A stretch of 64,000 nucleotides of DNA, from contig ML241294.1 in assembly GCA_005239175.1 (NCBI GenBank), forward strand, positions 1-64,000, in the 5' to 3' direction. This DNA comes from a halophilic archaeon SHRA6 (GTDB lineage: Archaea > Halobacteriota > Halobacteria > Halobacteriales > Haloferacaceae). The notes under the pieces are model-generated. The model was not told the origin of the DNA. It made no database searches and worked only from the letters and a program-made list of their open reading frames with translations. A program made the position numbers and the translations under genes. Below, piece after piece: positions 1 to 64,000 of this stretch (the first letter of the stretch is position 1; each line of letters starts with the position of its first letter).

Positions 1-754
1 CGGATCGGATACCGGTCTCGAACGCTGTTTGACCGGCGTTCTGCATTCGCTTTCGTTTGGTGAAATACTCGTGTCGCACTCGCTTGATGTCTGGGTACTC
101 GATAACGGCTGAATCGAGTATATCACCCGTTTTTCGACACATTGCGGTGAGAGCCATACAGTCTTCGTTGATGTCCACACCAACGACAGTCTTCGCATCT
201 TTGGGAGATGCAACAGTGCGTTTTTTGTTCGTAACCGACACGTGGAGTCGCCACTCGTCGTGTTTACACACGAGTTCAGCAACGCCCACACGCCACGCAG
301 TAGAACTGAGTGCATTCTTCAGTTGATGAAGATGATCAGGGCTCCCACGAAGAACACCTTTGACGTAGTTGTACGGCTTGTAACTGACTCGGAAGCGAAC
401 ATCTCTCTCGCCGTCCACGGTGAGAGCGTATCCTTCGTTATGATTCATTCGCATCGGATACGTTTCGTGGATGTATGGGAACGGTCGGCCCCAATCCTCG
501 TCCTTGTGATCGTGGTATGTCTCGATTTCTTTGAATGCTTTCTGAACGATGAGTTGGGTGGTGTTTTTGACGTGGTTGGCGTTGTCAACGACAGTATCGT
601 GGATATCGTCCCAGTCCCAGCCTTGTTTGTCGAGTCGGTTAACCTCATTTCTGACTCGCCGGGCTTCGAGACAGCCTTCGTGCAAGTTGTCAGAACTCCC
701 TGTTTGGATAGTTAATCCAAAAGAAAGTGTGTGAGTGAGTCCTGACTCTTGCAT
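1..754 (-). CDS. tnpB: TnpB (IS200/IS605-type OrfB), 3' part beyond window
   Basis: Reading the minus strand from the ATG at 754 gives 251 codons without a stop, running off the left edge, so the gene is partial here only because of the window. Near residue 190-205 the protein has VVGVDINEDCMALTAM, which matches the first RuvC-like catalytic motif (Asp) of TnpB, the RNA-guided nuclease ancestral to Cas12. The N-terminal half resembles haloarchaeal IS1341-type OrfB. The zinc finger and the remaining catalytic acidic residues would lie outside the window. No TnpA (Y1 transposase) is seen upstream, so this looks like a stand-alone tnpB element. Any guide RNA would be expected at the 3' end, which is not visible. 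Confidence 0.85.
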   Translation of the reverse strand, partial: MQESGLTHTLSFGLTIQTGSSDNLHEGCLEARRVRNEVNRLDKQGWDWDDIHDTVVDNANHVKNTTQLIVQKAFKEIETYHDHKDEDWGRPFPYIHETYPMRMNHNEGYALTVDGERDVRFRVSYKPYNYVKGVLRGSPDHLHQLKNALSSTAWRVGVAELVCKHDEWRLHVSVTNKKRTVASPKDAKTVVGVDINEDCMALTAMCRKTGDILDSAVIEYPDIKRVRHEYFTKRKRMQNAGQTAFETGIRS

Positions 755-807
755 TATGATAGTATTATTGTGAATTGTTGTAAATGTAGTGATTATTCGG
801 CATTCAC

Positions 808-829
808 CCACGGGTCAGGTGACCCGTGG
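808..829. repeat. Perfect 10-bp inverted repeat, probable insertion-element end hairpin
   Basis: CCACGGGTCA at 808-817 pairs perfectly with TGACCCGTGG at 820-829 around a two-base loop. It lies 54 bp upstream of the tnpB start. Subterminal hairpins of this kind are recognised at IS200/IS605 ends, so it probably marks the left end of the element. The exact boundary cannot be fixed without an empty site. Confidence 0.7.
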
Positions 830-902
830 TACTCTGCCTCGAAACCGTATAGACTGAACCCGTTTGGGAGTACGGACACACACCGTATCACCGATCGCGC
901 GA

Positions 903-911
903 AGAGTTAAG
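903..911 (+). promoter_or_regulatory. Probable TATA box for the UspA gene
   Basis: The sequence AGAGTTAAG lies about 32 bp before the ATG at 944. This is the spacing expected for an archaeal TATA element serving a nearly leaderless transcript. It is a weak match and is inferred from position. Confidence 0.35.
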
Positions 912-943
912 TCGGCTGCGATCAAACCGTGTCATGAGATATC

Positions 944-1432
944 ATGGCGCTATACGATCGGATTCTGGTCCCGACGGACGGATCCGACGAAGGGCAGCGG
1001 GCAGTGCAGCACGCCATAGAGCTAGCCGTCGTCCACGAGGCGACGCTGCACACCGTGTACGTCGTCAACACCGCGAGATACGCGGGTCTGCCAATGGAGT
1101 CCTCGTGGGAAGGCGTCGACGAGCTGCTCCGATCAGACGCCGAAGACGCCATCGAGTCGGTCCGAGAGCTCGCAGCCAACGCCGGGCTCGACGTCGAATC
1201 GGCCGTCATCGACGGTGCCCCGAGCAAGCAGATCGTCACATACGCAGAAGAAACTGATTGTGATCTGATCGTCATGGGAACACACGGCCGCGGCGGAATC
1301 GACAGACTACTTTTGGGTAGCGTGACAGAAAAAGTCGTTCGGAGCGCAAATGTGCCCGTCTTAACGGTTCGTGTCGACGATAACGGCGCTGCCGCGGTGC
1401 CGAGCGCGACCGGCGAGGTCCAGTCGGACTGA
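944..1432 (+). CDS. Universal stress protein (UspA family)
   Basis: The 162-residue protein begins ALYDRILVPTDGSD, the first strand and loop of the Usp fold. Residues 112-132 carry the ATP-binding signature G-x2-G-x9-G-S (GTHGRGGIDRLLLGSVTEK), so it probably belongs to the nucleotide-binding subgroup. The length is typical of a single-domain Usp, with a slightly longer, disordered-looking tail after residue 145. Usp proteins are cytoplasmic and help cells survive stress, but the specific role of any one paralogue cannot be read from sequence. It is transcribed alone, convergent with birA, and lies next to the transposon end. Confidence 0.9.
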   Translation: MALYDRILVPTDGSDEGQRAVQHAIELAVVHEATLHTVYVVNTARYAGLPMESSWEGVDELLRSDAEDAIESVRELAANAGLDVESAVIDGAPSKQIVTYAEETDCDLIVMGTHGRGGIDRLLLGSVTEKVVRSANVPVLTVRVDDNGAAAVPSATGEVQSD

Positions 1433-1480
1433 GTCGAGCCTATCGCGACCGGCGAGTGTAAAATTCGGTTGTCGCAAAGG

Positions 1481-2452
1481 TCATGAGTTATCTTTGTGTC
1501 GATCGTTCGGCCGGAGATGCTCACAGTCGCCCGCGTGGACGGTCTCGATGCCGTCGCCAGTATCCACCTGTAATGCCCCGGGCATGACGATGTCTTCGGC
1601 GATCCCAGTGATGGTGTCGGTGTGGGTCTCGACGCGGACTGGCATGCCGAGCGTGACCGATCGATCGCGCCACGCGTCCAACACTGAGTCGAGATCAGTA
1701 ATCTGTTGATCGAATGCCGCAAGCAGCGCCTGAACGATTTCGGCTCGATCGACCGGTCCGTCGATCCCCGATCGAATACTCGTCGCGTTGTCGGGAAGCT
1801 CAGCCGCGTCTATGTCGGCGTTCAGTCCAATCCCGACAACGAGCCAGGAGATGCGATCGGCCTCACCTTCCATTTCTGTGAGGATGCCACAGAGCTTTCG
1901 GCCGCCGTAGCCTGCGTCGGGATTCTCGGGAACGATCACGTCGTTCGGCCACTTGATTGCGGCGTCAACGCCGAGTGAGCGTGCGACGTCGACAGTCGCG
2001 ACTGCGGCCGCGAGCGTAAACAGCGGCGCGTGTGCCGGGGGTCGATCGGGCCGGAGCAGGATCGACAGCGAGACCGCGCCGTCAGGCGACTTCCAGGATC
2101 GATCGAGTCGGCCTCGACTGTTAGTCTGTCGACCGGCAACCACAGCGATGTTCTCGGCCCCTTCCGCGGCGAGTTCGCGGGCGCGTTCGTTCGTACTGGA
2201 GAGTTCGTCGTAATAGCGCACCTGGTACGGCGGGGTACGGCCGTATTCGATCGCCGCTGCGGAGCCGTATTCTGGGGTGTCGGTCACGACGTACCCGTCG
2301 GCTGTGCTGTCGATCGAAAACCCCTGTTGGCGGAGCGCTTCGACGTGTTTCCAGACCGCAGCACGGGAAATATCGGCCGCCGCTGCGAGATCGGGGCCCG
2401 ATGCAGGACCGGCTTCGAGCGCCCGGAGGATCGATCGGCGCGTCCGGTTCAT
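1481..2452 (-). CDS. birA: Biotin-[acetyl-CoA carboxylase] ligase with HTH domain
   Basis: This 323-residue protein adenylates biotin and transfers it to carboxylase biotin-carrier domains. Residues 4-45 form a winged-helix domain ([11 protein letters not shown] through [11 protein letters not shown]). The ligase core has the biotinyl-AMP loop [12 protein letters not shown] near 110-120, KWPNDVIV and a GIGLNAD segment. The start at 2452 was preferred over an upstream in-frame ATG because it begins directly at the HTH; the extra 37 residues would be low-complexity and overlap the divergent promoter region. An N-terminal HTH implies the protein may also act as a repressor of biotin genes, as in Escherichia coli. 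It is divergent from cofD with a 122-bp gap. Confidence 0.93.
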
Positions 2453-2574
2453 ACCGGGTCTCTGAGGGGCGGAGACAAATACCGTGTGGGTCTCGGCTGG
2501 ATGCAACCGCAAACCTCGGAAGTACGGGCAGCTGCGAGGGTAGGATACAAATCCGGGGGCCACAAAAGGCAGCT

Positions 2575-3573
2575 ATGGTTACGTTTCTCGCTGGCGGGAC
2601 GGGCACCCCGAAGCTCCTGTCGGGTGCGGAGTCCGTCTTCGAACCGGCGGAGATCACTGTTGTCGCCAACACCGGCGACGACGTTGAACTCGGTGGACTC
2701 CTTGTCTGTCCGGACATCGACACGGTGCTGTTCGATCGCGGCGGCGTATTGGATCGCGACACATGGTGGGGAATCGACGGAGATACCCACGAAACGAACG
2801 AGGAGCTGTTCGCAATTGCCGAGGCGGCGGGGCTCGCTGGCGGGCCGCGATATCTCGACGCAGCCGCACAGACCGCGGGTCGCGACCTCGCCCGATGGCG
2901 ACGCTTTTCGGGGATCGCAGAGTTCATGACGATCGGCGACCGCGATCGAGCGGTCCACATCACGCGAACCAGCCTCCTCGATGAGGGCCACACCCTCACG
3001 GAAGCGACCCAGATCGTAGCGGACGCGTTCGGGCTGACGATCGATCTCGTGCCGATGAGCGACGATCCAGTTGCGACGATGATCCACACGCCAGACGGCG
3101 CGATCCACTTTCAGGAGTACTGGGTTGCAAACCGGGCTGAACCGGACGTCCTCGATGTCACGTACAAAGGTGCCGATGACGCAGCGATGACACAGTCAGT
3201 GCGCGATGCGCTCGCAGATCCGGTGGTGATCGGCCCCTCGAACCCAGTGACGAGTATCGGCCCGATGCTCGCGATCCCTGGCATGCAGGCGGCCCTCGCA
3301 TCGACGCCGGTGGTTGTCGTTTCGCCGTTTGTCGAAGACGAGGTATTCTCAGGGCCGGCTGCGGAGCTACTGGCCGGAATCGGCGCAGAGCCCTCGACGG
3401 CCGGCGTTGCCGACCAGTATCCATTCGCAGACGCGTTTGTACTCGATCGCGAGGACCGAACGACGCTCGATCGACCAATCGTGCGAACTGATACGCAGAT
3501 TGAAACCGACGCCGACAGCGAGCGGGTCGCAACGGCTGTCGAGACGGCACTTACCGAGGTGCACGCACAATGA
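2575..3573 (+). CDS. cofD: 2-phospho-L-lactate transferase (coenzyme F420 synthesis)
   Basis: CofD joins the activated 2-phospholactate-type donor to the deazaflavin Fo, giving F420-0. The 332-residue length is usual for the family. The N-terminus has the nucleotide-binding [11 protein letters not shown] (residues 7-17) followed by NTGDD (32-36), both diagnostic. Later segments such as [15 protein letters not shown] and [13 protein letters not shown] are also typical. The start at 2575 fits the family, which begins within a few residues of the GGTG motif. It is the first gene of a four-gene block whose junctions overlap by four bases. Confidence 0.95.
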
Positions 3574-4337
3574 TCGATCGCGACTTCGGAGCCTCGTTTG
3601 CTCCCCGGCTCGCTGCGGCGAGTCTCAGTGGCGAGTCCGACGCGGCATGGGCTCGATCGCTCGCGGATCATGTCGGGTGTGCGTTTATTGGCGGCGTGTC
3701 GATCGACGAGCGAACGCAGGCGGCATCTGCGGCACTTGTCGATCGCGAGCGCCGTGAGTTCCTCACCGAGAATCCGATCGAGTTCATCGACGACCAACTC
3801 AGGTCGCTCTCAGAGACGGATACGGCGATCGGGGTGAACGTCCGAACGACGCGGGTCGATCGACTGCGCGAGGCCGCAGCTGTCTGTCGATCCCACGGTG
3901 CGATCCTTGAGGTGAACGCGCACTGTCGACAGCCGGAATTGACCGCGATCGGCTGCGGCGAGTCACTGCTTGCAGACACCGATCGCCTCGAGCGATACGT
4001 CGCTGCGGCCGCAGAGATTGGCGCAACTGTTGGGGTGAAAGCCCGTGCGGAGGTTTCGGGAGTCGATCTCGGGGATGTCGCAGCGGCAGTCGAATCGGCT
4101 GGTGGGTCGATCCTCCACGTCGATGCGATGGATTCACCGGAAACGATCGCCGCGCTGGCCAACAAAACCGAGCTGTTCGTGATTGCGAACAACGGCGTTC
4201 GCGATCGCGAGACTGCCTACGAGTACCTCCGTCTCGGAGCGGATGCAGTCAGCGTTGGGCGGCCAACCCGCCAGCCGGAACGGCTCGATTCGATCCGGAC
4301 AGCGGTCGACGCATGGTTCGCGGAGGTGACCGCATGA
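3570..4337 (+). CDS. Archaeal Dus-like TIM-barrel protein (putative flavin enzyme)
   Basis: The 255-residue protein resembles the archaeal tRNA-dihydrouridine-synthase-like barrel family (TIGR00736-like). Visible marks are VNAHCRQPE and IGCGESLL in the middle, VGVKARAE, and a C-terminal phosphate-binding half [26 protein letters not shown] typical of FMN barrels. It is shorter than true Dus enzymes and lacks a recognisable tRNA-binding C-terminal domain, so tRNA modification is doubtful. Its ATG overlaps the cofD stop by four bases, and its own stop overlaps the next start in the same way. Translational coupling suggests it shares a task with its neighbours; the substrate is unknown. Confidence 0.75.
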
Positions 4338-5212
4338 GCGCCGGCGAGACGTTGGGTCAGGACCGATCGCCCGCCGAGAACGCCCAGTTGGCGCTGTTGC
4401 TTGAGGTGGCCGGGACGCCAAAACCAGGCAACGTCGATCGCCATCGCGATCTCGAATCGCTACGGTTCGAGCACTTCCTCGCGGGGGCGATCGGTTCAGG
4501 CGCCGGCCTGAGGGCCGCTCAGCAGGGGGCGTCAGTGGGTGACGCGTTTGAAACGGCGGTCGCCGGGATGAGTAATCAAGGCGGTGGGAATACCCAGTTC
4601 GGCTGTCTGTTGCTCCTCGTGCCGCTCGTCGCGACTGCCACAAGCGGGCCGCTTACGCCAGCGCGCGCGGAAGATACCGTGGAATCGACGACCGTCGAGG
4701 ATGCGGTCGCGTTCTACCGGAGCTTCGAACACGTCGATGTCGCTGTTCGCGATCCGCCAACAGATGCCGATGCTCTCGATGTGCGACGTGGTACCGGGGC
4801 GGCTGAGGCGATCCGCGATCGTGAAATGACACTGGAGGATATTATGAGACTCAGCGCGGAACCATCACCAAACCGTCCGGCCGACGAAAACGCCCGCGAG
4901 TGGACGACGGGGTTCGAACGATCGTTCCGCGCGGCCGATGAACTGCTCGCAGACGAGGGTCCGGTCGGCGATCGGATTGCACGGACGTTCCTTCGGCTCT
5001 TGGCCGAAGAGCTGGATACACTGGTCGCGACAAACCACGGAACAGAGACAGCGAGAGAGGTCTGCGATCGGGCGGCGGCGATCGGTCAGGATCTCGACGC
5101 TGCAGCGCAACTCGCGGAGACGTTTGTCGACGACGGAATCAACCCGGGGACGACAGCGGACCTTACGGCTGCGGCGGCGTTCATCGCGCTGGAACGGGGG
5201 CTAACAGTATGA
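4334..5212 (+). CDS. Triphosphoribosyl-dephospho-CoA synthase family (CitG/MdcB-like)
   Basis: The 292-residue all-helical protein carries the CitG family signatures GTPKPGNVDRHRDLE (residues 27-41) and NQGGGNTQFGCLLLL (81-95). Bacterial CitG makes the 2'-triphosphoribosyl-dephospho-CoA precursor of the citrate lyase prosthetic group. No citrate or malonate lyase acyl-carrier gene is present here, so the archaeal protein probably acts on another substrate. The start at 4334 was chosen because its ATGA overlaps the upstream stop; an in-frame ATG 21 bases earlier is possible but less likely. It also overlaps the downstream DUF447 gene by four bases. Confidence 0.8.
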   Translation: MSAGETLGQDRSPAENAQLALLLEVAGTPKPGNVDRHRDLESLRFEHFLAGAIGSGAGLRAAQQGASVGDAFETAVAGMSNQGGGNTQFGCLLLLVPLVATATSGPLTPARAEDTVESTTVEDAVAFYRSFEHVDVAVRDPPTDADALDVRRGTGAAEAIRDREMTLEDIMRLSAEPSPNRPADENAREWTTGFERSFRAADELLADEGPVGDRIARTFLRLLAEELDTLVATNHGTETAREVCDRAAAIGQDLDAAAQLAETFVDDGINPGTTADLTAAAAFIALERGLTV

Positions 5213-5841
5213 CCGAAACAGAGGATCCAGCGGGGATGCATCTCGAGGGCTGGCCGGTCGCGCTCCGCGGCGTCACAGAGTCGATCGTCGCGACTCTCGG
5301 CCCGAACGAGTTGTGGAACATGGCTGCACTGGGACTGCATGCCCCCGAATCGCGCGAGGATCCCGTTACGGCGACGACCTGGGGCAACACCCGGACGAAG
5401 CGAAACTTCGAGCGGCGTGACGGCGGGGTGGTACAGTTCACCGCCGATCCACGAGCGTTCGTCGACGCTGCAGCGACGATCCGCGAAGAACTAGAACCGG
5501 TTCTGCCAAGCGCAGCCGCAAGCGTCGAGGTCACCGCCGCAGCAATCGACCACGGAGTCGATGGCGGGACCGAGTGGACGACGTGGACGATTGAACCAAT
5601 CGAGGGGACCGCAACCGTCTACGAGCGGGTCGTCCCCACGATCAACCGTGGGTTTGGAGCCGTGATCGACGCAACCGTCGCCGCATCGCGGCTCAACGTC
5701 GACGCCTTCGAAACCCAGACGCTCCTCGACCGGCTTCGATACTTCGAGACCACAGTCGAGAAATGCGGCGGCCCTGCCGAACGTGAAGCTTTCGAGCGGC
5801 TCAGCGAGGTGTCTGAGTGGCGATCGTACGACGAGGGGTAG
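5209..5841 (+). CDS. DUF447 family protein (putative flavin-binding split barrel)
   Basis: The 210-residue protein matches the DUF447 family in overall pattern: an N-terminal GVTESIVATLGPNELWNMA and a TTWGNTRTKRNF segment, then a helical C-terminal half (INRGFGAVIDATVAASRLN). The family has a flavin-reductase-like split-barrel fold and no firmly established function to my knowledge. It ends the four-gene overlapping block with cofD, the Dus-like barrel and the CitG-like gene. From memory, homologues of DUF447 and the CitG-like protein also occur in tetrahydromethanopterin-related gene sets of methylotrophic bacteria, which suggests cofactor metabolism; this is inference. Confidence 0.75.
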   Translation: MTETEDPAGMHLEGWPVALRGVTESIVATLGPNELWNMAALGLHAPESREDPVTATTWGNTRTKRNFERRDGGVVQFTADPRAFVDAAATIREELEPVLPSAAASVEVTAAAIDHGVDGGTEWTTWTIEPIEGTATVYERVVPTINRGFGAVIDATVAASRLNVDAFETQTLLDRLRYFETTVEKCGGPAEREAFERLSEVSEWRSYDEG

Positions 5842-5874
5842 CGGTTCGGTGGGCAGTCTCGGTTGAGAACCCAG

Positions 5875-6414
5875 CTACGAGAGCTGTGCAGCCAAGTCTG
5901 CCTCGGTGATGATGCCGATCGTCTCACCGCCAGATGTGACCATGATCGCCTTGTAGTGGTCGAGTAAGTTCCGAACCTCATCGACAGTGGCGTCGCGAGC
6001 GACCGTCGGGAACGACTCACTCATTACCTCACTGACTGGCAGTTCGCTAACGTCGTCGCCCGCATGGATCACGTCGCTTTGGCTGATCGAGCCGACCGGA
6101 ATGCCGTTTTGTAACACTGGCAGCTGTGAGTAGGCTTCTCGTTCCATCCGATCGACCGCCTCTCGGACGGAGTCGTCGGGCGCGACCTCGATTACGGTCT
6201 CATTCATCAGATCCGCAGCCCGGACAACGTCGCCTTCGGCCTCGTCTAACGCGTTGACAATTCGCCGGAGGGTCGACAGCCGTGGGTCGACGTCACCGCC
6301 CTCGATTCGCGCGATGAGCGGCTGGGAGACGCCCGCTGCCTCCGCAAGCGAGCTCTGGGTGAGTCCGAGCGCATTCCGACGCTCGCGGAGATCCTGTGGT
6401 GTCGGCAGTTCCAT
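5875..6414 (-). CDS. HTH-CBS domain transcriptional regulator
   Basis: The 179-residue protein has an Xre/Cro-type helix-turn-helix at about residues 8-57 (LRERRNALGLTQSSLAEAAG, then SQPLIARIEGG) followed by a CBS pair from about 67 to 179. CBS pairs bind adenosyl ligands such as AMP, ATP or SAM, so this is likely a cytoplasmic regulator sensing nucleotide or energy state. The start at 6414 gives the family-like beginning MELPTPQDLRERR; a longer in-frame start is possible but adds nothing recognisable. It converges on the DUF447 gene and lies 75 bp downstream of the UPF0212 gene on the same strand. Confidence 0.88.
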   Translation of the reverse strand: MELPTPQDLRERRNALGLTQSSLAEAAGVSQPLIARIEGGDVDPRLSTLRRIVNALDEAEGDVVRAADLMNETVIEVAPDDSVREAVDRMEREAYSQLPVLQNGIPVGSISQSDVIHAGDDVSELPVSEVMSESFPTVARDATVDEVRNLLDHYKAIMVTSGGETIGIITEADLAAQLS

Positions 6415-6489
6415 ACCCGTGTGATTACTTCGGGTTATAGGAAAACGTTTCGTCACCGGATACGCTCGGTAGAGAGTCGTCTCTGGAGC

Positions 6490-6855
6490 TTAGGCGGAGT
6501 CGTCAGGATCGGCTTCAGTTTCGATGACTTCGATGACAGAAAGCGGCACGTCACGCAGCGCGCCGCCGACCTCGCTTTTGGCGATTCGTGAGGCGTGTTC
6601 TTCCCCGTCAGCGTTGAATATCTCGATTTCGAGCAGCAGGCCGACGAGCGCGGTGTTGGCAGCAATATACGCCGAATCAAATGGCTCGCCACAGGCCGGA
6701 CAGCCCGTCGCGCCGACTTCGACCTCAACGTACTCTTTGTCCTGTTGGTTCAGTCGCTTGCCAGCCTCGCTCACCGCGACGCCGATCGCATCGTCAATAT
6801 CCTCTACGTCTCGGACCAACCATGCCGCTTCCATCGCGACGAGGTAGTTGCTCAT
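6490..6855 (-). CDS. UPF0212 (DUF555) family protein
   Basis: The 121-residue protein matches the archaeal UPF0212 family: it starts SNYLVAMEAAWLVRDVEDID and contains a CPACGEPF pair of cysteines at residues 52-55 that may bind a metal. The function is unknown. The start at 6855 was chosen because homologues begin at this point; the longer reading frame upstream has no family similarity. It is a small soluble protein, probably transcribed with or just upstream of the HTH-CBS regulator. Confidence 0.88.
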   Translation of the reverse strand: MSNYLVAMEAAWLVRDVEDIDDAIGVAVSEAGKRLNQQDKEYVEVEVGATGCPACGEPFDSAYIAANTALVGLLLEIEIFNADGEEHASRIAKSEVGGALRDVPLSVIEVIETEADPDDSA

Positions 6856-7205
6856 AGGTGATGCACGCGTCACAGCACCTCGTTTCTTGTGGTTCACAGT
6901 GCCGAAGCGACACGACACCGTGTCACACGCCAAAGTAGCGACCAAAGTAGCGACCTAATTAGTCTGAAGCACTCCACAGACCGGAGTCACCGGCATATCA
7001 TCTCAGCGTACGACAGCTGAGCCTTTCTCATAACCTATGAGAATTCAGTGGGTCGATGATCCGATCGATTCGGGAGTATCACCGATCTTCACAACCGAAT
7101 TTGTGTTCCGATCAACTCCAATAGAATCGCCAGACTGCAGCCTGATCTGTCGGTCGGCCGTTCCACTAAGTATTTATACATGGACGGCTGCAGGACAGAT
7201 ATCGA
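6856..7205. other. 350-bp intergenic region between UPF0212 and a small membrane protein
   Basis: No convincing gene is seen. The region separates two divergent genes and should hold both promoters. A clear TATA-like TATTTATA lies at 7171-7178, about 28 bp before the ATG at 7206. A direct repeat of CAAAGTAGCGACC sits near 6931-6956, upstream of the UPF0212 start, and could be a regulatory element for the minus-strand gene. Confidence 0.5.
7171..7178 (+). promoter_or_regulatory. TATA box for the 57-residue membrane protein
   Basis: TATTTATA ends 27 bp before the ATG at 7206, which predicts a leaderless or nearly leaderless transcript. The match to the haloarchaeal TATA consensus is good. Confidence 0.5.
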
Positions 7206-7379
7206 ATGATCGAATCGGCCACCCGGCTTACGCTGTTCACGCTGTACCAATTGACCGTCGCGCTCGGGATCGTGATGCTCCCAATCGCGGTCCTCGCGCG
7301 CAGGGTTGGCGTTACCCTGCCTGTCAGACGAGCGATCGACGCGACCGAACAAGCCTACGAGCAGACGACGAAGAACTAA
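7206..7379 (+). CDS. Small single-helix membrane protein
   Basis: This 57-codon gene encodes one hydrophobic segment (residues about 8-31, including LFTLYQLTVALGIVMLPIAV) followed by a charged tail with RRAIDATEQAYEQTTKN. A well placed TATA box supports expression. It lies 109 bp upstream of psmB on the same strand, but psmB has its own TATA element. I do not recognise a named family; small membrane proteins of this shape are common in haloarchaea. Confidence 0.6.
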   Translation: MIESATRLTLFTLYQLTVALGIVMLPIAVLARRVGVTLPVRRAIDATEQAYEQTTKN

Positions 7380-7455
7380 TCTTGCCAGCTGTTGGTGTGC
7401 TGCACTCGCCTGCTGAGCAACGGCGCCGGTATCGGGGTTCTTTCCCTGAAAGGTT

Positions 7456-7464
7456 GCATTTATC
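7456..7464 (+). promoter_or_regulatory. TATA box for psmB
   Basis: GCATTTATC lies 25 bp before the psmB ATG at 7489, the position expected for an archaeal TATA element and a short or absent leader. Confidence 0.5.
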
Positions 7465-7488
7465 AGCGACGGAGCGTAAGTACTCATA

Positions 7489-8214
7489 ATGCGAACTCCA
7501 AACAGCGGTTTCTCCGAGGGATCGGGCCAGTTTGATAGCGATGTCTCGCGTGTCTTCGGCCCCGAACTTGGTGAATTCCCACAGAACGGTACGAAGAGTG
7601 CCGAGGACGACGAAACGCTGAAGACGGGAACAACGACTGTCGGAATCAAGGCTGAAGACGGCGTCGTGCTCGCGACAGACATGCGCGCGAGCATGGGATA
7701 CATGGTGTCGAGCAAAGACGTCCAGAAGGTCGAAGAGATCCACCCGACTGGCGCGCTCACGATCGCCGGGTCGGTCTCGGCGGCGCAGAACTTAATCAGC
7801 TCGCTGAAAGCGGAGGTCAGACTCTACGAGGCCCGCCGCGGCGAGCACATGAGCATGAAAGCCCTTTCGACGCTCACCGGCAACTTCCTCCGATCGGGGG
7901 CATTCTTCATCGTCAGCCCGATTCTCGGCGGTGTCGACGACGAGGGGCCGCACATCTACAGCCTCGATCCCCTCGGCGGCACGACAGAAGAGGAGTACAC
8001 CGTCTCGGGATCGGGGAGCCAGTACGCCCTTGGGCTGCTCGAACAGGAGTACGACGAGGATATCACCATCGAGGAGGCAGAGACCGCTGCGGCCCGGGCA
8101 GTCAAATCTGCCGTCGAGCGCGATCTGGCGTCCGGTAACGGCATTAACATCGCAGTCGTGACCGAGGAAGGCGTCGACATCACCCGTTACAAAGACTTCG
8201 ACGACGTACTGTAG
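7489..8214 (+). CDS. psmB: Proteasome beta subunit
   Basis: This 241-residue precursor forms the proteolytic rings of the 20S proteasome. A propeptide of 47 residues ends in KTG, and cleavage would expose the catalytic Thr48 of TTTVGIKAEDGVVLATDMRAS. The conserved lysine-bearing SSKDVQKVEEI and the C-terminal SGSGSQYALGLLE segment are present. Self-removal of the propeptide at the Gly-Thr bond is known for the family. No alpha subunit gene is in the window. It converges on the glutamate-cysteine ligase gene. Confidence 0.97.
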   Translation: MRTPNSGFSEGSGQFDSDVSRVFGPELGEFPQNGTKSAEDDETLKTGTTTVGIKAEDGVVLATDMRASMGYMVSSKDVQKVEEIHPTGALTIAGSVSAAQNLISSLKAEVRLYEARRGEHMSMKALSTLTGNFLRSGAFFIVSPILGGVDDEGPHIYSLDPLGGTTEEEYTVSGSGSQYALGLLEQEYDEDITIEEAETAAARAVKSAVERDLASGNGINIAVVTEEGVDITRYKDFDDVL

Positions 8215-8280
8215 ATCGCCTTTCCAGCCAATTTATCACTCGTTGATCACGACGCAGCGATCGCTCTCGTCGCGGTGACC

Positions 8281-9825
8281 TCAGCGTTGCACCCAGTCGG
8301 CGAACGACCCGTCCAGTAATGTCGCCTGTTGTTCGTTGACGTAGCGCCGCTGCATCGTTTCGATTCCTTCGGCTAACGAGCGTCCCTTGTCCAGTTCGGC
8401 AGCGACGATCGATCGCTTCCACGAGGCAGGTGTCACACGGTTTTCGACCCGCCAGCGAAGTGGCTTGAGGTATCTGCCAGCTTCCGACTCCGAGAGCCCG
8501 ACAGCGGTCAGGCCCGCCTCGGCGTAGTCAAGTAGCTCCGAAAAGACCACCTCGGGATCGTTGGTCTCGGTACCATCGGCAGTGATGATTCGTTGGCCGC
8601 TGTCGAAGCCGTCCTCGGCGGCTGCACGGAAATTCTCGCGTGCAACCTCCCACGGGAGATTGATAAGCGGATGATCGTGTCGCGTCAGCCCTTCCATCAG
8701 GCCGGCATATGCCGCCTGGAGCGCGATCGAATCCCGAACCGTTGGCTGGGCAGCAAGCGGCCGGAACTCAATGCGGGCGTTCGCCGACGACCGCGTCGCA
8801 CCGTCGAACACCGGACGAACCCACCGCCAGTAGGTGCCGTGTTTGTGACGCAGCGTCGCGAACGAGTCGTCAAAGCGCTCGCCGCGATCGACCGGCATCG
8901 GTACCATCGTCTCGTCGTCGACCACCCGGTGAACGGCGTCTTCGATCGAGTCGAGATCTCTGGGGAATCGAACCTTGTCCGAGTCGGTTGCACTGTTGAG
9001 GACTGACTCGAAGATATTAATTCGGTTCTCGTGGTGTCCCATCGAGAGAATCTCCTTTGGGGGTACGTCGTCGTAGAGGTCCGCGGGGAAAAACGGGGAG
9101 TTCACACCGAGCGCGAGGAGCGGACCGGCGATCCGCACCGCATAGTTGAAACATCGCGGGAGGTCTTCTGCCTGTTGCACCTGGTAGTGTGGCTGGATCG
9201 AGGTGATGAGCGATTCGGGCATCACAGTATCGGCCTCGATCGAGACGTGGGGGGCGTCGATCCGGAACAGCTCGGTCGCAGCCTCGCTGTTTGCCATCGC
9301 GTGATACCGGACCGCATCAGTCATGTTGGTGGCGATTCGGACGCCGCTGTGTTCGACGCTGTCGGTGAGGTAGCCGCGAGCAGTTTCGCCGGCTGGTGGA
9401 ATCGTCCAGAGGCCGTCGCTGACGAGCCGCATTCCTTCGGGGGCCGTACACTCCAGTGCCGCCTGGAGCCGGCCACGGACCTCCGATTCCTGCGCGCGGA
9501 GGCCATGTTCGTTGAATGGCTGTGGGCTGATCGTCATCTCGGCGTTGTGGAGCCCGAGCTCTTTTTCGAATCCAATGAGTTCGAGCAGCCGACGGGGGAC
9601 TCGACACAGCGAATACGCCTCGTCACCGCCCCCGTTACGCCAGCGTCCCTCTGAGACGGCATAGAACTCGTACTCGAGGCCGATGATCGACTGGTGGTTG
9701 TCGAATGTTCCGTCCCGAAGCTCTTCGATGACGGTATCGCCGTCAGCTTCGGCGGCCCGACGGAACGCGTCCGGATCGATCGCCAGGACGTCCTGGACGG
9801 CGTCGGCCAACTCGAAGGTAGTCAT
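8281..9825 (-). CDS. gshA: Glutamate-cysteine ligase-like carboxylate-amine ligase
   Basis: The 514-residue protein resembles the haloarchaeal GshA family, which makes gamma-glutamylcysteine, the main low-molecular-weight thiol of these organisms. An ATP-grasp-unrelated GCS fold is indicated by GLEYEFYAVSEG near the N-terminus, HNAEMTISPQPF, and RIEFRPLAAQPT in the second half. The start at 9825 (MTTFELADAV) was preferred over an upstream frame extension that reads through the divergent promoter. It converges on psmB and is divergent from an uncharacterised gene. Activity on cysteine is inferred from the characterised Halobacterium homologue; related carboxylate-amine ligases could look similar. 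Confidence 0.8.
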   Translation of the reverse strand: MTTFELADAVQDVLAIDPDAFRRAAEADGDTVIEELRDGTFDNHQSIIGLEYEFYAVSEGRWRNGGGDEAYSLCRVPRRLLELIGFEKELGLHNAEMTISPQPFNEHGLRAQESEVRGRLQAALECTAPEGMRLVSDGLWTIPPAGETARGYLTDSVEHSGVRIATNMTDAVRYHAMANSEAATELFRIDAPHVSIEADTVMPESLITSIQPHYQVQQAEDLPRCFNYAVRIAGPLLALGVNSPFFPADLYDDVPPKEILSMGHHENRINIFESVLNSATDSDKVRFPRDLDSIEDAVHRVVDDETMVPMPVDRGERFDDSFATLRHKHGTYWRWVRPVFDGATRSSANARIEFRPLAAQPTVRDSIALQAAYAGLMEGLTRHDHPLINLPWEVARENFRAAAEDGFDSGQRIITADGTETNDPEVVFSELLDYAEAGLTAVGLSESEAGRYLKPLRWRVENRVTPASWKRSIVAAELDKGRSLAEGIETMQRRYVNEQQATLLDGSFADWVQR

Positions 9826-9953
9826 TACCGTTTGATGGACGCAGCGATACTTCAACATTGGCGGCTGAAGACGACCGTGGGTACCAACCACACGAGACAC
9901 GCCAAAGCAACCACCAGCACAACACACTTTCCGCTCGGCCACCTCCAACTGGC

Positions 9954-10769
9954 ATGGAACGCTCCCGAAGGGACACGACAGCCGCGGCGCTGCTGTCGGC
10001 GATCGCCGACCATGGCTGGACGCTCGAAGACGGACCGCGGCGGGGTCCCGTCGCGATCGGTCGGCCTCCGACGGGCAGATCGACGGCTGGCCTTGAGGGT
10101 CGATCGTCGCTCACGACGGGTCCGGTCGCCATCGAACCGGTCGCCGCTGCCGACTGTGATCCGACGACGATCGTCTCGCGGGCCGTCCACGCAGATCGGC
10201 ACGACCGGGATATCCTCTTTCTGGCAGGCACAGACGAGGTCGCCGAGCAGGTTGAGGCCATTCTCAGTGAGCCACCACTGGTGCGTTCGTCTCGATCGGG
10301 ACTGCGAACCTTCTACGCCGGTCCGGATCGGATCCCGATCGAGGCAGGCGGCTACGCACTGGTGAAATCTCCACGAGAATCACTGCGATGGCGCGAGACG
10401 CGAACCCCTGCTGGGCCGATGGATGGCGATCCAAACGGCACGCGAGGGCCACGAGTTGTCTTGGAAGTCGACGGCACAGTGCGCGCCGTGCTTGCAGACG
10501 CGAGGACACTCGCGAGTCCGCCGGCTACGGCGTTTCCGTATCGCTATCAGCGTGATCCAGACACCAAGCGATTCTACGTCTTTTCGACCCGGGACGGACC
10601 GACGGGACCGATCGAGGATTATCCGGGTGTGAAGGCGATCCGCGCGGGTGGATACACCCCGGTTCCGATGCCGATCGTCCCCGAGCACCTCTTCGAAGGA
10701 GAGACGCCAGCGATCGGCATCTACTCGATCGAGCGCGATCGGATCACCATCGCTGAGCCCCGGACGTAG
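9954..10769 (+). CDS. Uncharacterised haloarchaeal protein
   Basis: I do not recognise this 271-residue protein. It has no membrane segment or signal peptide. The N-terminal half looks alpha/beta (TTAAALLSAIADHGWTLEDG, then DILFLAGTDEVAEQVEAIL), and the C-terminal part is rich in proline and arginine with a PFRYRYQRDPDTK-like stretch (actual FPYRYQRDPDTKRFYVF). The start at 9954 follows the divergent intergenic region; an in-frame ATG 96 bases earlier would overlap the promoter of gshA. Codon use is like the neighbours. It precedes the metallo-hydrolase by 54 bp and may share a transcript with it. Confidence 0.7.
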   Translation: MERSRRDTTAAALLSAIADHGWTLEDGPRRGPVAIGRPPTGRSTAGLEGRSSLTTGPVAIEPVAAADCDPTTIVSRAVHADRHDRDILFLAGTDEVAEQVEAILSEPPLVRSSRSGLRTFYAGPDRIPIEAGGYALVKSPRESLRWRETRTPAGPMDGDPNGTRGPRVVLEVDGTVRAVLADARTLASPPATAFPYRYQRDPDTKRFYVFSTRDGPTGPIEDYPGVKAIRAGGYTPVPMPIVPEHLFEGETPAIGIYSIERDRITIAEPRT

Positions 10770-10823
10770 GAGACAGCAACGTTCTTCCGAAGTCTCAACA
10801 CCACGCGAGTCGATCGACCAGGT

Positions 10824-11549
10824 ATGACAGTTCGATACGGCCCGCTTTCGATCGAGTGGCTCGGCTACGCAACTGCCCGAATCGAGACCGAAGATGGCAC
10901 CGTCGTCTACACCGATCCCGGCCGCTATGGCGTGCTCGATGGGCAGTATCCGAAAGACGCAGATCTCGTCGTCGTGACACACAACCACCACTACGACAGC
11001 GATGCGATCGCACAGGTTGCCGACTCGGACGCGACGATCGTCGTCTACGAGGGCGTCAACGCCGCCGAAATCGATCGCGACGTCACGCCGGTTGCAGAGC
11101 TCCCGTTCGACGTAATCCGTGTGACCGACGACGATCATGTCGCAGTCGAGACGGCCGCAGAGACGATCGACGTCTGGTCAGTGCCGGCGTACAATGACCC
11201 GGACGGCCCCTGTGCGGACGCCGACGGAAGCGTCGTTCACCCCAAAGGACTCGGCTGCGGCTACTTGATCGCTGTCGGCGGCGAGCGCGTCTTCTGGCCC
11301 GGCGACTCGGATGCCCTCGACGGATTTGCAGAGCTTGACGTGTCAGTCTTTCTTGCGAACATCGGCGGCACGGTTGTTTCAGATGCTGAAGCCAGCGCTG
11401 ATCTCGCTGATCGGATGGGTCCCGAACTGGTGGTGCCAATCCACTACAATACCCTCGAGATGCTCGAAGCCGATAGCAAGGCATTCGCGGCTGATGTCGC
11501 CTCACGATCGATCGCGGTTGCACTTGATGAACGCGGCGTCGATCGGTGA
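10824..11549 (+). CDS. Metallo-beta-lactamase fold hydrolase (UlaG-like)
   Basis: The 241-residue protein has the metal-binding motif THNHHYDSD (residues 52-60: His53, His55, Asp57 region), then WPGDSDAL and a late VPIHYNTLEML histidine, in the order expected of the MBL fold. It starts at the first strand (SIEWLGYATARIETEDG), as in the UlaG/L-ascorbate-6-phosphate lactonase-like group. The substrate is unknown; archaeal members are usually annotated only as metal-dependent hydrolases. It is cytoplasmic, with no signal peptide. Confidence 0.88.
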   Translation: MTVRYGPLSIEWLGYATARIETEDGTVVYTDPGRYGVLDGQYPKDADLVVVTHNHHYDSDAIAQVADSDATIVVYEGVNAAEIDRDVTPVAELPFDVIRVTDDDHVAVETAAETIDVWSVPAYNDPDGPCADADGSVVHPKGLGCGYLIAVGGERVFWPGDSDALDGFAELDVSVFLANIGGTVVSDAEASADLADRMGPELVVPIHYNTLEMLEADSKAFAADVASRSIAVALDERGVDR

Positions 11550-11591
11550 ACAACTGGACGCAGTAAGATATGCCGTCCCTTATTTGCGATC

Positions 11592-11750
11592 GTGAAGACA
11601 CACGATTGCGAGACGCCCGGTGTCGTCCTGATCACTGGAGCGAGTTCTGGGATCGGCGCCGCAGCGGCTCGTCGGTTCGCAGACTCCGGGCGGAATGTAG
11701 TGCTTGCCGCACATAGCGAAAAGCGGCGTCGTTATGCGTGTCGAACCTAA
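11592..11750 (+). pseudogene. Truncated short-chain dehydrogenase remnant
   Basis: Starting from GTG at 11592, 52 codons encode the Rossmann N-terminus of a short-chain dehydrogenase: VVLITGASSGIGAAAARRFA, then ADSGRNVVLAAHSEKR, ending at TAA. The glycine-rich NAD(P) motif TGxxxGxG is intact, but the catalytic Ser, Tyr and Lys region of a normal protein of about 240 residues is missing. No continuation is seen in another frame downstream. It is therefore probably the decayed 5' end of a deleted gene. The next small reading frame begins 9 bp later, so the deletion junction may lie around 11740-11760. Confidence 0.7.
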
Positions 11751-11759
11751 ATTTTTCGC

Positions 11760-11921
11760 GTGAACTGGACTGCAGTGCTGCACGGGACCGCGACGGTGGT
11801 CGCGGGAGTGGGAGTGTTCGCTTTTGAGCAACCGGTCACGATCGGGCTGCTTGTCGTTGCAGCCGTACTGTTCGTCGGAGGCATCGTAGTGGCCCGCCGA
11901 GACGACAAAACAGGGGAGTAA
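11760..11921 (+). CDS. Small two-helix membrane protein (possible)
   Basis: A GTG-started frame of 53 codons encodes two hydrophobic stretches (WTAVLHGTATVVAGVGVFAF and VTIGLLVVAAVLFVGGIVV) joined by a short EQP turn and closed by a charged ARRDDKTGE tail. The tidy membrane topology argues for a real gene. I do not recognise a family. It directly follows the dehydrogenase remnant, so it might have been brought near its present neighbours by the same deletion. Confidence 0.5.
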   Translation: MNWTAVLHGTATVVAGVGVFAFEQPVTIGLLVVAAVLFVGGIVVARRDDKTGE

Positions 11922-12092
11922 GGCCTCCGTATCAGCTGTCCTCGATAGGTTCGTGTGCCGCAGCAATAGAGAGCTACAGGTGCGGTCCCGCGGTTCCCGG
12001 AGTGCACGAATAAGTCGTCAGAACACCACTAGTAGGGGTTGGCCGATAACCGCTGATTCTCCGCATTGTTGGCTCGGAATGACGACCCGTCC

Positions 12093-13193
12093 TCAGATTA
12101 CGCCCATCGCGTCGAGTCGCTCAGGCAGGTACGTATCGGTCACAAAATCCAGCCCACGGGAGGCCAGCGCCTGCTGTTCGGCCTTCTTTTCGATCTCGAG
12201 TTGGAGTTCGATCTGCTCAGTCCAGTAGTCGGTCTGGAACCGCGGATCGGACAGCTCCGACTCGAGGGCGTTGATATCTGAATCTGCCAGCGGATCGGTC
12301 GGGAGATCGTACTCGACGATGTCCTCCGGTTGAATTCCGACGAACGCTGCCTCCGGGGTTGCGAGGTACTCCGAAAGGTGGGCAGATTTGATCGATCCGT
12401 ACGCCACCGAGCCGTAGATCCGGTAGGACCACGGATCGCCGTCAGTAAACACCACGACCGGCAGGTCAAGCTCGTCGTGGAGCCGTTTGGTGATCCGGCG
12501 AGTCGCCCGGGCGGGCTGGCCCTTGAGGTGGACGACGAGGCAGTTGTAGTCGTCGTCAAAGCCGTTTTCGATGAGGCGATCGCGCATCCCGCCGGTCTCG
12601 ACGCACAACACGAAGTCGATCTCGTGATCGAGGAACTCGATCGTGTCGGGGTTATTCGGGATCTGATAGCCGCCCTCGCCGACATCTTTTTGACAGTGAA
12701 TCTCGCGTTCGCCGCGGCGGGTCTGCTCTCTCAGCAGGAGCGGCCCCATGAGCGTCGCCCCAGATTCCTCGGGGCGCATGTGGAGATCCTCACGGGTAAC
12801 CTCCGAGACGATCTCGAGGTCCTCGATCATCTGGTTCGACTCGTCTTGATCCGAAAAGTGCGCCTCGGTGTTGTCCCACGACTCCGAGAGGTAGTACAAT
12901 TCACGCAGGGTCGAAGATCGGTCCTCGTCGAGTTGCTGGGCGAGGAAGTCAATCGTGTACACTGCTTTCAACAGCTTTCTGGCCCCGCGAACCGAGTTTG
13001 CGCTTCGGGTTGAGGTGCGATCGCCGTACACCCACACCCCCGAGTCCGGGTCGTACTCGATGTTGCGCTTTGTCCGGGTCGGCAGGGTCAATTCGGGGAT
13101 CTTGCCGCCAGCGAACTGGTCATAAAAGTCCGCGGCAAGGTCGATCAGCTGCTCGCGTGCATCCTCGTTTGGGTTCTGTGTCTCTGAGCTCAT
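12093..13193 (-). CDS. top6A: DNA topoisomerase VI subunit A
   Basis: This 366-residue subunit cuts and rejoins DNA in the A2B2 type IIB topoisomerase that decatenates chromosomes and is the relative of Spo11. The catalytic tyrosine lies in [10 protein letters not shown] (Tyr101), within the 5Y-CAP domain. The Toprim domain metal residues are Glu198 in VLCVETGG and Asp250/Asp252 in [14 protein letters not shown]. It begins 7 bp after the top6B stop, so the two are cotranscribed. Confidence 0.97.
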
Positions 13194-13200
13194 AGATGTG

Positions 13201-15684
13201 TTAGGCGTTCACGGTTAGTTTTTCGGCGTCCACGCCGTCGACGTTCACGTCGAAATCTGTCTCCTCCGGGACCTCGTAGCTGATCGATGCCTCCTCGCCA
13301 GCCGACACGGACGGTGACCACTGGAGGAACCACTCGCCGTCCATATCGACAACACTCGCGTCGCCGTTGAGCGCCTGCGGCTCCGCAGAGAGGATATCGG
13401 TAATCTCTGGCTGTTCGGCCCGATCGGAGTAGTTCTCCACGCTGAGCGTCACCGTGGTTCCGGAAACCTCCCGATCGACCGAGAGGTTGTTCATGATCCG
13501 CGCCATCGCACCGTCGATGTTCGGGGGTTCACGGCCCGTCACCTCCGCGACCTTCTCGGCCATCTCCGGGAGGATACGGCCGAGGACGTCCTGTTTCTCG
13601 CGGCGCTTTTGCATCGATCGGCGCTTGTTGAGATACGATTTTAGCTCGCGGGCGGCCTCCCGAATTGCCAGTTCGATCTCGTCTTCGATCGCCGGGATGT
13701 TCGCGATCGCGTCCTTGGATTCACTCGTGAAGGGGACGTTCGTGGATGCGACGTGGATCATAAGCACCGCAGGCCCGTTTGGCATCCCGCTGCCGCCTGG
13801 CTGGTCGAGCCCGTAGTTGCGCCAGCCGATCTGTTTGACCACGTCGGTCGACGCACACGCCCCGCGCTGATAGACGAGCGGGACGCGATTGGCGAACCGA
13901 AGCAGATCGATCGAGCCCTCAGATTTCAGCTCACCGCCATAGGCGATACCGGCCTCAACGATGAACGGATCGCCGCCGTGGACCTCTGCATCCCGCGTCG
14001 CTGCGGCGTAGAAGTCCGCGTCGTACTCTTTGCGGAGTCCTGCCTCGACGAGCGTGTCAGTGATTGGGGAGAGACAGTCGGTCGGCGGCGCGAGGATGTC
14101 CGTCTCGCGCATGGCTTCGAGAAGCTGGCTCGCCGTGTCGCGATCGGCCGCAACCGTCTTGACTTTCGGGAGGTCGTCGGGAACTGTCCGAGTCAACGCC
14201 CAGAGCGCCTCAAAGACGTTCTCGCGGGCGGTGTCACCGAAACTCACCTCGTCGTACTCGACGGTCGCATCGGCTGCGTCTTCGATCGCCCGCTGGAGTT
14301 CGTCGGCGGTGAACCGGAAGCGTCGCTCCTCGCCAGCGTCGGCGTCGAGTCGCCGGGCGAGTCGCTCAGAGAAGCCGTGGATCACGGCATCGTCCTTGCG
14401 GGTGCTCGTCGCTTCGTCGACGATCGCATACAGATCGGACGTAAGCCGATCGCGGCCGTCGCTGTCCGCGCCGGCTACGTCGCCGTTGGCCGCAACAGCC
14501 TCGTCGGTTGACACCGCAGCGTCCGAGTCGAACGCGACAACCGCTGCCCACGCCGCTTCGATCGCGTTCTCTCTGACAGTATCACCGAACGTCCGCCCTG
14601 TTTCGTCTTCGACCCGATCGGCGACGGTGTCGACAATCTCGGCAAGCTCAAATCGGCACGTCCGCTCGCGGTTGCCGAGCACCTCAACGATGCCGCTCGC
14701 GAACGACTCGGTCGCGTCTGCGCCCTTATTCGAGACGGCATCGACGATCGCATCCTCGATGTCGGCCTCGTGGGAAGCGGCCACTGGCCACGAGAGCTCA
14801 CGGCCGAAGTGGCGATCGCGGAACGCGTTCAACACCTTCTCGGCGGTCTTCCCGCCAACGCGGGTAAACTCCCCCTGGAGGAATCCCGACACAGAGTACG
14901 ACTCGGTTGCTTCGAGCATTTTGATGAGCGTCCCGAGTTCGACCCCGTGTGGGTGTGGGCGAATCTCTTTGGTTTCGGCCGGCAGTTGGTCGGTGCCGCG
15001 CTCGAACTTCATCGGTCCGTCGAGTCCCGGTTCACGGAGTTCGAGACGAGCGTGTGGGTTCACGACCGCGGTATGTTTCATGTAGCCGCGAAGCTGCGAT
15101 CGCGCCCGCATGTTCGCTTCCATCTCCAGTTCGATTCGGGTGCCGTGGGTACGATCCCACGTTGTCCGCTCGGCGGTTTTGATTTCGGGCTCGTTCGTGT
15201 CGGTGTCGATGATGAGTTCGACGTACTCAGCGTCCGCAGAGCCCTTCGGTCGGCTGGTTATCTTTGCTGGCTTGCCGCTTGTTAGCTGCGAGTACAACAC
15301 GGCCGCGGAGATCCCGATTCCCTGCTGGCCACGACTCTGCTCGCGCTTGTGAAACCGCGATCCATAGAGGAGCTTTCCGAACACCTTGGGGACCTGTTCT
15401 TTGGTAATTCCCGGTCCGTTGTCTTCGATCACGAGTCGGTAGTAGTCGCCAACCTCGGTGATTTCGACGTAGATGTCCGGTAAGATCCCGGCTTCTTCGG
15501 TCGCGTCGAGCGCGTTGTCGACCGCCTCCTTGACGGCGGTGACGAGCCCGCGGGCGCCCGAGTCGAACCCGAGCATGTGCTTGTTCTTCTCGAAGAACTC
15601 GGCGATGGAGATCTCTCGCTGGCTTTGGGCCAACTCGTCGGCGATCCCCGCATCCTCGCCGAGCGTCGACTGGAAGGACGTCAT
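13201..15684 (-). CDS. top6B: DNA topoisomerase VI subunit B, with large insertion
   Basis: The 827-residue ATPase subunit dimerises on ATP binding and drives strand passage by topoisomerase VI. The GHKL ATPase motifs are AVDNALDAT (residues 54-62), VIEDNGPGI (85-93) and [12 protein letters not shown] (118-129). The transducer domain with PPTDCLSPI and the lysine-bearing segments follows, and a C-terminal Ig-like extension ends the protein. It is far longer than the roughly 530-residue crenarchaeal protein, mainly because of a charged insertion at about residues 305-505, which contains two similar segments. It is divergent from gyrB with a 286-bp gap. Confidence 0.96.
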
Positions 15685-15865
15685 TATACGCGGAGGTGTT
15701 TCCGTCCTATGGGTAAAACCTCACCGCCAGCGGACCGAAAGTAAAGCAGTGTCCGCCGACCCGTGCGCGGATCGCCGAGCGGTCAATATAATGGCTTTGT
15801 ACTCACGCGCGCCTGAATGTTACCTCTACAGAGCCCGGGTTTGGCTTTCGACAACTGAACTATGA

Positions 15866-17887
<2,022 letters not shown>

Positions 17888-17902
17888 ATCTAAGCGCGAC
17901 GA

Positions 17903-20416
17903 ATGAGCTCAGAACTACCAGACACACCGACAGAAGACGCACCGGCCGCGCGGATCGAAACCGCACGAATCGAAGACGAGATGGAGCAGTCGTACATCGA
18001 CTACGCGATGAGCGTCATCGCGGGGCGAGCGCTGCCGGACGTGCGCGACGGGCTCAAGCCCGTCCACCGGCGGATCCTCTATGCGATGCACGAGTCGGGC
18101 GTTACTGCCGGCTCAAGTCATCGTAAGTCTTCCTCGATCGTCGGGGAAACGATGGGTGATTACCACCCGCACGGGGACAGCGCAATCTATGATACGCTGG
18201 CGCGGATGGCACAGGACTTCTCGATGCGATACCCGCTCGTCGACGGGCAGGGCAACTTCGGCTCTGTGGACGGCGATCCGCCGGCAGCGATGCGCTATAC
18301 CGAGGCGCGGATGTCGCCGATCGCCGAGGAACTGCTCGCAGATATCGAAAAAGACACCGTCGACTTCCAGTCGAACTACGACGATCGGTTGACCGAGCCG
18401 GAGGTGCTCCCCTCGGCGATTCCGAACCTGCTCGTCAACGGCTCCTCGGGGATTGCGGTCGGGATGTCAACGAACGTCCCGCCACACAATCTCGGCGAGG
18501 TGATCGACGCGACGATCCACCTGATCGACAATCCCGAGTGTACGATCGAAGACCTCATGGCCCACGTCAAGGGGCCAGATTTCCCGACGGGAGCGAATAT
18601 TGTCGGGCGAAATGGGGTTCACAAGGCGTACAAGACGGGTCGCGGGCGTCTCCGTGTCCGCGCTGAATTCGAGGTCGACGAGGAAGCCGGGCATATCGTC
18701 ATTACGGAGCTCCCGTATCAGGCGAACAAAGCGCGGATGATCGAGCGGATCGCAGAAGACGTAAATGAGGGTGCGATCGAGGGTATTCGCGACCTCCGTG
18801 ATGAGTCCGATCGCGATGGCATCCGGGTCGTCGTCGAACTCAAACAGGGTGCAATGGCCGAGGTCGTCAAAAACCAGCTGCTCGAAAGCCACCTCGAGAA
18901 GACCTTCGGTGTCATCAACCTCGCGCTCGTCGACGGGACACCGCAGGTACTCGACCTCAAACAAACGCTCAAAGAATACCTCGAGCACCGCCGAGAGGTC
19001 GTTCGACGACGATCGGCGTACGATCTCGAGGCCGCCGAAGACCGCGCCCACATCCTCGAAGGGCGGTTAGTCGCGCTGGATAATGTCGAAGAGGTCGTCG
19101 AGTTGATCCAGGATGCCGAGGATCGCGATGACGCAAAGCTGGCCCTCAGGGAGGCGTTTGACTTCTCTGAAGCGCAGGTCGATCATATCGTCTCGATGCA
19201 GCTCGGCTCGCTCACCTCGATGGAGGCCCAGGAGATCGAATCCGAGTACGAGGACGTGCAAGCGACGATCGAACGACTCTCCGAGATTCTCAACAATGAG
19301 TCGGAGCTGCTCGGCGTGATCAAAGACGAACTGCGCGAGATACGAGACGAATACGCCGACGAACGTCGGACTTCGTTCATCGAGGACACCGGATCGGTCG
19401 CACACGCGGATTTGATTCCCGAACAGGACGTCGTGGTGACGCTTTCTGCAGGCGATTACATCAAGCGGATGCCGCTTTCGAGATTCAGCGCGCAGAATCG
19501 CGGCGGCAAGGGGATCATCGGGACCGATCTCAAGGAAGATGACACCGTCTCGTCGGTCTTTGTGGCCAACAGTCACGACTACCTGCTTTGTTTCACCAAC
19601 AAGGGCCAGATATACAAGCTCCGGGCCTTCCAGATCCCGGAGATGTCGCGAACGGCTCGCGGGAAGTCCGCGGTCAACCTCCTCGATCTCGATGATGACG
19701 AAGAGCTCGCAGCGGTGGTAAACTGCGAAGAGCTTGAAGCCGACGAGATCGACGGCGATCGGTACCTCACCATGGTGACCCGCGACGGGTACATCAAACG
19801 AACCGGGGTGTCGGACTTCCAGAATATCCTCTCGACGGGAATCCGTGCGCTCCGACTAGAGGACGGCGACGAACTGGTTGACGTCGAGGTGACGACAGGC
19901 AATCGAACCCTCGTCATCGGAACCGCCGGAGGGATGGCCATCCGCTTCGACGAGTCAGAGGTCAGACCGATGGGTCGAAGCGCCCGTGGGGTCCGGGGAA
20001 TCACGCTCACCGGCGGCGACACTGTCGCTGGCGTCGCAGCCGTCGACACCGATCGCCACAGCTGGGTGTTGACTGTAACCGAACACGGCTACGGGAAGCG
20101 ATCGGACATCGAAGAGTACCGCGTCCAGTCGCGGAACGGCAAAGGGCTCATCGACATCAAGACGAACGCCAGAAACGGCGACGTGTGTGCGATCGAGACC
20201 GTTGGGCCGGGCGATCACCTCGCGGTAATGAGCGGTGCGGGCCAGATCATGCGGACACCCGTTGAAGGAATCTCGACGGTCGGTCGAAACACGATGGGTG
20301 TCATCGTGATGGATCTCAGCGAGGGCGACTCGGTGGCATCCGTCGACGTGATTCCAAGAGAGATGGTGACAGCCGAGTCCGAATCAGCGATCGAAGCCGA
20401 TCCGATCGAACAGTAG
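17903..20416 (+). CDS. gyrA: DNA gyrase subunit A
   Basis: The 837-residue subunit breaks and reseals DNA; the catalytic tyrosine is Tyr132 in [11 protein letters not shown]. The N-terminal region [19 protein letters not shown] and the quinolone-pocket segment [12 protein letters not shown] are intact. The C-terminal beta-pinwheel contains the gyrase box in the form [10 protein letters not shown], which marks it as gyrase rather than topoisomerase IV and predicts DNA wrapping. It follows gyrB closely and converges on the arginase gene with a 6-bp gap. Confidence 0.98.
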
Positions 20417-20422
20417 CCGTCT

Positions 20423-21331
20423 TTACAGCACTGTTTTTCCGAAGGCGCTCGCCGCAAGCTCGGTTGCGAGTGTGGCAGTCTCGTTGTTGCGATCGAGAGT
20501 TGGGTTCACTTCGACCAGATCAAAGGAGCGTAGCTCCTCGCGTTCGGCAACCAGTTCCATCGCTGCATGGGCTTCTCGATACGTAACGCCGCCGCGGACG
20601 GGCGTGCCGACACCGGGAGCTTCCTTCGGATCGAGCCAGTCGAGATCGAGACTGACATGCACGCCGTCAGTACCCTCACAGGCGGTTTCGAGGGCCGCTC
20701 TCGTCACATCGACAATGCCGCGGGTGTCGATATCGTTCATCGAGTAGGCGGTGATACCGCGATCGGCCAAGAGCGCCCGCTCGTCCGCATCGACACTTCG
20801 CAGTCCAACCATCGCAAGATTCGTCTCCGAAAACCGCGGCGCGTTCGCCCACTCAGTGTCAGCGAACTCGCCGATCCCGAGTGCAGCAGCCAGCGGCATC
20901 CCGTGGATGTTGCCGCTTGGGGAGGTCTTCGGCGTGTTGAGATCAGCGTGCGCGTCAAACCAGACTGCGCCGATATCTGCGTCTCGTGCTGAGCCTCGAA
21001 GGGAGCCGATCGCGACCGAGTGATCGCCCCCGAGTACCAGCGGTGTGGCTCCTTCTTCAAGCGTGTTTGCGACCTCATCTGCGAGCCGCGAACAGACATC
21101 GGCGGTCTCTTTGAGGAACTTCGCCTGGCCAGCGGGCGGCTGGGTGGTATCTGGGTCGCGCTCCTCTGCACGGGGGGCGAGCAGGTCGCCGCTGTCGATC
21201 GGTTCGACGCCAGCTTCACGAAGTCGAGAGGCAAGTCCACCGTACCGGATCGCCGATGGGCCCATGTCGACACCGCGTCGATTCGCGCCGTAGTCGGTCG
21301 GTGCGCCGATGATCCTGACCTGACTGGACAT
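20423..21331 (-). CDS. rocF: Arginase family ureohydrolase (probable arginase)
   Basis: The 302-residue enzyme probably hydrolyses arginine to ornithine and urea. All manganese-binding motifs are present: GGDHSVA, WFDAHADLNT, and SLDLDWLDP, with the late FDLVEVNPTLD. The N-terminal MSSQVRIIGAPTDYGANRRG and the SPSGNIHGMPLA substrate loop match arginases better than agmatinases. The family usually has a glycine where this protein has a tryptophan in SLDLDWLDP; both aspartates are kept. It is monocistronic, convergent with gyrA. Confidence 0.87.
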   Translation of the reverse strand: MSSQVRIIGAPTDYGANRRGVDMGPSAIRYGGLASRLREAGVEPIDSGDLLAPRAEERDPDTTQPPAGQAKFLKETADVCSRLADEVANTLEEGATPLVLGGDHSVAIGSLRGSARDADIGAVWFDAHADLNTPKTSPSGNIHGMPLAAALGIGEFADTEWANAPRFSETNLAMVGLRSVDADERALLADRGITAYSMNDIDTRGIVDVTRAALETACEGTDGVHVSLDLDWLDPKEAPGVGTPVRGGVTYREAHAAMELVAEREELRSFDLVEVNPTLDRNNETATLATELAASAFGKTVL

Positions 21332-21405
21332 ACCGAAGGGTCCGAGCGGCGGTACTTACATTATCGGGTCTCCTGCGATCGGTGGTGAAGAGACGTGCTG
21401 AATTC

Positions 21406-21421
21406 TATATATTGTTATATA
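21406..21421. repeat. AT-rich near-palindrome in a divergent promoter region
   Basis: The 16-bp TATATATTGTTATATA between the arginase and winged-helix genes is close to an inverted repeat. It could contain a TATA element for either strand or an operator for the winged-helix protein. The role is inferred only from its position. Confidence 0.35.
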
Positions 21422-21452
21422 CAGATTACTAACCAGGTCGGTCTTCCATCGG

Positions 21453-21459
21453 GTTTAAG
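21453..21459 (+). promoter_or_regulatory. TATA box for the winged-helix regulator
   Basis: GTTTAAG ends 24 bp before the ATG at 21484, the usual distance for a leaderless haloarchaeal gene. Confidence 0.4.
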
Positions 21460-21483
21460 AAGGTTCCTCACGAACGATTCGCT

Positions 21484-22017
21484 ATGTCATCGATCGAGCT
21501 CACATCGAGTCAAAAGACGATTCTCACGGCACTCATCAACTTACACCGTGAGACCGAAGACGCAGTGAAGGGCGAGGATATCGCCGAAGAGGTGGACAGA
21601 AACCCTGGTACGATCAGAAACCAGATGCAGAGTCTGAAAGCACTCCAACTGGTCGAGGGTGTTCCGGGGCCGAAAGGCGGCTACAAGCCAACGGCGAACG
21701 CATACGAAGCTCTCGACGTCCAACAGATGGACGAGCCGGCATTCGTCCCAATGTTCCACGATGGCGAGGAGGTCAAAAACGCGAATGTCGAGGAAATAAA
21801 CCTCTCAAGCGTGCACCACCCCGAACTGTGCCGGGCTGAGATTCACCTGCAGGGATCGGTCCGTGATTTCCACGAAGGAGATACGGTTGTTGTTGGACCA
21901 ACACCATTGTCGAAGCTGGTTATCACGGGTACACTTGATGGCAAAGACGATACGAACAACATCCTCATCCTCCAAATCGACGACATGGAAGCGCCGGCCG
22001 AAGAGCCTGCACACTAA
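21484..22017 (+). CDS. Winged-helix (Rrf2-like) transcriptional regulator
   Basis: The 177-residue protein has an N-terminal winged helix of about 70 residues: SSQKTILTALINLHRETEDA, then KGEDIAEEVDRNPGTIRNQM and GGYKPTANAYEALDV. The second half (about 80-170) looks like a small beta-rich ligand or metal domain with DTVVVGPTPLSKLVITG, somewhat like a CBS or TOBE-like fold. No iron-sulphur cysteine triad of Rrf2 proteins is present; a single Cys is seen. It is a conserved haloarchaeal regulator type whose signal is unknown to me. It converges on the NADH dehydrogenase gene across a tandem repeat. Confidence 0.8.
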   Translation: MSSIELTSSQKTILTALINLHRETEDAVKGEDIAEEVDRNPGTIRNQMQSLKALQLVEGVPGPKGGYKPTANAYEALDVQQMDEPAFVPMFHDGEEVKNANVEEINLSSVHHPELCRAEIHLQGSVRDFHEGDTVVVGPTPLSKLVITGTLDGKDDTNNILILQIDDMEAPAEEPAH

Positions 22018-22041
22018 TATACGCTACCCAGCGACAGTCGT

Positions 22042-22123
22042 ATATCCCCGAACGCACTATCTGACGAGACTTTCATATCCCCGAACGCATCTACTCGACG
22101 AGAGTTACATATCTCCGAACGCA
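22042..22123. repeat. Tandem repeat, three copies, period 33-34 bp
   Basis: Copies start at 22042, 22075 and 22109, each opening with ATATCYCCGAACGCA and, in the first two, continuing with a CTMTCTGACGAGA-like stretch. The third copy covers the stop codon and last four sense codons of the minus-strand NADH dehydrogenase gene, so the array is a multiplication of the 3' end of that gene into the intergenic space. The copies follow one another directly, with no unique spacers. Confidence 0.85.
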
Positions 22124-23271
22124 CTGACGCCCCGCTTCGCAGAGGAGATATCGGCGATCCAGCGGGTTGCGATCGTCTTTTTCAGGAGTTTTGCTGCCGG
22201 CCCACCGAAGGTGTTGATCGGGACGAACATCACGTCGTGTGCGACGGCGTCTTCGCCGACAGAGACGACTGTCCCCTTGTCTGTGTGTTTCCAGGACTTC
22301 AGCGGTGCGCCGCGAACCGCACGAACGAGGTTCTCCCCGGCCACGTCTGCAGCCTGCCAGGCAGCTTGCGCGGTCGGCGGTGCAACCTCGTCTGATCCCT
22401 GATCGATCAGCGCGCTGTCGCCAATTGCGAAGACGCGATCGTCGCTCGTCTGGAAGTCTGACTCAGCGAAGATCCGGTTCGATCGTTCGTCCTTGTCGAT
22501 AGGCGCGTCCGCGATCTCGTCGTGTCCGGTAATGCCGCCAGTCCAGACGAGTACATCGTAGTCAAGTTCGTCGTCGCCGAGGTGAACCGCGTCCTCATCA
22601 ACGGCAGAAATAAAGTCGCCAGTGAGAATCTCGATGTTTCGATCGAGGAGCCGCTTTTTCAGCGCGCCCTGGATCTCTGGATCCTGGCCGGGGAAGATCT
22701 CATCCAGTCCCTCGACTAACTTGATGTTGATCGGTGCGCGGTTGTCGTCGCGGTATTCAGCGATCTCGCCGGCCGTCTGGATCCCTGACAATCCCGCCCC
22801 GCCGATGATGACCTCCGCTGGGTCACTCTGGGTCGCATCGGCTGCGGCCGATCGGATCGACTCGTTGATCGCACGCGCATCATCGAGGCTTTTCAGGGTC
22901 AGCGAGTGCTCTTTGAGCCCGTCTATTCCAAAGAAGGCGGTCGCGCTGCCGACGGCAACGAGCAGATAGTCGTACTCAACGGGGACGTCTTCATCTTCGA
23001 GGTCGATCGTCCGCTCGTCGGTGTCGATTTCGAGGACTCGATCACGGATGAAGTTCGTTGAGTCGGATTTGATCTCGTCGATCGGGATCGCTATCTCCGA
23101 TTCGACCCCTGGTTTACGAATAGCGCGATGAACCTCATGGAGCACGAGATGGTAGTCGTGTTCAGAAATCCACGTGAGTTGAGCTTCGCCCGGCTCAATG
23201 TGTTCTTCAAACGATTTAACCGCGCCAGCGCCTGCGTAGCCAGCGCCTATCACAACGACATGGTCGCTCAT
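22105..23271 (-). CDS. Type II NADH dehydrogenase (NDH-2 family)
   Basis: The 388-residue flavoprotein has the FAD-binding VVVIGAGYAGAGA at residues 4-16, a second Rossmann motif EVIIGGAGLSGIQTAGEIAE for NADH, and the late FAD motif VFAIGDSALI. The C-terminal region (after residue 310) contains an amphipathic segment with LKKTIATRWIADI typical of membrane association. The expected role is to oxidise NADH and reduce quinone at the inner face of the membrane without pumping protons. Sulfide:quinone reductases look related, but the paired redox cysteines they need are absent. Confidence 0.87.
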   Translation of the reverse strand: MSDHVVVIGAGYAGAGAVKSFEEHIEPGEAQLTWISEHDYHLVLHEVHRAIRKPGVESEIAIPIDEIKSDSTNFIRDRVLEIDTDERTIDLEDEDVPVEYDYLLVAVGSATAFFGIDGLKEHSLTLKSLDDARAINESIRSAAADATQSDPAEVIIGGAGLSGIQTAGEIAEYRDDNRAPINIKLVEGLDEIFPGQDPEIQGALKKRLLDRNIEILTGDFISAVDEDAVHLGDDELDYDVLVWTGGITGHDEIADAPIDKDERSNRIFAESDFQTSDDRVFAIGDSALIDQGSDEVAPPTAQAAWQAADVAGENLVRAVRGAPLKSWKHTDKGTVVSVGEDAVAHDVMFVPINTFGGPAAKLLKKTIATRWIADISSAKRGVSAFGDM

Positions 23272-23339
23272 GTCTCTGTATGCGAAACGAGGGGATAAAT
23301 CGCCTTTGAAACGGCCTTGTTCTCAAATTTACGCAGCAG

Positions 23340-24161
23340 CTATTCGATCGAGAGCCCGGCGTGCCAGCGATCGACACCAGCCTCAGCTTTGATTGCGTCC
23401 ATACGTGCGAGCAGTTTCGTCGCGAGGCTCGCGGTTTCGGCCGCACGCGATTCACCTTCGGTGCGGAACTCACCGGTCACACGGTTCGCGTAGACGCTGC
23501 AGACCGCACCTGCCCGCAAGCCGTAGAGATTCGCGATGGTCAAGATCGCGCTCGCCTCCATTTCGATGTTCGCGACGTTCGCGTCTTGGAGCTCTTCGAC
23601 GAGGCGATCGCTGCCTGCTGCAGTGAACCCCTCGAACCCCGAACGCCCCTGGCCGGCATAGAAGCTGTCAGCGCTCATCGTGAGTCCGACGTGGTAGTCG
23701 TAGCCAAGTCGTTCGGCGGCGGCAACGAGCGCGGAGACGACCTCGCCGTCGGCGACCGCAGGGTAATCCTCACGGACGTACTCGCTACTCGTGCCCTCCT
23801 GTCTGACGGCCCCGGAGGTAATGACCAGATCGCCGACAGCCATTTCAGGTTGGATTGCCCCGCAGGAGCCAACACGGATGAAGGTGTTTGCGCCGACGCG
23901 GGCGAGTTCCTCGACGGCGATCGCCGCAGACGGGCTGCCGATCCCAGTGGAGGTGACCGAAATTGGTTCCCCATCGTATGTTCCTGTCGCAGTTCGGTAC
24001 TCGCGATGATACGCCACCTCGGTTGCGTCCTCCCAGAGTGAGGTGACCTTATCGACACGTTCGGGATTTCCCGGTAACAACACGGTGTCGGCAACGTCGC
24101 CCTCGGCGAGTTCGATATGATACTGCACGTCCGCGTTCGGGTCTTCGCTGTCTCCGGGCAT
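23340..24161 (-). CDS. udp: Uridine phosphorylase (nucleoside phosphorylase family)
   Basis: The 273-residue protein belongs to the hexameric PNP/UDP family. Diagnostic segments are DTVLLPGNPERVDKVTSLW, the phosphate-binding FIRVGSCGAIQPEM, and NIEMEASAILTIANLYG containing the ribose-binding Glu-Met-Glu. Uracil specificity is suggested by overall similarity to uridine phosphorylases and by the neighbouring cytidine deaminase 57 bp upstream on the same strand, which together would convert cytidine to uracil and ribose-1-phosphate. It probably feeds the archaeal pentose bisphosphate or nucleotide salvage routes. Confidence 0.88.
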   Translation of the reverse strand: MPGDSEDPNADVQYHIELAEGDVADTVLLPGNPERVDKVTSLWEDATEVAYHREYRTATGTYDGEPISVTSTGIGSPSAAIAVEELARVGANTFIRVGSCGAIQPEMAVGDLVITSGAVRQEGTSSEYVREDYPAVADGEVVSALVAAAERLGYDYHVGLTMSADSFYAGQGRSGFEGFTAAGSDRLVEELQDANVANIEMEASAILTIANLYGLRAGAVCSVYANRVTGEFRTEGESRAAETASLATKLLARMDAIKAEAGVDRWHAGLSIE

Positions 24162-24218
24162 GGCCTCGTTGTTCTCAACGGCAGAACAAATGTCTGTCGC
24201 GTCTGTGTGGGCGCTGGC

Positions 24219-24641
24219 TTATGAATCGCGAGCCGCTTCGGCATCTTGCAGCGTTTCGAGCGAGATCGTGTTGGGCAGGAGCTCGCCGAGGGTGTACTCG
24301 GCACGGTCGTCGCCGCCGAGATCACAGACGACCGGCATCTCCGCCGCACAGAACTCCGCAAGCGACTGCCGGCACATCCCACACGGGGTGACGCCGTCAC
24401 GAACGCCAGAGGTAACCGCAAGGCCTGTAAACTCGCGGTGGCCGTCAGTGATCGCCGCTGCGAGGGCGACCTCCTCGGCGTGGAGGCTGTTCGAGTAGTT
24501 CGCGTTCTCGATGTTACAGCCGGTGTAGACATCTCCATCAGCGGTTTGGAGCGCAGCCCCAACGCGATACTCTGAGTACGGGACGTACGCATCCGGCAAC
24601 ACGCCGCGAGCGGCCGCGATCAGCTCGTCAAAATCGACCAT
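24219..24641 (-). CDS. cdd: Cytidine deaminase
   Basis: The 140-residue protein deaminates cytidine to uridine. The zinc site is formed by His54-Ala-Glu56 (SLHAEEVAL) and PCGMCRQ (Cys87, Cys90), and the substrate loop YVPYSEYRVGAAL and GCNIENANYSNS are present. Many short tetrameric enzymes carry Cys at the first metal position; here it is His, as in the larger dimeric class. The start at 24641 is chosen because the preceding frame has no family similarity. It is upstream of and likely cotranscribed with udp. Confidence 0.93.
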   Translation of the reverse strand: MVDFDELIAAARGVLPDAYVPYSEYRVGAALQTADGDVYTGCNIENANYSNSLHAEEVALAAAITDGHREFTGLAVTSGVRDGVTPCGMCRQSLAEFCAAEMPVVCDLGGDDRAEYTLGELLPNTISLETLQDAEAARDS

Positions 24642-24758
24642 ACGAGGACCTCGGTGGCGATCGCCGAGTAGGTTTCGGCTCCCACACCGAAAAGCCACGG
24701 TCGGGGTGTGGAGAAGTCGAAGGGAAACGGCCAAGCGAATCCCGCTCGTACAGTAGAT

Positions 24759-25079
24759 GTGACCGAAACTGAGTCCGAGTCCGAACCGACGGACGATCGC
24801 GCCTCCGACGCAGACGCCCCGAGCATGCGAGGGCGGACAATTCTCATTGCGGTCGGTGTCTCAGTCGTCGCAACCGCCGGAATTCTTGGACTGTTCGTTG
24901 GCGCGCTGGGAGCCGAGCAACTGACGGAACTCGTTGTGTTCAACCTGTTCGCCGTACCGATGACCCCGCTTTGGGTCGCCGGCTACGCAATGGCGGCGAC
25001 CACGACCGTGCTCGTCGTACTGTTTGGCGTGGTCGCGTTCGCCGCAAAGTTCGATACCCGGTCGGATGAACCGACGTGA
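24759..25079 (+). CDS. Small two-helix membrane protein
   Basis: A GTG start at 24759 gives 106 residues: an acidic N-terminal tail rich in Glu, Ser and Asp (about 30 residues), then two membrane helices (ILIAVGVSVVATAGILGLFV and YAMAATTTVLVVLFGVVAFA). An in-frame ATG at 24708 is possible, but it would overlap the promoter zone of the divergent deaminase gene. I do not recognise a function. The protein is followed 38 bp later by another small membrane protein with its own TATA element. Confidence 0.65.
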   Translation: MTETESESEPTDDRASDADAPSMRGRTILIAVGVSVVATAGILGLFVGALGAEQLTELVVFNLFAVPMTPLWVAGYAMAATTTVLVVLFGVVAFAAKFDTRSDEPT

Positions 25080-25088
25080 TCCCGGCTG

Positions 25089-25097
25089 TTTTTATCC
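25089..25097 (+). promoter_or_regulatory. TATA box for the 83-residue membrane protein
   Basis: TTTTTATCC ends 20 bp before the ATG at 25118 and fits a leaderless transcript. It supports the start at 25118 over the in-frame ATG at 25076. Confidence 0.45.
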
Positions 25098-25117
25098 GTT
25101 CCTGTCTTAGCTGTGGT

Positions 25118-25369
25118 ATGGCCGCTGCCACGAACGACGTCGACGACGCCGACGAGCATCCCCCATCGGAGGTGATCGACTCCGGACGGAACCGCCGCCG
25201 GGCCGCGCTGTATTCGCTACCGTTTTTATTGTTGGGGCTTGGGAACGTCGCGCTCATCCTCGGGTGGGGGCTCGAACCGCTGTGGGGGTTCATGTTGTTG
25301 CCACCGATTCTGTTCTGTACAGTGTTGACGTACATCGTGTTCAGCACCGACTTTCTGGACGATCGCTAA
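25118..25369 (+). CDS. Small two-helix membrane protein
   Basis: The 83-residue protein has a polar acidic N-terminus (about 28 residues) and two hydrophobic helices (ALYSLPFLLLGLGNVALILG and FMLLPPILFCTVLTYIVFS), ending in a short DFLDDR tail. A TATA box is placed correctly for this start. The function is unknown. It and the gene before it look like a pair of haloarchaeal membrane proteins. Confidence 0.7.
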   Translation: MAAATNDVDDADEHPPSEVIDSGRNRRRAALYSLPFLLLGLGNVALILGWGLEPLWGFMLLPPILFCTVLTYIVFSTDFLDDR

Positions 25370-25412
25370 GCTGTTAATTGCCGATCGCGAGCCGAACCCG
25401 TTCGAAACCCGG

Positions 25413-25997
25413 TCAGCGCCCGGTGTCGTACTTGTAGGTTGCTGAGTCGGGATCGATCCCAAAGTCTTCGGGGCGTTCCTCGGGCTCACCACTCTCGGAG
25501 TCGTTTCGAACAGCCGTTTTGAACCGTTCGCGGGCCCGCTCGGGCATTTCGAACGCTCCCTTCAGCACAAGACCGACCACGTCTTCGTCGACAGCTTCTC
25601 GCTTGGTCTCCAGCCGATCCTGGAGTGGGTCAGGGAGTTCATCGTCGGCGATCGGCTCGAAGCCGTACTGGGTGAGGTACGACGCCTCGTCGGTAAGTGA
25701 GTATACCTGGTCGAATCCCTCGTCGCGGGCTTTCGTCACGAGTCGCTCAACGACGTGCGCGCCGACACCCTGGCCGCGCCACCCTGAGAGAACGCCGATA
25801 CCGGTGAGCTCACATACGTCTGGATCGCCCTTGTGAATCCGGAGCCGTCCGAACCCGACGCGTTCGTTCGACGCCTCGTCCATCGCGATCACGTAGTCCC
25901 GTGAGCGAAACGCCTCCTCGTCGAGTCCCATCGCCTCGATGTGATCGAGCAGCCAGACCTCGTCCCGGTTTTTCGCGTCACGGACGTACATATCCAT
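25413..25997 (-). CDS. GNAT family N-acetyltransferase
   Basis: The 194-residue protein has a GNAT domain in its first 125 residues. The acetyl-CoA pyrophosphate loop is GWRGQGVGAHVVERLV (the R/Q-x-x-G-x-G/A motif), preceded by the strand VCELTGIGVLS and followed by YLTQYGFEPI. The remaining 70 residues are acidic and not part of the fold. The start at 25997 leaves the natural beginning MDMYVRDAKNRDE. Substrate is unknown; amino-acid N-acetyltransferase and protein acetyltransferase roles are both possible. It is divergent from the acyl-CoA synthetase gene with a 111-bp gap. Confidence 0.82.
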   Translation of the reverse strand: MDMYVRDAKNRDEVWLLDHIEAMGLDEEAFRSRDYVIAMDEASNERVGFGRLRIHKGDPDVCELTGIGVLSGWRGQGVGAHVVERLVTKARDEGFDQVYSLTDEASYLTQYGFEPIADDELPDPLQDRLETKREAVDEDVVGLVLKGAFEMPERARERFKTAVRNDSESGEPEERPEDFGIDPDSATYKYDTGR

Positions 25998-26108
25998 CTG
26001 TACTGCTGGGGCGTGCAAAAACGTTCCCCGGTCACCGAGACATGGCTAGATGCTCTGGTCGTCGAACACAGATGAAAAATTATGTAGGTTGCGCATCGAT
26101 CGGTAGGT

Positions 26109-28145
26109 ATGGCTGAGTACGAGGGCTTCGACGAGATTGTCCACGAGCCCGATCCCGACTTCGTCGAGCGATCGAACGTCGCCGCGTTCATGCGACAGTA
26201 CGACATCGCAGATTACGACGAGCTACTGGCGCGGTGTGGACCGGGAATCGACGGCCTCGAAGAGTCGGGCGTCGAGTGGTTCTGGGACGAGCTCCCAGAA
26301 TACCTCGGGCTCGAATTCGATGAGCCGTACGATCGCGTCCGCGACGACAGCGAGGGACCCCAGTTCACGCGGTGGTATCCGGGCGGGCAGCTCAACATCG
26401 CCCACAACGTCGTCGATCGCCACGCCGGCACCGACGATTCAAATCGAAACCGCGTCGCCTGCATCTGGGAGGGAGAACCCGGCGACACCCGGGAGATCAC
26501 CTTCCACGAGTTGGCCCGCGAGTCAAATCAGGTCGCAAACGCGCTCGTCGATCGAGGGATCGAGCCCGGCGATACGGTTGGGCTGTATATGCCGATGGTC
26601 CCCGAGGTCATCTCGATCCTGTACGGCTGTTTCAAACTCGGCGCGATCGCGGTGCCGATCTTTTCGGGGTTCGGCACGGAGGCGGTCGCAACGCGAATCC
26701 GCGACAGCGGGTGTACGGTGCTTTTCACCGGCGACGGCTTCCACCGGCGTGGCTCACCGGTGTATCTGAAAGCGACGGCAGACGACGCGATCGCCGAGAG
26801 CGACACCATCGAAGACGTCGTCGTCTACGATCGGCTCGGGTCACGGGACGCAATAGAGCACACTGGCGTTGACGGGAACGAGGAGTCAGGACAGATTTCG
26901 TGGCATGACGATCGCGACACATGGTGGGAGGACGCTATTGAGAGTCAATCGGCTGCGTTCGAAACGCGATCGGTCCCGTCCGATCACGAGGCAATGCTGT
27001 TGTACTCCTCTGGAACGACGGGCACGCCGAAAGGGATCGTCCAGACCCACGCGGGGGTGCTCGTGCAGTGCGCAAAGGAGATCCACTTCGGCTTCGATCA
27101 AAAGCCGCACGATCGCTTCTTTTGGCTCTCGGACATCGGCTGGATGATGGGGCCGTGGACGCTCATCGGCAACCACGCCTTCGGCGGCACGGTGTTCATG
27201 TACGAGGGCGCACCGGATTACCCAGGTCCCGATCGGCTCTTCGAGATGATCGATCGCCACGGAATTACGACGTTTGGAATCTCTCCAACGGCGATCCGGG
27301 CACTCCGAAAACACGGCGATTCAATCCTGGAGGGCCACGATCTTTCGAGCCTGCGGTTGCTCGGCTCGACCGGCGAACCATGGGACCCCGAGTCGTGGCT
27401 GTGGTTCTACGAACACGTTGGCCGCGGGGAGGCGCCGATCATCAACATCTCCGGCGGCACAGAGATCTGTGGCTGCTTTTTGATGCCGATGCCGACCCAG
27501 CCCCTGAAGCCGTGTACCCTCGGCGGCCCGGGGCTCGGGATGAACATCGACATCGTCGACGCAGACGGAAACAGCATCCGTGAGCACAACGAGCGTGGCT
27601 ACCTCGTCGCCCGAGACTCCTGTCCGTCGATGACGAAATCGCTTTGGTCCGGCGACGATCGCTACCTCAAGGAATACTGGAGTACGTGGGAGAATCTGTG
27701 GGACCACGGCGACTGGGCACAAAAAGACGAGGACGGCTTCTGGTTCCTCCACGGCCGTGCGGACGACGCGCTCAACGTCGCCGGCCGGAAGGTTGGCCCC
27801 GCAGAGATCGAAGGGGTATTGATCGACCACGAGGCTGTTAATCAGGCCGCCGCGGTCGGTGTGCCCGACGACACAACGGGCACGGCAGTCGTCGCCTACG
27901 TGGTACTGGAGGACGGTGTCGAGCCGACTGAGGAGCTCCGTGAGGAGCTTCGTACGATCGTCGGCGAGGAACACGGCAAGCCCTTCCGTCCAAAGGAGAT
28001 TGCGTTTGTCTCGGCGTTCCCCAAGACCCAGAGCGGCAAAATAATCCGGCGGGCGATCGCCGCCGCCCACGCAGGTGAGGATCCCGGCGACCTCTCCAGT
28101 ATGGAAAACCCAGAGGCGCTCGAAGCGATCAAAGCCGCACGGTGA
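26109..28145 (+). CDS. Acetyl-/acyl-CoA synthetase (AMP-forming)
   Basis: The 678-residue enzyme activates a carboxylic acid with ATP and CoA. The adenylation P-loop is YSSGTTGTPKGIVQTH, followed by WMMGPWTLIGNHAFGG, the acetyl-CoA synthetase-like INISGGTEICGCFL, the hinge WFLHGRADDALNVAGRKVGP and the catalytic lysine in PKTQSGKIIRRAI. An N-terminal ACS-type extension of about 100 residues is present. Similarity is to the acetyl/propionyl-CoA synthetase group, but the acid is not certain, so no symbol is given. It converges, with 21 bp between, on a gene for a shortened adenylation-like protein. Confidence 0.9.
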   Translation: MAEYEGFDEIVHEPDPDFVERSNVAAFMRQYDIADYDELLARCGPGIDGLEESGVEWFWDELPEYLGLEFDEPYDRVRDDSEGPQFTRWYPGGQLNIAHNVVDRHAGTDDSNRNRVACIWEGEPGDTREITFHELARESNQVANALVDRGIEPGDTVGLYMPMVPEVISILYGCFKLGAIAVPIFSGFGTEAVATRIRDSGCTVLFTGDGFHRRGSPVYLKATADDAIAESDTIEDVVVYDRLGSRDAIEHTGVDGNEESGQISWHDDRDTWWEDAIESQSAAFETRSVPSDHEAMLLYSSGTTGTPKGIVQTHAGVLVQCAKEIHFGFDQKPHDRFFWLSDIGWMMGPWTLIGNHAFGGTVFMYEGAPDYPGPDRLFEMIDRHGITTFGISPTAIRALRKHGDSILEGHDLSSLRLLGSTGEPWDPESWLWFYEHVGRGEAPIINISGGTEICGCFLMPMPTQPLKPCTLGGPGLGMNIDIVDADGNSIREHNERGYLVARDSCPSMTKSLWSGDDRYLKEYWSTWENLWDHGDWAQKDEDGFWFLHGRADDALNVAGRKVGPAEIEGVLIDHEAVNQAAAVGVPDDTTGTAVVAYVVLEDGVEPTEELREELRTIVGEEHGKPFRPKEIAFVSAFPKTQSGKIIRRAIAAAHAGEDPGDLSSMENPEALEAIKAAR

Positions 28146-28166
28146 GGTGATGGCGCCGGAGAGGCG

Positions 28167-28928
28167 CTACGAGTTGAGCGGACTGTCGGAGATGTCGTAG
28201 CTTCGATCGATCCCGAACATGGCGTGATCGGAGTTGGGGTCTGCGATGATGGCGTCAGATCTCTCAAGGGTTGCTCTATCGACGTCGTCGACTGCCTGTC
28301 GGTCGCCGACAAAGACTGCAGTCGCGCCAACCGAGAGGGCGGCGATCGCCCCGCCGGCGATCGTCCGAGGATCGCTAAAGGACGTCGACACAGCGATCGT
28401 CTCCTCAGCAGTCAGCCCGAGAACGTCGACAGCATCGGCTGCAGCCGCAAGGAGGTCGCCGTGGGTGTACGTCGAATCCTTGGCGACGAGGACTGGAGTG
28501 TCGGAGGTCGCGTCGCTGGGTGGCGTTGCTGGATTTTCGCTCCACACTTCTGCTTCCCAGTGGGTTGTCGCAGAGTCGGTCGGTGGGCCGTTGTACACCG
28601 CGAGTCGTGTCCCCGGCTCGACGTCGAGGTCAGCCTCACGATCGACGTGTGAGAGTACGACCCGCGGAGACGAGGTCGTGAGATCGAATGTCGCGACTGC
28701 GCTGAGTTGTGCGGCACCAAAAAACGCAAGCAGTGCTTCAGGGGCCGGACGGGGATCGATCGCAACGGTCGCGCCCTCGCTCACCCCAAGATACCGCAGC
28801 ACGTTCGCAGATTTGTAGGCAGTCGTGATGAAGTCCCGGTAGCTCATCTCACGATCGGTCGCCGGAAACCGTACCGCTGGGGTTGACGATCGTCGATCGC
28901 GGGCAAGCAGGTCCGGTAGCGTCTCCAT
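28167..28928 (-). CDS. Stand-alone adenylation-like protein lacking catalytic half
   Basis: The 253-residue protein matches the N-terminal subdomain of AMP-forming ligases: TDREMSYRDFITTAYKSANV, LRYLGVSEGATVAIDPRPAP and LLAFFGAAQLSAVATFDL. The serine/glycine P-loop (SGTTGxPKG) is absent; at its place lies VLVAKDSTYTHGDLLAAAAD. The hinge and catalytic lysine domain are also missing. The reading frame is clean and codon use is normal, so it is likely a conserved haloarchaeal protein with a binding rather than catalytic role, not fresh debris. A relation to the convergent synthetase is possible. Confidence 0.7.
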   Translation of the reverse strand: METLPDLLARDRRSSTPAVRFPATDREMSYRDFITTAYKSANVLRYLGVSEGATVAIDPRPAPEALLAFFGAAQLSAVATFDLTTSSPRVVLSHVDREADLDVEPGTRLAVYNGPPTDSATTHWEAEVWSENPATPPSDATSDTPVLVAKDSTYTHGDLLAAAADAVDVLGLTAEETIAVSTSFSDPRTIAGGAIAALSVGATAVFVGDRQAVDDVDRATLERSDAIIADPNSDHAMFGIDRSYDISDSPLNS

Positions 28929-28979
28929 AGGTAGGTGTTGGAATGACGGCGTGGTGAACGTACCGAAACCAAACGACGC

Positions 28980-30131
28980 TCAGAACGACTTTTTGATCTT
29001 GTCGAAGAAGCCTTCCGAGACGTCAACCTCTTCGCCGCCGGCTTCTGCGAACGCTTCGAGCGCTTCGCGCTGTTCCGCGTTGAGATTCTCGGGCGTAACG
29101 ACCTGTACGGTCACGTACAGATCACCGTGACCCCGCCCGCGAAGCCGTGGCATTCCTTTGCCCCGCAGTCGGAACGTTTCGCCGCTTTGGGTTGCCTCGG
29201 GAACGTCGAACTCGGCTTTCCCGTCCATCGTCGGAACCTCGATCGTCGCGCCGAAAACCGCTTGCGGGAACGAGATCGGACAGTCGTACCGGAGGTCGTC
29301 GCCGTCACGCTCGAAGTCCTCGTGGTCGCGGATCTCAATGTCGATTAACAGATCGCCGTTCGGGCCGCCGTTCTCTCCGGGGGCGCCTTCGCGCTCCATC
29401 CGAAGCGTCTGACCGTCTCGAATGCCAGCCGGTACCTCGACCGAGAGGCTCGCCTCCGATCGAACCTGCCCCTGGCCTGAACAGGTCGAACACTGCTCGT
29501 CGACGATCTCGCCGTCGCCGCCGCAGCGCCGACAGGTCGTCGACTGCTGGACGCGGCCAAACGGCGTCTGTTGGACCTGGGTGACCTGCCCCTGTCCGTT
29601 ACACTCCGGACAGGTCTGGACGGTCGCCTCCGGCGGGTAGCCCTTGCCGTCGCAGTCAGGACACGTCTCGGGGCGGGTGACAGAGAACTGCTTGGTCACG
29701 CCCTCGTAGGCATCCTCGAGGTCGATCGACATCGACGTTCGAAGGTCTCTGCCTTGCCGTGGACGGTTGGGTGAGCGGCCACCGCCACCCCCGCCGCCAA
29801 AGAACTGATTGAACAGGTCCTCGAATCCACCTGCGCCGGACGCGCCGCCGAAACCACCCGCACCGCCGAAGCCGCCGCCGGCGCCGTTGGTGCCGCCGCG
29901 CTTTTCGGCCTGCTCGAAGCGCTCGTGGCCGAGGCGATCGTACGCCTGGCGTTTCTCCTCGTCGGTGAGCACTTCCTTTGCTTTCTGGATCTTCTTGAAT
30001 TTCTCCTCAGCGTCTGGCTCGTCGCTCACGTCCGGGTGATACTGCGCAGCCTTCTTTCGATACGCGCGCTTGATCTCGTCTTCGGACGCGTCTTTCGAGA
30101 CGCCGAGCACCTCATAGAAGTCCTCGCTCAT
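28980..30131 (-). CDS. dnaJ: Chaperone DnaJ (Hsp40)
   Basis: The 383-residue cochaperone stimulates DnaK ATPase and delivers substrates. The J domain (residues 1-70) has the HPD motif in KAAQYHPDVSDEP. A Gly/Phe-rich linker follows, then four zinc-binding repeats CPDCDGKG, CPECNGQG, CRRCGGDG and CSTCSGQG, and the C-terminal substrate-binding barrel with LRGKGMPRLRGRGHGDLYV. It is a complete type I DnaJ. It lies 55 bp downstream of dnaK. Confidence 0.97.
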   Translation of the reverse strand: MSEDFYEVLGVSKDASEDEIKRAYRKKAAQYHPDVSDEPDAEEKFKKIQKAKEVLTDEEKRQAYDRLGHERFEQAEKRGGTNGAGGGFGGAGGFGGASGAGGFEDLFNQFFGGGGGGGRSPNRPRQGRDLRTSMSIDLEDAYEGVTKQFSVTRPETCPDCDGKGYPPEATVQTCPECNGQGQVTQVQQTPFGRVQQSTTCRRCGGDGEIVDEQCSTCSGQGQVRSEASLSVEVPAGIRDGQTLRMEREGAPGENGGPNGDLLIDIEIRDHEDFERDGDDLRYDCPISFPQAVFGATIEVPTMDGKAEFDVPEATQSGETFRLRGKGMPRLRGRGHGDLYVTVQVVTPENLNAEQREALEAFAEAGGEEVDVSEGFFDKIKKSF

Positions 30132-30186
30132 CGGTCGTGCTCCTTCGGGCTATCCGGTCTCATGTGTAAATTGGTTGAATGACTGT

Positions 30187-32082
30187 TCAGTTTTCGTCGT
30201 CGTCGACGTCCTCGAAGTCGGCGTCAACGTACTCGTCGCCGTCTGCGTTGCCCGCGGCGTCACCGAATCCCGCACCGGCTCCACCGGGGCCGCCCGCGGC
30301 ACCAGCCCCACCAGGACCTGCCTGTGCCTGCTGGGCCTGCTGTTGGTACATCTGCTTGCCGATTTCCTGCAGGGACTCTGAGAGCGACTCGGTTACGTCC
30401 TGGAGTTCCTCGGTGCTTGCGTCTTCGTCTTCGAGTGTCTCCTCGACGGCTTCGATCGCAGACTCGATGTCTGCCTGCAGCTCGTCGTCGACGTTCTCCT
30501 CGTTCTCTTCGAGGAGCGTTTCTGCCCGCTGGACCGCGCTTTCGGCCTCGTTTCGGGCCTCGATGCGCTCTCGACGCTCTTCGTCCTCTTCGGCGTGCTG
30601 TTCGGCCTCCTCTTGCATGCGCTCGATCTCCTCGTCTGAGAGGCCTGCACCGCCCTCGATCGTGATGTTCTCCTGGTTGCCGGAGCCTTTGTCCTCCGCG
30701 GAGACGTTGACGATTCCGTTCTCGTCGATGTTGAACGATACCTCGATCTGTGGGGTTCCCGCAGGCGCTGGCGGAATTCCTGCCAGCATGAACTCGCCGA
30801 GCAGCTCGTTCTCTTCGGCGATCTCGCGTTCGCCCTGGAAGACCCGAACCTGTACGGACGTCTGGTTGGCTGCGGCGGTCGTGAAGATCTTCGACTCCTC
30901 AGTCGGGATTGTGGTGTTCTTTTCGATCAGTCGCTCGAAGAGCCCACCTTTGACCTCGATACCGAGGCTCAGCGGCGTAACGTCGAGCAGAACGATGTCG
31001 TCGACCTCGCCGCCAAGGACGCCACCCTGGATCGCCGCACCGAGTGCGACCGCCTCGTCGGGGTTGACGTTCTTTTTCGGCTCCTTGCCGATGATCTCTT
31101 CGACCTTCTCGGAGACCTGCGGCATCCGAGTCGACCCACCGACGAGAATGACCTCGTCGATTTCGTCGGTGCTGTATCCGGCGTCTGACAGGGCCTGTTT
31201 GGTCGGTCCAACCGTTCGCTCGATCAGGTCCGTCGTTATCGACTCGAATTTTGCACGCGTGATCGACGTTTCGAGGTGGACCGGACCCGAATCTGTCGCT
31301 GTGATGAACGGAAGGTTGACCTTCGCTTCCTTTCGGCTCGACAGCTCGATCTTCGCTTCTTCGGCGGCGTCTTTGAGCCGCTGAAGCGCCTGTCGGTCTT
31401 CCCGAAGGTCGATCCCGTGGTCGTTTTTGAACTCGTCGGCGAGGTAGTCGATGATCGCCTGATCCCAGTCGTCGCCGCCGAGGTCGTTGTCTCCGTTCGT
31501 TGCGACGACCTCGTAGACGCCGCCGCCGAGATCGAGGACGCTCACGTCGAACGTTCCGCCGCCGAGGTCGTATACAAGAACGGTCTGATCCGAGTCGTCG
31601 TCAAGGCCGTACGCCATCGATGCGGCAGTCGGCTCGTTGACGATCCGCTCGACGTCGAGTCCCGCGATCTCGCCGGCGTTCTTCGTCGCCTGGCGCTGTT
31701 TGTCGTTAAAGTACGCCGGGACGGTGATGACTGCCTTTTTGACATCGTCACCCAGATACTCCTCAGCATCGCGTTTGATCTTCTGGAGGATCATCGCCGA
31801 GATCTGTTCGGGCGTATACTCCTCGCCGTCGATATCGACCGAATAATCTTCCTCGCCCATGTGGCGTTTGATCGACTGGATCGTTCGATCGGGATTCTGG
31901 ACAGCCTGATTTTTCGCCGGATTCCCGACAAGTCGCTCGCCGTCGTCGGTGAACGCGACGACCGACGGCGTGGTTCTGTCGCCTTCCGAGTTCACGATAA
32001 TCTCGGGGTCGCCACCCTCCATCACCGCAAACGCGCTGTTGGTGGTACCGAGATCGATACCGAGAATCTTGTTGCTCGTCAT
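30187..32082 (-). CDS. dnaK: Chaperone DnaK (Hsp70)
   Basis: The 631-residue ATP-driven chaperone begins [19 protein letters not shown] (phosphate 1 loop) and contains [19 protein letters not shown] (phosphate 2) and [18 protein letters not shown]-type adenosine motif. The substrate-binding domain follows from [14 protein letters not shown]. The C-terminal lid ends in a Gly/Ala-rich spacer and an acidic tail [15 protein letters not shown]. Hsp70 was acquired from bacteria in haloarchaea. Gene order grpE-dnaK-dnaJ on one strand is classical; a TTTAA element at about 32113-32117 may drive dnaK itself. Confidence 0.98.
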
Positions 32083-32246
32083 CTTGGTTTCAATTACCGG
32101 CTTGTGTCGGTTAAAGGTTACTAGATATACTAACCCACACGTGAGATGAATCTGCCCGGTGTATAGCGGTTTTTTGAAAATTAAAGTGCCCTTCGTCGGA
32201 GGGTTTAAATCGACCGCAATGAGACCGTTCTGTCCGCTGTGTGGAG

Positions 32247-32921
32247 CTACTCGTCGTCGCTAACCGTTACCTGTGCAGGCCGAATGACCTTTTCTGCCAT
32301 CTCATAACCCGGTTGGTACACATTGACGATCGACCCGGCCGGCTCGTCGCTTTCGACCTGGAGCATCACTTCGTGGCGCTCTGGGTCGACCTCCTCACCG
32401 GGTTCGGGCTCGATAATCTCGACATTTTCCTCACCGAGAATCCGATCGAACTCCGAGAGCGTCGATTCAACACCCGGGCGGATGTCAGTATCCGCGTCCT
32501 GTTCAAGCGCACGAACGAGGTTGTCTCTGACCTTTGTGAGTCGCCCGACGAGGTCTTCGGTGGCCCGTTCGCGGATCTGGTCTTGCTTTCGCTTGCTGCG
32601 TTTTTTGTAGTTTTGAAAGTCCGCTTTCGATCGGCGGAGTTTGCTTTCGAGTTCCTCGATCCGGTCTTCGTGGGCATCGATCGTCTCTTTGTCCGCCGCA
32701 ATTGTCTCTTCGGCGGTTGCGAGTCGATCGACGATCGCTTGGACCGAATCACCGAGATCCTCGTCAACATCTCGGACCTCGGCGACCACCGATTCGGGGT
32801 CAACTTCCAAGGACTCGGTGGTCGCTGTGGTCTCGGCTTCCGATTCCTGCTCGCCATCCGAATCGGCATCAGTCGATTCGGTCGCATCGGGTTCTTCGAG
32901 ATCTGCCGACTCCTCACTCAT
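32247..32921 (-). CDS. grpE: Nucleotide exchange factor GrpE
   Basis: The 224-residue protein resets DnaK by releasing ADP. It has an acidic N-terminal region (about 70 residues of Glu, Asp, Ser and Thr), a long coiled coil ([20 protein letters not shown], then [20 protein letters not shown]), and the compact beta domain ending [20 protein letters not shown]. The start at 32921 ([11 protein letters not shown]) is chosen because the upstream frame is not acidic and has no similarity. It is 164 bp upstream of dnaK. Confidence 0.96.
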
Positions 32922-33055
32922 ACCGTTGAATCGGTTCTTTGGCCGCTTAAGACTTGCAGAATTGATCGCACAGCGGGCCCCATCGGCTGTTGAGAAAAAC
33001 AGGTGGTGTTTTAATCCTCCTCTGCGCATATCACGGTTGAGGAACGTCGACAGTG

Positions 33056-33196
33056 ATGCAAAGTCTGGAGTTTGTCTGTCCGGCATGCGGGCAGACGATC
33101 GAAGTCAACGAGAGTATGCGGGAGACGATTCTCAAGACAGGGTGCCCGGTATGTACGACAGACGTCTCAGCTGACGATTTTGTCGATGAGGAGTGA
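33056..33196 (+). CDS. Tiny zinc-ribbon protein
   Basis: This 46-codon gene encodes FVCPACGQTIEVNESMRETI and KTGCPVCTTDVSADDF, a four-cysteine zinc ribbon (Cys8, Cys11, Cys30, Cys33) with an acidic tail. It resembles the small haloarchaeal zinc-ribbon proteins classed as DUF7560, to my recollection. A second gene of the same family lies 760 bp away on the other strand. Such proteins may regulate transcription or bind partner proteins; the function is unknown. Confidence 0.75.
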   Translation: MQSLEFVCPACGQTIEVNESMRETILKTGCPVCTTDVSADDFVDEE

Positions 33197-33314
33197 AAAG
33201 CGTTCCACAGCCATTTTGTGAGAGTACCTGACCACTAATAGACGCACCCCGCGATAGAAACCGAAGATGCCAGTTCTGCGCCTGCAGAGTGAATTTATGC
33301 GTCGTCCCAGTCGA

Positions 33315-33767
33315 CTACTCGTCTCTGTCGACAGTCACTTTTCGACCACTGATCGTCTCGGGGACGAATCGATACAGTTCGATGTCGAGATCTGCCTTAC
33401 CCTGTGCCCAAATTTCGAATAGCGGTCGGCGCGTCTCCCCGTACTGTTCGATCGTCTCGACGGTCAGATCGTTTGGGTCAATTTGATCGAGTTCGCCTTT
33501 GAGGACGACACTCCGGTATACGTCGCCGTCTTGATCGTACACGACGATCCGGGCGTCTGGATCTGACGAAAGGAACTCGCGCTTTTCGCTTTCAGGGGTC
33601 GAAACCAGCCGCATGTACAACTGGCGCGCGTCCGCATCGTAGCCATAAGAGATCGGAATTGCATATGGACTGGCTCCGCGAGCAAGCGACAGGACGCCGG
33701 TCTCGTGGCTTCCCAAGAACGCGTCGACGTCTGCCACCGACATCTCGACCTCGCGACTGATACTCAT
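33315..33767 (-). CDS. Pyridoxamine 5'-phosphate oxidase-like flavin barrel protein
   Basis: The 150-residue protein has the split-barrel pattern of the PNPOx-like family: FLGSHETGVLSLARGASPYA, IPISYGYDADARQLYMRLV, then a VYRSVVLKGELDQ strand. Haloarchaea encode many such small flavin or F420-binding proteins, and the ligand cannot be told from sequence. It lies between two tiny zinc-ribbon genes, being 44 bp downstream of the one at 33812-33961 on the same strand, which suggests cotranscription. Confidence 0.85.
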   Translation of the reverse strand: MSISREVEMSVADVDAFLGSHETGVLSLARGASPYAIPISYGYDADARQLYMRLVSTPESEKREFLSSDPDARIVVYDQDGDVYRSVVLKGELDQIDPNDLTVETIEQYGETRRPLFEIWAQGKADLDIELYRFVPETISGRKVTVDRDE

Positions 33768-33811
33768 GTACTGCTACATCCGCATACTGCGGTAATAAAT
33801 CCCACGAGAGC

Positions 33812-33961
33812 CTACTCGTCGACAAAAACAAAATCGTCGGGTGAGACATCACTTTGACAGGCCACACAGCCGGTTTCACGGAGTGTGGCGGCCATCCCTT
33901 CGGAGACCGCAAACGCCTGTCCACAGGACGGACAAACGAACTGTTTCTCGTGGGGAGCCAT
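33812..33961 (-). CDS. Tiny zinc-ribbon protein (paralogue)
   Basis: This 49-codon gene encodes QFVCPSCGQAFAVSEGMAAT and ETGCVACQSDVSPDDFVFVD, with cysteines at 10, 13, 32 and 35. It aligns without gaps to the 46-residue protein at 33056-33196 (shared FVCPxCGQ, VxExM, GCxxC, DVSxDDFV), so the two are clear paralogues. It lies directly upstream of the flavin-barrel gene. The function is unknown. Confidence 0.75.
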   Translation of the reverse strand: MAPHEKQFVCPSCGQAFAVSEGMAATLRETGCVACQSDVSPDDFVFVDE

Positions 33962-34035
33962 ATGAAAGCACACGGTAGCGATCGCTAAGAAGTGCGGGCC
34001 GCGTTCTCAACCCTCGAGAACTTGTTTCGAGTACC

Positions 34036-34138
34036 GACGAAAACCACCACTCGATTGTTCAGCTACGAAACCCATCACTCGATTGTTCAGCTGCGAAACC
34101 CACCACTCGATTGTTCAGCTACGAAACCCATCACTCGA
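34036..34138. repeat. Tandem repeat, period exactly 28 bp, three full copies plus ends
   Basis: The phrase CACTCGATTGTTCAGCTACG recurs at 34048, 34076 (one base different) and 34104, with a partial fourth copy at 34132 that contains the last bases and stop codon of the minus-strand HTH-10 gene. A degenerate end of a further copy precedes the first. There are no unique spacers. As with the array at 22042, the repeat appears to be a multiplication of the 3' end of a gene. It also forms the region upstream of the zinc-ribbon gene at 33812-33961. Confidence 0.9.
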
Positions 34139-34772
34139 CAACCGAGCCGAGAAGTTTGCGCTGTGCGGCCGCGAGATGTTCAGCAAACGTCGATCGGTCA
34201 ATTCCGAGTTCGTCCGCAATTTCGCTTGCGTTTGCCCCCTTCGGATGTGAAAAATACCCACGATCGTACGCGGTCTGCAACACCTCACGCTGGCGCTTGG
34301 TCAGTTCGCTGCGATCGATGTAGATCACATCGGTCTCCTGCGGCTGTCCAGAGGACTGCAAGAGGCGGATAACCTGCATCTCTGGATACTGGTCGCGAAT
34401 ATCCTCGAGGATCGATCGCAGCGTCGGGAGGTCCGCCGCGTGAAACGTGAGGTACAGCGAGCCCTCTCGGGCCTGGGTTTCGATAACTGGCGAGTCGTGG
34501 CGTTCGACGATCGCGTGCGGACTCGAGTTGAGGTCCGACTCACGAACCCGGAGCGCCGTTTTTTCCCCGTATTCGAACACCCGCTGGAGGCGATCGTCCG
34601 ACGCATCGACCGCATGGGTGTCGAATAAGAACTCAAAGATTGCCTCCTCGGCGTCCGAAGATGGGAGACACCGCGTCACCGATCGAATTGGTGGGCCGTC
34701 AACGGTCAACGACGCCATTGGATGATCCGGAACGGTGGGCAGACATACCTCCGCCCGAATCCCATCGCTCAT
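34131..34772 (-). CDS. Bacterio-opsin activator (HTH-10) family regulator
   Basis: The 213-residue protein ends in an HTH-10 domain (about 155-210): LTKRQREVLQTAYDRGYFSH, then GANASEIADELGIDRSTFAE and HLAAAQRKLL. The N-terminal 150 residues form the beta-rich regulatory domain usual in short Bat-like proteins; no PAS or GAF domain is fused. Target genes are unknown. The gene is divergent from a small unknown gene with a 154-bp gap, and its stop codon lies inside a 28-bp tandem repeat. Confidence 0.9.
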   Translation of the reverse strand: MSDGIRAEVCLPTVPDHPMASLTVDGPPIRSVTRCLPSSDAEEAIFEFLFDTHAVDASDDRLQRVFEYGEKTALRVRESDLNSSPHAIVERHDSPVIETQAREGSLYLTFHAADLPTLRSILEDIRDQYPEMQVIRLLQSSGQPQETDVIYIDRSELTKRQREVLQTAYDRGYFSHPKGANASEIADELGIDRSTFAEHLAAAQRKLLGSVVE

Positions 34773-34926
34773 TACCTACAATCGGGAGCAGCGGTCGCAA
34801 ATAAGTGTCGCCATCCAATCGGTATCTCCGGCGAAACGGTTAATATACATCAAATCAACATCATGTGTGGGAGCAAGACACGGTCAAAGTTAGCACCGCA
34901 AAATATCAACATAGATAATCGGGAGC

Positions 34927-35352
34927 ATGTTACACGCAGTCTATCGGTGGTTGTTCAGTATAGAGGAGCGATCCTTAGAGGAGGTTACAGAGATCGAGAC
35001 AATCGCCGATGCGGTCGACCTCGGATGGTGTTCAAAGCGACTACCAGGAGAGTGGGACGTGCGCGTTGACATCGTTCAGTACGGTCAGGAGGCGCTCACG
35101 CAGGTGTTGATCTGTACACATCCCACAGTGCCGATCGAGTTCGTGCTCGTGCCGGCGCAAAACGCCGAACCTACCGCTGACATCGCGGTATACCGCAGAG
35201 ACCGTTCCCGAGGAACACGGACACAGCTCGAGCGTTCAATAGTGAATCTTGAGACCGCGATCGACACAATTTCTCCGCGGCTCCAACGGATCGAGCGCCA
35301 GCAAACACCGTCAGCGGATCGCCAGCGAGAACCGATCGTTATCTCTCCGTAG
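34927..35352 (+). CDS. Uncharacterised small protein
   Basis: I do not recognise this 141-residue protein. It begins MLHAVYRWLFSIEERSLEEV, is soluble, and has a central beta-rich part (ALTQVLICTHPTVPIEFVLV) and a basic, coil-like C-terminus (TQLERSIVNLETAIDTISPR). A TTAATATA element lies about 80 bp upstream. It precedes an alpha/beta hydrolase gene by 82 bp on the same strand. Confidence 0.6.
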   Translation: MLHAVYRWLFSIEERSLEEVTEIETIADAVDLGWCSKRLPGEWDVRVDIVQYGQEALTQVLICTHPTVPIEFVLVPAQNAEPTADIAVYRRDRSRGTRTQLERSIVNLETAIDTISPRLQRIERQQTPSADRQREPIVISP

Positions 35353-35434
35353 GACACCCGAGTTCACGCGTTGGGTAGTCGAGCCGACGAGATGAGTCCA
35401 CATCCTCAAGTCAGAGCCGCCCTAACGCTTTGAC

Positions 35435-36247
35435 ATGCCAACGACAACGGGACAGCTCGATCATACCCACCCGTACGTCCAGTTCGGAACCGGCGATCGG
35501 CCGCTCGTGGTGATACCGGGGCTCGCCGACAGCCTCGTCGGCCCTATCGAGGGAATTCGTGCATGGCTCCTCCGATGGTCATTGCGCCGATATACCCCCG
35601 ACCGGCGAGTGTACCTCCTCAGGCGGCCAACGGGGCTCGCTGCGGACGCGTCGATCGCATCGATGGCCGACAGTTACGCGGCGGCGCTTGCGTCGCGCTT
35701 CGACGAACCCGTCGATGTACTCGGTATCTCAATGGGTGGCTGTATCGCCCAAGAACTGGCTAGTTCACACCCAGACGTAGTTCGTCGACTGGTCGTTGGG
35801 ACCGCCGCGTGCCGACTCAACGAGGAAGGCAGCGCCATCGCGGCACGCTGGCGAGACTTCGCGGCCGATCACGACTGGGAAGCGCTCTACAGTGAAGCCG
35901 CTGATCTGACGTTTTCTGACTGGCGTGGTTCCCTCTACGGCAGGCTTCAGTGGCTCCCAACGGATTTGGTCTTCGGCGACCCGCCGGTTTCTGCGGACGT
36001 GTCGATCTCGCTGGACGCACTCTCGACGTTTGACGCCTGCGATCGGGTCGGAAACATCGAAGCCCCGACGCTGCTAATTGGAGGCGATGAAGATCCCTTC
36101 TTTGACGAGCGAACGATGATAGAAACGGCTGAAGCAATTCCCGACGCGCAGCTGTTTTTATTCCGTCGCAGCGGCCACGGCGCGTTCGCCGAACACCGCC
36201 GCGCTTTCGATCAGACAGCGATCGACTTTCTTGACAAAAAGCGCTGA
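35435..36247 (+). CDS. Alpha/beta hydrolase
   Basis: The 270-residue protein has the classical fold: an oxyanion-hole loop LVVIPGLADSLVG, the nucleophile elbow LGISMGGCIAQELA with the catalytic Ser, the acid in LLIGGDEDPFFDE and the histidine in FRRSGHGAFAEH. It has no signal peptide, so it is cytoplasmic. The substrate (ester, lactone or peptide) cannot be predicted. It converges on the CopD-like gene. Confidence 0.88.
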   Translation: MPTTTGQLDHTHPYVQFGTGDRPLVVIPGLADSLVGPIEGIRAWLLRWSLRRYTPDRRVYLLRRPTGLAADASIASMADSYAAALASRFDEPVDVLGISMGGCIAQELASSHPDVVRRLVVGTAACRLNEEGSAIAARWRDFAADHDWEALYSEAADLTFSDWRGSLYGRLQWLPTDLVFGDPPVSADVSISLDALSTFDACDRVGNIEAPTLLIGGDEDPFFDERTMIETAEAIPDAQLFLFRRSGHGAFAEHRRAFDQTAIDFLDKKR

Positions 36248-36284
36248 GGCGTATCCTCGCCCCGTTCTTGCTCTTTGGGTTCGA

Positions 36285-36743
36285 TCAGATGACCCGTCCA
36301 GAGGCGAGAATGCCAGCGTCGATTAAGAGCCCAACCGCGACGATTCCCGCTGCGATGAACGCCGGGCGTGCGGCCGCAGCCGCAGCCGGGCCGCTCGATC
36401 CAGCGTCGTCGATTCGGCTACCGCCGATCTCGACCAGGGCGGTCAACACGAACCACAATACGATCATCGTGAGCACGAGATGCCCCCGCCCCGTCCCCAG
36501 AAGCGAGTCGAATGTGTATCGCGTGCCAGCCATGTGTCCGCCGGTCGCCACGAACACCACCGCTCCGGCTCGCGTCAGCCAGCGGAGTTTGGTCGCGATC
36601 GCCGAAAGCGTCGGCCCGTCGATCACGCCACTCGATGCCGCCGGAAGCACCGCAGCAAAGAAGAACAAGATACTACCAGTCCATGCGCCTGCAAAAGCAG
36701 TGTGCAATGACCACATCAGGACATCAACGGCAAACGGGACCAT
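36285..36743 (-). CDS. CopD-like four-helix membrane protein
   Basis: The 152-residue protein has four predicted membrane helices: VLMWSLHTAFAGAWTGSILF, AGAVVFVATGGHMAG region, HLVLTMIVLWFVLTALVEIG and AFIAAGIVAVGLLIDAGILA. Conserved histidines in helices one, two and three (LHTAF, GGHMAG, GRGHLV) resemble those of CopD-type or heme-binding membrane proteins. The start at 36743 lies 4 bp after the stop of the Lrp-type regulator on the same strand, so both are probably cotranscribed. Copper transport is only a family label. Confidence 0.7.
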   Translation of the reverse strand: MVPFAVDVLMWSLHTAFAGAWTGSILFFFAAVLPAASSGVIDGPTLSAIATKLRWLTRAGAVVFVATGGHMAGTRYTFDSLLGTGRGHLVLTMIVLWFVLTALVEIGGSRIDDAGSSGPAAAAAARPAFIAAGIVAVGLLIDAGILASGRVI

Positions 36744-36747
36744 TGGT

Positions 36748-37176
36748 TCACTTGAGCCGTTCCTGGAGGAACGATGGATGCGCCGCCGTAACGCCATCAA
36801 TGGTCATGATATCCTCGGCAATGATCTCGCCAAGTTCGTCTCCGTCGGCCGCACGTACTTCTGCCATTAACATGTGATCGCCAGAAGAGGTATACAGCGA
36901 TTCAATCGCCGGCAACGCCTTTAGCTTGCGAGTGACCTCGACGTATCGGCCGCTGTCGACGTCCATGCCAACGAACGCGATTGACTGTGAAGAGAGCTTT
37001 TTTGGATCGACGTCAGCCGAGTATCCCACGATCACCCCAGACTCTTCGAGCTCTTTGATGTACTTTCGAACAGTTGGCTTCGAGACGCCCGCGCGCTCAG
37101 CGATTTCACCATACGATGCCTTCGCGTCGTCCTCGAGGACCGAGAGGATACGATTCGCCGTTGACGTCGTGCTCAT
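36748..37176 (-). CDS. Lrp/AsnC family transcriptional regulator
   Basis: The 142-residue protein has an N-terminal HTH (ANRILSVLEDDAKASYGEIA and ERAGVSKPTVRKYIKELEES) and a C-terminal RAM domain (IAFVGMDVDSGRYVEVTRKL, LPAIESLYTSSGDHMLMAEV). Such proteins form octamers and sense amino acids or related effectors. It stands just upstream of a CopD-like gene and 84 bp from the oxidoreductase korB on the same strand, so it could regulate either. Confidence 0.93.
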   Translation of the reverse strand: MSTTSTANRILSVLEDDAKASYGEIAERAGVSKPTVRKYIKELEESGVIVGYSADVDPKKLSSQSIAFVGMDVDSGRYVEVTRKLKALPAIESLYTSSGDHMLMAEVRAADGDELGEIIAEDIMTIDGVTAAHPSFLQERLK

Positions 37177-37260
37177 ACACTACATTTCCTTCGGAACAAA
37201 AAATATCTTGCGAACCGATAACGGATTTTAGGCCCACAGAAACCCTCGCGGGGAGGACTA

Positions 37261-38199
37261 CTACTTATGTTTGTCGAGGAATTGGTCTGCCGATCGCTCC
37301 CACTCGTAGGAGTCGTCGAAGTACCGCTCGGCGAGGGGTTGTTCAGGCAGTTCGCCGATCGCCTGCTTTTCTTCTTGATAGGAGGGTCGATCCTCGTCGA
37401 CGTAGAACCGGCCGGTGAGGACAGTTCCCTCGTGGAGGACATCCTCTGTTTCGGCCATCATGTCCATCGCCTCACGGCGATCGGTCACGTCGAAGTCGTA
37501 GTCATCGGACTCCTGGATATCCACGTACGGGACGTACTGTCTGGCGTCTTTGTTCCACGTCGGACACTGCGTGAGGAAGTCGATGTGGGCGAACCCGTCG
37601 TGTTCCATCGCCTCAACGATGATCTCCTGAGCCTGGTTCGGATTGACTGCTGCAGTCCGGGCAATGTATGAGGCGCCAGACGTCAGCGACAGTGACAGCG
37701 GACGGATCGGATCCTTCGCGCTGCCAGATGGCTGGGTCTTGGATTTGTGACCCTTCGGGCTAGTCGGGGACGTCTGTCCCTTCGTAAGCCCGAAGATCTC
37801 GTTGTTGAACACGATGTACGTCATATCGTGGTTCTCGCGGGCGGTGTGCATGAAGTGGTTCCCGCCGATACCGTAGCCGTCGCCGTCGCCGCCTGCGGCG
37901 ACGACCTCGAGGCCGGGGTTCGCGAGCTTTGCAGCGCGGGCGATCGGGAGCGATCGGCCGTGGATCGTGTGGAAGCCGTAGCTCTCGAAGTAGCTGTTGA
38001 GCTTCCCCGAACAGCCGATTCCCGTGGTGAGCAGGATCTCGTCAGGCGATTTGCCCAACTCCGCGGATGCACCCTTCAGCGCTTTGAGCACACTGAAGTC
38101 ACCGCACCCTGGACACCACGTCGGCTGGGGCTCGATGCCGGGTGTGTAGTCGTTTCTGTCAACCTCGCGTCCGCCGTCAATCGCGTTGAATGCACTCAT
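37261..38199 (-). CDS. korB: 2-oxoacid:ferredoxin oxidoreductase, beta subunit
   Basis: The 312-residue subunit binds thiamine pyrophosphate and a [4Fe-4S] cluster and decarboxylates a 2-oxoacid to its CoA ester with reduction of ferredoxin. The cluster cysteines lie in WCPGCGDFSVLKAL, TTGIGCSGKLNSY and FLTQCPTWN, and the TPP motif is GGDGDGYGIGGNHFMH. Size and pairing with a 632-residue alpha subunit match the haloarchaeal 2-oxoglutarate enzyme, but pyruvate cannot be excluded from sequence alone. Two bases separate it from korA. Confidence 0.9.
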   Translation of the reverse strand: MSAFNAIDGGREVDRNDYTPGIEPQPTWCPGCGDFSVLKALKGASAELGKSPDEILLTTGIGCSGKLNSYFESYGFHTIHGRSLPIARAAKLANPGLEVVAAGGDGDGYGIGGNHFMHTARENHDMTYIVFNNEIFGLTKGQTSPTSPKGHKSKTQPSGSAKDPIRPLSLSLTSGASYIARTAAVNPNQAQEIIVEAMEHDGFAHIDFLTQCPTWNKDARQYVPYVDIQESDDYDFDVTDRREAMDMMAETEDVLHEGTVLTGRFYVDEDRPSYQEEKQAIGELPEQPLAERYFDDSYEWERSADQFLDKHK

Positions 38200-38201
38200 G
38201 A

Positions 38202-40100
38202 TCAGTCACCTGCTGCAGGCACGAACGTCGTTTCCTGACCGGGGAGTTCGTCGCCTTTGATGATGGTCGTTTTGAATCCCTCCACGATATCTGCCGGTTC
38301 GAACGGGTTCCCGTTGTACTTCAGCAGACTCGAGAGCTTCTCGCCGTACCGTCCGAGTTCCTTTTGGGTCAGCCCGCGGAACTGCGCGGAAGCGTTCATC
38401 TCGATGACGAGCGCCTCGTCGACGCTGTCGAGGAACGCCGAGACCTCTTCTTTGGGATACGGCATGAGATCGCTCACGCCGAGGGATTTGACCGAATAGC
38501 CCTGGTCGGCCAGAACGTCAACAGCTTCCTCGACTGTTCCTTGCTGGCTGCCGAAGGTGATGAGTCCGTACTCGGCTTCGTCGTCGCCGTGATACGTCTG
38601 GTGGCTCTCCTCGCGGCTGTCGAGGTCTGCACGGATTGCTTCGGCTTTTTGCAGCCGGCGGTTCATCTGGGCAACCCGGTTTTCGGGCGTCTCTGCGATG
38701 TGCCCCTCTGGGGTGTGTTCGTTCCCTGTCGCGAGGAAGCGCCCGTTCTCCTGACCGGGGATCGATCGCGGACTCACGCCGTCTTCGACGTCGTGTTGGA
38801 AGCGCTGATACTTGCCCGTCTCCGCGTGCGGCGCGGTTTCGAGTTCTGCTTCGGTCAGCACGCTTCCGAGGTCCGGGTTCGGCTCGCGGTCGAAATGACT
38901 CGCCGGAACGTTGACCAACTCGCCGCCGATTTTCTGGTCGTAGAGGATGATCGACGGGACCTGGTACTCGTAGGCGATTCGGAACGCCTGTCGAGTCTGG
39001 TCGTACGCCTCGCTCACGGTCCCGGGTGCGAAGACGACCCGATGGGAGTCGCCCTGTGAGGTGTACAGGACGTGTTCGAGGTCGCCCTGCTCGGTCTTGG
39101 TCGGCATGCCGGTCGACGGCCCAGCGCGCATGGCCTCAATGAGGACGACCGGCGTCTCGGTCATCTCTGCGAGCCCAAGCGGTTCGCTCATGAGCGCAAA
39201 GCCGCCACCGGAGGAGCCGGACATCGCCTTGACACCGGCGTGACTCGCGCCGATCGCAAGTGCGGCCGCAGCGATCTCGTCTTCGACCTGCTCGGAGACG
39301 CCCCCGATCTTCGGGAAGTTCTGCGAGAGGATGGTAAAGACCTCTGTCCACGGCGTCATGGGGTAGCCAGCGATGAACCGGCAGCCCTCGTCGATCGCCC
39401 CGTAGGCGATCGCATCCGACCCGGACAAGAGGACCTGCTCCTCGTCGTGTTCCCCTGTTGGGGCCGTCACGTCAGGAGCATCAGCGTCGTACTCGTCGAC
39501 GACATGGTTGTACGCGCGCTCGAGAATCTCGAGGTTTGGCTCGAGAATCTTCTCAGGCATCGCGTCGGTCATCAGGTCCTCGACGTATTCGGTGTCGATG
39601 CCCGCAATGGCACACGTAACGCCAACACCGGCGGTGTTACGCATGACCTCTCGGCCGACATCTCGAGCCATCGATCGGAGATCGATGTCGTAGACGTGCC
39701 AGTTGTTCGCCTCGACACGCTCGTCGAAGTCCTCGATCTCGGAGGCGTCAAGCAGCCCCGAGTCGTAGACGATCACGCCGCCTTCGCGGAGTTCGTCGAG
39801 GTTCTCTGAAAGCGGTTTGATCTCCTCGTTCTCGTAGTACGCGCCCTCCTGGGGATTCCGTGCGAACGAGTCACCCAGCGCGAGCAGGAAGTTGTACCCG
39901 TCTCCACGGGAGGTGACTGGCTCGCTCGACGCGCGAATCTCGGTGTACGTGTGGCCGCCACGGATGCGTGACGGGTAGTGTCGATGTGTAAATACGTTCA
40001 GCCCTGAACGCATCAGTGCTTTTGCGAAGTTCTGGCTCGTCGAGGCGATCCCGTCGCCAGAACCGCCCGCAATTCGCCAGATAAGTTCGTCGTCAGTCAT
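38202..40100 (-). CDS. korA: 2-oxoacid:ferredoxin oxidoreductase, alpha subunit
   Basis: The 632-residue protein fuses the gamma-type domain (residues about 8-190, IWRIAGGSGDGIASTSQNFA) to the alpha domain (from about 210, GSDAIAYGAIDEGCRFIAGY then PMTPWTEVFTIL). This gamma-alpha fusion is typical of haloarchaeal and related KorA. The segment GGFALMSEPLGLAEMTETPV is the conserved alpha core. The ATG at 40100 is preferred over the GTG 12 bases upstream. It is the first gene of the korAB operon; a GTAAAAG complement at about 40150 may be its TATA element. Confidence 0.92.
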   Translation of the reverse strand: MTDDELIWRIAGGSGDGIASTSQNFAKALMRSGLNVFTHRHYPSRIRGGHTYTEIRASSEPVTSRGDGYNFLLALGDSFARNPQEGAYYENEEIKPLSENLDELREGGVIVYDSGLLDASEIEDFDERVEANNWHVYDIDLRSMARDVGREVMRNTAGVGVTCAIAGIDTEYVEDLMTDAMPEKILEPNLEILERAYNHVVDEYDADAPDVTAPTGEHDEEQVLLSGSDAIAYGAIDEGCRFIAGYPMTPWTEVFTILSQNFPKIGGVSEQVEDEIAAAALAIGASHAGVKAMSGSSGGGFALMSEPLGLAEMTETPVVLIEAMRAGPSTGMPTKTEQGDLEHVLYTSQGDSHRVVFAPGTVSEAYDQTRQAFRIAYEYQVPSIILYDQKIGGELVNVPASHFDREPNPDLGSVLTEAELETAPHAETGKYQRFQHDVEDGVSPRSIPGQENGRFLATGNEHTPEGHIAETPENRVAQMNRRLQKAEAIRADLDSREESHQTYHGDDEAEYGLITFGSQQGTVEEAVDVLADQGYSVKSLGVSDLMPYPKEEVSAFLDSVDEALVIEMNASAQFRGLTQKELGRYGEKLSSLLKYNGNPFEPADIVEGFKTTIIKGDELPGQETTFVPAAGD

Positions 40101-40420
40101 AATTACGGTCACGGCCTCTGTGGGCCACTAGTGTTCTTACGTTACGATGACGTGGTAAAAGACTTTGCTATGCATTCGCAAGGAACAATCATTAAGAAAG
40201 GAGATCGATAGACAATTGTCCATTATTTGTCGTGGAGATGCATTTGTTCAGCAGTCCATCCCTCATAATACACGAACGTTTCATAGGTAATGGAATATAA
40301 GGACATTCAAATGATACCGATGATGAAAAACGGCGATCAACAAGATCTCACGCAGCGTAAGAGGATCTGATTGCGAGTTCACTTCTCGGTTTTCCCGGAG
40401 AGCGAGTGCTCGTGGGTTTC
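40101..40420. other. 320-bp AT-richer intergenic region between korA and aroC
   Basis: The part from about 40140 to 40370 is visibly richer in A and T than its surroundings. It must contain the korA promoter on the minus strand. A 26-codon plus-strand frame at 40290-40370 (MEYKDIQMIPMMKNGDQQDL and six more residues) is present but has no recognised similarity and no clear TATA element, so I do not call it a gene. Confidence 0.5.
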
Positions 40421-41572
40421 TTATTCGTTTACTGGACTGCTCGGATGGTACTCGGTATCATACTGTCCGGGATCGTCGTCGAGTCGATCGGGGTTGATCC
40501 GTCCGCTGAGCAGCATAAAGTCGAGGATCGTAAGGTTCAACATCGCCTCGACAACAGGGACACCTCGCGGTGGGAGTACTGGATCGTGACGGCCGACGAC
40601 CTGGATCTCTTTGGTCTCGCCGGTCTCCCAGTCGACGGTCTCCTGTTTTTTTGGGATGGAAGTCGGCGCGTGCCACGTTGCCTCTCCCCAGATGGGTTGG
40701 CCGGTCGTGATTCCACCCTGTAACCCGCCGTGTTTGTTGCCTTTTGGGACCGGATCGCCCGCTTCGTTGAACTCCCAGTCCTCGTTTCTGTCCTTGCCAC
40801 TCCACGTCCGGGCTTCCTTGCCGAGTCCGAACTCGACGTGGGTGCTCGCCGGAATGGAAAACATCGCCTGACCCAACCGTGCGGGGAACGAGTCGAACCG
40901 CGGCGCACCGAGTCCGCGGGGGACACCACGAGCCTCGAAGTAGATCGACCCGCCAATCGAATCCCCTTCTTTTTGATACTGGTCGGCAACCTCGCGCATC
41001 CGCTCGGCTGCGTCCGGATCTGCACACCGGACCTCGTTGTCCTCAGTGTGCTCGAGCATGTCCTCCCACGTCACGTCCTCGGCGCGAACGTCGCCGATCT
41101 GGTTCACGTGGGCCTTGACGGTGATACCGTGTTTCTCATTAATCTGTTTCGCGATCGCGCCCGCAGCGACCCAGTTGACCGTCTCCCGAGCCGAGGATCG
41201 GCCGCCACCGCCCCAGTTTCGCGTTCCAAACTTCGCCGAATACGTGAAGTCGCCGTGGCTCGGTCGTGGCGCAGTGACGTAGGGCTCGTACTTGCCCGAG
41301 CGGGCGTCTTTGTTCTCGATGACCATCCCGATCGGCGTGCCGGTCGTGTAGCCGTCCTGAATGCCGGAGTTGATCGTCACCGCGTCGGGCTCACCACGGC
41401 TCGTCGTGATCATCGACTGGCCGGGTTTTCTGCGATCGAGTTCGTACTGAATGTCGTCTTCGTCGAGCGCCAAACCCGCTGGACAGCCGCTGACGGTCAC
41501 ACCCATCGCCTTTCCGTGGCTCTCCCCGTAGGTCGTCACCTGAAACAGACGACCGAACCGATTACCGTTCAT
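40421..41572 (-). CDS. aroC: Chorismate synthase
   Basis: The 383-residue enzyme makes chorismate from 5-enolpyruvylshikimate-3-phosphate, the last step of the shikimate pathway, with reduced FMN. Motifs include GRLFQVTTYGESHGKAMG, RRKPGQSMITTSRGEPD, GTRNWGGGGRSSARETVNWV and HGGLQGGITTGQPI. The start at 41572 agrees with the family, whose proteins begin a few residues before the GxSHG motif. The C-terminus is about 15 residues longer than usual. Confidence 0.97.
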   Translation of the reverse strand: MNGNRFGRLFQVTTYGESHGKAMGVTVSGCPAGLALDEDDIQYELDRRKPGQSMITTSRGEPDAVTINSGIQDGYTTGTPIGMVIENKDARSGKYEPYVTAPRPSHGDFTYSAKFGTRNWGGGGRSSARETVNWVAAGAIAKQINEKHGITVKAHVNQIGDVRAEDVTWEDMLEHTEDNEVRCADPDAAERMREVADQYQKEGDSIGGSIYFEARGVPRGLGAPRFDSFPARLGQAMFSIPASTHVEFGLGKEARTWSGKDRNEDWEFNEAGDPVPKGNKHGGLQGGITTGQPIWGEATWHAPTSIPKKQETVDWETGETKEIQVVGRHDPVLPPRGVPVVEAMLNLTILDFMLLSGRINPDRLDDDPGQYDTEYHPSSPVNE

Positions 41573-41699
41573 ACACGTATCGTACGGGCGGGGGCATTTG
41601 AACCTTGCAATCGGTGCAACTGGCCGTCGTGAGCGATATGATTGCAGGCTGTGATGAACCACACCAGTCGTTTTTATTCACCCGCTGCCAACCGATCGC

Positions 41700-42815
41700 A
41701 TGGAACCGACCAGACGCGGGGTGCTCTCGACTGCCGCGGCCGTACTCGTCGCGGGGTGTACCGCGCCGATCACGACACGTGAATCCGCAGATGCCACACA
41801 GTCGACGAGCAGTCCACCGACTGTTGGTGTCGAAAACGCATCACCCAGCGTCGCTTCAGAGGGATACGTCGATCTCTACGAGGCGACAGTTCCTGCCGTC
41901 GCACAGATCGAAACCACCGACGGCATGGGGCGAGGACAAGGATCGGGATTCCTCATCGATCCAGCCGACGTCGACGGTGCGGGCGATCGGCTACTCGTCA
42001 CGAATGATCACGTCATCCCTGAGGACGCAGACATTAACGTCACGTTTCACGAGGGCGCGTGGTACGAGGGTACGCTCGTCGGCCGGGATCCGTACAGCGA
42101 TCTCGCGGTGGTCAGGATCGACGGCGTGCCCGATGACGCAGTCTCGTTGTCGCTCGTCGATCGCGTTCCGCCAATTGGCGCGCCGGTGATCGCGATCGGC
42201 GCACCGCTCGATCTCCCGGAAACGATCACCCAGGGCGTAATAAGCGGTCGAAACCGATCGCTTCCGGGACCGCTCGGCTACTCGATCGCCGACACCGTGC
42301 AGACAGATGCAGCGCTGAATCCCGGCAACAGCGGCGGGCCGCTTCTCACAACCGACGGGCGGGTCGCCGGGGTCGTCTCGGCGACGAGCGGCGAGAACAT
42401 CGGCTTCGCCATCTCGGCGGCGTTGGCCCGCCGCGTCCTCCCCGCGTTGGCGACTGACGGCGACTATGACCACTCACGGCTTGGAATCAGGTCTGTCCCG
42501 GTCGATCCACAGCTCGCAGAACTCAACGATCTGCCGGATACCCGTGGGGTGATGGTCGTCGAGGTTCCTGATGATGGCCCGTCCGCCGGGATGTTACAGG
42601 GCGCTCCCGAGTCAGAAACGGTCAACGGGACAAGCTACCCGATCGGCGGCGACGTAATTCGCCGGCTGGATGATACGCCGATCGTCGACCAGTCGTCGTT
42701 GTCACGGTATCTCGCACTCGAAACGTCGCCCGGCGATCGGGTCGACGTGACTGTCCGCCGTGACGGCCAAGAAGTCGTCGAGACGGTCACCCTCGGTCGG
42801 CGGCCCGATCCGTGA
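41700..42815 (+). CDS. HtrA/DegP-like serine protease, Tat lipoprotein
   Basis: The 371-residue protein starts with a twin-arginine signal (PTRRGVLSTAAAVLVAGC) ending in a lipobox with Cys20, so it is probably exported folded and anchored by lipid on the cell surface. The trypsin-like domain has the triad His104 (TNDHVI), Asp134 (SDLAVV) and Ser211 (NPGNSGGPL). A PDZ domain follows from about residue 255 (GIRSVPVDPQLAEL through GDVIRRLDDTPI). It is likely a cell-envelope quality-control protease. Confidence 0.93.
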   Translation: MEPTRRGVLSTAAAVLVAGCTAPITTRESADATQSTSSPPTVGVENASPSVASEGYVDLYEATVPAVAQIETTDGMGRGQGSGFLIDPADVDGAGDRLLVTNDHVIPEDADINVTFHEGAWYEGTLVGRDPYSDLAVVRIDGVPDDAVSLSLVDRVPPIGAPVIAIGAPLDLPETITQGVISGRNRSLPGPLGYSIADTVQTDAALNPGNSGGPLLTTDGRVAGVVSATSGENIGFAISAALARRVLPALATDGDYDHSRLGIRSVPVDPQLAELNDLPDTRGVMVVEVPDDGPSAGMLQGAPESETVNGTSYPIGGDVIRRLDDTPIVDQSSLSRYLALETSPGDRVDVTVRRDGQEVVETVTLGRRPDP

Positions 42816-42919
42816 TCGGCCGCGCTCGTCCGGCTCAATCAGACGCCGTCGATCGTACGAACCAAGACCACGTTGGTGCGTCGGTGGGTTTGTTACTGTC
42901 CCCGACGAACTGACGAGTA

Positions 42920-43360
42920 ATGGTTGAACTGATGGATACCTTCATCGAGGATCGAAACCGCGTGCAGCCACACCACGCCAACAACTACGGGACAACCCAC
43001 GGCGGCCGGGTGCTCCACTGGATGGACGAAGTGGCCGCGATGAGTGCAATGCGGTTTGCGGGCCAGCCGTGCGTGACCGCCCACATCAATTCAGTTGACT
43101 TCACCCAACCACTCCAGATCGGCGACATCGCGTTTTTACAGGCGTACGTCTACCAGGCCGGCCGCACGAGTATCCGAGTCCGCGTGCGAGCCTACGGCGA
43201 AGACCCAACCAATGGTGAGCGTGAGCAGACGACCGAGTCGTACTTTGTCTTTGTCGCTATCGACGAAGACAATACGCCTGTTGCAGTTCCGGAGTTAACT
43301 GTCGCCACTGACGAGGGCGAAACACTCGTGGCGGAAGCGCAAGCCAAAGAACAGGGATGA
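42920..43360 (+). CDS. Acyl-CoA thioesterase (hotdog fold)
   Basis: The 146-residue protein has the hotdog pattern of the YciA/BACH acyl-CoA hydrolases: HHANNYGTTHGGRVLHWMDE, where the Asn, His-Gly-Gly and Asp/Glu form the active site, followed by CVTAHINSVDFTQPLQIGD. It probably hydrolyses acyl-CoA to free acid and CoA in the cytoplasm. Length is that of a single hotdog domain, which would act as an oligomer. Confidence 0.9.
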   Translation: MVELMDTFIEDRNRVQPHHANNYGTTHGGRVLHWMDEVAAMSAMRFAGQPCVTAHINSVDFTQPLQIGDIAFLQAYVYQAGRTSIRVRVRAYGEDPTNGEREQTTESYFVFVAIDEDNTPVAVPELTVATDEGETLVAEAQAKEQG

Positions 43361-43444
43361 TTCCGGGAGGATCGACCGATCGGCGATAGCACGCCCTCCA
43401 CGTCAGAAATTGAGACCAGTGCCGGGGAGAGGTAGCTGTGCGTA

Positions 43445-43957
43445 TCAGTGGCCGTCGGGTTCGTGTTCGGGATCTTCGCGGGTGTCAAGCGCGTGTTCAT
43501 GGCTAGCGTCGGCGTCGTCGGTGTCCTGGACGTCGATCGTCGATGGCGGGCGACCGGCGGCGTCCAACACATCCTGAGAGATTACGATCGGACAGTCGAT
43601 CCGGACCGCGATGGCGAGCGCGTCACTCGGACGCGCGTCGAACGTGAACGGCTCGGGCTCGCCGTCTTCGTATCGTTCGGCAGTCACCTTTGCGAAGAAC
43701 GTTCCATCTGCGAGGTCGTCGATCCGGACGCTGTCGATCGCACCGCCGAACTCCGTTACCATTTCCACCAGCAAGTCGTGCGTGAGCGGTCGTTCGAAGG
43801 TCTGACGCTCAAGTGCGAGCTGGATTGACTGTGCCTGATCGTCAGTGATGAAGATCGGGACGTACTCGTTTTGGGCTTCGAGGATCACCGCAGGGACGCT
43901 CGCGCCGTCTGGACCGACACCCATACCGATTCCCTCGATGCGGGCCGTATGTTCCAT
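43445..43957 (-). CDS. DUF151 (bifunctional nuclease-like) protein
   Basis: The 170-residue protein matches the BFN/DUF151 family: VPIFITDDQAQSIQLALERQ, RPLTHDLLVEMVTEFGGAID and FDARPSDALAIAVRIDCPIV. Plant and Thermotoga members are reported to cleave nucleic acids, but the activity of archaeal members is not established. The last 30 residues are acidic and unordered. The ATG at 43957 was preferred over a GTG two codons upstream. Confidence 0.88.
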   Translation of the reverse strand: MEHTARIEGIGMGVGPDGASVPAVILEAQNEYVPIFITDDQAQSIQLALERQTFERPLTHDLLVEMVTEFGGAIDSVRIDDLADGTFFAKVTAERYEDGEPEPFTFDARPSDALAIAVRIDCPIVISQDVLDAAGRPPSTIDVQDTDDADASHEHALDTREDPEHEPDGH

Positions 43958-44029
43958 GTTCACACATATATGGTGGAGGTATGAATAGCTGTTCCTCTAG
44001 GCGCATCGCCAGTGGCGATCTCGCGAGGC

Positions 44030-44746
44030 TTACAGATTTCCAGCGCGGTACCACACGGCGAACCCGACGAGTAGCACACAGAGTCCGCCGAGAAAGAACG
44101 CTGCTCCGGGTTCGAGGCTGACGATCGCGTCGATCGCGTCTGTGACTGCGGCACCGAGGAAATCGACGATCTGCTCGAGCACGCCCGGTTCGTCAGCGGC
44201 TGCCGCATCCGCGTCCATTGCGGCATCGTCGCCGGCACTGTCAGCCTGTTCGGTCTCTTCAGCGGTCATCGCTCCAGCGTCACCACCGCTGGTCTGTGCA
44301 GCCTGCTGGGTTCCAGCCCATCGTTGGATCAATAGGCTCACCACGCCGAGGAGGCCGACGGCCCCGAGCAGGCTCATGAGCGTCTCTTTGATACCAGTCC
44401 GATCGGACTCTGCGGCAGCGAACAACACGAGCGGTTCGTCAGCGGGCGCGTAGACGTTCATTTCACGGCCCTTTTCAGAGTAGACCGTATCGACGACCTC
44501 GACCAGCTCAGCGGCCTCGAGTTTTTTGATGTGGTACTGGACGTTTTGGAGCGTGGTGTCGACCCGATCGGCGAGTTCGGCCGGGGTGTCCGGGCGATCG
44601 TGGAGTGCGTGAAGGACGGTTCGAGCGGTTTCCGATGAGAGGGCGTTGATGACCGAGTCCGCATCCTCGCTGTCGAGACCGACAACGCGAGGCTCCTCGT
44701 TCGTCGCCGGCGGCACGTCGGAGAGGGAGGGCAGGAGCTTCGCCAT
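44030..44746 (-). CDS. Membrane-anchored ArsR-type HTH regulator
   Basis: The 238-residue protein has an N-terminal winged helix (about 28-100: SVINALSSETARTVLHALHD, TPAELADRVDTTLQNVQYHI). It is followed by a membrane helix at about 121-141 (ETLMSLLGAVGLLGVVSLLI), a very acidic Ala/Glu/Asp-rich loop at 145-188, and a second helix at about 214-233 (GAAFFLGGLCVLLVGFAVWY). The topology predicts a cytoplasmic DNA-binding domain tethered to the membrane with an external loop. The start at 44746 precedes this HTH; longer frames upstream overlap the divergent promoter. It is divergent, with a 135-bp gap, from the TraB and M50 protease genes. Confidence 0.85.
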   Translation of the reverse strand: MAKLLPSLSDVPPATNEEPRVVGLDSEDADSVINALSSETARTVLHALHDRPDTPAELADRVDTTLQNVQYHIKKLEAAELVEVVDTVYSEKGREMNVYAPADEPLVLFAAAESDRTGIKETLMSLLGAVGLLGVVSLLIQRWAGTQQAAQTSGGDAGAMTAEETEQADSAGDDAAMDADAAAADEPGVLEQIVDFLGAAVTDAIDAIVSLEPGAAFFLGGLCVLLVGFAVWYRAGNL

Positions 44747-44881
44747 ATCGCCATAGAGTGGCCCGCAGACGTACAAATCTTCTGTTTTCGCGTCTGTGTA
44801 GTATGTAAAGACGGAGACGGCCATGAGTAGCTGCGATCGCAGTTCGACACAAGTAAACGGCGAGACTGTGTAGCTGGCCCA

Positions 44882-46576
44882 ATGAGTACGCCCGCGGACA
44901 CGACAACCGCCAAGCCGGACGGAGCCGGCAGCGTTACTGTCGTCGGCACCGCACACGTCTCCCAACAGAGCGTCGATGAGGTGAAATCGGCGATCGGCGA
45001 GGAGTCACCCGACATCGTCGCCGTCGAGCTTGATGAGGGTCGCTATCGGCAGATGCAGGGCGAAGAGCCAGAGGATCTGAACGCGAGCGATCTGCTCAGC
45101 GGCAATACAGTGTTTCAGTTCCTCGCCTACTGGATGCTCTCGTACGTCCAGACCCGCCTGGGCGAGCGCTTCGACGTCCAACCCGGTGCGGACATGCTCG
45201 CGGCAATCGAAACCGCCGAAGCGCACGGAATCGACGTTGCACTCGTCGATCGAGACATCCAAGAGACGATCCAGCGCTTCTGGGCGCGGATGACCCTCCT
45301 CGAGAAGCTTCGAATGATCGGCGGCTTAGCGTTCGGAATTACCGATCGGCGGGTCGTCGGTATCATGGTCGGATTGATCCTCGGATTGCTCGCCGGACCG
45401 GGAATCGCGATCTTCGGCGGGACACTCGGGATCTCAAGTGCCTTGCTGACGAGTGTGACTGGCGGCCTCCTGCTGGGTGGCGCCGTTGCGATCGCCGTCG
45501 ATACCCTCGGCGGCGCGTTTCTCTCGGGTGACGATCGCCTCTACGCGGCGATCGCGAGCGGAGTCGGCGTTGGCATCGTTGGTGGCGTTGGGTTCGGGCT
45601 CGCCGATGGGATCGTAACTCGATTTCTCGGCGACTTTGTGATCACCGTGCTCGGCAGCCTCACGCTGGGTATCGCTGCTGGCGTCGCAGTCGGCGTGCTC
45701 GCAGCCGGCCTGATCGGGCTCCGTGGCCCGACCGAAGCCGAACACGGCGGAATCGACGATCTGGACATCGACGAGCTCACCGACGCCGACGTGGTGACGA
45801 TGATGATGGAGGAGTTCCGCCAGTTCAGCCCGGGCGGAGCCGAAGCGCTCATTGACGAGCGCGACGCCTACATCGCCCACCAGCTCGTCGGATTGCGCAA
45901 AGCAGGGTATAACGTCCTGGCGGTCGTCGGCGCAGGCCACCGCGAGGGGATCGAAGGGTATCTCGCCGAATCGACATCCCTACCGCCGATGGAATCGATC
46001 ACGGGGACCGAGCGAGGACGTGGGATTCCGTGGGGCAAGCTCATCGCATACGGTATCTCGATCGCGCTCATTTCGTTTTTTATCCTGTTGGCGATGGCCG
46101 GCGTCAGGAACGGCTTCCTCCTGCGACTGTTCGGCGCGTGGTTCCTCATCAACGCAGTGTTCGCTGCTGGGCTCGCGAAGCTCGCAGGCGCACGCTGGAG
46201 CTCGGCGGGCGTTGGCGGTGCGGTCGCGTGGATGACCTCGATCAACCCGCTTTTGGCACCGGGGTGGTTCACCGGCTACCTCGAGCTTCGACACCTTTCT
46301 GTCAACATCGGCGACATCTCGACGCTCAACGAGCTGTTGTCCGACGAGACCCGTCCAGTCGGTGATATTCTCTCGGACATGTTCGACGTCCCGCTGTTCA
46401 AGCTCATCATGATCGTTGCGCTTACCAACGTCGGCAGCATCATCGCGAGTGTCTTGTTTGTAACGTATGTGTTGCCGCTGTTTGCGGCCGATCTCGGCGG
46501 CATCGAGGGCGTCTCGCAATTGATGATTGACGGAGCGAGAAACAGTGCCGAACTTATCTGGGGGCTGGTGCGATGA
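44882..46576 (+). CDS. TraB family polytopic membrane protein
   Basis: The 564-residue protein begins with a TraB domain: SVTVVGTAHVSQQSVDEVKS, with the family's G-x-x-H at residues 22-25, and DIVAVELDEGRYRQM. This domain is split: about six hydrophobic segments occur at roughly 150-275 (for example GIMVGLILGLLAGPGIAIFG), then TraB-type motifs resume with [15 protein letters not shown] and VLAVVGAGHREGIEGYL, and a second membrane block closes the protein. TraB/PrgY proteins limit peptide pheromones in enterococci, and the related TIKI proteins are metalloproteases. Its stop overlaps the M50 gene by four bases. Confidence 0.88.
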   Translation: MSTPADTTTAKPDGAGSVTVVGTAHVSQQSVDEVKSAIGEESPDIVAVELDEGRYRQMQGEEPEDLNASDLLSGNTVFQFLAYWMLSYVQTRLGERFDVQPGADMLAAIETAEAHGIDVALVDRDIQETIQRFWARMTLLEKLRMIGGLAFGITDRRVVGIMVGLILGLLAGPGIAIFGGTLGISSALLTSVTGGLLLGGAVAIAVDTLGGAFLSGDDRLYAAIASGVGVGIVGGVGFGLADGIVTRFLGDFVITVLGSLTLGIAAGVAVGVLAAGLIGLRGPTEAEHGGIDDLDIDELTDADVVTMMMEEFRQFSPGGAEALIDERDAYIAHQLVGLRKAGYNVLAVVGAGHREGIEGYLAESTSLPPMESITGTERGRGIPWGKLIAYGISIALISFFILLAMAGVRNGFLLRLFGAWFLINAVFAAGLAKLAGARWSSAGVGGAVAWMTSINPLLAPGWFTGYLELRHLSVNIGDISTLNELLSDETRPVGDILSDMFDVPLFKLIMIVALTNVGSIIASVLFVTYVLPLFAADLGGIEGVSQLMIDGARNSAELIWGLVR

Positions 46577-47202
46577 GCGGTGGACACACCATCGCTGGCT
46601 ACCAGTTCAGCAATTCGGAGCTCAAAGACCTCGCGATCGCGTGGGTCGCGCTCGGCCTCGCGTTCGCGCTGTTTTTCGGCGGCGGCGCAGGCGCGATCGG
46701 GTCGATCATCGCGGGACCGCTGCTGTTTGTGAGCCTGCTCACCGCGGGTGTCGCATTCCTCTTGCACGAGGTGGCGCACAAAGTCGTCGCAGTTCGATTC
46801 GGCCAGACTGCGGCGTTCCGCGCTGACTACAGCATGTTGTTTCTCGCAATCATGAGTGCGATGTTGGGGTTCATTTTCGCCGCTCCTGGCGCGGTTCACC
46901 ACCGAGGGTACATCACCCAGCGTGAGAACGGCATCATCGCGATCGCTGGCCCGGTGACGAACCTCGTGCTTGCGGTCATCTTTGTCCCAGTGTTCCTCGT
47001 TGGCTCTTCGATCGGTGGCATCATCGGGCAGATCGGTGCCTACGGCCTCGTGATCAACCTCTTTTTAGCGGCGTTCAACATGATCCCGTACGGCCCACTG
47101 GACGGCAAGACGGTGCTCACGTGGAGCAAACTCATCTGGGCCGCGGTGTTTGTTCCGAGCGTGATCGCGACGCTGCTTGCACTTTCGACGATCGGCCTCT
47201 AG
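46573..47202 (+). CDS. Site-2 type (M50) membrane metalloprotease
   Basis: The 209-residue integral membrane protein has the zinc motif HEVAHK (residues 65-70) within a hydrophobic helix and the distal NMIPYGPLDGKT (169-180), whose Asp177 is the third zinc ligand in site-2 proteases. At least five membrane helices are visible, and GPVTNLVLAVIF is a usual companion motif. No PDZ or CBS domain is present. It would cleave other proteins inside the membrane. Overlap of its start with the TraB stop indicates translational coupling. Confidence 0.92.
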   Translation: MSGGHTIAGYQFSNSELKDLAIAWVALGLAFALFFGGGAGAIGSIIAGPLLFVSLLTAGVAFLLHEVAHKVVAVRFGQTAAFRADYSMLFLAIMSAMLGFIFAAPGAVHHRGYITQRENGIIAIAGPVTNLVLAVIFVPVFLVGSSIGGIIGQIGAYGLVINLFLAAFNMIPYGPLDGKTVLTWSKLIWAAVFVPSVIATLLALSTIGL

Positions 47203-47330
47203 ATTTCTGGAGCGTCACATACACGATTGTGAGATTTAATTCGACTGTGAGGTCGCAAATACCCACATTGATGGATATATCCGCCGCGACAATCAGTAGG
47301 GTTTTGTCCGATCGCGAACCCAACTGAGCC

Positions 47331-48347
47331 ATGAGCGAGACGCCGGATGACGCAAACGGCGCTGGAGAGCGCGAGACAGCTGACGACGAGTTAACGTACG
47401 CCGACGCAGGCGTGGATATCGACGCCAGCGAGGCGGCGACCGCGGCGCTTGTCGGTGCAGCCGGCGAGGGGACGGGTGATTACGCCGGGCTGTTCGACAT
47501 CGGCGATCGCTATCTCGCGCTCGCGACCGACGGCGTCGGCACGAAGCTGCTCGTCGCCGAGGCACTCGAGGACTACTCGACGGTCGGCATCGACTGTATC
47601 GCGATGAACGTCAACGATCTCGTCGCGGCGGGCGTCCGGCCGGTTGCGTTCGTCGACTATCTGGCGATCGACACGCCCGACGAGCGCTTTGCCGAACAGA
47701 TCGGTGAGGGCCTCGCCGCTGGCGCAGCGGCCGCGAGTATCGAACTCGTTGGGGGTGAGACCGCAGTAATGCCGGAGGTCGTCCGAGGCCTCGATCTCGC
47801 TGGTGCCTGCGCCGGATTGGCCAGGAAGGACGCCCTGTTCGACGGCGAGGCCCAGTCGGGCGACACGCTCGTCGGGTGGTCGTCTTCAGGGATTCACTCG
47901 AACGGTCTCACGCTCGCGCGCAAAGCGGCAACAATGGATGACGGCTCCTACACGGATCCGTGTCCTTTCGAAGGCTACGAAACGATCGGCGAGGCGCTGT
48001 TGGAACCGACGCGGATCTACACCAACCTGCTCGATCCAATGCGGGAGGCTGGCGTCCGAGGGGCCGCTCACATTACTGGTGGTGGGTGGACGAACCTCGA
48101 ACGGCTTGGCGAGCACCACTACGCGATCGACGATCCATTCGACGCCCAGCCCGTGTTCGAGTTCATCCAAGCGCGCGGCAACGTCTCCGACGAGGAGATG
48201 CACCGAACGTTCAACATGGGAACGGGTTTTGTCGCCGCGATCGCCGATGCGGACGCTGCTGAATCGCTCGCTGCACAGACCGATGGTCGGACGATCGGCC
48301 GGGTCGAAACTGGGGCAGGCGTGTCAATCCGCGGATTGTCGCTTTGA
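47331..48347 (+). CDS. purM: Phosphoribosylformylglycinamidine cyclo-ligase
   Basis: The 338-residue enzyme makes aminoimidazole ribonucleotide in purine synthesis. Motifs are LTYADAGVDIDASEAATAAL, LALATDGVGTKLLVAEALED, GIDCIAMNVNDLVAAGVRPV and AHITGGGWTNLERLG, all of the PurM/AIR synthetase family. A short acidic N-terminal extension (about 20 residues) is usual for haloarchaeal proteins. It stands alone, with an upstream region of 128 bp containing AT-rich repeats. Confidence 0.96.
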   Translation: MSETPDDANGAGERETADDELTYADAGVDIDASEAATAALVGAAGEGTGDYAGLFDIGDRYLALATDGVGTKLLVAEALEDYSTVGIDCIAMNVNDLVAAGVRPVAFVDYLAIDTPDERFAEQIGEGLAAGAAAASIELVGGETAVMPEVVRGLDLAGACAGLARKDALFDGEAQSGDTLVGWSSSGIHSNGLTLARKAATMDDGSYTDPCPFEGYETIGEALLEPTRIYTNLLDPMREAGVRGAAHITGGGWTNLERLGEHHYAIDDPFDAQPVFEFIQARGNVSDEEMHRTFNMGTGFVAAIADADAAESLAAQTDGRTIGRVETGAGVSIRGLSL

Positions 48348-48429
48348 ACGGGTGAGATCGGCTTCGCTGGACACCGAAGAGAAACCACAGAACGAATCGT
48401 TTTAGTGCTCGACAAGGGTACCTGACGGT

Positions 48430-48615
48430 ATGGCAATCAAGCCGAAATACATCAAACAGCTCGCGTTGGCGCTCCTCGAGCGCTATCCGCAGGCGTTCAA
48501 CACAGATTTCGAAACGAACAAACAGAACGTCGCCCAGCTCACGACGATCGAGTCGAAAGGCGTCCGAAACCGCGTCGCCGGGTACATTACCCGAAAGAAA
48601 GCAGCGACGGTCTAG
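48430..48615 (+). CDS. rps17e: 30S ribosomal protein S17e
   Basis: The 61-residue protein is the archaeal/eukaryotic small-subunit protein S17e: [20 protein letters not shown] followed by [20 protein letters not shown] and [14 protein letters not shown]. The length is normal for archaea, which lack the C-terminal extension of eukaryotes. It lies between purM and a short-chain dehydrogenase gene. Confidence 0.97.
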
Positions 48616-48705
48616 TTCCTGGCGTAGCTTCACCTGTCACCCCTCGTCGTCGAGCCGACGCGCTGTCGATCGCCAGCGGCGCAAAACCAGAAGTAATTAG
48701 TTGGA

Positions 48706-48724
48706 AATATTAGTTGCTAATATT
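48706..48724. promoter_or_regulatory. Perfect inverted repeat abutting a start codon, probable operator
   Basis: AATATTAG at 48706-48713 and CTAATATT at 48717-48724 form a perfect 8-bp inverted repeat with a three-base centre, ending exactly where the ATG at 48725 begins. A direct repeat ATTAGTTG (48696 and 48710) overlaps it. The site covers the expected transcription start of a leaderless gene and could be bound by a repressor. Confidence 0.6.
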
Positions 48725-49456
48725 ATGCGAGTGCTCATAACCGGTGCGAGCAGCGGGATCGGCCGGGCAACGGCGAGACAGTTGGCTGGAAACTATGACA
48801 TTGCGGTGGGATACAACGAATCCGCTGCAGCCGCGGAGGAGGTCGTTAGGAAGGCTCAGCGCGCGGGATCGGACGCGGTGGCCGTGCAGGGAGATCTCAC
48901 TGATTCCGCCGCAGCGGACGCCATGGTCGAAACGACTGTCGAGGCGCTTGGCGGCCTCGATGCGATCGTGAACAGTGCCGGTATCGTCGATCCCGCACGG
49001 ACGAGCGAGACGACCGACGACCAGTGGCACCGCGTGATCGAGACGAACCTCACCGGTGCATTCTACGTCACCCGAGCCGCGATCGACCACCTCCTCCCGG
49101 GCGGGGACGTGGTGTTCGTCTCCTCGATCGGCGGCACGGCTGGGACCGTCGACGCGAGCTACGCCGCGAGCAAAGCCGGTCTTCACGGCCTGACTCGGGC
49201 GCTCGCCCGTGAGTACGGCGAGGAGGGCCTGCAGGTCAACGCGGTTGCGCCCGGACCCGTCGAGACGGCAATGAACGATGAGATTCTCGAATACTTAGAG
49301 GCAGTCGAGTTCAGAGGACACGAGAACGTCGATACCCACCTCCCGGCGTACGCCTGCCAGCCAGAGACGGTCGCAGAGACAATCGAGTATCTCCTCGAAA
49401 CCGAGTATATACAGGGAGAAATCGTCAATCTCAACGGCGGGATGCAGTTCCGCTGA
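48725..49456 (+). CDS. Short-chain dehydrogenase/reductase (FabG-like)
   Basis: The 243-residue oxidoreductase has the cofactor motif VLITGASSGIGRATARQLA at the N-terminus, NSAGIV in the middle, and the catalytic Ser-Tyr-Lys in VSSIGGT and DASYAASKAGLHGLTR. The C-terminal EYIQGEIVNLNGGMQFR is typical of 3-oxoacyl-ACP reductase-like members. The substrate is unknown. The start at 48725 follows directly from the cofactor motif. An operator-like inverted repeat touches its start codon. Confidence 0.9.
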   Translation: MRVLITGASSGIGRATARQLAGNYDIAVGYNESAAAAEEVVRKAQRAGSDAVAVQGDLTDSAAADAMVETTVEALGGLDAIVNSAGIVDPARTSETTDDQWHRVIETNLTGAFYVTRAAIDHLLPGGDVVFVSSIGGTAGTVDASYAASKAGLHGLTRALAREYGEEGLQVNAVAPGPVETAMNDEILEYLEAVEFRGHENVDTHLPAYACQPETVAETIEYLLETEYIQGEIVNLNGGMQFR

Positions 49457-49486
49457 GTGTTGTGGTTCGATCGTCGGTTCGGAGGT

Positions 49487-50872
49487 TCAGTAGACGTATT
49501 CGTCTTCGGTGAGCTGGGTGTAGCCCTTCTTGCGGAACGATCGCTTCTGTTTTTTGTACCGGTACAGAATCTTCATCCCACCGACGCTCGCGGTGAACTT
49601 CTTGTTGAACGATCGAAGCCCCCCATCGGCGAGCATATTTGCCGTCGTTTTGAACGTCCGGTCCCAGTCGGCCGGCTCGTAGCCACGAGCGAGTTCGGCA
49701 AAGGTGACGTTCCGCAGGATTTCGTCGCCGATCGCGTCCTTCCAGGCGTCGTTGTACCCTGAGAGATCGCCCTTCGCTGTGAGTTCGCCGGCAATCGCGC
49801 CGGTCCGAATTGCGACGTGATCGCCGCCCTCGTGGAACGCTGACGTCGTCCCCATCGCACCGCCGGCGACGGCAATCCCGGCGTCGACGGGCGAGTCGAT
49901 CGGCTTGGTCGAGGAGATCGGATACGTCTCGGTGCCTTTTCGCTTGCCGCGGGTCTCGACGATCGGAAAGTCCGACTCGATGTCGTACTCATCGCCGTAC
50001 TCCCATTCGAGCAGGCGGTGAATGTACTCACTGCCTTTGGGGATCCGGTCGTCCTCAGGGCGCAACAGTGCGTAGTCATCCCGATTTTCGATATCGTCGA
50101 TGTCGAGGCCGATCGGCATCGTCAACCCAACACGACAGATCGGCTCGTCGTTCGGGAAGACCCACGGATACGCGGTGTGGCCGGGCATGACGCCCCACCA
50201 GAACTTGATCGCGTGTTGGACTTCTTTGAAGACCTCCTCGGGAAACTCGCGGTACTCCTGATACGCGATGTGGTTGACGGTACGCGAGGCGAGTCGCTCG
50301 GAGGCCTTCGAGCCGTCCGGGAGGTATCGATCGAGCATACGGTTCGTCACGGTCCGCTGTGGGCCGTCTGCGAGGATCAGGTAGTCCGCGCCGATCTGAT
50401 CCCCGTTTGCGACCTGCACCACGTGTCGCGGGCCTTCACCCGAAGCGTCAAGATCGGTCTCGACGTCTCTGACTGAAGCCTTGACCCGGTACTCCGCACC
50501 CGCGTCCTCGGCTCTGTCGCGCATCCAGTCGTCAAACTTCGCCCGGAAGAAGGTGTACCCGAAGTGATCGTACGAAGAGTCGATCCCGGTCGATCGCAGC
50601 GTCACCGACTCAGTGGGTCCGATGAACTCCGCGCGATCGAGCGTCTGGTGGATGATCCCGTCGTCAAACTCTGCGGGATCAATGTCCATGATGTCGACCC
50701 AGTAGTCCAAGATGCCGGCCGCGTCCGTCGAGTCGGGGCCGAGTCCCTCGCGATCGGCGCGCGGGACCCCCTTTTCGAGGACGATCGCATCCGCGCCGGC
50801 GCTGGCGGCCGCATGCGCCGCGGAGGAACCGGCGGGGCCGCCACCGACGATTGCCACGTCTGTCCGTTCCAT
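49487..50872 (-). CDS. Geranylgeranyl reductase family flavoprotein
   Basis: The 461-residue protein has the FAD-binding VAIVGGGPAGSSAAHAAASA at residues 6-25, the family marker LILADGPQRTVTNRML, and YPWVFPNDEPICRVGLTMPI, in which the YxWxFP motif binds the isoprenoid. Such enzymes saturate the geranylgeranyl chains of archaeal lipids, or quinone or chlorophyll side chains. GIAVAGGAMGTTSAFHEGGD is the second FAD contact. It is longer than the usual 400-residue digeranylgeranylglycerophospholipid reductase, so the exact substrate is open. Confidence 0.88.
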   Translation of the reverse strand: MERTDVAIVGGGPAGSSAAHAAASAGADAIVLEKGVPRADREGLGPDSTDAAGILDYWVDIMDIDPAEFDDGIIHQTLDRAEFIGPTESVTLRSTGIDSSYDHFGYTFFRAKFDDWMRDRAEDAGAEYRVKASVRDVETDLDASGEGPRHVVQVANGDQIGADYLILADGPQRTVTNRMLDRYLPDGSKASERLASRTVNHIAYQEYREFPEEVFKEVQHAIKFWWGVMPGHTAYPWVFPNDEPICRVGLTMPIGLDIDDIENRDDYALLRPEDDRIPKGSEYIHRLLEWEYGDEYDIESDFPIVETRGKRKGTETYPISSTKPIDSPVDAGIAVAGGAMGTTSAFHEGGDHVAIRTGAIAGELTAKGDLSGYNDAWKDAIGDEILRNVTFAELARGYEPADWDRTFKTTANMLADGGLRSFNKKFTASVGGMKILYRYKKQKRSFRKKGYTQLTEDEYVY

Positions 50873-51007
50873 ACCCTCAACGGGCCGCGTTTAGCTATTA
50901 AACGCTCCGGACCGTCGTCGGCTATCGGCGTTTGATCAGTGTCGAAATCCGGCTCGGGCTTTTCCGGGAAGGGTGGTTTCTTTGGATTTCAGTATCTGCG
51001 TACGGGC

Positions 51008-51955
51008 ATGCAGGATCCAGACATCGTCGTGCTTCGCCAGAAGATCCACGGCCTCGCGATGGGCGAATACGCCGCCGCGATCCGTGAGCGCCTGCCCGAT
51101 CGTGAGGTCGTAATCGCCCGAACGCCGAGCGAAGAGCGCAAGTTCCTCGAATCCGCGCGGATCGCCACGGGCTTCAATCTGGACACAGACGACCTCGAAC
51201 GGGCTGAGAATCTCGATCTGTTCGCGTGCATCTACGCTGGGACCGGTCACCTCCCAATCTCAACACTCGAAGCGAACGACGTTGCCGTGACGAACGCTTC
51301 AGGAGTCCACGGACCGAATATCGCCGAGTACGTCGTGGGCGCGCTCGTCATGCAGGCGCGTGATTTCCCTCGAGCGATTCGGCAGGCCGAGGACCACCAG
51401 TGGCGGTCGTTCCAGACGCGAGAGCTACAGAGATCGACGGTGACTATTGTTGGCCTCGGTGCTATCGGCCACGCAATCACCGAGCGGCTCGAACCGTTTG
51501 GCGTCAAAACGATCGGCGTCCGCTACTCTCCTGAGAAGGGTGGACCAACTGACGAGGTGATGGGTTTCGATCGGCTCCACGAGGCACTCGCGCGGACGGA
51601 CCATCTCGTTCTCGCCTGCCCCCTCACCGACGAGACCGAGGGACTGATCGACAGCGACGCGCTGTTGACAATCCCCTCGCACGCGACGCTCATCAACATT
51701 GCCCGCGGCCCGGTCGTCGACACCGACGCGCTCGTCTCTGCGATCCGATCGAACCGCCTCGGGGGCGCGGTGTTGGACGTCACTGATCCTGAACCGCTCC
51801 CGCCAGGACACCCGCTTTGGGACTTCGACAACGTCCAGATCACCCCACACAACGCGGGCCACACGCCGTACTACTACGAACGGCTGAGCGACATCCTCGC
51901 GGCGAACGTCACGGCGCTTGACTCGGGTGAAGATCTCGAAAACCGCGTAGCGTAG
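51008..51955 (+). CDS. D-isomer specific 2-hydroxyacid dehydrogenase
   Basis: The 315-residue protein has the NAD-binding VTIVGLGAIGHAITERLEPF, then HLVLACPLTDETEGLI and LINIARGPVVDTDALVSAI, and the catalytic Arg, Glu and His in IARGP, DVTDPEPLP and ITPHNAGHTP. Substrate could be glyoxylate, phosphonate-like or other 2-oxoacids; it is not phosphoglycerate dehydrogenase because the ACT domain is missing. The start at 51008 gives a normal length. It is divergent from the geranylgeranyl reductase-like gene and faces the FAH-like gene. Confidence 0.88.
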   Translation: MQDPDIVVLRQKIHGLAMGEYAAAIRERLPDREVVIARTPSEERKFLESARIATGFNLDTDDLERAENLDLFACIYAGTGHLPISTLEANDVAVTNASGVHGPNIAEYVVGALVMQARDFPRAIRQAEDHQWRSFQTRELQRSTVTIVGLGAIGHAITERLEPFGVKTIGVRYSPEKGGPTDEVMGFDRLHEALARTDHLVLACPLTDETEGLIDSDALLTIPSHATLINIARGPVVDTDALVSAIRSNRLGGAVLDVTDPEPLPPGHPLWDFDNVQITPHNAGHTPYYYERLSDILAANVTALDSGEDLENRVA

Positions 51956-51988
51956 CGGTCTCTCGCTGTCGCCCCACGCAACGGCATG

Positions 51989-52732
51989 TTATTTTCGCCA
52001 CGCAACGGCCGATCCGACCGGTTCGGCGATCGTGTTCGATAACGTCCCGACGCCGTCGTAGGTAATCTCGATCGTATCGCCCGGCTCGACGGTTCCCGGG
52101 TTCGCCGGGCTCCCGAAGGCGATGACGTCGCCGGGCTCGAAGACGAATCGCTCTGAGAGGTACGAGACGATCTCGAAGGGGTCGAACAGCATCAACTCAG
52201 TGTTCGACTCCTGTCTTCTGTCGCCGTTGATCTCGGTGTACATGTCGATCGCCGTCGGATCGAGATCGGTTTCGATCCACGGACCGAGAGGCCCTGATCC
52301 GACGAACGCCTTGCGGGCTGTTCGGCCCTGCTGATCCAGCGCGTCAAGGTCGTTCATGATCGTGTATCCGCGGATGACCGACTCGGCCTCTTCGTACGCA
52401 AGCCGGTGGCAGCGCTCGCCGATTACGGCAGCGAGTTCGCCGGCGTAAGTCAGCTCTTCGGTGAACGAGGGGTACGGAATTTTCTCGCGGTGGGCGGCGA
52501 TCGATCCCGGCGGCTTGATAAAGAAGCCCGGCTCGTCAGGACGATCGTACGCCATCTGGTCGAGCGTTGCCGTGTAGTTCCGTCCGACACAGTAGATCGA
52601 AGTCGGAGTACACGGCGCGGCCAACGTCCCATCAGTGCCGATCTCGTACCGCTCACCGTCGCTCTCGACAGCGCCGTCATCGATCGGTCCCTGCTTGATT
52701 CCGTCCGGGGTGTCGATCCGTGCCAGTCGCAT
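51989..52732 (-). CDS. Fumarylacetoacetate hydrolase family protein
   Basis: The 247-residue protein has the FAH fold marks IYCVGRNYTATLDQMAYDRP, PGSIAAHREKIPYPSFTEEL, and the metal-binding ELTYAGELAAVIGERCHRL and GYTIMNDLDALDQQGRTARK. Such enzymes hydrolyse carbon-carbon bonds or decarboxylate or isomerise dicarboxylates in aromatic-acid and related pathways. The start at 52732 (MRLARIDTPDG) matches the family. It is divergent from the FAD/Fe-S oxidase gene with a 76-bp gap, so a role in the same organic-acid metabolism is likely. Confidence 0.88.
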   Translation of the reverse strand: MRLARIDTPDGIKQGPIDDGAVESDGERYEIGTDGTLAAPCTPTSIYCVGRNYTATLDQMAYDRPDEPGFFIKPPGSIAAHREKIPYPSFTEELTYAGELAAVIGERCHRLAYEEAESVIRGYTIMNDLDALDQQGRTARKAFVGSGPLGPWIETDLDPTAIDMYTEINGDRRQESNTELMLFDPFEIVSYLSERFVFEPGDVIAFGSPANPGTVEPGDTIEITYDGVGTLSNTIAEPVGSAVAWRK

Positions 52733-52778
52733 GCCGCCTCGTGGGTGCGCCGAATTGATAGCTCCGACGATACTCAAA

Positions 52779-52787
52779 TTTATAATG
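52779..52787 (+). promoter_or_regulatory. TATA box for the FAD/Fe-S oxidase gene
   Basis: TTTATAATG ends 21 bp before the ATG at 52809. It is a strong match to the haloarchaeal TATA consensus and supports that start. Confidence 0.55.
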
Positions 52788-52808
52788 ATTAATTGCAGAG
52801 ATTAAGAC

Positions 52809-55796
52809 ATGGCAGTTGAGGATGCGGCCACATATGATATTACGGACTCCGAGCACATTCGCCCGCTGGAGACCGACGAGTGGGCCGAAGCAGCCGAGGC
52901 ATTGGCCGATCGCCTCCGTGGGGAAATCAGGTTTGACGAGTACGCGCGGGTGCTGTACGCGACCGACGGGAGCATCTATCGTGCGGAGCCCGCCGGAGTC
53001 GTATTTCCCACTGATGTCGAAGACGTGCGGGTCGCGATGGAGATCGCCGCAGCACACGGATTGCCGGTCCTCGCTCGCGGAGCGGGGACATCGCTCGCGG
53101 GCCAGACAGTCGGTCCGGGGTGTCTCGTGCTCGATCTCTCGCGCCACATGGATTCGATCCTCGAGATCGATCCGGACAGCAGGCGAGCGATCGTCGAACC
53201 GGGCGTTGTACAGGACGATCTTGACGACGCGCTCGCCCCCTACGGGCTGAAATTCGCGCCCGATCCGGCGTCCTCGGCACGGGCAACCGTCGGCGGGGGA
53301 ATCGGCAACAATTCGACAGGGGCACACTCCGTACGCTACGGGATCACCGACGCCTACACAGAATCACTCACGGTCGTGCTCGCGGATGGCTCGGTAATCG
53401 AGACCGGCGAAGTCGTTCTCGACAGCGAGGAGTGGGATCGCCTCGTCGCCGGTGACGACCGTGAAGCGGAATTGTACCGGGCGGTTCGCCGACTCGTCGA
53501 GGACAACGCAGCCGAGATCGATACGCGGTATCCGACCCTGAAGCGATCGGTCTCGGGATACAACCTCCACAAGGTAATCTACGAGAACGACGCGGGTGAG
53601 GAGGTAATCAACCTCTCAAAGCTGTTTGTCGGCGCTGAGGGAACGCTTGGCGTCGTCGTTGAAGCGGAGCTGTCACTCGTGACGAAGCCGGAGCAGACAG
53701 CGCTCGCGCTGTACTGTTTTGACGATCTGATCGACGCGATGGCCGCCGTTCCTGTCGCGCTTTCCCATCCGGTCAGTGGCGTTGAACTGATGGACGATGA
53801 GGTGTTTCGCCTCGCCGAAGGGTCCGCGGAGTACCGCGAGTACGTCGAGGCGATCCCAGAGGGAACTGCCGCGTCGCTACTCATTGAGTTCGACAACGAG
53901 GTAATCGGGACAGCCGATCGCGCCGGCTTCGAGGACGCGATCGCCGATCTCACTGCTGACTTCGTTGACGACGGGGACGCCTTTGCCGTCAGGGAAGCCT
54001 ACGACCCTGACGCGCAGGCCGAACTGTGGAAGCTTCGAAAGGCGGCGATCCCGCTTTTGATGAGCCTCGAAGGCGACGCGAAGCCGTATCCGTTCATCGA
54101 AGACGCCTCGGTCCCGCCCGAGGAACTGGCCGAGTACGTCGACGCATTTCGAGATGTCCTCGACAAACACGGCACGTCGGCGGCGTACTTCGCCCACGCT
54201 GGCAGCGGAACGCTCCACATCCGGCCAATCCTCTCGTTGAAGGAGACTGAGGGGATCGAGACGATGCACTCGATCGCCGACGATGTAACGGATCTCGTCG
54301 TCGAGCACCACGGCGCGTTCTCGGGTGAGCACGGCGACGGACTCGCACGGACAGAGTTCAACCCGAAAATGTACGGGCCGGCGCTCTGGTCGGCCTTTCA
54401 GGAACTGAAGACCACGTTCGATCCTGACTGGCGGATGAACCCCGGGAAGGTCGTCTACACCGACGAACATCCCACAGACATGCGGGATCACCTCCGGTAC
54501 GGCGCAGACTACGAAACCACAGAGCGAGAGACGGTTCAAGACTTTTCGGAGGAAGGTGGCTTTTCGCACCTCGTGGAGCTGTGTAACGGCTGTGGAACCT
54601 GCCGACAGACCGATTCGGGGACGATGTGTCCGACCTACCGGGCGACGGAAGACGAACAACAGACAACCCGCGGGCGAGCGAACCTCCTCAGGGCGGCAAT
54701 AAGCGGTGATCTCCCCGAAGCAGAGCTGTACAGCGATCGCTTTCAGGAGACGGTCCTCGACATGTGCGTCGGCTGTAAGGGCTGCAAGCGCGACTGCCCC
54801 ACGGGTGTCGACATGGCGAAGCTCAAAGTCGAAATCAAACACGCAACCCACGAGCGATCGGGCTCGTCGTTTCGCGATCGACTCTTCGGGCACATCGATC
54901 GGTATGCCCAACTTGCGAGCGCGATCGCACCGCTTTCGAATATCGGACCGGAGGTACCAGGCGCGCGGTGGCTCATGGACCGAATGGTTGGGATCGCGCC
55001 CGATCGAGAACTCCCGACGTTTACCCGGACGACGCTCGTCGACTGGTTCGACGAACGCGGCGGCGCAGCGATCCCATTCGAAGACGCCGACCACAAGGTC
55101 CTGTTGTTCCCCGATACGTACACGAACTACAGCTATCCGGAGACCGGCCGCGCGGCAGTTCGCGTCCTCGAAGCCGCCGGTGTCCACGTCGACATCCCAG
55201 CCGATCTCGCGCCGAGCGGCCGGGCGGCGTACTCACTTGGGTTTCTCGACGACGCACGTGAGTGTGCCCAACGGAACGTTGAAGCACTAAAGCCGAAAGT
55301 CGAGGAAGACTGGTCGGTGCTGTTCGTCGAGCCCGCTGACGCCGTGATGTTCCAGGACGAGTACGGCGATCTGCTCGCCGGAGATGCCGTCCAGACCGTC
55401 GGTGCGAACGCCTACGGGGTCATGGAGTTCCTCGATGTCCACCGGATCGACGAGCAGCTCTCGGTCACACCGCCAGCTGATCGGCTGGCGTACCACGGCC
55501 ACTGTAACCAGAAGGCGATCGCAAAGGATCACCACACCCCGGCTGTCCTCGATCGGCTTGGATTCGATATCACACCGTTGGATTCGGGCTGTTGTGGCAT
55601 GGCCGGCTCGTTCGGATACGAGTCCGAACACTACGAGCTTTCCCAGGCGATCGGCTCAATCCTCTTCGAGAAGATCGACGAGAGCGAGGCCGACCGCGTG
55701 ATCGCACCCGGTGGTTCCTGTCGATCGCAACTTGGCGATCGTGACGGCGAGTCGATGCCGCCGCATCCAATCTCGGTGCTCGAATCCGCGCTGTAA
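52809..55796 (+). CDS. FAD-linked oxidase fused to Fe-S/CCG subunit (D-lactate/glycolate type)
   Basis: The 995-residue protein fuses a GlcD-like FAD domain to a GlpC/LutA-like iron-sulphur part. Residues about 60-530 carry the VAO-type FAD fold with PVLARGAGTSLAGQTVGPGC and ARATVGGGIGNNSTGAHSVR. From about 590 come two ferredoxin-type clusters CNGCGTCRQTDSG and CVGCKGCKRDCPTGVD, then two CCG domains, the last in LDSGCCGMAGSFGYE. The family oxidises D-lactate, glycolate or D-2-hydroxyglutarate and passes electrons on. The neighbouring 2-hydroxyacid dehydrogenase and FAH-like genes support use of organic acids. Confidence 0.93.
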   Translation: MAVEDAATYDITDSEHIRPLETDEWAEAAEALADRLRGEIRFDEYARVLYATDGSIYRAEPAGVVFPTDVEDVRVAMEIAAAHGLPVLARGAGTSLAGQTVGPGCLVLDLSRHMDSILEIDPDSRRAIVEPGVVQDDLDDALAPYGLKFAPDPASSARATVGGGIGNNSTGAHSVRYGITDAYTESLTVVLADGSVIETGEVVLDSEEWDRLVAGDDREAELYRAVRRLVEDNAAEIDTRYPTLKRSVSGYNLHKVIYENDAGEEVINLSKLFVGAEGTLGVVVEAELSLVTKPEQTALALYCFDDLIDAMAAVPVALSHPVSGVELMDDEVFRLAEGSAEYREYVEAIPEGTAASLLIEFDNEVIGTADRAGFEDAIADLTADFVDDGDAFAVREAYDPDAQAELWKLRKAAIPLLMSLEGDAKPYPFIEDASVPPEELAEYVDAFRDVLDKHGTSAAYFAHAGSGTLHIRPILSLKETEGIETMHSIADDVTDLVVEHHGAFSGEHGDGLARTEFNPKMYGPALWSAFQELKTTFDPDWRMNPGKVVYTDEHPTDMRDHLRYGADYETTERETVQDFSEEGGFSHLVELCNGCGTCRQTDSGTMCPTYRATEDEQQTTRGRANLLRAAISGDLPEAELYSDRFQETVLDMCVGCKGCKRDCPTGVDMAKLKVEIKHATHERSGSSFRDRLFGHIDRYAQLASAIAPLSNIGPEVPGARWLMDRMVGIAPDRELPTFTRTTLVDWFDERGGAAIPFEDADHKVLLFPDTYTNYSYPETGRAAVRVLEAAGVHVDIPADLAPSGRAAYSLGFLDDARECAQRNVEALKPKVEEDWSVLFVEPADAVMFQDEYGDLLAGDAVQTVGANAYGVMEFLDVHRIDEQLSVTPPADRLAYHGHCNQKAIAKDHHTPAVLDRLGFDITPLDSGCCGMAGSFGYESEHYELSQAIGSILFEKIDESEADRVIAPGGSCRSQLGDRDGESMPPHPISVLESAL

Positions 55797-55909
55797 GCGG
55801 CACCGCTGTCCAACCACCTAAATATTACTTCTGATAACTAGCACGTACGCTATTAATACGGTGACATCGAACAGCGACCATCCGCTGCGGACCACGAGAA
55901 TATCAGAAC

Positions 55910-56038
55910 ATGAATGAGGGATTGCGGTTCGGTGTCGCCGCGAACGACCGCGGGAACCTCTCAGCGGTGGCTGTGGTTATCATGTTTGTAATCTGCATCT
56001 CAATCGCACTGGTAGTTGCGTTCCACGTCTTCCTCTAG
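55910..56038 (+). CDS. Small single-helix membrane protein
   Basis: This 42-codon gene encodes a polar start (MNEGLRFGVAANDRGNLSAV) followed by one hydrophobic helix (AVVIMFVICISIALVVAFHV). A TATTAATA element lies about 52 bp upstream. Its polar start followed by a helix resembles archaeal type IV pilin-like or small toxin-like proteins, but no processing motif is clear. It converges on asd with 22 bp between. Confidence 0.55.
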   Translation: MNEGLRFGVAANDRGNLSAVAVVIMFVICISIALVVAFHVFL

Positions 56039-56060
56039 GCGTCGACGATACAGGTCGCGC

Positions 56061-57101
56061 TCAGATCCAGCCTTCTTCGACGAGCAACTCGCCGTTCAGG
56101 ACGCTCGCCCCGGCAGCACCGCGGATCGTGTTGTGTGCAAGACAGTTGTACTTCAGCCCCTGTGGCGTGGGAGCGACGCCGCCAACACTTATTTGCATTC
56201 CCTCCGCACGGTCGCGATCGAGCCGTGGCTGCGGGCGATCGGGCTCGTCGTCGTCGAACACGTGGATGAGTTGGTCGGGCGCGCTCGGCAGGTCGATTCC
56301 GGGGTACGCCGCGAGTGCCTGCCGCGCCTCTGCTGGCGAAGGTTCGTCGGCAAGATCAACGAACACGCTCTCGAGATGGCCATCCAGCGTCGGGATCCGG
56401 TTGCACGAGGCGTTGACTGACGCGTCGTGCATCGACAGTTCTGCGCCGTCGAACGAGCCCAGCAGCTTTCTGGATTCAGTTTCCATCTTTGACTCCTCGC
56501 CGCCGATGTGTGGAATCGCGTTGTCGATGATCTCCATCGACGTGACACCCGAGTAGCCCGCCCCTGAGACGGCCTGCAGGGTCGTTACGTCGACGCGATC
56601 GAGCCCGAACTCGTCAAGTGCCGCCAGCGTCGGCACCATCGTGATCGTCGAGCAGTTGGGGTTCTTCACGAGCGCGCCATCCCAGCCGCGATTGTCTCGC
56701 TGGACCTCAATCAGCCCGAGGTGGTCGGGGTTGATTTCGGGGATCGTCAGCGGGACGTCCTCGGCCATCCGATCGTTCGAGGAGTTTGACGACATCACGT
56801 ACCCCTCCTCGAGGAACGCCGGTTCGACCTCCGCAGCGACGCTGGAAGGCAGCGAGGAAAAGAGCAGATCAACGTCGTCAGGCACGTCCGCTGGATCTGT
56901 TCGACCGACCTCTATTGTGGCGATCTCTTCGGGAATCGGCGTGTTGACCCGCCATTTGGCCGCTTCGCGGTACGTCTTGCCTGCACTCTGCTCGCTCGCA
57001 GTCAACGCAGCAATCTCGAAGATTGGGTGATCGTCGAGCAGTTGAATGAACCGCTGTCCGACCGCGCCCGTCGCGCCAAGAATGCCAACTTGTACTGTCA
57101 T
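56061..57101 (-). CDS. asd: Aspartate-semialdehyde dehydrogenase
   Basis: The 346-residue enzyme makes aspartate semialdehyde for threonine, methionine and lysine synthesis. It has VGILGATGAVGQRFIQLL for NADP(H), the catalytic Cys150 in LVKNPNCSTITMVPTL and VSGAGYSGV, with the His in the SCNRIPTLDGHLESVFV segment. This is the archaeal/fungal-type enzyme. The start at 57101 is chosen because the longer frame upstream reads into a tandem repeat. Confidence 0.96.
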   Translation of the reverse strand: MTVQVGILGATGAVGQRFIQLLDDHPIFEIAALTASEQSAGKTYREAAKWRVNTPIPEEIATIEVGRTDPADVPDDVDLLFSSLPSSVAAEVEPAFLEEGYVMSSNSSNDRMAEDVPLTIPEINPDHLGLIEVQRDNRGWDGALVKNPNCSTITMVPTLAALDEFGLDRVDVTTLQAVSGAGYSGVTSMEIIDNAIPHIGGEESKMETESRKLLGSFDGAELSMHDASVNASCNRIPTLDGHLESVFVDLADEPSPAEARQALAAYPGIDLPSAPDQLIHVFDDDEPDRPQPRLDRDRAEGMQISVGGVAPTPQGLKYNCLAHNTIRGAAGASVLNGELLVEEGWI

Positions 57102-57240
57102 TGCGTGTGGATGGATATCACAGGATAAGTGGGTTCGGATTTGCGCTTTTTTCACCAAAAAATCGGGAAGGATTCGATGGCGACCGCCGCAGCGCTCCAT
57201 CAAATTGGAGTAACTGCAGTCAAATTGGGGGGACGACAGG

Positions 57241-57352
57241 TACAGTTTTTGATTATCACGCTGAGAAGTACAGCTACTGATTATCACGCTGAGAAGTACA
57301 GCTACTGATTATCACGCTGAGAAGTACAGCTACTGATTATCACGCCAAGAAG
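57241..57352. repeat. Tandem repeat, four copies, period exactly 28 bp
   Basis: Copies begin at 57241, 57269, 57297 and 57325, each starting TACAG and containing GATTATCACGCTGAGAAG. Copies two and three are identical; the first differs in the stretch after TACAG, and the last differs by two bases near its end. There are no unique spacers between copies. It lies in the divergent upstream region of asd and the CBS-zinc gene, about 140 bp from asd. Confidence 0.95.
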
Positions 57353-57500
57353 CCGTGAAGTACGTTCTTGGTTCGAAACACAACACAGAGAGACACCCTC
57401 CACTCAAGAGTCACGAAGCGATCGGACGCTACGAGAACCGGAAGAAAACGCCATACGTCATGGATGTACGACGGCAGAAAATATAATGATTCCGCACATA

Positions 57501-57509
57501 GTTTTTACC
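57501..57509 (+). promoter_or_regulatory. TATA box for the CBS-zinc gene
   Basis: GTTTTTACC ends 22 bp before the ATG at 57532, a usual distance for a leaderless gene. Confidence 0.4.
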
Positions 57510-57531
57510 GCGTTGGCTCGTAGATACGGTC

Positions 57532-58077
57532 ATGCACACAGATAGCACAGCACGTGATGTGATGCGCCACGAGTTTGTCGGCGTAAGCGAATCGGATACC
57601 ATCGCAGATGCAGCCTCACTAGCCGTTGAAGAGACAGCAAACTGCGTTGTCGTGATGCGCGGCCACGAACCGATCGGTCAGGTATCAATTCACGAACTAC
57701 TCGAAGCGACCCTCGAGAGCGAATTGGTCGATTCCCCTGTCAACGAGATCATGGATGCGACCGTCCCAACAGTGCCAGATGATGCCGGACTCTCGGCAGT
57801 CCGCAAGCAGTTAGTGACAGACGATGCGGCTTCGGTACTTGTCGTCAACGGCGAGGGGCCGATCGGCGTCGTCACTGAACGGGACCTACTGCTGGCCGTG
57901 GGCGAGCCAGATACCGTCGCAAATAACGGGCGGGTCGATCGGATGAGTGATCCCAGCTACGAGGCCGATGAGGACACAGAGCCACAACACAGCATCTGTG
58001 AGGTCTGTGGCTCCTTGAGCGCCGAGCTGACACAGGTCAATGGGCAGATGCGGTGTCCAGACTGTGCCGACGTGTGA
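57532..58077 (+). CDS. CBS-domain protein with C-terminal zinc ribbon
   Basis: The 181-residue protein has a CBS pair in the first 130 residues (ARDVMRHEFVGVSESDTIAD, MDATVPTVPDDAGLSAV, GVVTERDLLLAVG) and a four-cysteine ribbon at the end (ICEVCGSLSAELTQ, MRCPDCADV). CBS pairs bind adenosyl compounds; the ribbon may contact nucleic acid or protein. No catalytic domain is attached. A role as an energy-responsive regulator is plausible but not shown. It has its own TATA element. Confidence 0.88.
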   Translation: MHTDSTARDVMRHEFVGVSESDTIADAASLAVEETANCVVVMRGHEPIGQVSIHELLEATLESELVDSPVNEIMDATVPTVPDDAGLSAVRKQLVTDDAASVLVVNGEGPIGVVTERDLLLAVGEPDTVANNGRVDRMSDPSYEADEDTEPQHSICEVCGSLSAELTQVNGQMRCPDCADV

Positions 58078-58214
58078 CAAACGCGCAGCTGTTAGTTTCC
58101 ACCGTCGGAGAGTTGATATGGACATCTGTCTACTAATTCGTATCATAAATCGTATTAATACGACTCGGGCGGCAGAAATTGATACCCGAGCCACGATGAT
58201 CTCGGTCTGAGAAG

Positions 58215-58225
58215 TTTTATATAAT
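58215..58225 (+). promoter_or_regulatory. TATA box for the liv operon
   Basis: TTTTATATAAT ends 32 bp before the ATG at 58258. It is the strongest TATA-like element in this intergenic region and probably drives livHMGF. Confidence 0.55.
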
Positions 58226-58257
58226 CACATCATCATCCAACTGTGTAAGAGGCACGC

Positions 58258-59376
58258 ATGGAAACAGCAAACATAGTACAGAACGGGCGGCAGCTGGTCA
58301 CAAAAAATCCGATGGCTGCCTTCCTGATAGTCGTCGGAGTTGTGTTGATCATTGACGTCGTCCGGCAGCTCGCAACGGGCGATATCACGTTTTCTCGGAT
58401 ACTTTCCTTGTTATGGGATGGACTCATGCGGGGGCTGGTGATCGGGCTGGCTGGTATCGGGCTCTCGATGACGTATAGCATCCTCAATTTCGCGAACTTC
58501 GCACATGGGGATTACATCACTGCCGGCGCGTTCGCCGGCTGGGCGACGACATATCTCATCGCGGGTGGGTTCGGCGCAGAATCGAGTGTTGGATCGCTAC
58601 TTTTGGTCGGTGCAGGCGGCTCGGTTTTCGGCGGAACGCTTGGAATTAATGTCGTCTCAACGCCGCTGGCAGTGGTCGCCGGACTGATCGTCGCCTGCGG
58701 GTTTACGATCGCGCTCGCCCTGCTTATGGATCGATTCGTATTCAAGCCGATCCGTGGATCGGGCGGTATTCCACTCCTCATCACGAGTATCGGGGCTGCC
58801 TTCGCGATCAGATACCTCCTCCGATTCGTCTTCGATCCCGGGACGCGTGGAACAACCGCTGCTGGGGCAGTTCCAGACATCAGACCGACAATCATCGATG
58901 GATCGGTCGTGTTCACGATGCACGATCTGGCGCTCATTGTTGTTGCCGGTGGCTTGATGCTCGGCGTCCACCTCCTGTTGCAGCGGACCAAACTCGGCAA
59001 GGCGATGCGGGCCATGTCCGATGATCAGTCGCTCTCACGGATTACCGGCATTCCGACAGAGCGAGTCATCCGGGCGACGTGGATCATTGGCGGTGGACTG
59101 ACCGGCGTGTCCGGCTTTATGTTTGTTCTCTGGAAGGGGACGCTGAGCTGGAACGACGGCTGGCTGTTGTTGTTGCTCATCTTCGCGGCGGTCATTCTCG
59201 GGGGAATCGGATCGGTCTACGGGGCGATCGTCGGTGGACTAATCATTGGCATCGTTGCATCGACTGCAGTGATCTGGATTCCCTCCGGGTTCGCCCGTGC
59301 AGCCGCGTTCTTCGTGATGATTCTCTTTTTGGTTGTTCGTCCACAGGGAATTTTCGCAGGGAGGTCGACAGCATGA
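58258..59376 (+). CDS. livH: Branched-chain amino acid type ABC transporter permease LivH
   Basis: The 372-residue integral membrane protein has about eight hydrophobic helices and the LivH motif GLSMTYSILNFANFAHGDYI near residues 65-85, plus MDRFVFKPIRGSGGIPLLIT. The late VSGFMFVLWKGTLSWNDGW and VILGGIGSVYGAIVGGLIIG are also typical. Together with LivM it forms the channel. Substrates could be branched-chain amino acids, urea or short-chain amides. It overlaps livM by four bases. Confidence 0.93.
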   Translation: METANIVQNGRQLVTKNPMAAFLIVVGVVLIIDVVRQLATGDITFSRILSLLWDGLMRGLVIGLAGIGLSMTYSILNFANFAHGDYITAGAFAGWATTYLIAGGFGAESSVGSLLLVGAGGSVFGGTLGINVVSTPLAVVAGLIVACGFTIALALLMDRFVFKPIRGSGGIPLLITSIGAAFAIRYLLRFVFDPGTRGTTAAGAVPDIRPTIIDGSVVFTMHDLALIVVAGGLMLGVHLLLQRTKLGKAMRAMSDDQSLSRITGIPTERVIRATWIIGGGLTGVSGFMFVLWKGTLSWNDGWLLLLLIFAAVILGGIGSVYGAIVGGLIIGIVASTAVIWIPSGFARAAAFFVMILFLVVRPQGIFAGRSTA

Positions 59377-60779
59377 CAGACACCGAACCGGACGACGAGT
59401 ACGCACAGCGCGATGATGAGGAGGAAGTATCGTTTTTCGGCATCACGTTTCCGAATGACGGGACGATGCTGTTGGTGCTTCTGTTAGCAACATACGCGCT
59501 CTATTTGATCGCGGGTGCCGTCATTGGCTTTCCCGTCCGAGGGCTTGTCAATCAGCTCGGCCAACTAACGTTTTGGATCGCGCTGTTTGCGATGTCCGCA
59601 CTCGCGCTCAATCTCCAGTGGGGGTACACTGGGCTTTTCAACATCGGTATTGTGGGATTCATGGCAACGGGTGTGTACGTGACGGCGATCATCTCGAAGC
59701 CTGTATATGGTACCGGAACGAGCGCAGCCCAAGTCGGTGGATTGGGGTTGCCGCTGTCTGTTGGCATCCTCGGTGGGGTGCTCGCGGCAGGACTGCTCGG
59801 CTTTCTTGCGGCACTTCCGGCACTGCGGCTGCGAGCGGACTACCTTGCGATCGTCACGATCGCACTGTCAGAAATTGTGCGGTTTGCGCTGCTTTCGAAC
59901 ACCCTCAGTGAGGGAACCGTCGGTGGCTACACCCTCGGGCTTGGGGGCGGAAATGGCCTCATCCTCGATTTCACCGATCCGCTTGAGGCACTTATCCGAG
60001 CACTCAGTCTTCCGTTCGATCTGGTGACCGGTCAAGAGGGCTTCCTCTGGACAGAGATATACATCGGAATTATCGTCAACGGTATTTCGGTGTTCACGCC
60101 AGGAAACCCGAAATCGGTGGTCGATACCTTTGCGTACGCGGCCGTACTACTCTTGGTCCTCGGTGGATTTTATGTCCTGCTTCGGCGCACGGGGAACTCA
60201 CCGTTCGGTCGCGTCCTCAAAGCGATTCGAGAAGACGAAGACGTGACGAACGCGCTCGGCAAGAATACCAACCAGTTTAAAATCAAGTCGTTCGTGGTCG
60301 GCTGTGCGCTCATGGGGCTCATTGGCATCCTTTGGTTCGGAACGCAAGGGTCTGTCACGCCCAATACGTTCCGGCCTCGAATCACCTTCTACATCTGGAT
60401 TGCGCTCATCATCGGTGGTGCAGGCTCGAACACCGGCAGCGTCATGGGCGGGGCGATCTTTGCTGCCTTCCTGTTCCAGGGACCACGCTACGCAAAGAAC
60501 GTCATCGAAACTGTGCTCGGCGAGCCGAGTGCGCCCTCGAGCTTCTCGCAGGCGGTTGCACCCATCCTCAGTGCAGACATCGTACCGTTCTTCCTGTACA
60601 CCGTCGACAATATGCGACAGCTTCAGCTCGTGCTCATGGGCGTTGTGCTTATTGTGTTGATGCACCGTCGGCCCGATGGCTTGCTCGGTCACAGAAAAGA
60701 GATCGCTTCGAGTGTGCCGCTCGATCGCCCGACTGGCAACAAATCACTCGCGAGCGACGGAGGTGAGACTGATGAGTGA
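59373..60779 (+). CDS. livM: Branched-chain amino acid type ABC transporter permease LivM
   Basis: The 468-residue protein is the second permease. It has an acidic N-terminal tail of about 25 residues, then helices including NLQWGYTGLFNIGIVGFMAT, the family motif ALRLRADYLAIVTIALSEIV, and the EAA-like LKAIREDEDVTNALGKNTNQ with FVVGCALMGLIGI. It is longer than the bacterial protein because of internal loops. The start at 59373 overlaps the livH stop (ATGA). Its end overlaps the livG start by eight bases. Confidence 0.93.
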   Translation: MTDTEPDDEYAQRDDEEEVSFFGITFPNDGTMLLVLLLATYALYLIAGAVIGFPVRGLVNQLGQLTFWIALFAMSALALNLQWGYTGLFNIGIVGFMATGVYVTAIISKPVYGTGTSAAQVGGLGLPLSVGILGGVLAAGLLGFLAALPALRLRADYLAIVTIALSEIVRFALLSNTLSEGTVGGYTLGLGGGNGLILDFTDPLEALIRALSLPFDLVTGQEGFLWTEIYIGIIVNGISVFTPGNPKSVVDTFAYAAVLLLVLGGFYVLLRRTGNSPFGRVLKAIREDEDVTNALGKNTNQFKIKSFVVGCALMGLIGILWFGTQGSVTPNTFRPRITFYIWIALIIGGAGSNTGSVMGGAIFAAFLFQGPRYAKNVIETVLGEPSAPSSFSQAVAPILSADIVPFFLYTVDNMRQLQLVLMGVVLIVLMHRRPDGLLGHRKEIASSVPLDRPTGNKSLASDGGETDE

Positions 60780-61626
60780 AGCAACAGGAGAGTCTCGATC
60801 GGAGCCTGCTCACGTAGGCGACGACGAGGAACTGACAGCAACCCGAGGCACCGCCGACGTGAACGAGATCCCGCTTCGAGTCAGGAATCTCCGCAAGACC
60901 TTCGGCGGCATCACTGCGGTCGACAATGCTGGCTTCGAGGTTGAGCGGGGGACAATGACCGGCCTCATCGGACCAAATGGAGCCGGCAAATCGACCACGT
61001 TCAACTGCATCACCGGAGTCCACACTCCAGATTCGGGAGTCGTCGAATTCAACGGGACGGACATCACCGGGTTGGAGCCGTACGAAGTTGCAAACCGCGG
61101 GCTCGTCAGAACGTTTCAGATCGCCCGCGAACTCTCTGAGATGACCGTTCTCGAAAATATGTTGGTCGCACCGAAAAACCAACGCGGCGAAAAGCTGTGG
61201 CGATCGGTGCTGGCCCGCGAAGACGTGAATCAACAGGAATACGAACTTGTCGAGCGGGCCTGGGAGACGTTGGATTTCTTCGACATCGATCACCTCGCCG
61301 AGGAGTACGCCGGCAATCTCTCGGGGGGACAACGAAAGCTGCTCGAACTCGCGCGGGCACTTTTGACCGATCCGGATATGTTGCTGCTCGACGAGCCGTT
61401 CGCCGGCGTCAACCCGACGCTCGAAGAGCGCCTCCTCGAGCACATCCACGACCTGCGTGATCAGGGATACACGTTCCTCATCGTCGAACACGACATGGAC
61501 CTCATTATGCAAAACTGCAGTAAAGTCATCGTCATGCACCAAGGTAACATCCTCACGGAGGGAACACCCGATCAAGTTCGGAACAACGAGCAGGTTATCG
61601 AGGCGTACCTCGGAGGTGAGGTATGA
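60772..61626 (+). CDS. livG: ABC transporter ATP-binding protein LivG
   Basis: The 284-residue ATPase has the Walker A GLIGPNGAGKSTTFNCITG, the signature LSGGQRKLLELARALLTDPD, the Walker B MLLLDEPFAGVNPTLEERLL and the switch histidine in FLIVEHDMDLIM. An acidic N-terminal tail of about 38 residues precedes the first strand. TFNCITG after Walker A is characteristic of LivG. It overlaps livF by four bases. Confidence 0.94.
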   Translation: MSEATGESRSEPAHVGDDEELTATRGTADVNEIPLRVRNLRKTFGGITAVDNAGFEVERGTMTGLIGPNGAGKSTTFNCITGVHTPDSGVVEFNGTDITGLEPYEVANRGLVRTFQIARELSEMTVLENMLVAPKNQRGEKLWRSVLAREDVNQQEYELVERAWETLDFFDIDHLAEEYAGNLSGGQRKLLELARALLTDPDMLLLDEPFAGVNPTLEERLLEHIHDLRDQGYTFLIVEHDMDLIMQNCSKVIVMHQGNILTEGTPDQVRNNEQVIEAYLGGEV

Positions 61627-62480
61627 GCGACGCAGACGCCGCCGCGTCCGATCGAGGCGCAGACGAGGAGACGCAGGCGGATGTAGACGCGAATACGGCG
61701 GATGACCACGCTGAGAACAGTGAGACGGATGCTGCTGAGCCGACATCGGCTGCGACGGAGATCACGCTCTACGAAGACAGCCTGCTGTCAATCCGGGACC
61801 TGGACGCCGGCTACGGCGATCTACAGATCCTCACTGACGTTGATCTCGACGTCAACGATGGCGAGTACGTGACGATCGTCGGCCCAAACGGGGCCGGCAA
61901 GTCGACGGTGATGAAATCCGTGTTCGCGATTACAGACCTGATGGGTGGATCAGTCGTCTTTGATGGGGCGGACATCACCGGAACCAAACCGGAGGATATC
62001 ATCCACCTTGGACTCGGATACGTGCCCCAAAACGACAACGTGTTCCCCTCGCTGTCGGTTATCGAAAATCTCGAAATGGGTGCGTACATCCTCGATGAGG
62101 TGCCAGAGGACCGGCTTCGTGACGTGTTCGATCGATTCCCGATCCTCGAAGAAAGAAAACACCAGAAGGCGGGAACGCTTTCTGGCGGCCAACAGCAGAT
62201 GCTCGCAATGGGTCGTGCGCTGATGTTGGATCCAAAGCTATTGTTACTCGACGAGCCCTCGGCGGGGCTTGCCCCTGATCTGGTCGACGAGATGTTCGAT
62301 CGGATCGACGAGATCAACGCCGACGGAACTGCGATCATGATGGTCGAACAGAACGCAAAGAAGGCGCTTCGGCGCTGTGATCGCGGCTACGTCTTTGTCG
62401 ACGGCAAGAACCGCTACGAGGACGAGGGGCTGACCCTGTTGAACGATCCGCAGGTGCGACAGGACTTCCTCGGCGGCTGA
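61623..62480 (+). CDS. livF: ABC transporter ATP-binding protein LivF
   Basis: The 285-residue ATPase has Walker A GPNGAGKSTVMKSVFAI, the signature LSGGQQQMLAMGRALMLDPK, Walker B LLLLDEPSAGLAPDLV and MMVEQNAKKALRRCDRGYVF. The first 45 residues are an acidic, Asp/Glu/Ala-rich extension that is not part of the ABC fold and is absent from bacterial LivF. GLGYVPQNDNVFPSLSVIEN is the typical LivF region. It is the last gene of the livHMGF operon. Confidence 0.94.
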   Translation: MSDADAAASDRGADEETQADVDANTADDHAENSETDAAEPTSAATEITLYEDSLLSIRDLDAGYGDLQILTDVDLDVNDGEYVTIVGPNGAGKSTVMKSVFAITDLMGGSVVFDGADITGTKPEDIIHLGLGYVPQNDNVFPSLSVIENLEMGAYILDEVPEDRLRDVFDRFPILEERKHQKAGTLSGGQQQMLAMGRALMLDPKLLLLDEPSAGLAPDLVDEMFDRIDEINADGTAIMMVEQNAKKALRRCDRGYVFVDGKNRYEDEGLTLLNDPQVRQDFLGG

Positions 62481-62610
62481 ACCACCCGTACAGCTCGCAC
62501 AACAGTATCGTGTCGATGCGATCGTCCAACAGGGCGGTCCGCCCCCTCGTCGATCAAACTGCAATCGGTCGATCGACCGATCGATACCTGTCGCTTCTTG
62601 ACCTCAGTTA

Positions 62611-62620
62611 TAAAAAAAGT
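62611..62620 (-). terminator. Possible terminator of the binding-protein gene
   Basis: On the minus strand, the run ACTTTTTTTA lies 26 bp after the stop of the binding-protein gene. U-rich runs serve as archaeal terminators. No strong stem precedes it. Confidence 0.35.
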
Positions 62621-62645
62621 GTGTTGGAGCGTATCGACGCCGGAC

Positions 62646-64000
62646 TTACGAGGACATCGCCTCGTTGACGACGGATGAGTACGAGGATTCGCCCTGGTTG
62701 AACGCAGTTTGACCCAGGATACTTCCGTCGAACTCGTCCTCGAAGACGCCCGAGAACCGCTCAGAGAGCTGCTGTCCGTAGTCGTTGTTGACGTAGAGCG
62801 TCGAAGACGACGACCCACCGAGGTTTTCAGAGGCAACCTGTGCCATGACGCGGCCCTGCAGTCGGTCCGAAGGCGCAGTCCGGAAGATGTAGCCGTCGTC
62901 CTCGAGGTTCGTCACCGACAGCGCGGTACTCGACGGCGAACACCCGACGACGCCGTTCGGGATGAGAACCTCCTGACACACCGGAACGTTCACGCCAGAA
63001 GACGCAGTTCCACAGATGTACGGGTACCCCGCGTTGACGAGCGAGTTCGCCGCGCTGACTCCCGACTGGGAGTTCGTTTCGGTGTCTTCGAGTTGCGTGT
63101 CGACCTCGAGATCGAGATCGGAGTCGTTGACCTGCATCGCTGGGATCTCTGCAGCCTGAATCATCGGGCCGCCCGTGGATGCGAGCGCGCCGGTTTCTGG
63201 CAGCAAGATTCCGAGCATGATTTCACGGCCGAAGCCACCGGGACTCTCGTCCGCAGATGGACCAGCCCCGTCAGGCTCACCGCCTTCGAAGGTCTGGGTT
63301 TCGATGTCTGTCGTTCCACCATCGTCGTCGAACTCCCAGAGCGCGTACGCCGCTTCGGCTGGATCGCCGTTCTCGTCGAAGTTCGTCGAACTCGATGCGC
63401 CCTGATACTGAATCTCTTCGCCGTTTGCGGCTGCCTCGACGCCTTCGAGGAAGTTTCCGGGGCCGATTTCCATCCCGCCGGGATTACAGACGTTGCGCAT
63501 CTGATCGCGGATCGCTTCTCCGGAGTTCTCTCCGGCCGCAGCGTTCGCGAGGATGCCGATCGCCGCCGAGTCGTACGACTGGGAGGTGAACACGCCGGGC
63601 GACTCGCCGTATTCGTCCTCGAAGAGGTCTTCGAACGCCGTCTGGTTCGGACCGCCCGCCGCAGGCGCGGTGCCGATAATGTTCGACATGTCGTTGCCGA
63701 CCTGTCCCGGAAGGTCCGGGTCCCGAAGTCCGTCCGGGATGAGAATATCGACGTCGTCGCCGTAGGCGCTGTAGTAGTCACGGAACAGCTGAATCGCGTC
63801 CTCTGGGTATCCGATGACGGTGAGCACATCGGGGCCGTCAGAGCCGCCGTTGCCACCGTTACCATTTCCATCGTCGCCGTTACCGTTGCCGCCGTTACCG
63901 TTTCCATCGTCGCCGTTACCGTTGCCGCCATTGCCGTTGCCGTCGCCACCAAGACATCCTGCGAGCCCGGTAATCGCGGCCGACCCAGCAAGGCCTGCCG
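62646..64000 (-). CDS. livJ: Branched-chain amino acid type ABC substrate-binding lipoprotein, N-terminus beyond window
   Basis: The coding frame runs in from the right edge and ends at 62646. Visible at its start is the end of a signal peptide, AGSAAITGLAGCLGGDGNGN, with a lipobox Cys at codon 63954-63956, so the protein is probably lipid-anchored outside the cell; a twin-arginine motif may lie just past the edge. A Gly/Asn/Asp-rich linker (63845-63950) contains a 36-bp coding repeat. The periplasmic-binding fold follows in two copies of the fold's lobe, with LLPETGALASTGGPMIQAAE and STLYVNNDYGQQLSERFSGV. It converges on the livHMGF operon and is probably its binding protein. Confidence 0.9.
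   Translation of the reverse strand, partial: AGLAGSAAITGLAGCLGGDGNGNGGNGNGDDGNGNGGNGNGDDGNGNGGNGGSDGPDVLTVIGYPEDAIQLFRDYYSAYGDDVDILIPDGLRDPDLPGQVGNDMSNIIGTAPAAGGPNQTAFEDLFEDEYGESPGVFTSQSYDSAAIGILANAAAGENSGEAIRDQMRNVCNPGGMEIGPGNFLEGVEAAANGEEIQYQGASSSTNFDENGDPAEAAYALWEFDDDGGTTDIETQTFEGGEPDGAGPSADESPGGFGREIMLGILLPETGALASTGGPMIQAAEIPAMQVNDSDLDLEVDTQLEDTETNSQSGVSAANSLVNAGYPYICGTASSGVNVPVCQEVLIPNGVVGCSPSSTALSVTNLEDDGYIFRTAPSDRLQGRVMAQVASENLGGSSSSTLYVNNDYGQQLSERFSGVFEDEFDGSILGQTAFNQGESSYSSVVNEAMSS
63850..63921. repeat. In-frame 36-bp repeat encoding a Gly/Asn/Asp linker
   Basis: The motif TTTCCATCGTCGCCGTTACC occurs 36 bp apart (near 63865 and 63901), each copy encoding GDDGNGNGGNGN-type residues on the minus strand. 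It forms the flexible linker between the lipid anchor and the binding domain. Confidence 0.75.

Follow-up and report, generated by a model that had tools for sequence, protein, structure and literature searches.

The four-gene operon around cofD in the window, a 64,000-nucleotide stretch of DNA from the halophilic archaeon SHRA6, probably provides both substrates of Mer (F420-dependent methylene-tetrahydropterin reductase), coenzyme F420 and a pterin of the methanopterin type, from which Mer would make methyl groups for methionine. The cofD, Dus-like, CitG-like and DUF447 genes form a single plus-strand operon with three ATGA overlaps, and the operon structure in the original prediction was correct in its coordinates, its strand and the ATGA shared by each neighboring pair.

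1481-2461, minus strand: birA, divergent from cofD
2462..2574, plus strand: putative operon promoter region, the 113-bp intergenic stretch between the divergent birA and cofD
2575..3573, plus strand: cofD (TIGR01819, 368 bits, above the equivalog cut-off of 257; PDB 3c3d, E=3e-69)
3570..4337, plus strand: Dus-like FMN barrel (TIGR00736, 129 bits; PF01207, 28 bits)
4334..5212, plus strand: CitG-like gene (PF01874, 200 bits)
5209..5841, plus strand: DUF447 gene (DUF447_N, 60 bits, and DUF447_C, 65 bits, both halves being above cut-off)

The clustering of these genes was not random. Among 117 haloarchaeal genomes of the same order, the block was intact and in the same gene order in 86 of the 98 that have all four genes, the CitG-like and DUF447 genes were adjacent in 106 of the 106 that have both, and cofD and the Dus-like gene were adjacent in 99 of 103. 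The ATGA overlap between the CitG-like and DUF447 genes was kept even where the pair had been relocated away from cofD. On named plasmids, DUF447 was found in two haloarchaeal records only and CitG in one record only, and one of these records held the key operon. Haloferax volcanii, which is genetically tractable, carries all four gene families. A literature search for DUF447 together with CitG found no paper. The original prediction gave the three proteins other than CofD a role in making or modifying a cofactor, and its suggestion of a pterin gained good support for the CitG-like and DUF447 proteins; the Dus-like protein differs in that its gene remains with cofD. There was no indication of the methanofuran-like or new flavin product also suggested, and a methanofuran role was set aside, as co-occurrence gave no pointer to it.

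The proposed pterin role of the CitG-like and DUF447 proteins is based on their co-occurrence and joint loss with MptG and Mer, on their DmrX neighbors in methanogen-like archaea, and on the Fae/MptG clusters of methylotrophs. MptG is the first enzyme of methanopterin synthesis. Its homologue in the window genome is unlinked to the operon (G000:C2:756,715-757,680) and scored 168 bits against TIGR00144 (cut-off 113) and 187 against the RFAP synthase equivalog NF040726, for which 328 are needed. It keeps the GSGTQ PRPP loop. Haloarchaeal MptG keeps Arg26 and has Asn at the position of Asp19 of M. thermautotrophicus; the Asn and the low equivalog score count against our explanation. Mer of the same genome scored 444 bits against NF002619 (cut-off 276) and 282 against TIGR03555, under its cut-off of 349; it keeps the equivalents of jMer Glu6, Asp96 and Phe233, with Gln178 replaced by Glu. 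The genome also carries a MetE pair.

In the 97 near-complete haloarchaeal genomes, DUF447 and MptG were both present in 93 and both absent in three. CitG, DUF447 and Mer were lacking in exactly three (G008 and G060, from one genus, and G119, from another), and the MptG homologue was missing from these same genomes and otherwise only from one fragmented assembly. All three keep Mch, cofD and the Dus-like gene. A third lineage represented by two incomplete genomes (f39) was missing CitG, DUF447, Mer and MptG. Against our explanation, the evidence for joint loss comes from three lineages, and MptG and DUF447 were present in the families f31 and f37, where CitG was not detected. Among the control reference genomes, MptG and DUF447 matched the same four of 14, and CitG matched those plus E. 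coli. The product of MptG, CitG and DUF447 was rejected as the substrate of Mch as a general rule, given that Mch is kept where the trio has been lost and is absent from f31, f35 and G206, which keep MptG or DUF447. The same families were also linked elsewhere: a plasmid of Halobellus limi carries a mer–DUF447–mptG–metE–metE unit beside npdG, the same order was found in G203, and G213 has mer–DUF447–mptG. In G018, cofE adjoins mer and mptG lies ~1.5 kb upstream of cofE.

The Methanosarcina-type cluster, Dus(marker 9)–CitG–DUF447–DmrX, has the same gene order as the haloarchaeal block, and a genome of family f8 has cofD ahead of it. At one methanogen-like locus (L150), Dus–CitG–DUF447 is followed by a dihydromethanopterin reductase (DmrX; TIGR02700, 328 bits, cut-off 251), and another (L152) reads cofD–Dus–CitG–DUF447–DmrX. 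The haloarchaeal barrel differs in being without the cysteine-rich marker-9 domain. Haloarchaea also differ in DmrX, for which none of the 117 genomes had a match over the cut-off, and the last reduction would therefore require another enzyme. The original prediction was right to link CitG-like and DUF447 genes to C1 gene sets of methylotrophs, as both occur there in Fae/MptG clusters. In each of 80 methylotroph loci, a CitG-like gene ended upstream of fae and at most 600 bp from it; mptG was nearby in 72 of 73 and DUF447 in 29 of 57, and an Azospirillum plasmid carries mptG–mtdB–mch–CitG. Compared with the known methylotroph methanopterin sets (mch–orf5–orf7–fae–orf17, orf19–22, mptG), the CitG-like gene, directly upstream of fae and with mptG and DUF447 close by, occupies the orf7 position. 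In contrast to the haloarchaeal block, neither cofD nor a Dus-like neighbor was seen at these loci, and in methylotrophs the carrier serves to oxidize formaldehyde together with Fae, MtdB and Fhc, genes for which were not seen beside the haloarchaeal block.

The KPGN and NPG..AD blocks of the CitG-like protein were invariant, including in methanogen and methylotroph homologues. The protein is probably a (phospho/triphospho)ribosyl transferase that works on a methanopterin-type side chain, and would add an alpha-ribosyl group by analogy to the alpha-ribosyl transfer of CitG. Membership of PF01874 speaks for the alternative that it makes the triphosphoribosyl-dephospho-CoA precursor of a prosthetic group, as for citrate or malonate lyase, but we consider this extremely improbable: the protein scored 21 and 20 bits against the NCBIfam citrate and malonate CitG and MdcB equivalogs (cut-offs of 272 and 282), its gene always neighbors DUF447 in a block without a lyase gene, it is lost jointly with Mer, and its methylotroph homologues adjoin fae, mch and mptG. 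A citrate-lyase role was accordingly rejected. The DUF447 protein matches PDB entries 2iml, 2nr4 and 2ptf, and its profile reaches the FMN-binding protein 3in6 weakly (E=1e-3). We propose that it is an FMN-dependent reductase of the ribofuranosyl-arylamine side chain of the pterin, which would open the ribofuranosyl ring reductively to give the ribitol form.

By its sequence, the cofD product is the transferase of coenzyme F420 synthesis that acts with 2-phospho-L-lactate (or phosphoenolpyruvate). The Dus-like protein fell below the cut-off of the MJ0144 family (TIGR00736, 128.7 versus 218.7 bits), which was still its best family. It shares with tRNA-dihydrouridine synthases an FMN-type TIM barrel and the catalytic Cys/Lys/His pattern, with Cys119, Lys157 and His183 invariant in 20 sequences (a separate alignment includes the divergent f23 copies), and the folds nearest to its AlphaFold2 model (pLDDT 93) were DusB, DHOD-B and DusC. 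It differs from them in its weak score and in being kept with cofactor genes. As the original prediction stated, it also differs in having no tRNA-binding domain: the protein has 255 residues and its Dus profile match ends at position 226 of 311, indicating that the C-terminal helical domain is absent. It is likely an MJ0144/methanogenesis-marker-9 barrel without the marker-9 domain that acts as an ene-reductase on a small molecule. An archaeal F420 counterpart of the FbiB reductase ('CofX') is missing (PMC6450877). An FMN reductase whose gene lies with F420 genes would take the place that the C-terminal dehydro-F420-0 reductase of FbiB holds in mycobacteria, although FbiB has a nitroreductase fold and the protein described here a Dus/DHOD-type TIM barrel, and although archaeal CofC/CofD pairs that have been tested favored 2-phospholactate (PMC8764529). 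Perhaps the Dus-like protein provides this missing reductase step, the least certain of those proposed; its target would most likely be the enolpyruvyl unit of F420, with free phosphoenolpyruvate, its guanylyl ester and dehydro-F420-0 as candidate substrates.

A serious competitor to this last assignment, and to no other part of our explanation, is that the Dus-like protein acts in the pterin branch, where it would reduce either the dihydropterin ring or the ribofuranosyl side chain; we give it somewhat less than an even chance. Dus, CitG and DUF447 are consecutive in eight Methanosarcina-like families, and two Archaeoglobi-like (f23) loci have them in a divergent version; DmrX comes after them in L150 and L152, the Dus-like gene lies with CitG while cofD is elsewhere in four haloarchaeal genomes, and haloarchaea, which lack DmrX, have a reduction step left for it. 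The adjacency to CitG–DUF447 in methanogen-like genomes without a nearby cofD does weaken the F420 assignment. Against the pterin branch, the three near-complete genomes that lack MptG, CitG, DUF447 and Mer all keep the Dus-like gene next to cofD, and this persistence when the pterin genes are lost suggests that its place may be in the F420 branch; moreover, it had no match in Sulfolobus, which has the MptG/CitG/DUF447 trio and no CofD, and the 80 methylotroph loci showed none.

The observations comprise gene order, co-occurrence, joint loss, shared neighborhoods and conserved catalytic residues; a methanopterin-type pterin in haloarchaea, like every individual chemical step, is what we infer. 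The operon would link two cofactor pathways that converge on a single enzyme, Mer, which uses the products of both. In the proposed scheme, CofD would build coenzyme F420, while MptG would convert pABA and PRPP to ribofuranosylaminobenzene phosphate and, with the CitG-like and DUF447 proteins, build the ribosylated arylamine of a one-carbon carrier of the methanopterin type. With F420H2, Mer would reduce the methylene-pterin to its methyl form, and MetE, encoded by two genes, would transfer the methyl to homocysteine, yielding methionine, with folate and Mch as a separate carrier system alongside. This reading suggests that haloarchaea have kept a methanogen cofactor that was thought lost, and that they use it for methionine synthesis.

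According to current annotation, which stands against our explanation, haloarchaea use only folate, as tetrahydrofolate, and have no methanopterin-specific enzymes, and the Haloferax annotators consider HVO_2628, the mptG homologue of Haloferax volcanii, to be probably not an RFAP synthase (PMC8305020). The roles of Mer and Mch in haloarchaea have been called unclear (PMC7599335). Under the folate-only view, stated by the same annotators (PMC8305020), haloarchaea would have the MptG homologue, CitG-like and DUF447 genes from an ancestor that was a methanogen, the gene products would by now modify folate or some other metabolite, and Mer would use methylene-H4F. Finding no DmrX in 117 haloarchaeal genomes favors this, as does the retention of Mch where MptG, CitG and DUF447 are lost, from which Mch probably uses folate. 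We nevertheless judge it unlikely, because Mer disappeared along with the trio in three lineages, the complete genomes among them keeping Mch, and because a Mer that used only folate would have no need of the mer–DUF447–mptG–metE operons. It is less plausible still, and indeed very improbable, that the operon is a relic of inherited order whose genes have no present functional connection. The order is common to methanogen-like relatives, and inheritance accounts for part of it, but the joint losses with the unlinked mer, the association of DUF447 with mer, mptG and metE in other lineages, and the retained conserved residues point to a current function.

Our preferred reading, that the operon provides both Mer substrates, can be extended into a broader claim that is tentative and, taken whole, rather doubtful: nearly all haloarchaea would have an unrecognized methanopterin-type carrier beside folate for F420-dependent methionine methyl groups, with the operon as the source of both substrates, the CitG-like and DUF447 proteins as the missing methanopterin ribosyltransferase and side-chain reductase, and the Dus-like protein as the F420 lactyl-unit reductase. 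If true, this would do away with the view that folate wholly replaced methanopterin in haloarchaea, and would explain the retention of Mer, a question not settled by a published ancestral reconstruction. It would also point to candidate genes for three steps that lack an assigned enzyme, two in methanopterin synthesis and the reductase step of archaeal F420 synthesis.

The host genome of the window is haloarchaeal and 3.36 Mb in size, and carries the following block, in which each pair of neighbouring genes (2575-5841, plus strand) overlaps by ATGA:

2575-3573, plus strand, cofD
3570-4337, plus strand, Dus-like gene
4334-5212, plus strand, CitG-like gene
5209-5841, plus strand, DUF447 gene

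As the block is flanked by a divergent birA upstream and a convergent CBS-domain regulator downstream, the operon appears to comprise exactly four genes. By profile score CofD is assigned firmly at equivalog level, the CitG-like protein matches its Pfam family strongly and falls far under the citrate and malonate lyase models, the Dus-like protein is closest to family MJ0144, and both domains are present in the DUF447 protein. The linkage was surveyed across 117 genomes from the order to which the window genome belongs. CitG and DUF447 were adjacent in all 106 genomes having both, Dus adjoined cofD in 99 of 103, and the whole block was intact, its order unchanged, in 86 of the 98 genomes with all four genes. 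Disrupted blocks were most commonly broken between Dus and CitG, indicating two sub-blocks, cofD-Dus and CitG-DUF447. In Natrinema thermotolerans (L046:7168-8969), for example, hypothetical, iron transporter and cupin genes separate Dus from CitG and both sub-blocks are intact. The original prediction of four coupled genes stands in its coordinates and overlaps, and the linkage is conserved. In a small-genome family, f31, cofD is followed directly by DUF447 (L176:8763-10369, 2-base gap; L177:8996-10575, 4-base overlap), and no Dus, CitG or Mch was detected in these incomplete assemblies.

The strongest new statement is that the CitG-like and DUF447 proteins belong with MptG and Mer (F420-dependent methylene-tetrahydropterin reductase) in haloarchaea. 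The MptG family is beta-RFAP synthase, which catalyzes the first committed step of methanopterin synthesis; of the 97 near-complete haloarchaeal genomes, 93 have it, including that of the window. The same three near-complete genomes, and only they, lacked CitG, DUF447 and true Mer, and all three also lacked MptG. Two of them (G008 and G060) share one genus and the sampled congeners of the third (G119) keep the genes, so the losses were separate, and the same joint absence recurs in a third lineage (f39; ~77% complete, two genomes). Since cofD, Dus and Mch were retained in all three near-complete genomes, the losses do not reflect general decay, and Mch did not track the trio of MptG, CitG and DUF447 in either direction. 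Fisher tests of co-occurrence gave p near 1e-5 to 1e-7 with relatives counted as independent; the honest count of independent joint losses is two to three. The fourth near-complete genome without MptG (G253) is a 170-contig assembly also without Mch, and this gap, like the missing Mer of G200 (81% complete) and the partial Mer of G223, is probably an assembly effect. The genomes without trio and Mer, including f39, had one MetE-like gene or none, versus the usual pair; G119 had none and is predicted to need methionine.

Gene neighbourhoods place these functions together. A Halobellus limi plasmid carries mer-DUF447-mptG-metE-metE beside npdG, and its mer and DUF447 overlap; this five-gene order recurs in G203, G213 has mer-DUF447-mptG at the end of a contig, and in G018 mer directly follows cofE, with mptG ~1.5 kb upstream of cofE. 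These arrangements unite F420 synthesis, MptG, DUF447, Mer and methionine synthase. The Mer of the window genome (L189:9271-10296 = G000:C2:1,061,271-1,062,296) has Glu at the position of jMer Gln178 (GGEGP versus GAQGP), where the other true Mer proteins listed keep Gln. Among bacteria, 80 Fae loci, nearly all from methylotrophs, were fetched with a Fae query sequence used for that purpose only (best matches 99-100% identical). A CitG-like gene ended <600 bp upstream of fae in 80 of 80 loci, the orf7 position; mptG was present in 72 of the 73 loci whose flanks were long enough, and DUF447 in 29 of 57. Pfam and NCBIfam upheld the CitG-like, mptG and DUF447 assignments in Methyloligella, and the annotation of an Azospirillum plasmid reads mptG-mtdB-mch-'triphosphoribosyl-dephospho-CoA synthase'. 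The link to methylotroph C1 gene sets, as originally suggested, was therefore right.

The Dus-like protein was more difficult to assign. Its confident structure model (pLDDT 93; nearest folds DusB, dihydroorotate dehydrogenase B and DusC) and its conserved Dus catalytic cysteine, lysine and histidine make it a probable small-molecule ene-reductase. An archaeal reductase for dehydro-F420-0, 'CofX', was predicted by Bashiri and co-workers, who looked for it only beside cofE (PMC6450877). Later work argued that the archaeal CofC/CofD pairs tested prefer 2-phospholactate (PMC8764529); if so, the Dus-like enzyme could instead produce that compound from phosphoenolpyruvate. A pterin role instead of an F420 role is nearly as likely, given that families judged Methanosarcina-like by sequence and size have Dus-CitG-DUF447 consecutively, followed in L150 and L152 by dihydromethanopterin reductase, DmrX (TIGR02700, 328 and 286 bits, cut-off 251), with cofD in front in L152 (cofD-Dus-CitG-DUF447-DmrX). 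Two loci (f23), classed as Archaeoglobi-like on the same grounds, have these three consecutive genes with a divergent barrel, in both of which the catalytic cysteine is lost. Against a pterin role, Dus stays with cofD in every near-complete genome that lost the pterin genes, and no match to it was found in Sulfolobus, where MptG, CitG and DUF447 are present but CofD is absent. The Methanosarcina-like and Archaeoglobi-like copies carry a C-terminal cysteine-rich domain that the haloarchaeal barrel lacks. This domain is 'methanogenesis marker 9' (L150:9304-10446; L162:7926-8879); as the marker 9 protein is encoded with CitG-DUF447, and in L150 with DmrX too, it may be a sign not of methanogenesis but of the synthesis of methanopterin or F420.

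These associations are in tension with the view of the Haloferax annotators, according to whom haloarchaea rely on folate, enzymes specific to methanopterin are missing and HVO_2628 is unlikely to be an RFAP synthase (PMC8305020). The residue check of haloarchaeal MptG gave a mixed picture: the protein retains Arg26 and the PRPP loop and has asparagine in place of Asp19, an exchange with which the methanogen enzyme keeps some activity (PMC6787355). DmrX was absent from the 117 haloarchaeal genomes surveyed, so that the final reduction, if the carrier exists, would have to be performed by something else. In a published reconstruction from methanogens to haloarchaea, mer and mch were kept, mer alone of the two being present in Hikarchaeia, and their haloarchaeal role was called unclear (PMC7599335); family f35, with mer and the trio and no mch, fits the Hikarchaeia pattern.

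Overall, a two-cofactor operon is the best reading of the block. What sets methanopterin apart from folate is an arylamine of ribofuranosyl origin, reduced to a ribitol and bearing an alpha-ribosyl group. CitG transfers a ribosyl triphosphate from ATP in alpha linkage, making the CitG-like protein the natural candidate for the alpha-ribosyl step of a methanopterin-type side chain. DUF447, presumed to be an FMN protein, accompanies MptG in almost every genome checked, including the CitG-less families f31 and f37, and is thus the candidate for the preceding reductive opening of the ribofuranosyl ring; we infer both roles, ribosyltransferase and ring-opening reductase. Mer requires both F420H2 and a methylene-pterin, and the operon would contribute to both.

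Follow-up and report, generated by a model that had tools for sequence, protein, structure and literature searches.

Regulated intramembrane proteolysis is exemplified by the RseA-DegS-RseP and SREBP pathways, and animal TIKI acts extracellularly. A set of two histidines and two glutamates (2His/2Glu) has been described for the TIKI enzymes (PMC6254334). In enterococci, a review describes Eep as releasing pheromone and PrgY as thought to degrade it, with PrgY thought to act outside the cell (PMC7117660). Among archaea, one report lists four site-2 protease (S2P) homologues of unknown function in Haloferax volcanii (PMC9263693), whilst ArnR and ArnR1 of Sulfolobus acidocaldarius are described as having an N-terminal HTH and two C-terminal transmembrane (TM) segments (PMC6396743). 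Here we describe a haloarchaeal locus in which genes for a TraB-family protein, a small M50 protease and a membrane-tethered HTH protein lie together. The best explanation is that TraB and M50 form a functional unit, with the HTH gene as a neighbour.

Results

The locus lies within the window, by which we mean the whole 64,000-nucleotide stretch of DNA analysed, and has the following features:

41700-42815, HtrA-type protein gene (Trypsin_2 and PDZ_2)
43445..43963, minus strand, bifunctional nuclease domain (BFN) gene (PF02577), downstream of the HTH gene and co-directional with it
44030..44746, minus strand, HTH protein gene of the HVO_1552 family, membrane-tethered winged helix, 238 aa (PF12840, PF24267; linkage counts)
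44747..44881, no strand, divergent intergenic region between HTH and TraB, 135 bp, with separate promoter-like boxes toward each gene
44882..46576, plus strand, TraB/PrgY family membrane protein gene, 564 aa (TIGR00261, PF01963, fold matches, TM segments)
46573..47202, plus strand, small M50 site-2 protease gene, 209 aa (PF02163, model matches)

The layout proposed in the initial annotation holds, the HTH gene being divergent from TraB across 135 bp and the TraB stop overlapping the protease start (ATGA). The protease was found in 145/145 genomes sampled from the haloarchaeal class and TraB in 119/120 sampled from the phylum. In all of the named haloarchaeal loci (80/80) TraB is directly upstream of M50 and co-directional with it, at a gap of under 100 nt in 76/80 (median ~21 nt, with starts approximated). 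Elsewhere in the phylum, where four of 101 genomes were left out (G160, G202, G218 and G237), an M50 gene abuts TraB in 56/97 genomes from 11/20 families; it is upstream of TraB in 40, on both sides in 15 and downstream in 1. The remaining 41/97 have no M50 abutting TraB, and in 28 of these a small M50 is located elsewhere. One upstream M50 that we tested matches MJ0392, an archaeal site-2 protease of solved structure (3b4r, E 8e-43), and both of the two tested with Pfam carry CBS domains. No TraB-M50 fusion was seen in the non-haloarchaeal loci. An ORF in L063 matches both the TraB and M50 models; the TraB gene there is spread over frames, and it was not counted as a fusion. In G202, outside the 97-genome count, the coordinates place the small M50 next to TraB.

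Because similar TraB-M50 pairs occur in many related archaea, the two proteins probably work together, and the earlier claim that they belong together is upheld. The adjacency suggests a shared pathway rather than a particular chemistry, and the near-overlap of the genes suggests matched amounts. One such pathway would be membrane-protein quality control, in which M50 and TraB act together to clear damaged or mis-inserted membrane proteins and peptide clearance plays no part. The presence of the protease in every class genome sampled and the suggestion of matched amounts are consistent with this, as is a report that HVO_1555, presumed from its gene number alone to be the orthologue, is upregulated by perchlorate together with other proteases and chaperones (PMC12175516). 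However, a small peptide is the presumed target of the enterococcal relative, and we consider this reading rather doubtful.

The window protease matches PF02163 (32.4 bits against a cut-off of 27.2); this is its sole Pfam match, with no PDZ or CBS domain matched in the scan. The M50 / site-2 protease motifs of the HExxH and NxxPxxPLDG type are present, and the initial annotation was correct in calling them complete, eight residues being invariant across an alignment of 28 sequences, the window's included:

46765..46779, plus strand, HEVAH zinc motif, protease residues 65-69 (H65, E66 and H69 invariant)
47077..47106, plus strand, NMIPYGPLDG second zinc motif, residues 169-178 (N169, P172, G174, D177 and G178 invariant)

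The AlphaFold model (pLDDT 91.6) had 3b4r and two SpoIVFB entries as its top three Foldseek matches (prob 1.00, E 0.01-0.035), and no match at E 0.001. In a second structural comparison, 3b4r, SpoIVFB and RseP scored Z 7.7-9.2 across 128-140 residues, values to be read with the tool's warning on Z under 13 for helical folds and with one unrelated designed protein ranked above. A sequence search of the PDB returned three weak matches, all irrelevant. On the strength of the model, the protease has a fold like that of solved S2P enzymes, and intramembrane proteolysis is predicted.

The window TraB belongs to the TraB/PrgY/TIKI sequence family, matching TIGR00261 (262 bits against a cut-off of 178) and PF01963 (106 bits). 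Moreover, it (P0002) matches 421 Enterococcus plasmid records, with identity reaching 35.7% across 125 aa (E 1e-15). Its architecture is a split TIKI-like domain, an inserted bundle of ~4 TM segments and then a C-terminal membrane part. Four residues of the split domain are almost without exception conserved in up to 175 aligned sequences, some of which are contig-end fragments, hence the smaller denominators; three haloarchaeal sequences that were truncated or had no readable motif were left out (L032, L073 and L015):

44954..44956, plus strand, His25, GTAH motif, first His of 2His/2Glu (173/173 aligned TraB with a letter there)
45026..45028, plus strand, Glu49, AVELD motif (172/172)
45857..45859, plus strand, Glu326, DERD motif, assigned as second Glu by analogy (174/175)
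45938..45940, plus strand, His353, GAGH motif, second His (174/174)

By analogy with the TIKI description (PMC6254334), rather than by superposition, H25, E49, E326 and H353 are predicted to be a 2His/2Glu catalytic set. Alternatively, TraB may be a regulator or adaptor of M50 and not an enzyme, perhaps controlling how substrates gain access by way of its C-terminal membrane part. That part keeps near-invariant polar residues (E468 in 162/162, N516 in 162/163 and D478 in 159/164), and TraB is paired with two types of M50. However, retention of the 2His/2Glu set across 172-175 sequences suggests catalysis, and an adaptor role is in our view unlikely. The literature searched offered no assay of peptidase activity for any TraB of this class.

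The TraB structure model is moderate (pLDDT 73). In the second structural comparison it matched a Tetrahymena complex IV chain (Z 13), ChaN (Z 8.8 over 139 residues), EreC (Z 6.0) and BcR135 (Z 5.7); by the tool's own warning, a score below Z 8 can reflect a common arrangement. No Foldseek match reached E 0.001, ChaN, EreC and BcR135 were absent among the 50 rows listed, and PDB sequences gave no match at E 1. A ChaN/Ere-like fold has moderate support from these models. No signal peptide is shown for the 2His/2Glu domain, which, taken with the charge pattern, predicts that the catalytic domain is cytosolic.

The HTH protein carries the two regions of the HVO_1552 family, PF12840 HTH_20 (E 4e-14) and the C-terminal PF24267 HVO_1552_C (E 1e-18, residues 109-234). 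HVO_1552 had no mention in the literature searched, and PDB sequences gave no match at E 0.001. PADLOC matched the HTH protein only to Csa3/CARF regulators and returned nothing for TraB or the M50 protease. Mean hydropathy over 40 aligned sequences places TM segments at 122-140 (weak) and 214-232, separated by 73 residues that average 1.5 K+R and 11.5 D+E. Thus, the two helices and acidic loop noted earlier stand, but the loop is 73 residues long and not ~45.

The linkage of the HTH gene is a different matter from that of the TraB-M50 pair. The HTH gene lies within 6 kb of the protease in at least 35/52 genomes of one family and, among the matches listed, in 0/93 genomes outside it, 22 of these 93 having no listed HTH position. 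Also among the matches listed, it is farther off outside the family in one genome at 7.9 kb and three at ~17 kb, and the protease occurs with no PF24267 match in 6/145 genomes. In the named loci HTH genes were counted by phmmer, tblastn having missed that of L025. The HTH gene is immediately divergent from TraB in 31/80 named loci, L017 included; in four loci (L015, L024, L073 and L077) under 1 kb is available upstream of TraB and the HTH gene could not appear. In 8 of the 39 linked named loci it is 1.5-2 kb from TraB, and a DUF4147/MOFRL-type gene separates the two in the six of these inspected. BFN is present in 36/39 HTH-bearing named loci, and in unlinked loci of the same family the HTH gene sits beside the bifunctional-nuclease gene in 5/11. 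The Halonotius and Halohasta loci have BFN beside TraB, with no HTH in the available flank. Beside TraB in non-haloarchaeal loci, the HTH model gave two weak matches (E 2.6e-4), both in genome G240. Conservation of all three genes together, as first proposed, is seen for the TraB-M50 pair and not for the HTH gene, which outside the one family is, among the matches listed, only sporadically beside the pair; nor is there the conservation of regulator with protease expected of regulated intramembrane proteolysis. The HTH protein as an obligatory third member was therefore rejected, given the restriction to one family and the unlinked loci beside BFN.

Halorubrum-type loci have conserved boxes, CAACARATTTGTAT at HTH and CACAAACCCTAAAC at TraB, which look like two separate core promoters (L017, without a recognised start, was left out of the comparison). 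A box similar to that at HTH recurs at unlinked g3 genes (L235, L236). A CCGACACTGGTAAAA-like TraB box is found in loci without HTH (Halonotius, Halohasta and Natrialba relatives) and also where HTH sits 1.6 kb away, e.g. L025. The Halorubrum-type TraB box differs from that of other haloarchaea, which may reflect a lineage-specific HTH-TraB link. No palindrome or operator shared by the two genes was seen in the 135-bp region. A shared HTH/TraB operator was rejected, the two boxes looking separate.

These data bear on the mechanism put forward in the initial annotation, namely that TraB is responsible, directly or as the trigger, for a first cut in the external loop, after which M50 releases the HTH domain to act on its own divergent promoter. 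The three genes are all present at the divergent locus, a weakly hydrophobic first TM segment and an HTH domain on the inner side are what an S2P substrate would have, and both the immediate divergence in many named loci and the distinct Halorubrum-type box agree with it. However, the linkage is confined to one family among the matches listed, some genomes have the protease with no listed PF24267 match, and Halonotius and Halohasta have BFN, not HTH, beside TraB. TraB boxes of one kind are found whether or not an HTH gene lies nearby, and no element in common with the HTH promoter was seen. Moreover, the catalytic domain of TraB is predicted to be cytosolic and would therefore not face the external loop that it is supposed to cut; by the charge rule only, its metal-binding residues are predicted to be absent from the loop side. 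We thus regard this mechanism as very improbable.

The HtrA-type protein could instead make the site-1 cut in the HTH protein, with M50 as site-2 protease, as in the sigma-E pathway. It has Trypsin_2 and PDZ_2 domains, is encoded in the window at ~1.2 kb from HTH and has an N-terminus that is presumably lipoprotein-like. However, HtrA occurs in 10/80 named loci, and only one of these, L005 (the window's nearest relative), also has HTH. On this linkage the candidate was rejected, and the scheme is extremely unlikely. The HTH gene is probably a lineage-specific neighbour of the TraB-M50 unit, and its product fits best as an independent one-component regulator, tethered to the membrane and ArnR-like in layout, which may be cleaved in trans by this or another S2P.

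Discussion

We propose that M50 releases membrane peptides and that TraB disposes of them, a model by analogy to which we give an even chance. The protease would cut TM segments near the cytosolic face, its substrates being signal-peptide remnants or the anchors of membrane proteins that are damaged or have already been clipped. TraB, as a TIKI-like hydrolase at the same membrane and on its cytosolic side, would bind and destroy the released hydrophobic peptides, or limit them. TraB-M50 would then be a chromosomal housekeeping version of the action of Eep (M50) and PrgY/TraB on pheromone peptides in enterococci. Counting against this are the location of PrgY, thought to be external when the window TraB domain is predicted inside, the 41/97 genomes without an abutting M50, and a TraB deletion in Methanococcus maripaludis reported to have no transformation defect (PMC10133366).

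The ancestral form was probably an operon of M50-CBS, TraB and small M50. It is possible, although we lean against it, that this operon was a membrane peptide release-and-clearance machine, of which the enterococcal Eep-PrgY pair is a repurposed or parallel version, and that TraB is the missing partner of mjS2P-type proteases, for whose natural role no description was found in the literature searched. If true, archaeal membrane proteolysis would be tied to bacterial peptide signalling, which would help explain the presence of TraB in nearly all genomes sampled from the phylum. A conserved TraB partner offers a direct handle on archaeal S2P function, and corrects the tempting, weaker reading of the neighbouring HTH protein as substrate.

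As in the RseA-DegS-RseP and SREBP pathways, an M50 protease and a membrane-tethered regulator lie near each other, but here no linked site-1 protease was seen and the regulator is not conserved beside the protease. The HTH protein resembles ArnR/ArnR1 in its N-terminal HTH and two C-terminal TM segments, and differs in the long acidic loop between them and in having no HAMP domain in the Pfam scan. TraB shares fold matches and 2His/2Glu residues with the TIKI/Ere/ChaN superfamily; unlike TIKI, it is a multi-pass membrane protein whose domain is predicted to be cytosolic. The small M50 model matches the same fold as MJ0392/mjS2P, and elsewhere in the phylum the upstream M50 belongs to the MJ0392 type (one tested against the PDB, two by Pfam), whereas the window protease has no matched CBS domain and is downstream of TraB. 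Next to a TraB gene on a Bacillaceae plasmid, no M50 is annotated. Lastly, the Eep-PrgY/TraB system combines a homologous TraB domain with an M50 protease in a single peptide pathway. It differs in that enterococcal PrgY/TraB is thought to be external, whereas the archaeal TraB domain is predicted to be inside, and in that PrgY/TraB is plasmid-borne with Eep encoded elsewhere (ef2380), whereas the archaeal genes lie side by side.

Results and Discussion

Genes at the locus

The initial annotation was right about all three open frames and their strands, as well as about the divergent gap of 135 bp and the ATGA overlap. The first protein was assigned to the HVO_1552 family, the second to the TraB family and the third to the small M50 proteases. 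The region comprises:

41700-42815 (+), HtrA-like protein with trypsin-like and PDZ domains
43445-43963 (-), bifunctional nuclease domain gene (BFN), directly downstream of the HTH gene and co-directional with it
44030-44746 (-), membrane-tethered winged-helix (HTH) protein, PF24267
44882-46576 (+), TraB (P0002)
45362-45715 (+), inserted bundle of about four transmembrane segments, splitting the TraB domain
46573-47202 (+), small M50 protease

The source genome consists of 5 contigs (3.36 Mb), and the nearest named record is that of Halalkalirubrum salinum, with a protease identity of 99%.

TraB and M50 proteases are often neighbours in the phylum

The protease search gave 169 finds, from which 80 named haloarchaeal loci were kept. 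TraB lies immediately upstream of the protease on the same strand in all 80, with a gap of <100 nt in 76 (starts approximated), and the protease is present in 145/145 genomes of the class; we regard the association in haloarchaea as strong. At locus L063 a single open frame (9167-10627), lying in a TraB gene spread over frames, matches both the TraB and M50 models and may reflect a frameshift or a fusion.

Within the phylum Halobacteriota, TIGR00261 was matched in 119/120 genomes, and the surroundings of TraB were examined in 97 of the 101 non-haloarchaeal ones. An M50 gene lies directly upstream of TraB in 40 of these 97, on both sides in 15, downstream only in 1 and on neither side in 41. 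The pairing, first noticed in 25 of 30 loci and found in 11 of 20 families, recurs in about half of the phylum's other genomes. By a rough estimate, a chance M50 neighbour of TraB would be expected in <1% of genomes, because the window's genome carries, apart from the protease described here, three M50 genes that pass the Pfam cut-off, plus a single weaker match.

The upstream type was recognised with a model made from 11 of its members. Both proteins of this type that were tested are M50 proteases with CBS domains, and when one was compared with PDB sequences it matched MJ0392. The small type occurs in 71/120 phylum genomes at E 1e-10, including the 19 haloarchaea; when the lists are compared, 28 of the 41 genomes lacking the pair carry it at a site that does not adjoin TraB. 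All three genes stand in the row M50-CBS type, TraB, small M50 in 15/97 non-haloarchaeal genomes (L153, L157, L172 and L224 among the loci). On these gene-order counts, the simplest history would be an ancestral operon of that order, from which one or both sides were lost, varying by lineage.

The HTH gene is probably a lineage-specific neighbour

In our reading, the possible three-gene proteolysis unit of the initial annotation was built around the wrong partner, the HTH protein. PF24267 was matched in 139/145 genomes of the class; its position is absent for 25 (6 without a match, 19 beyond the matches listed). Among the matches listed, at least 35 of the 52 genomes in the family to which the window belongs have the HTH gene no more than 6 kb from the protease. 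By the same listing none of the 93 others does, the distance being 7.9 kb in one of them and ~17 kb in three. An orthologue was found in the flank examined at 39/80 named loci, immediately divergent at 31 and at 1.5-2 kb at 8. An intervening gene on the HTH strand was seen in all six of those 8 that were inspected; DUF4147 and MOFRL domains, as in the glycerate-kinase type, were matched in the single gene tested. BFN is present in 36 of the 39 HTH-bearing loci, and without HTH in 12 more.

Twenty loci around listed PF24267 matches away from the protease were also compared, 11 from the window's family and 9 from other families. BFN stands beside HTH, with TraB absent, in 5 of the 11, and neither gene was found within ~6 kb of HTH in the remaining 6 or in any of the 9. 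HTH and BFN may form a unit. Since HTH keeps BFN or neither gene when away from the protease, its neighbourhood with TraB looks like slowly decaying synteny, with which a functional link in trans is still compatible. The conserved promoter boxes of HTH and TraB are separate. Loci without an HTH neighbour also show a TraB box of a similar kind, and Halorubrum-type loci have a TraB box of a different kind.

The HtrA-like gene is near TraB in 10/80 named loci, one of which also has HTH; its product carries a twin-arginine and lipobox-like stretch at the N-terminus. In the non-haloarchaeal genome G240, a weak HTH-model match (E 2.6e-4) adjoins TraB with no adjacent M50 gene:

L127 2704-3207, weak HTH-model match beside TraB
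L213 5447-5950, weak HTH-model match beside TraB

Anatomy of the two proteins

The protease model is good (pLDDT 91.6). Its first structural matches were 3b4r and SpoIVFB; in a second look RseP entries came next, one unrelated designed protein ranking higher.

H25, E49, E326 and H353 are essentially invariant across 175 TraB sequences (78 haloarchaeal, 97 other). "Metal-binding", the term used for TraB residues in the initial annotation, may be the wrong word, since the crystal-structure study of a TIKI-family endopeptidase assigns catalysis to a 2His/2Glu set and describes a metal-independent enzyme (PMC6254334).

The AlphaFold model of TraB (pLDDT 73) gave no Foldseek match at E 0.001. In a second look it matched a Tetrahymena complex IV chain (Z 13), ChaN (8.8), EreC (6.0) and BcR135 (5.7). 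That mitochondrial chain, 7w5z chain E, is the best fold match of residues 11-366, at Z 13.1, and a TraB-like protein may therefore have become part of a respiratory complex.

No signal peptide was seen in TraB by eye. Lysine plus arginine before the first C-terminal transmembrane segment average 3.5 per 15 residues in non-haloarchaea and 3.1 in haloarchaea, falling to 0.3 in the next loop in both, a pattern that predicts a TraB domain inside the cell. Against a simple count, one later loop reaches 6.0 in non-haloarchaea; to fit, this would require the third hydrophobic stretch of the C-terminal part to be re-entrant, as hinted by its broken helices in the model. The inserted bundle is nearly absent at haloarchaeal loci L055 and L076, and its transmembrane segments were not seen in the non-haloarchaeal TraB profile.

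Comparison with known systems

In a literature search that covered few subscription journals, we found no earlier report of the pairing in archaea; the mechanism we put forward for it is a reasoned proposal. HVO_1555, the presumed orthologue as judged from gene numbers only, is reported to be upregulated by perchlorate (PMC12175516). In another study, Methanococcus maripaludis without its TraB-like protein showed normal natural transformation, and a separate M50 gene was among the hits of that screen (PMC10133366).

A search with P0002 matched 428 plasmid records, with Enterococcus accounting for 421, and among the 40 rows listed most annotated ones carry the name TraB. According to a review, the membrane metalloproteinase Eep releases the pheromone, whose degradation is thought to be carried out extracellularly by the TraB homologue PrgY (PMC7117660). 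The archaeal pair combines the same two kinds of protein, there side by side; unlike PrgY, however, the archaeal TraB domain is predicted to lie inside.
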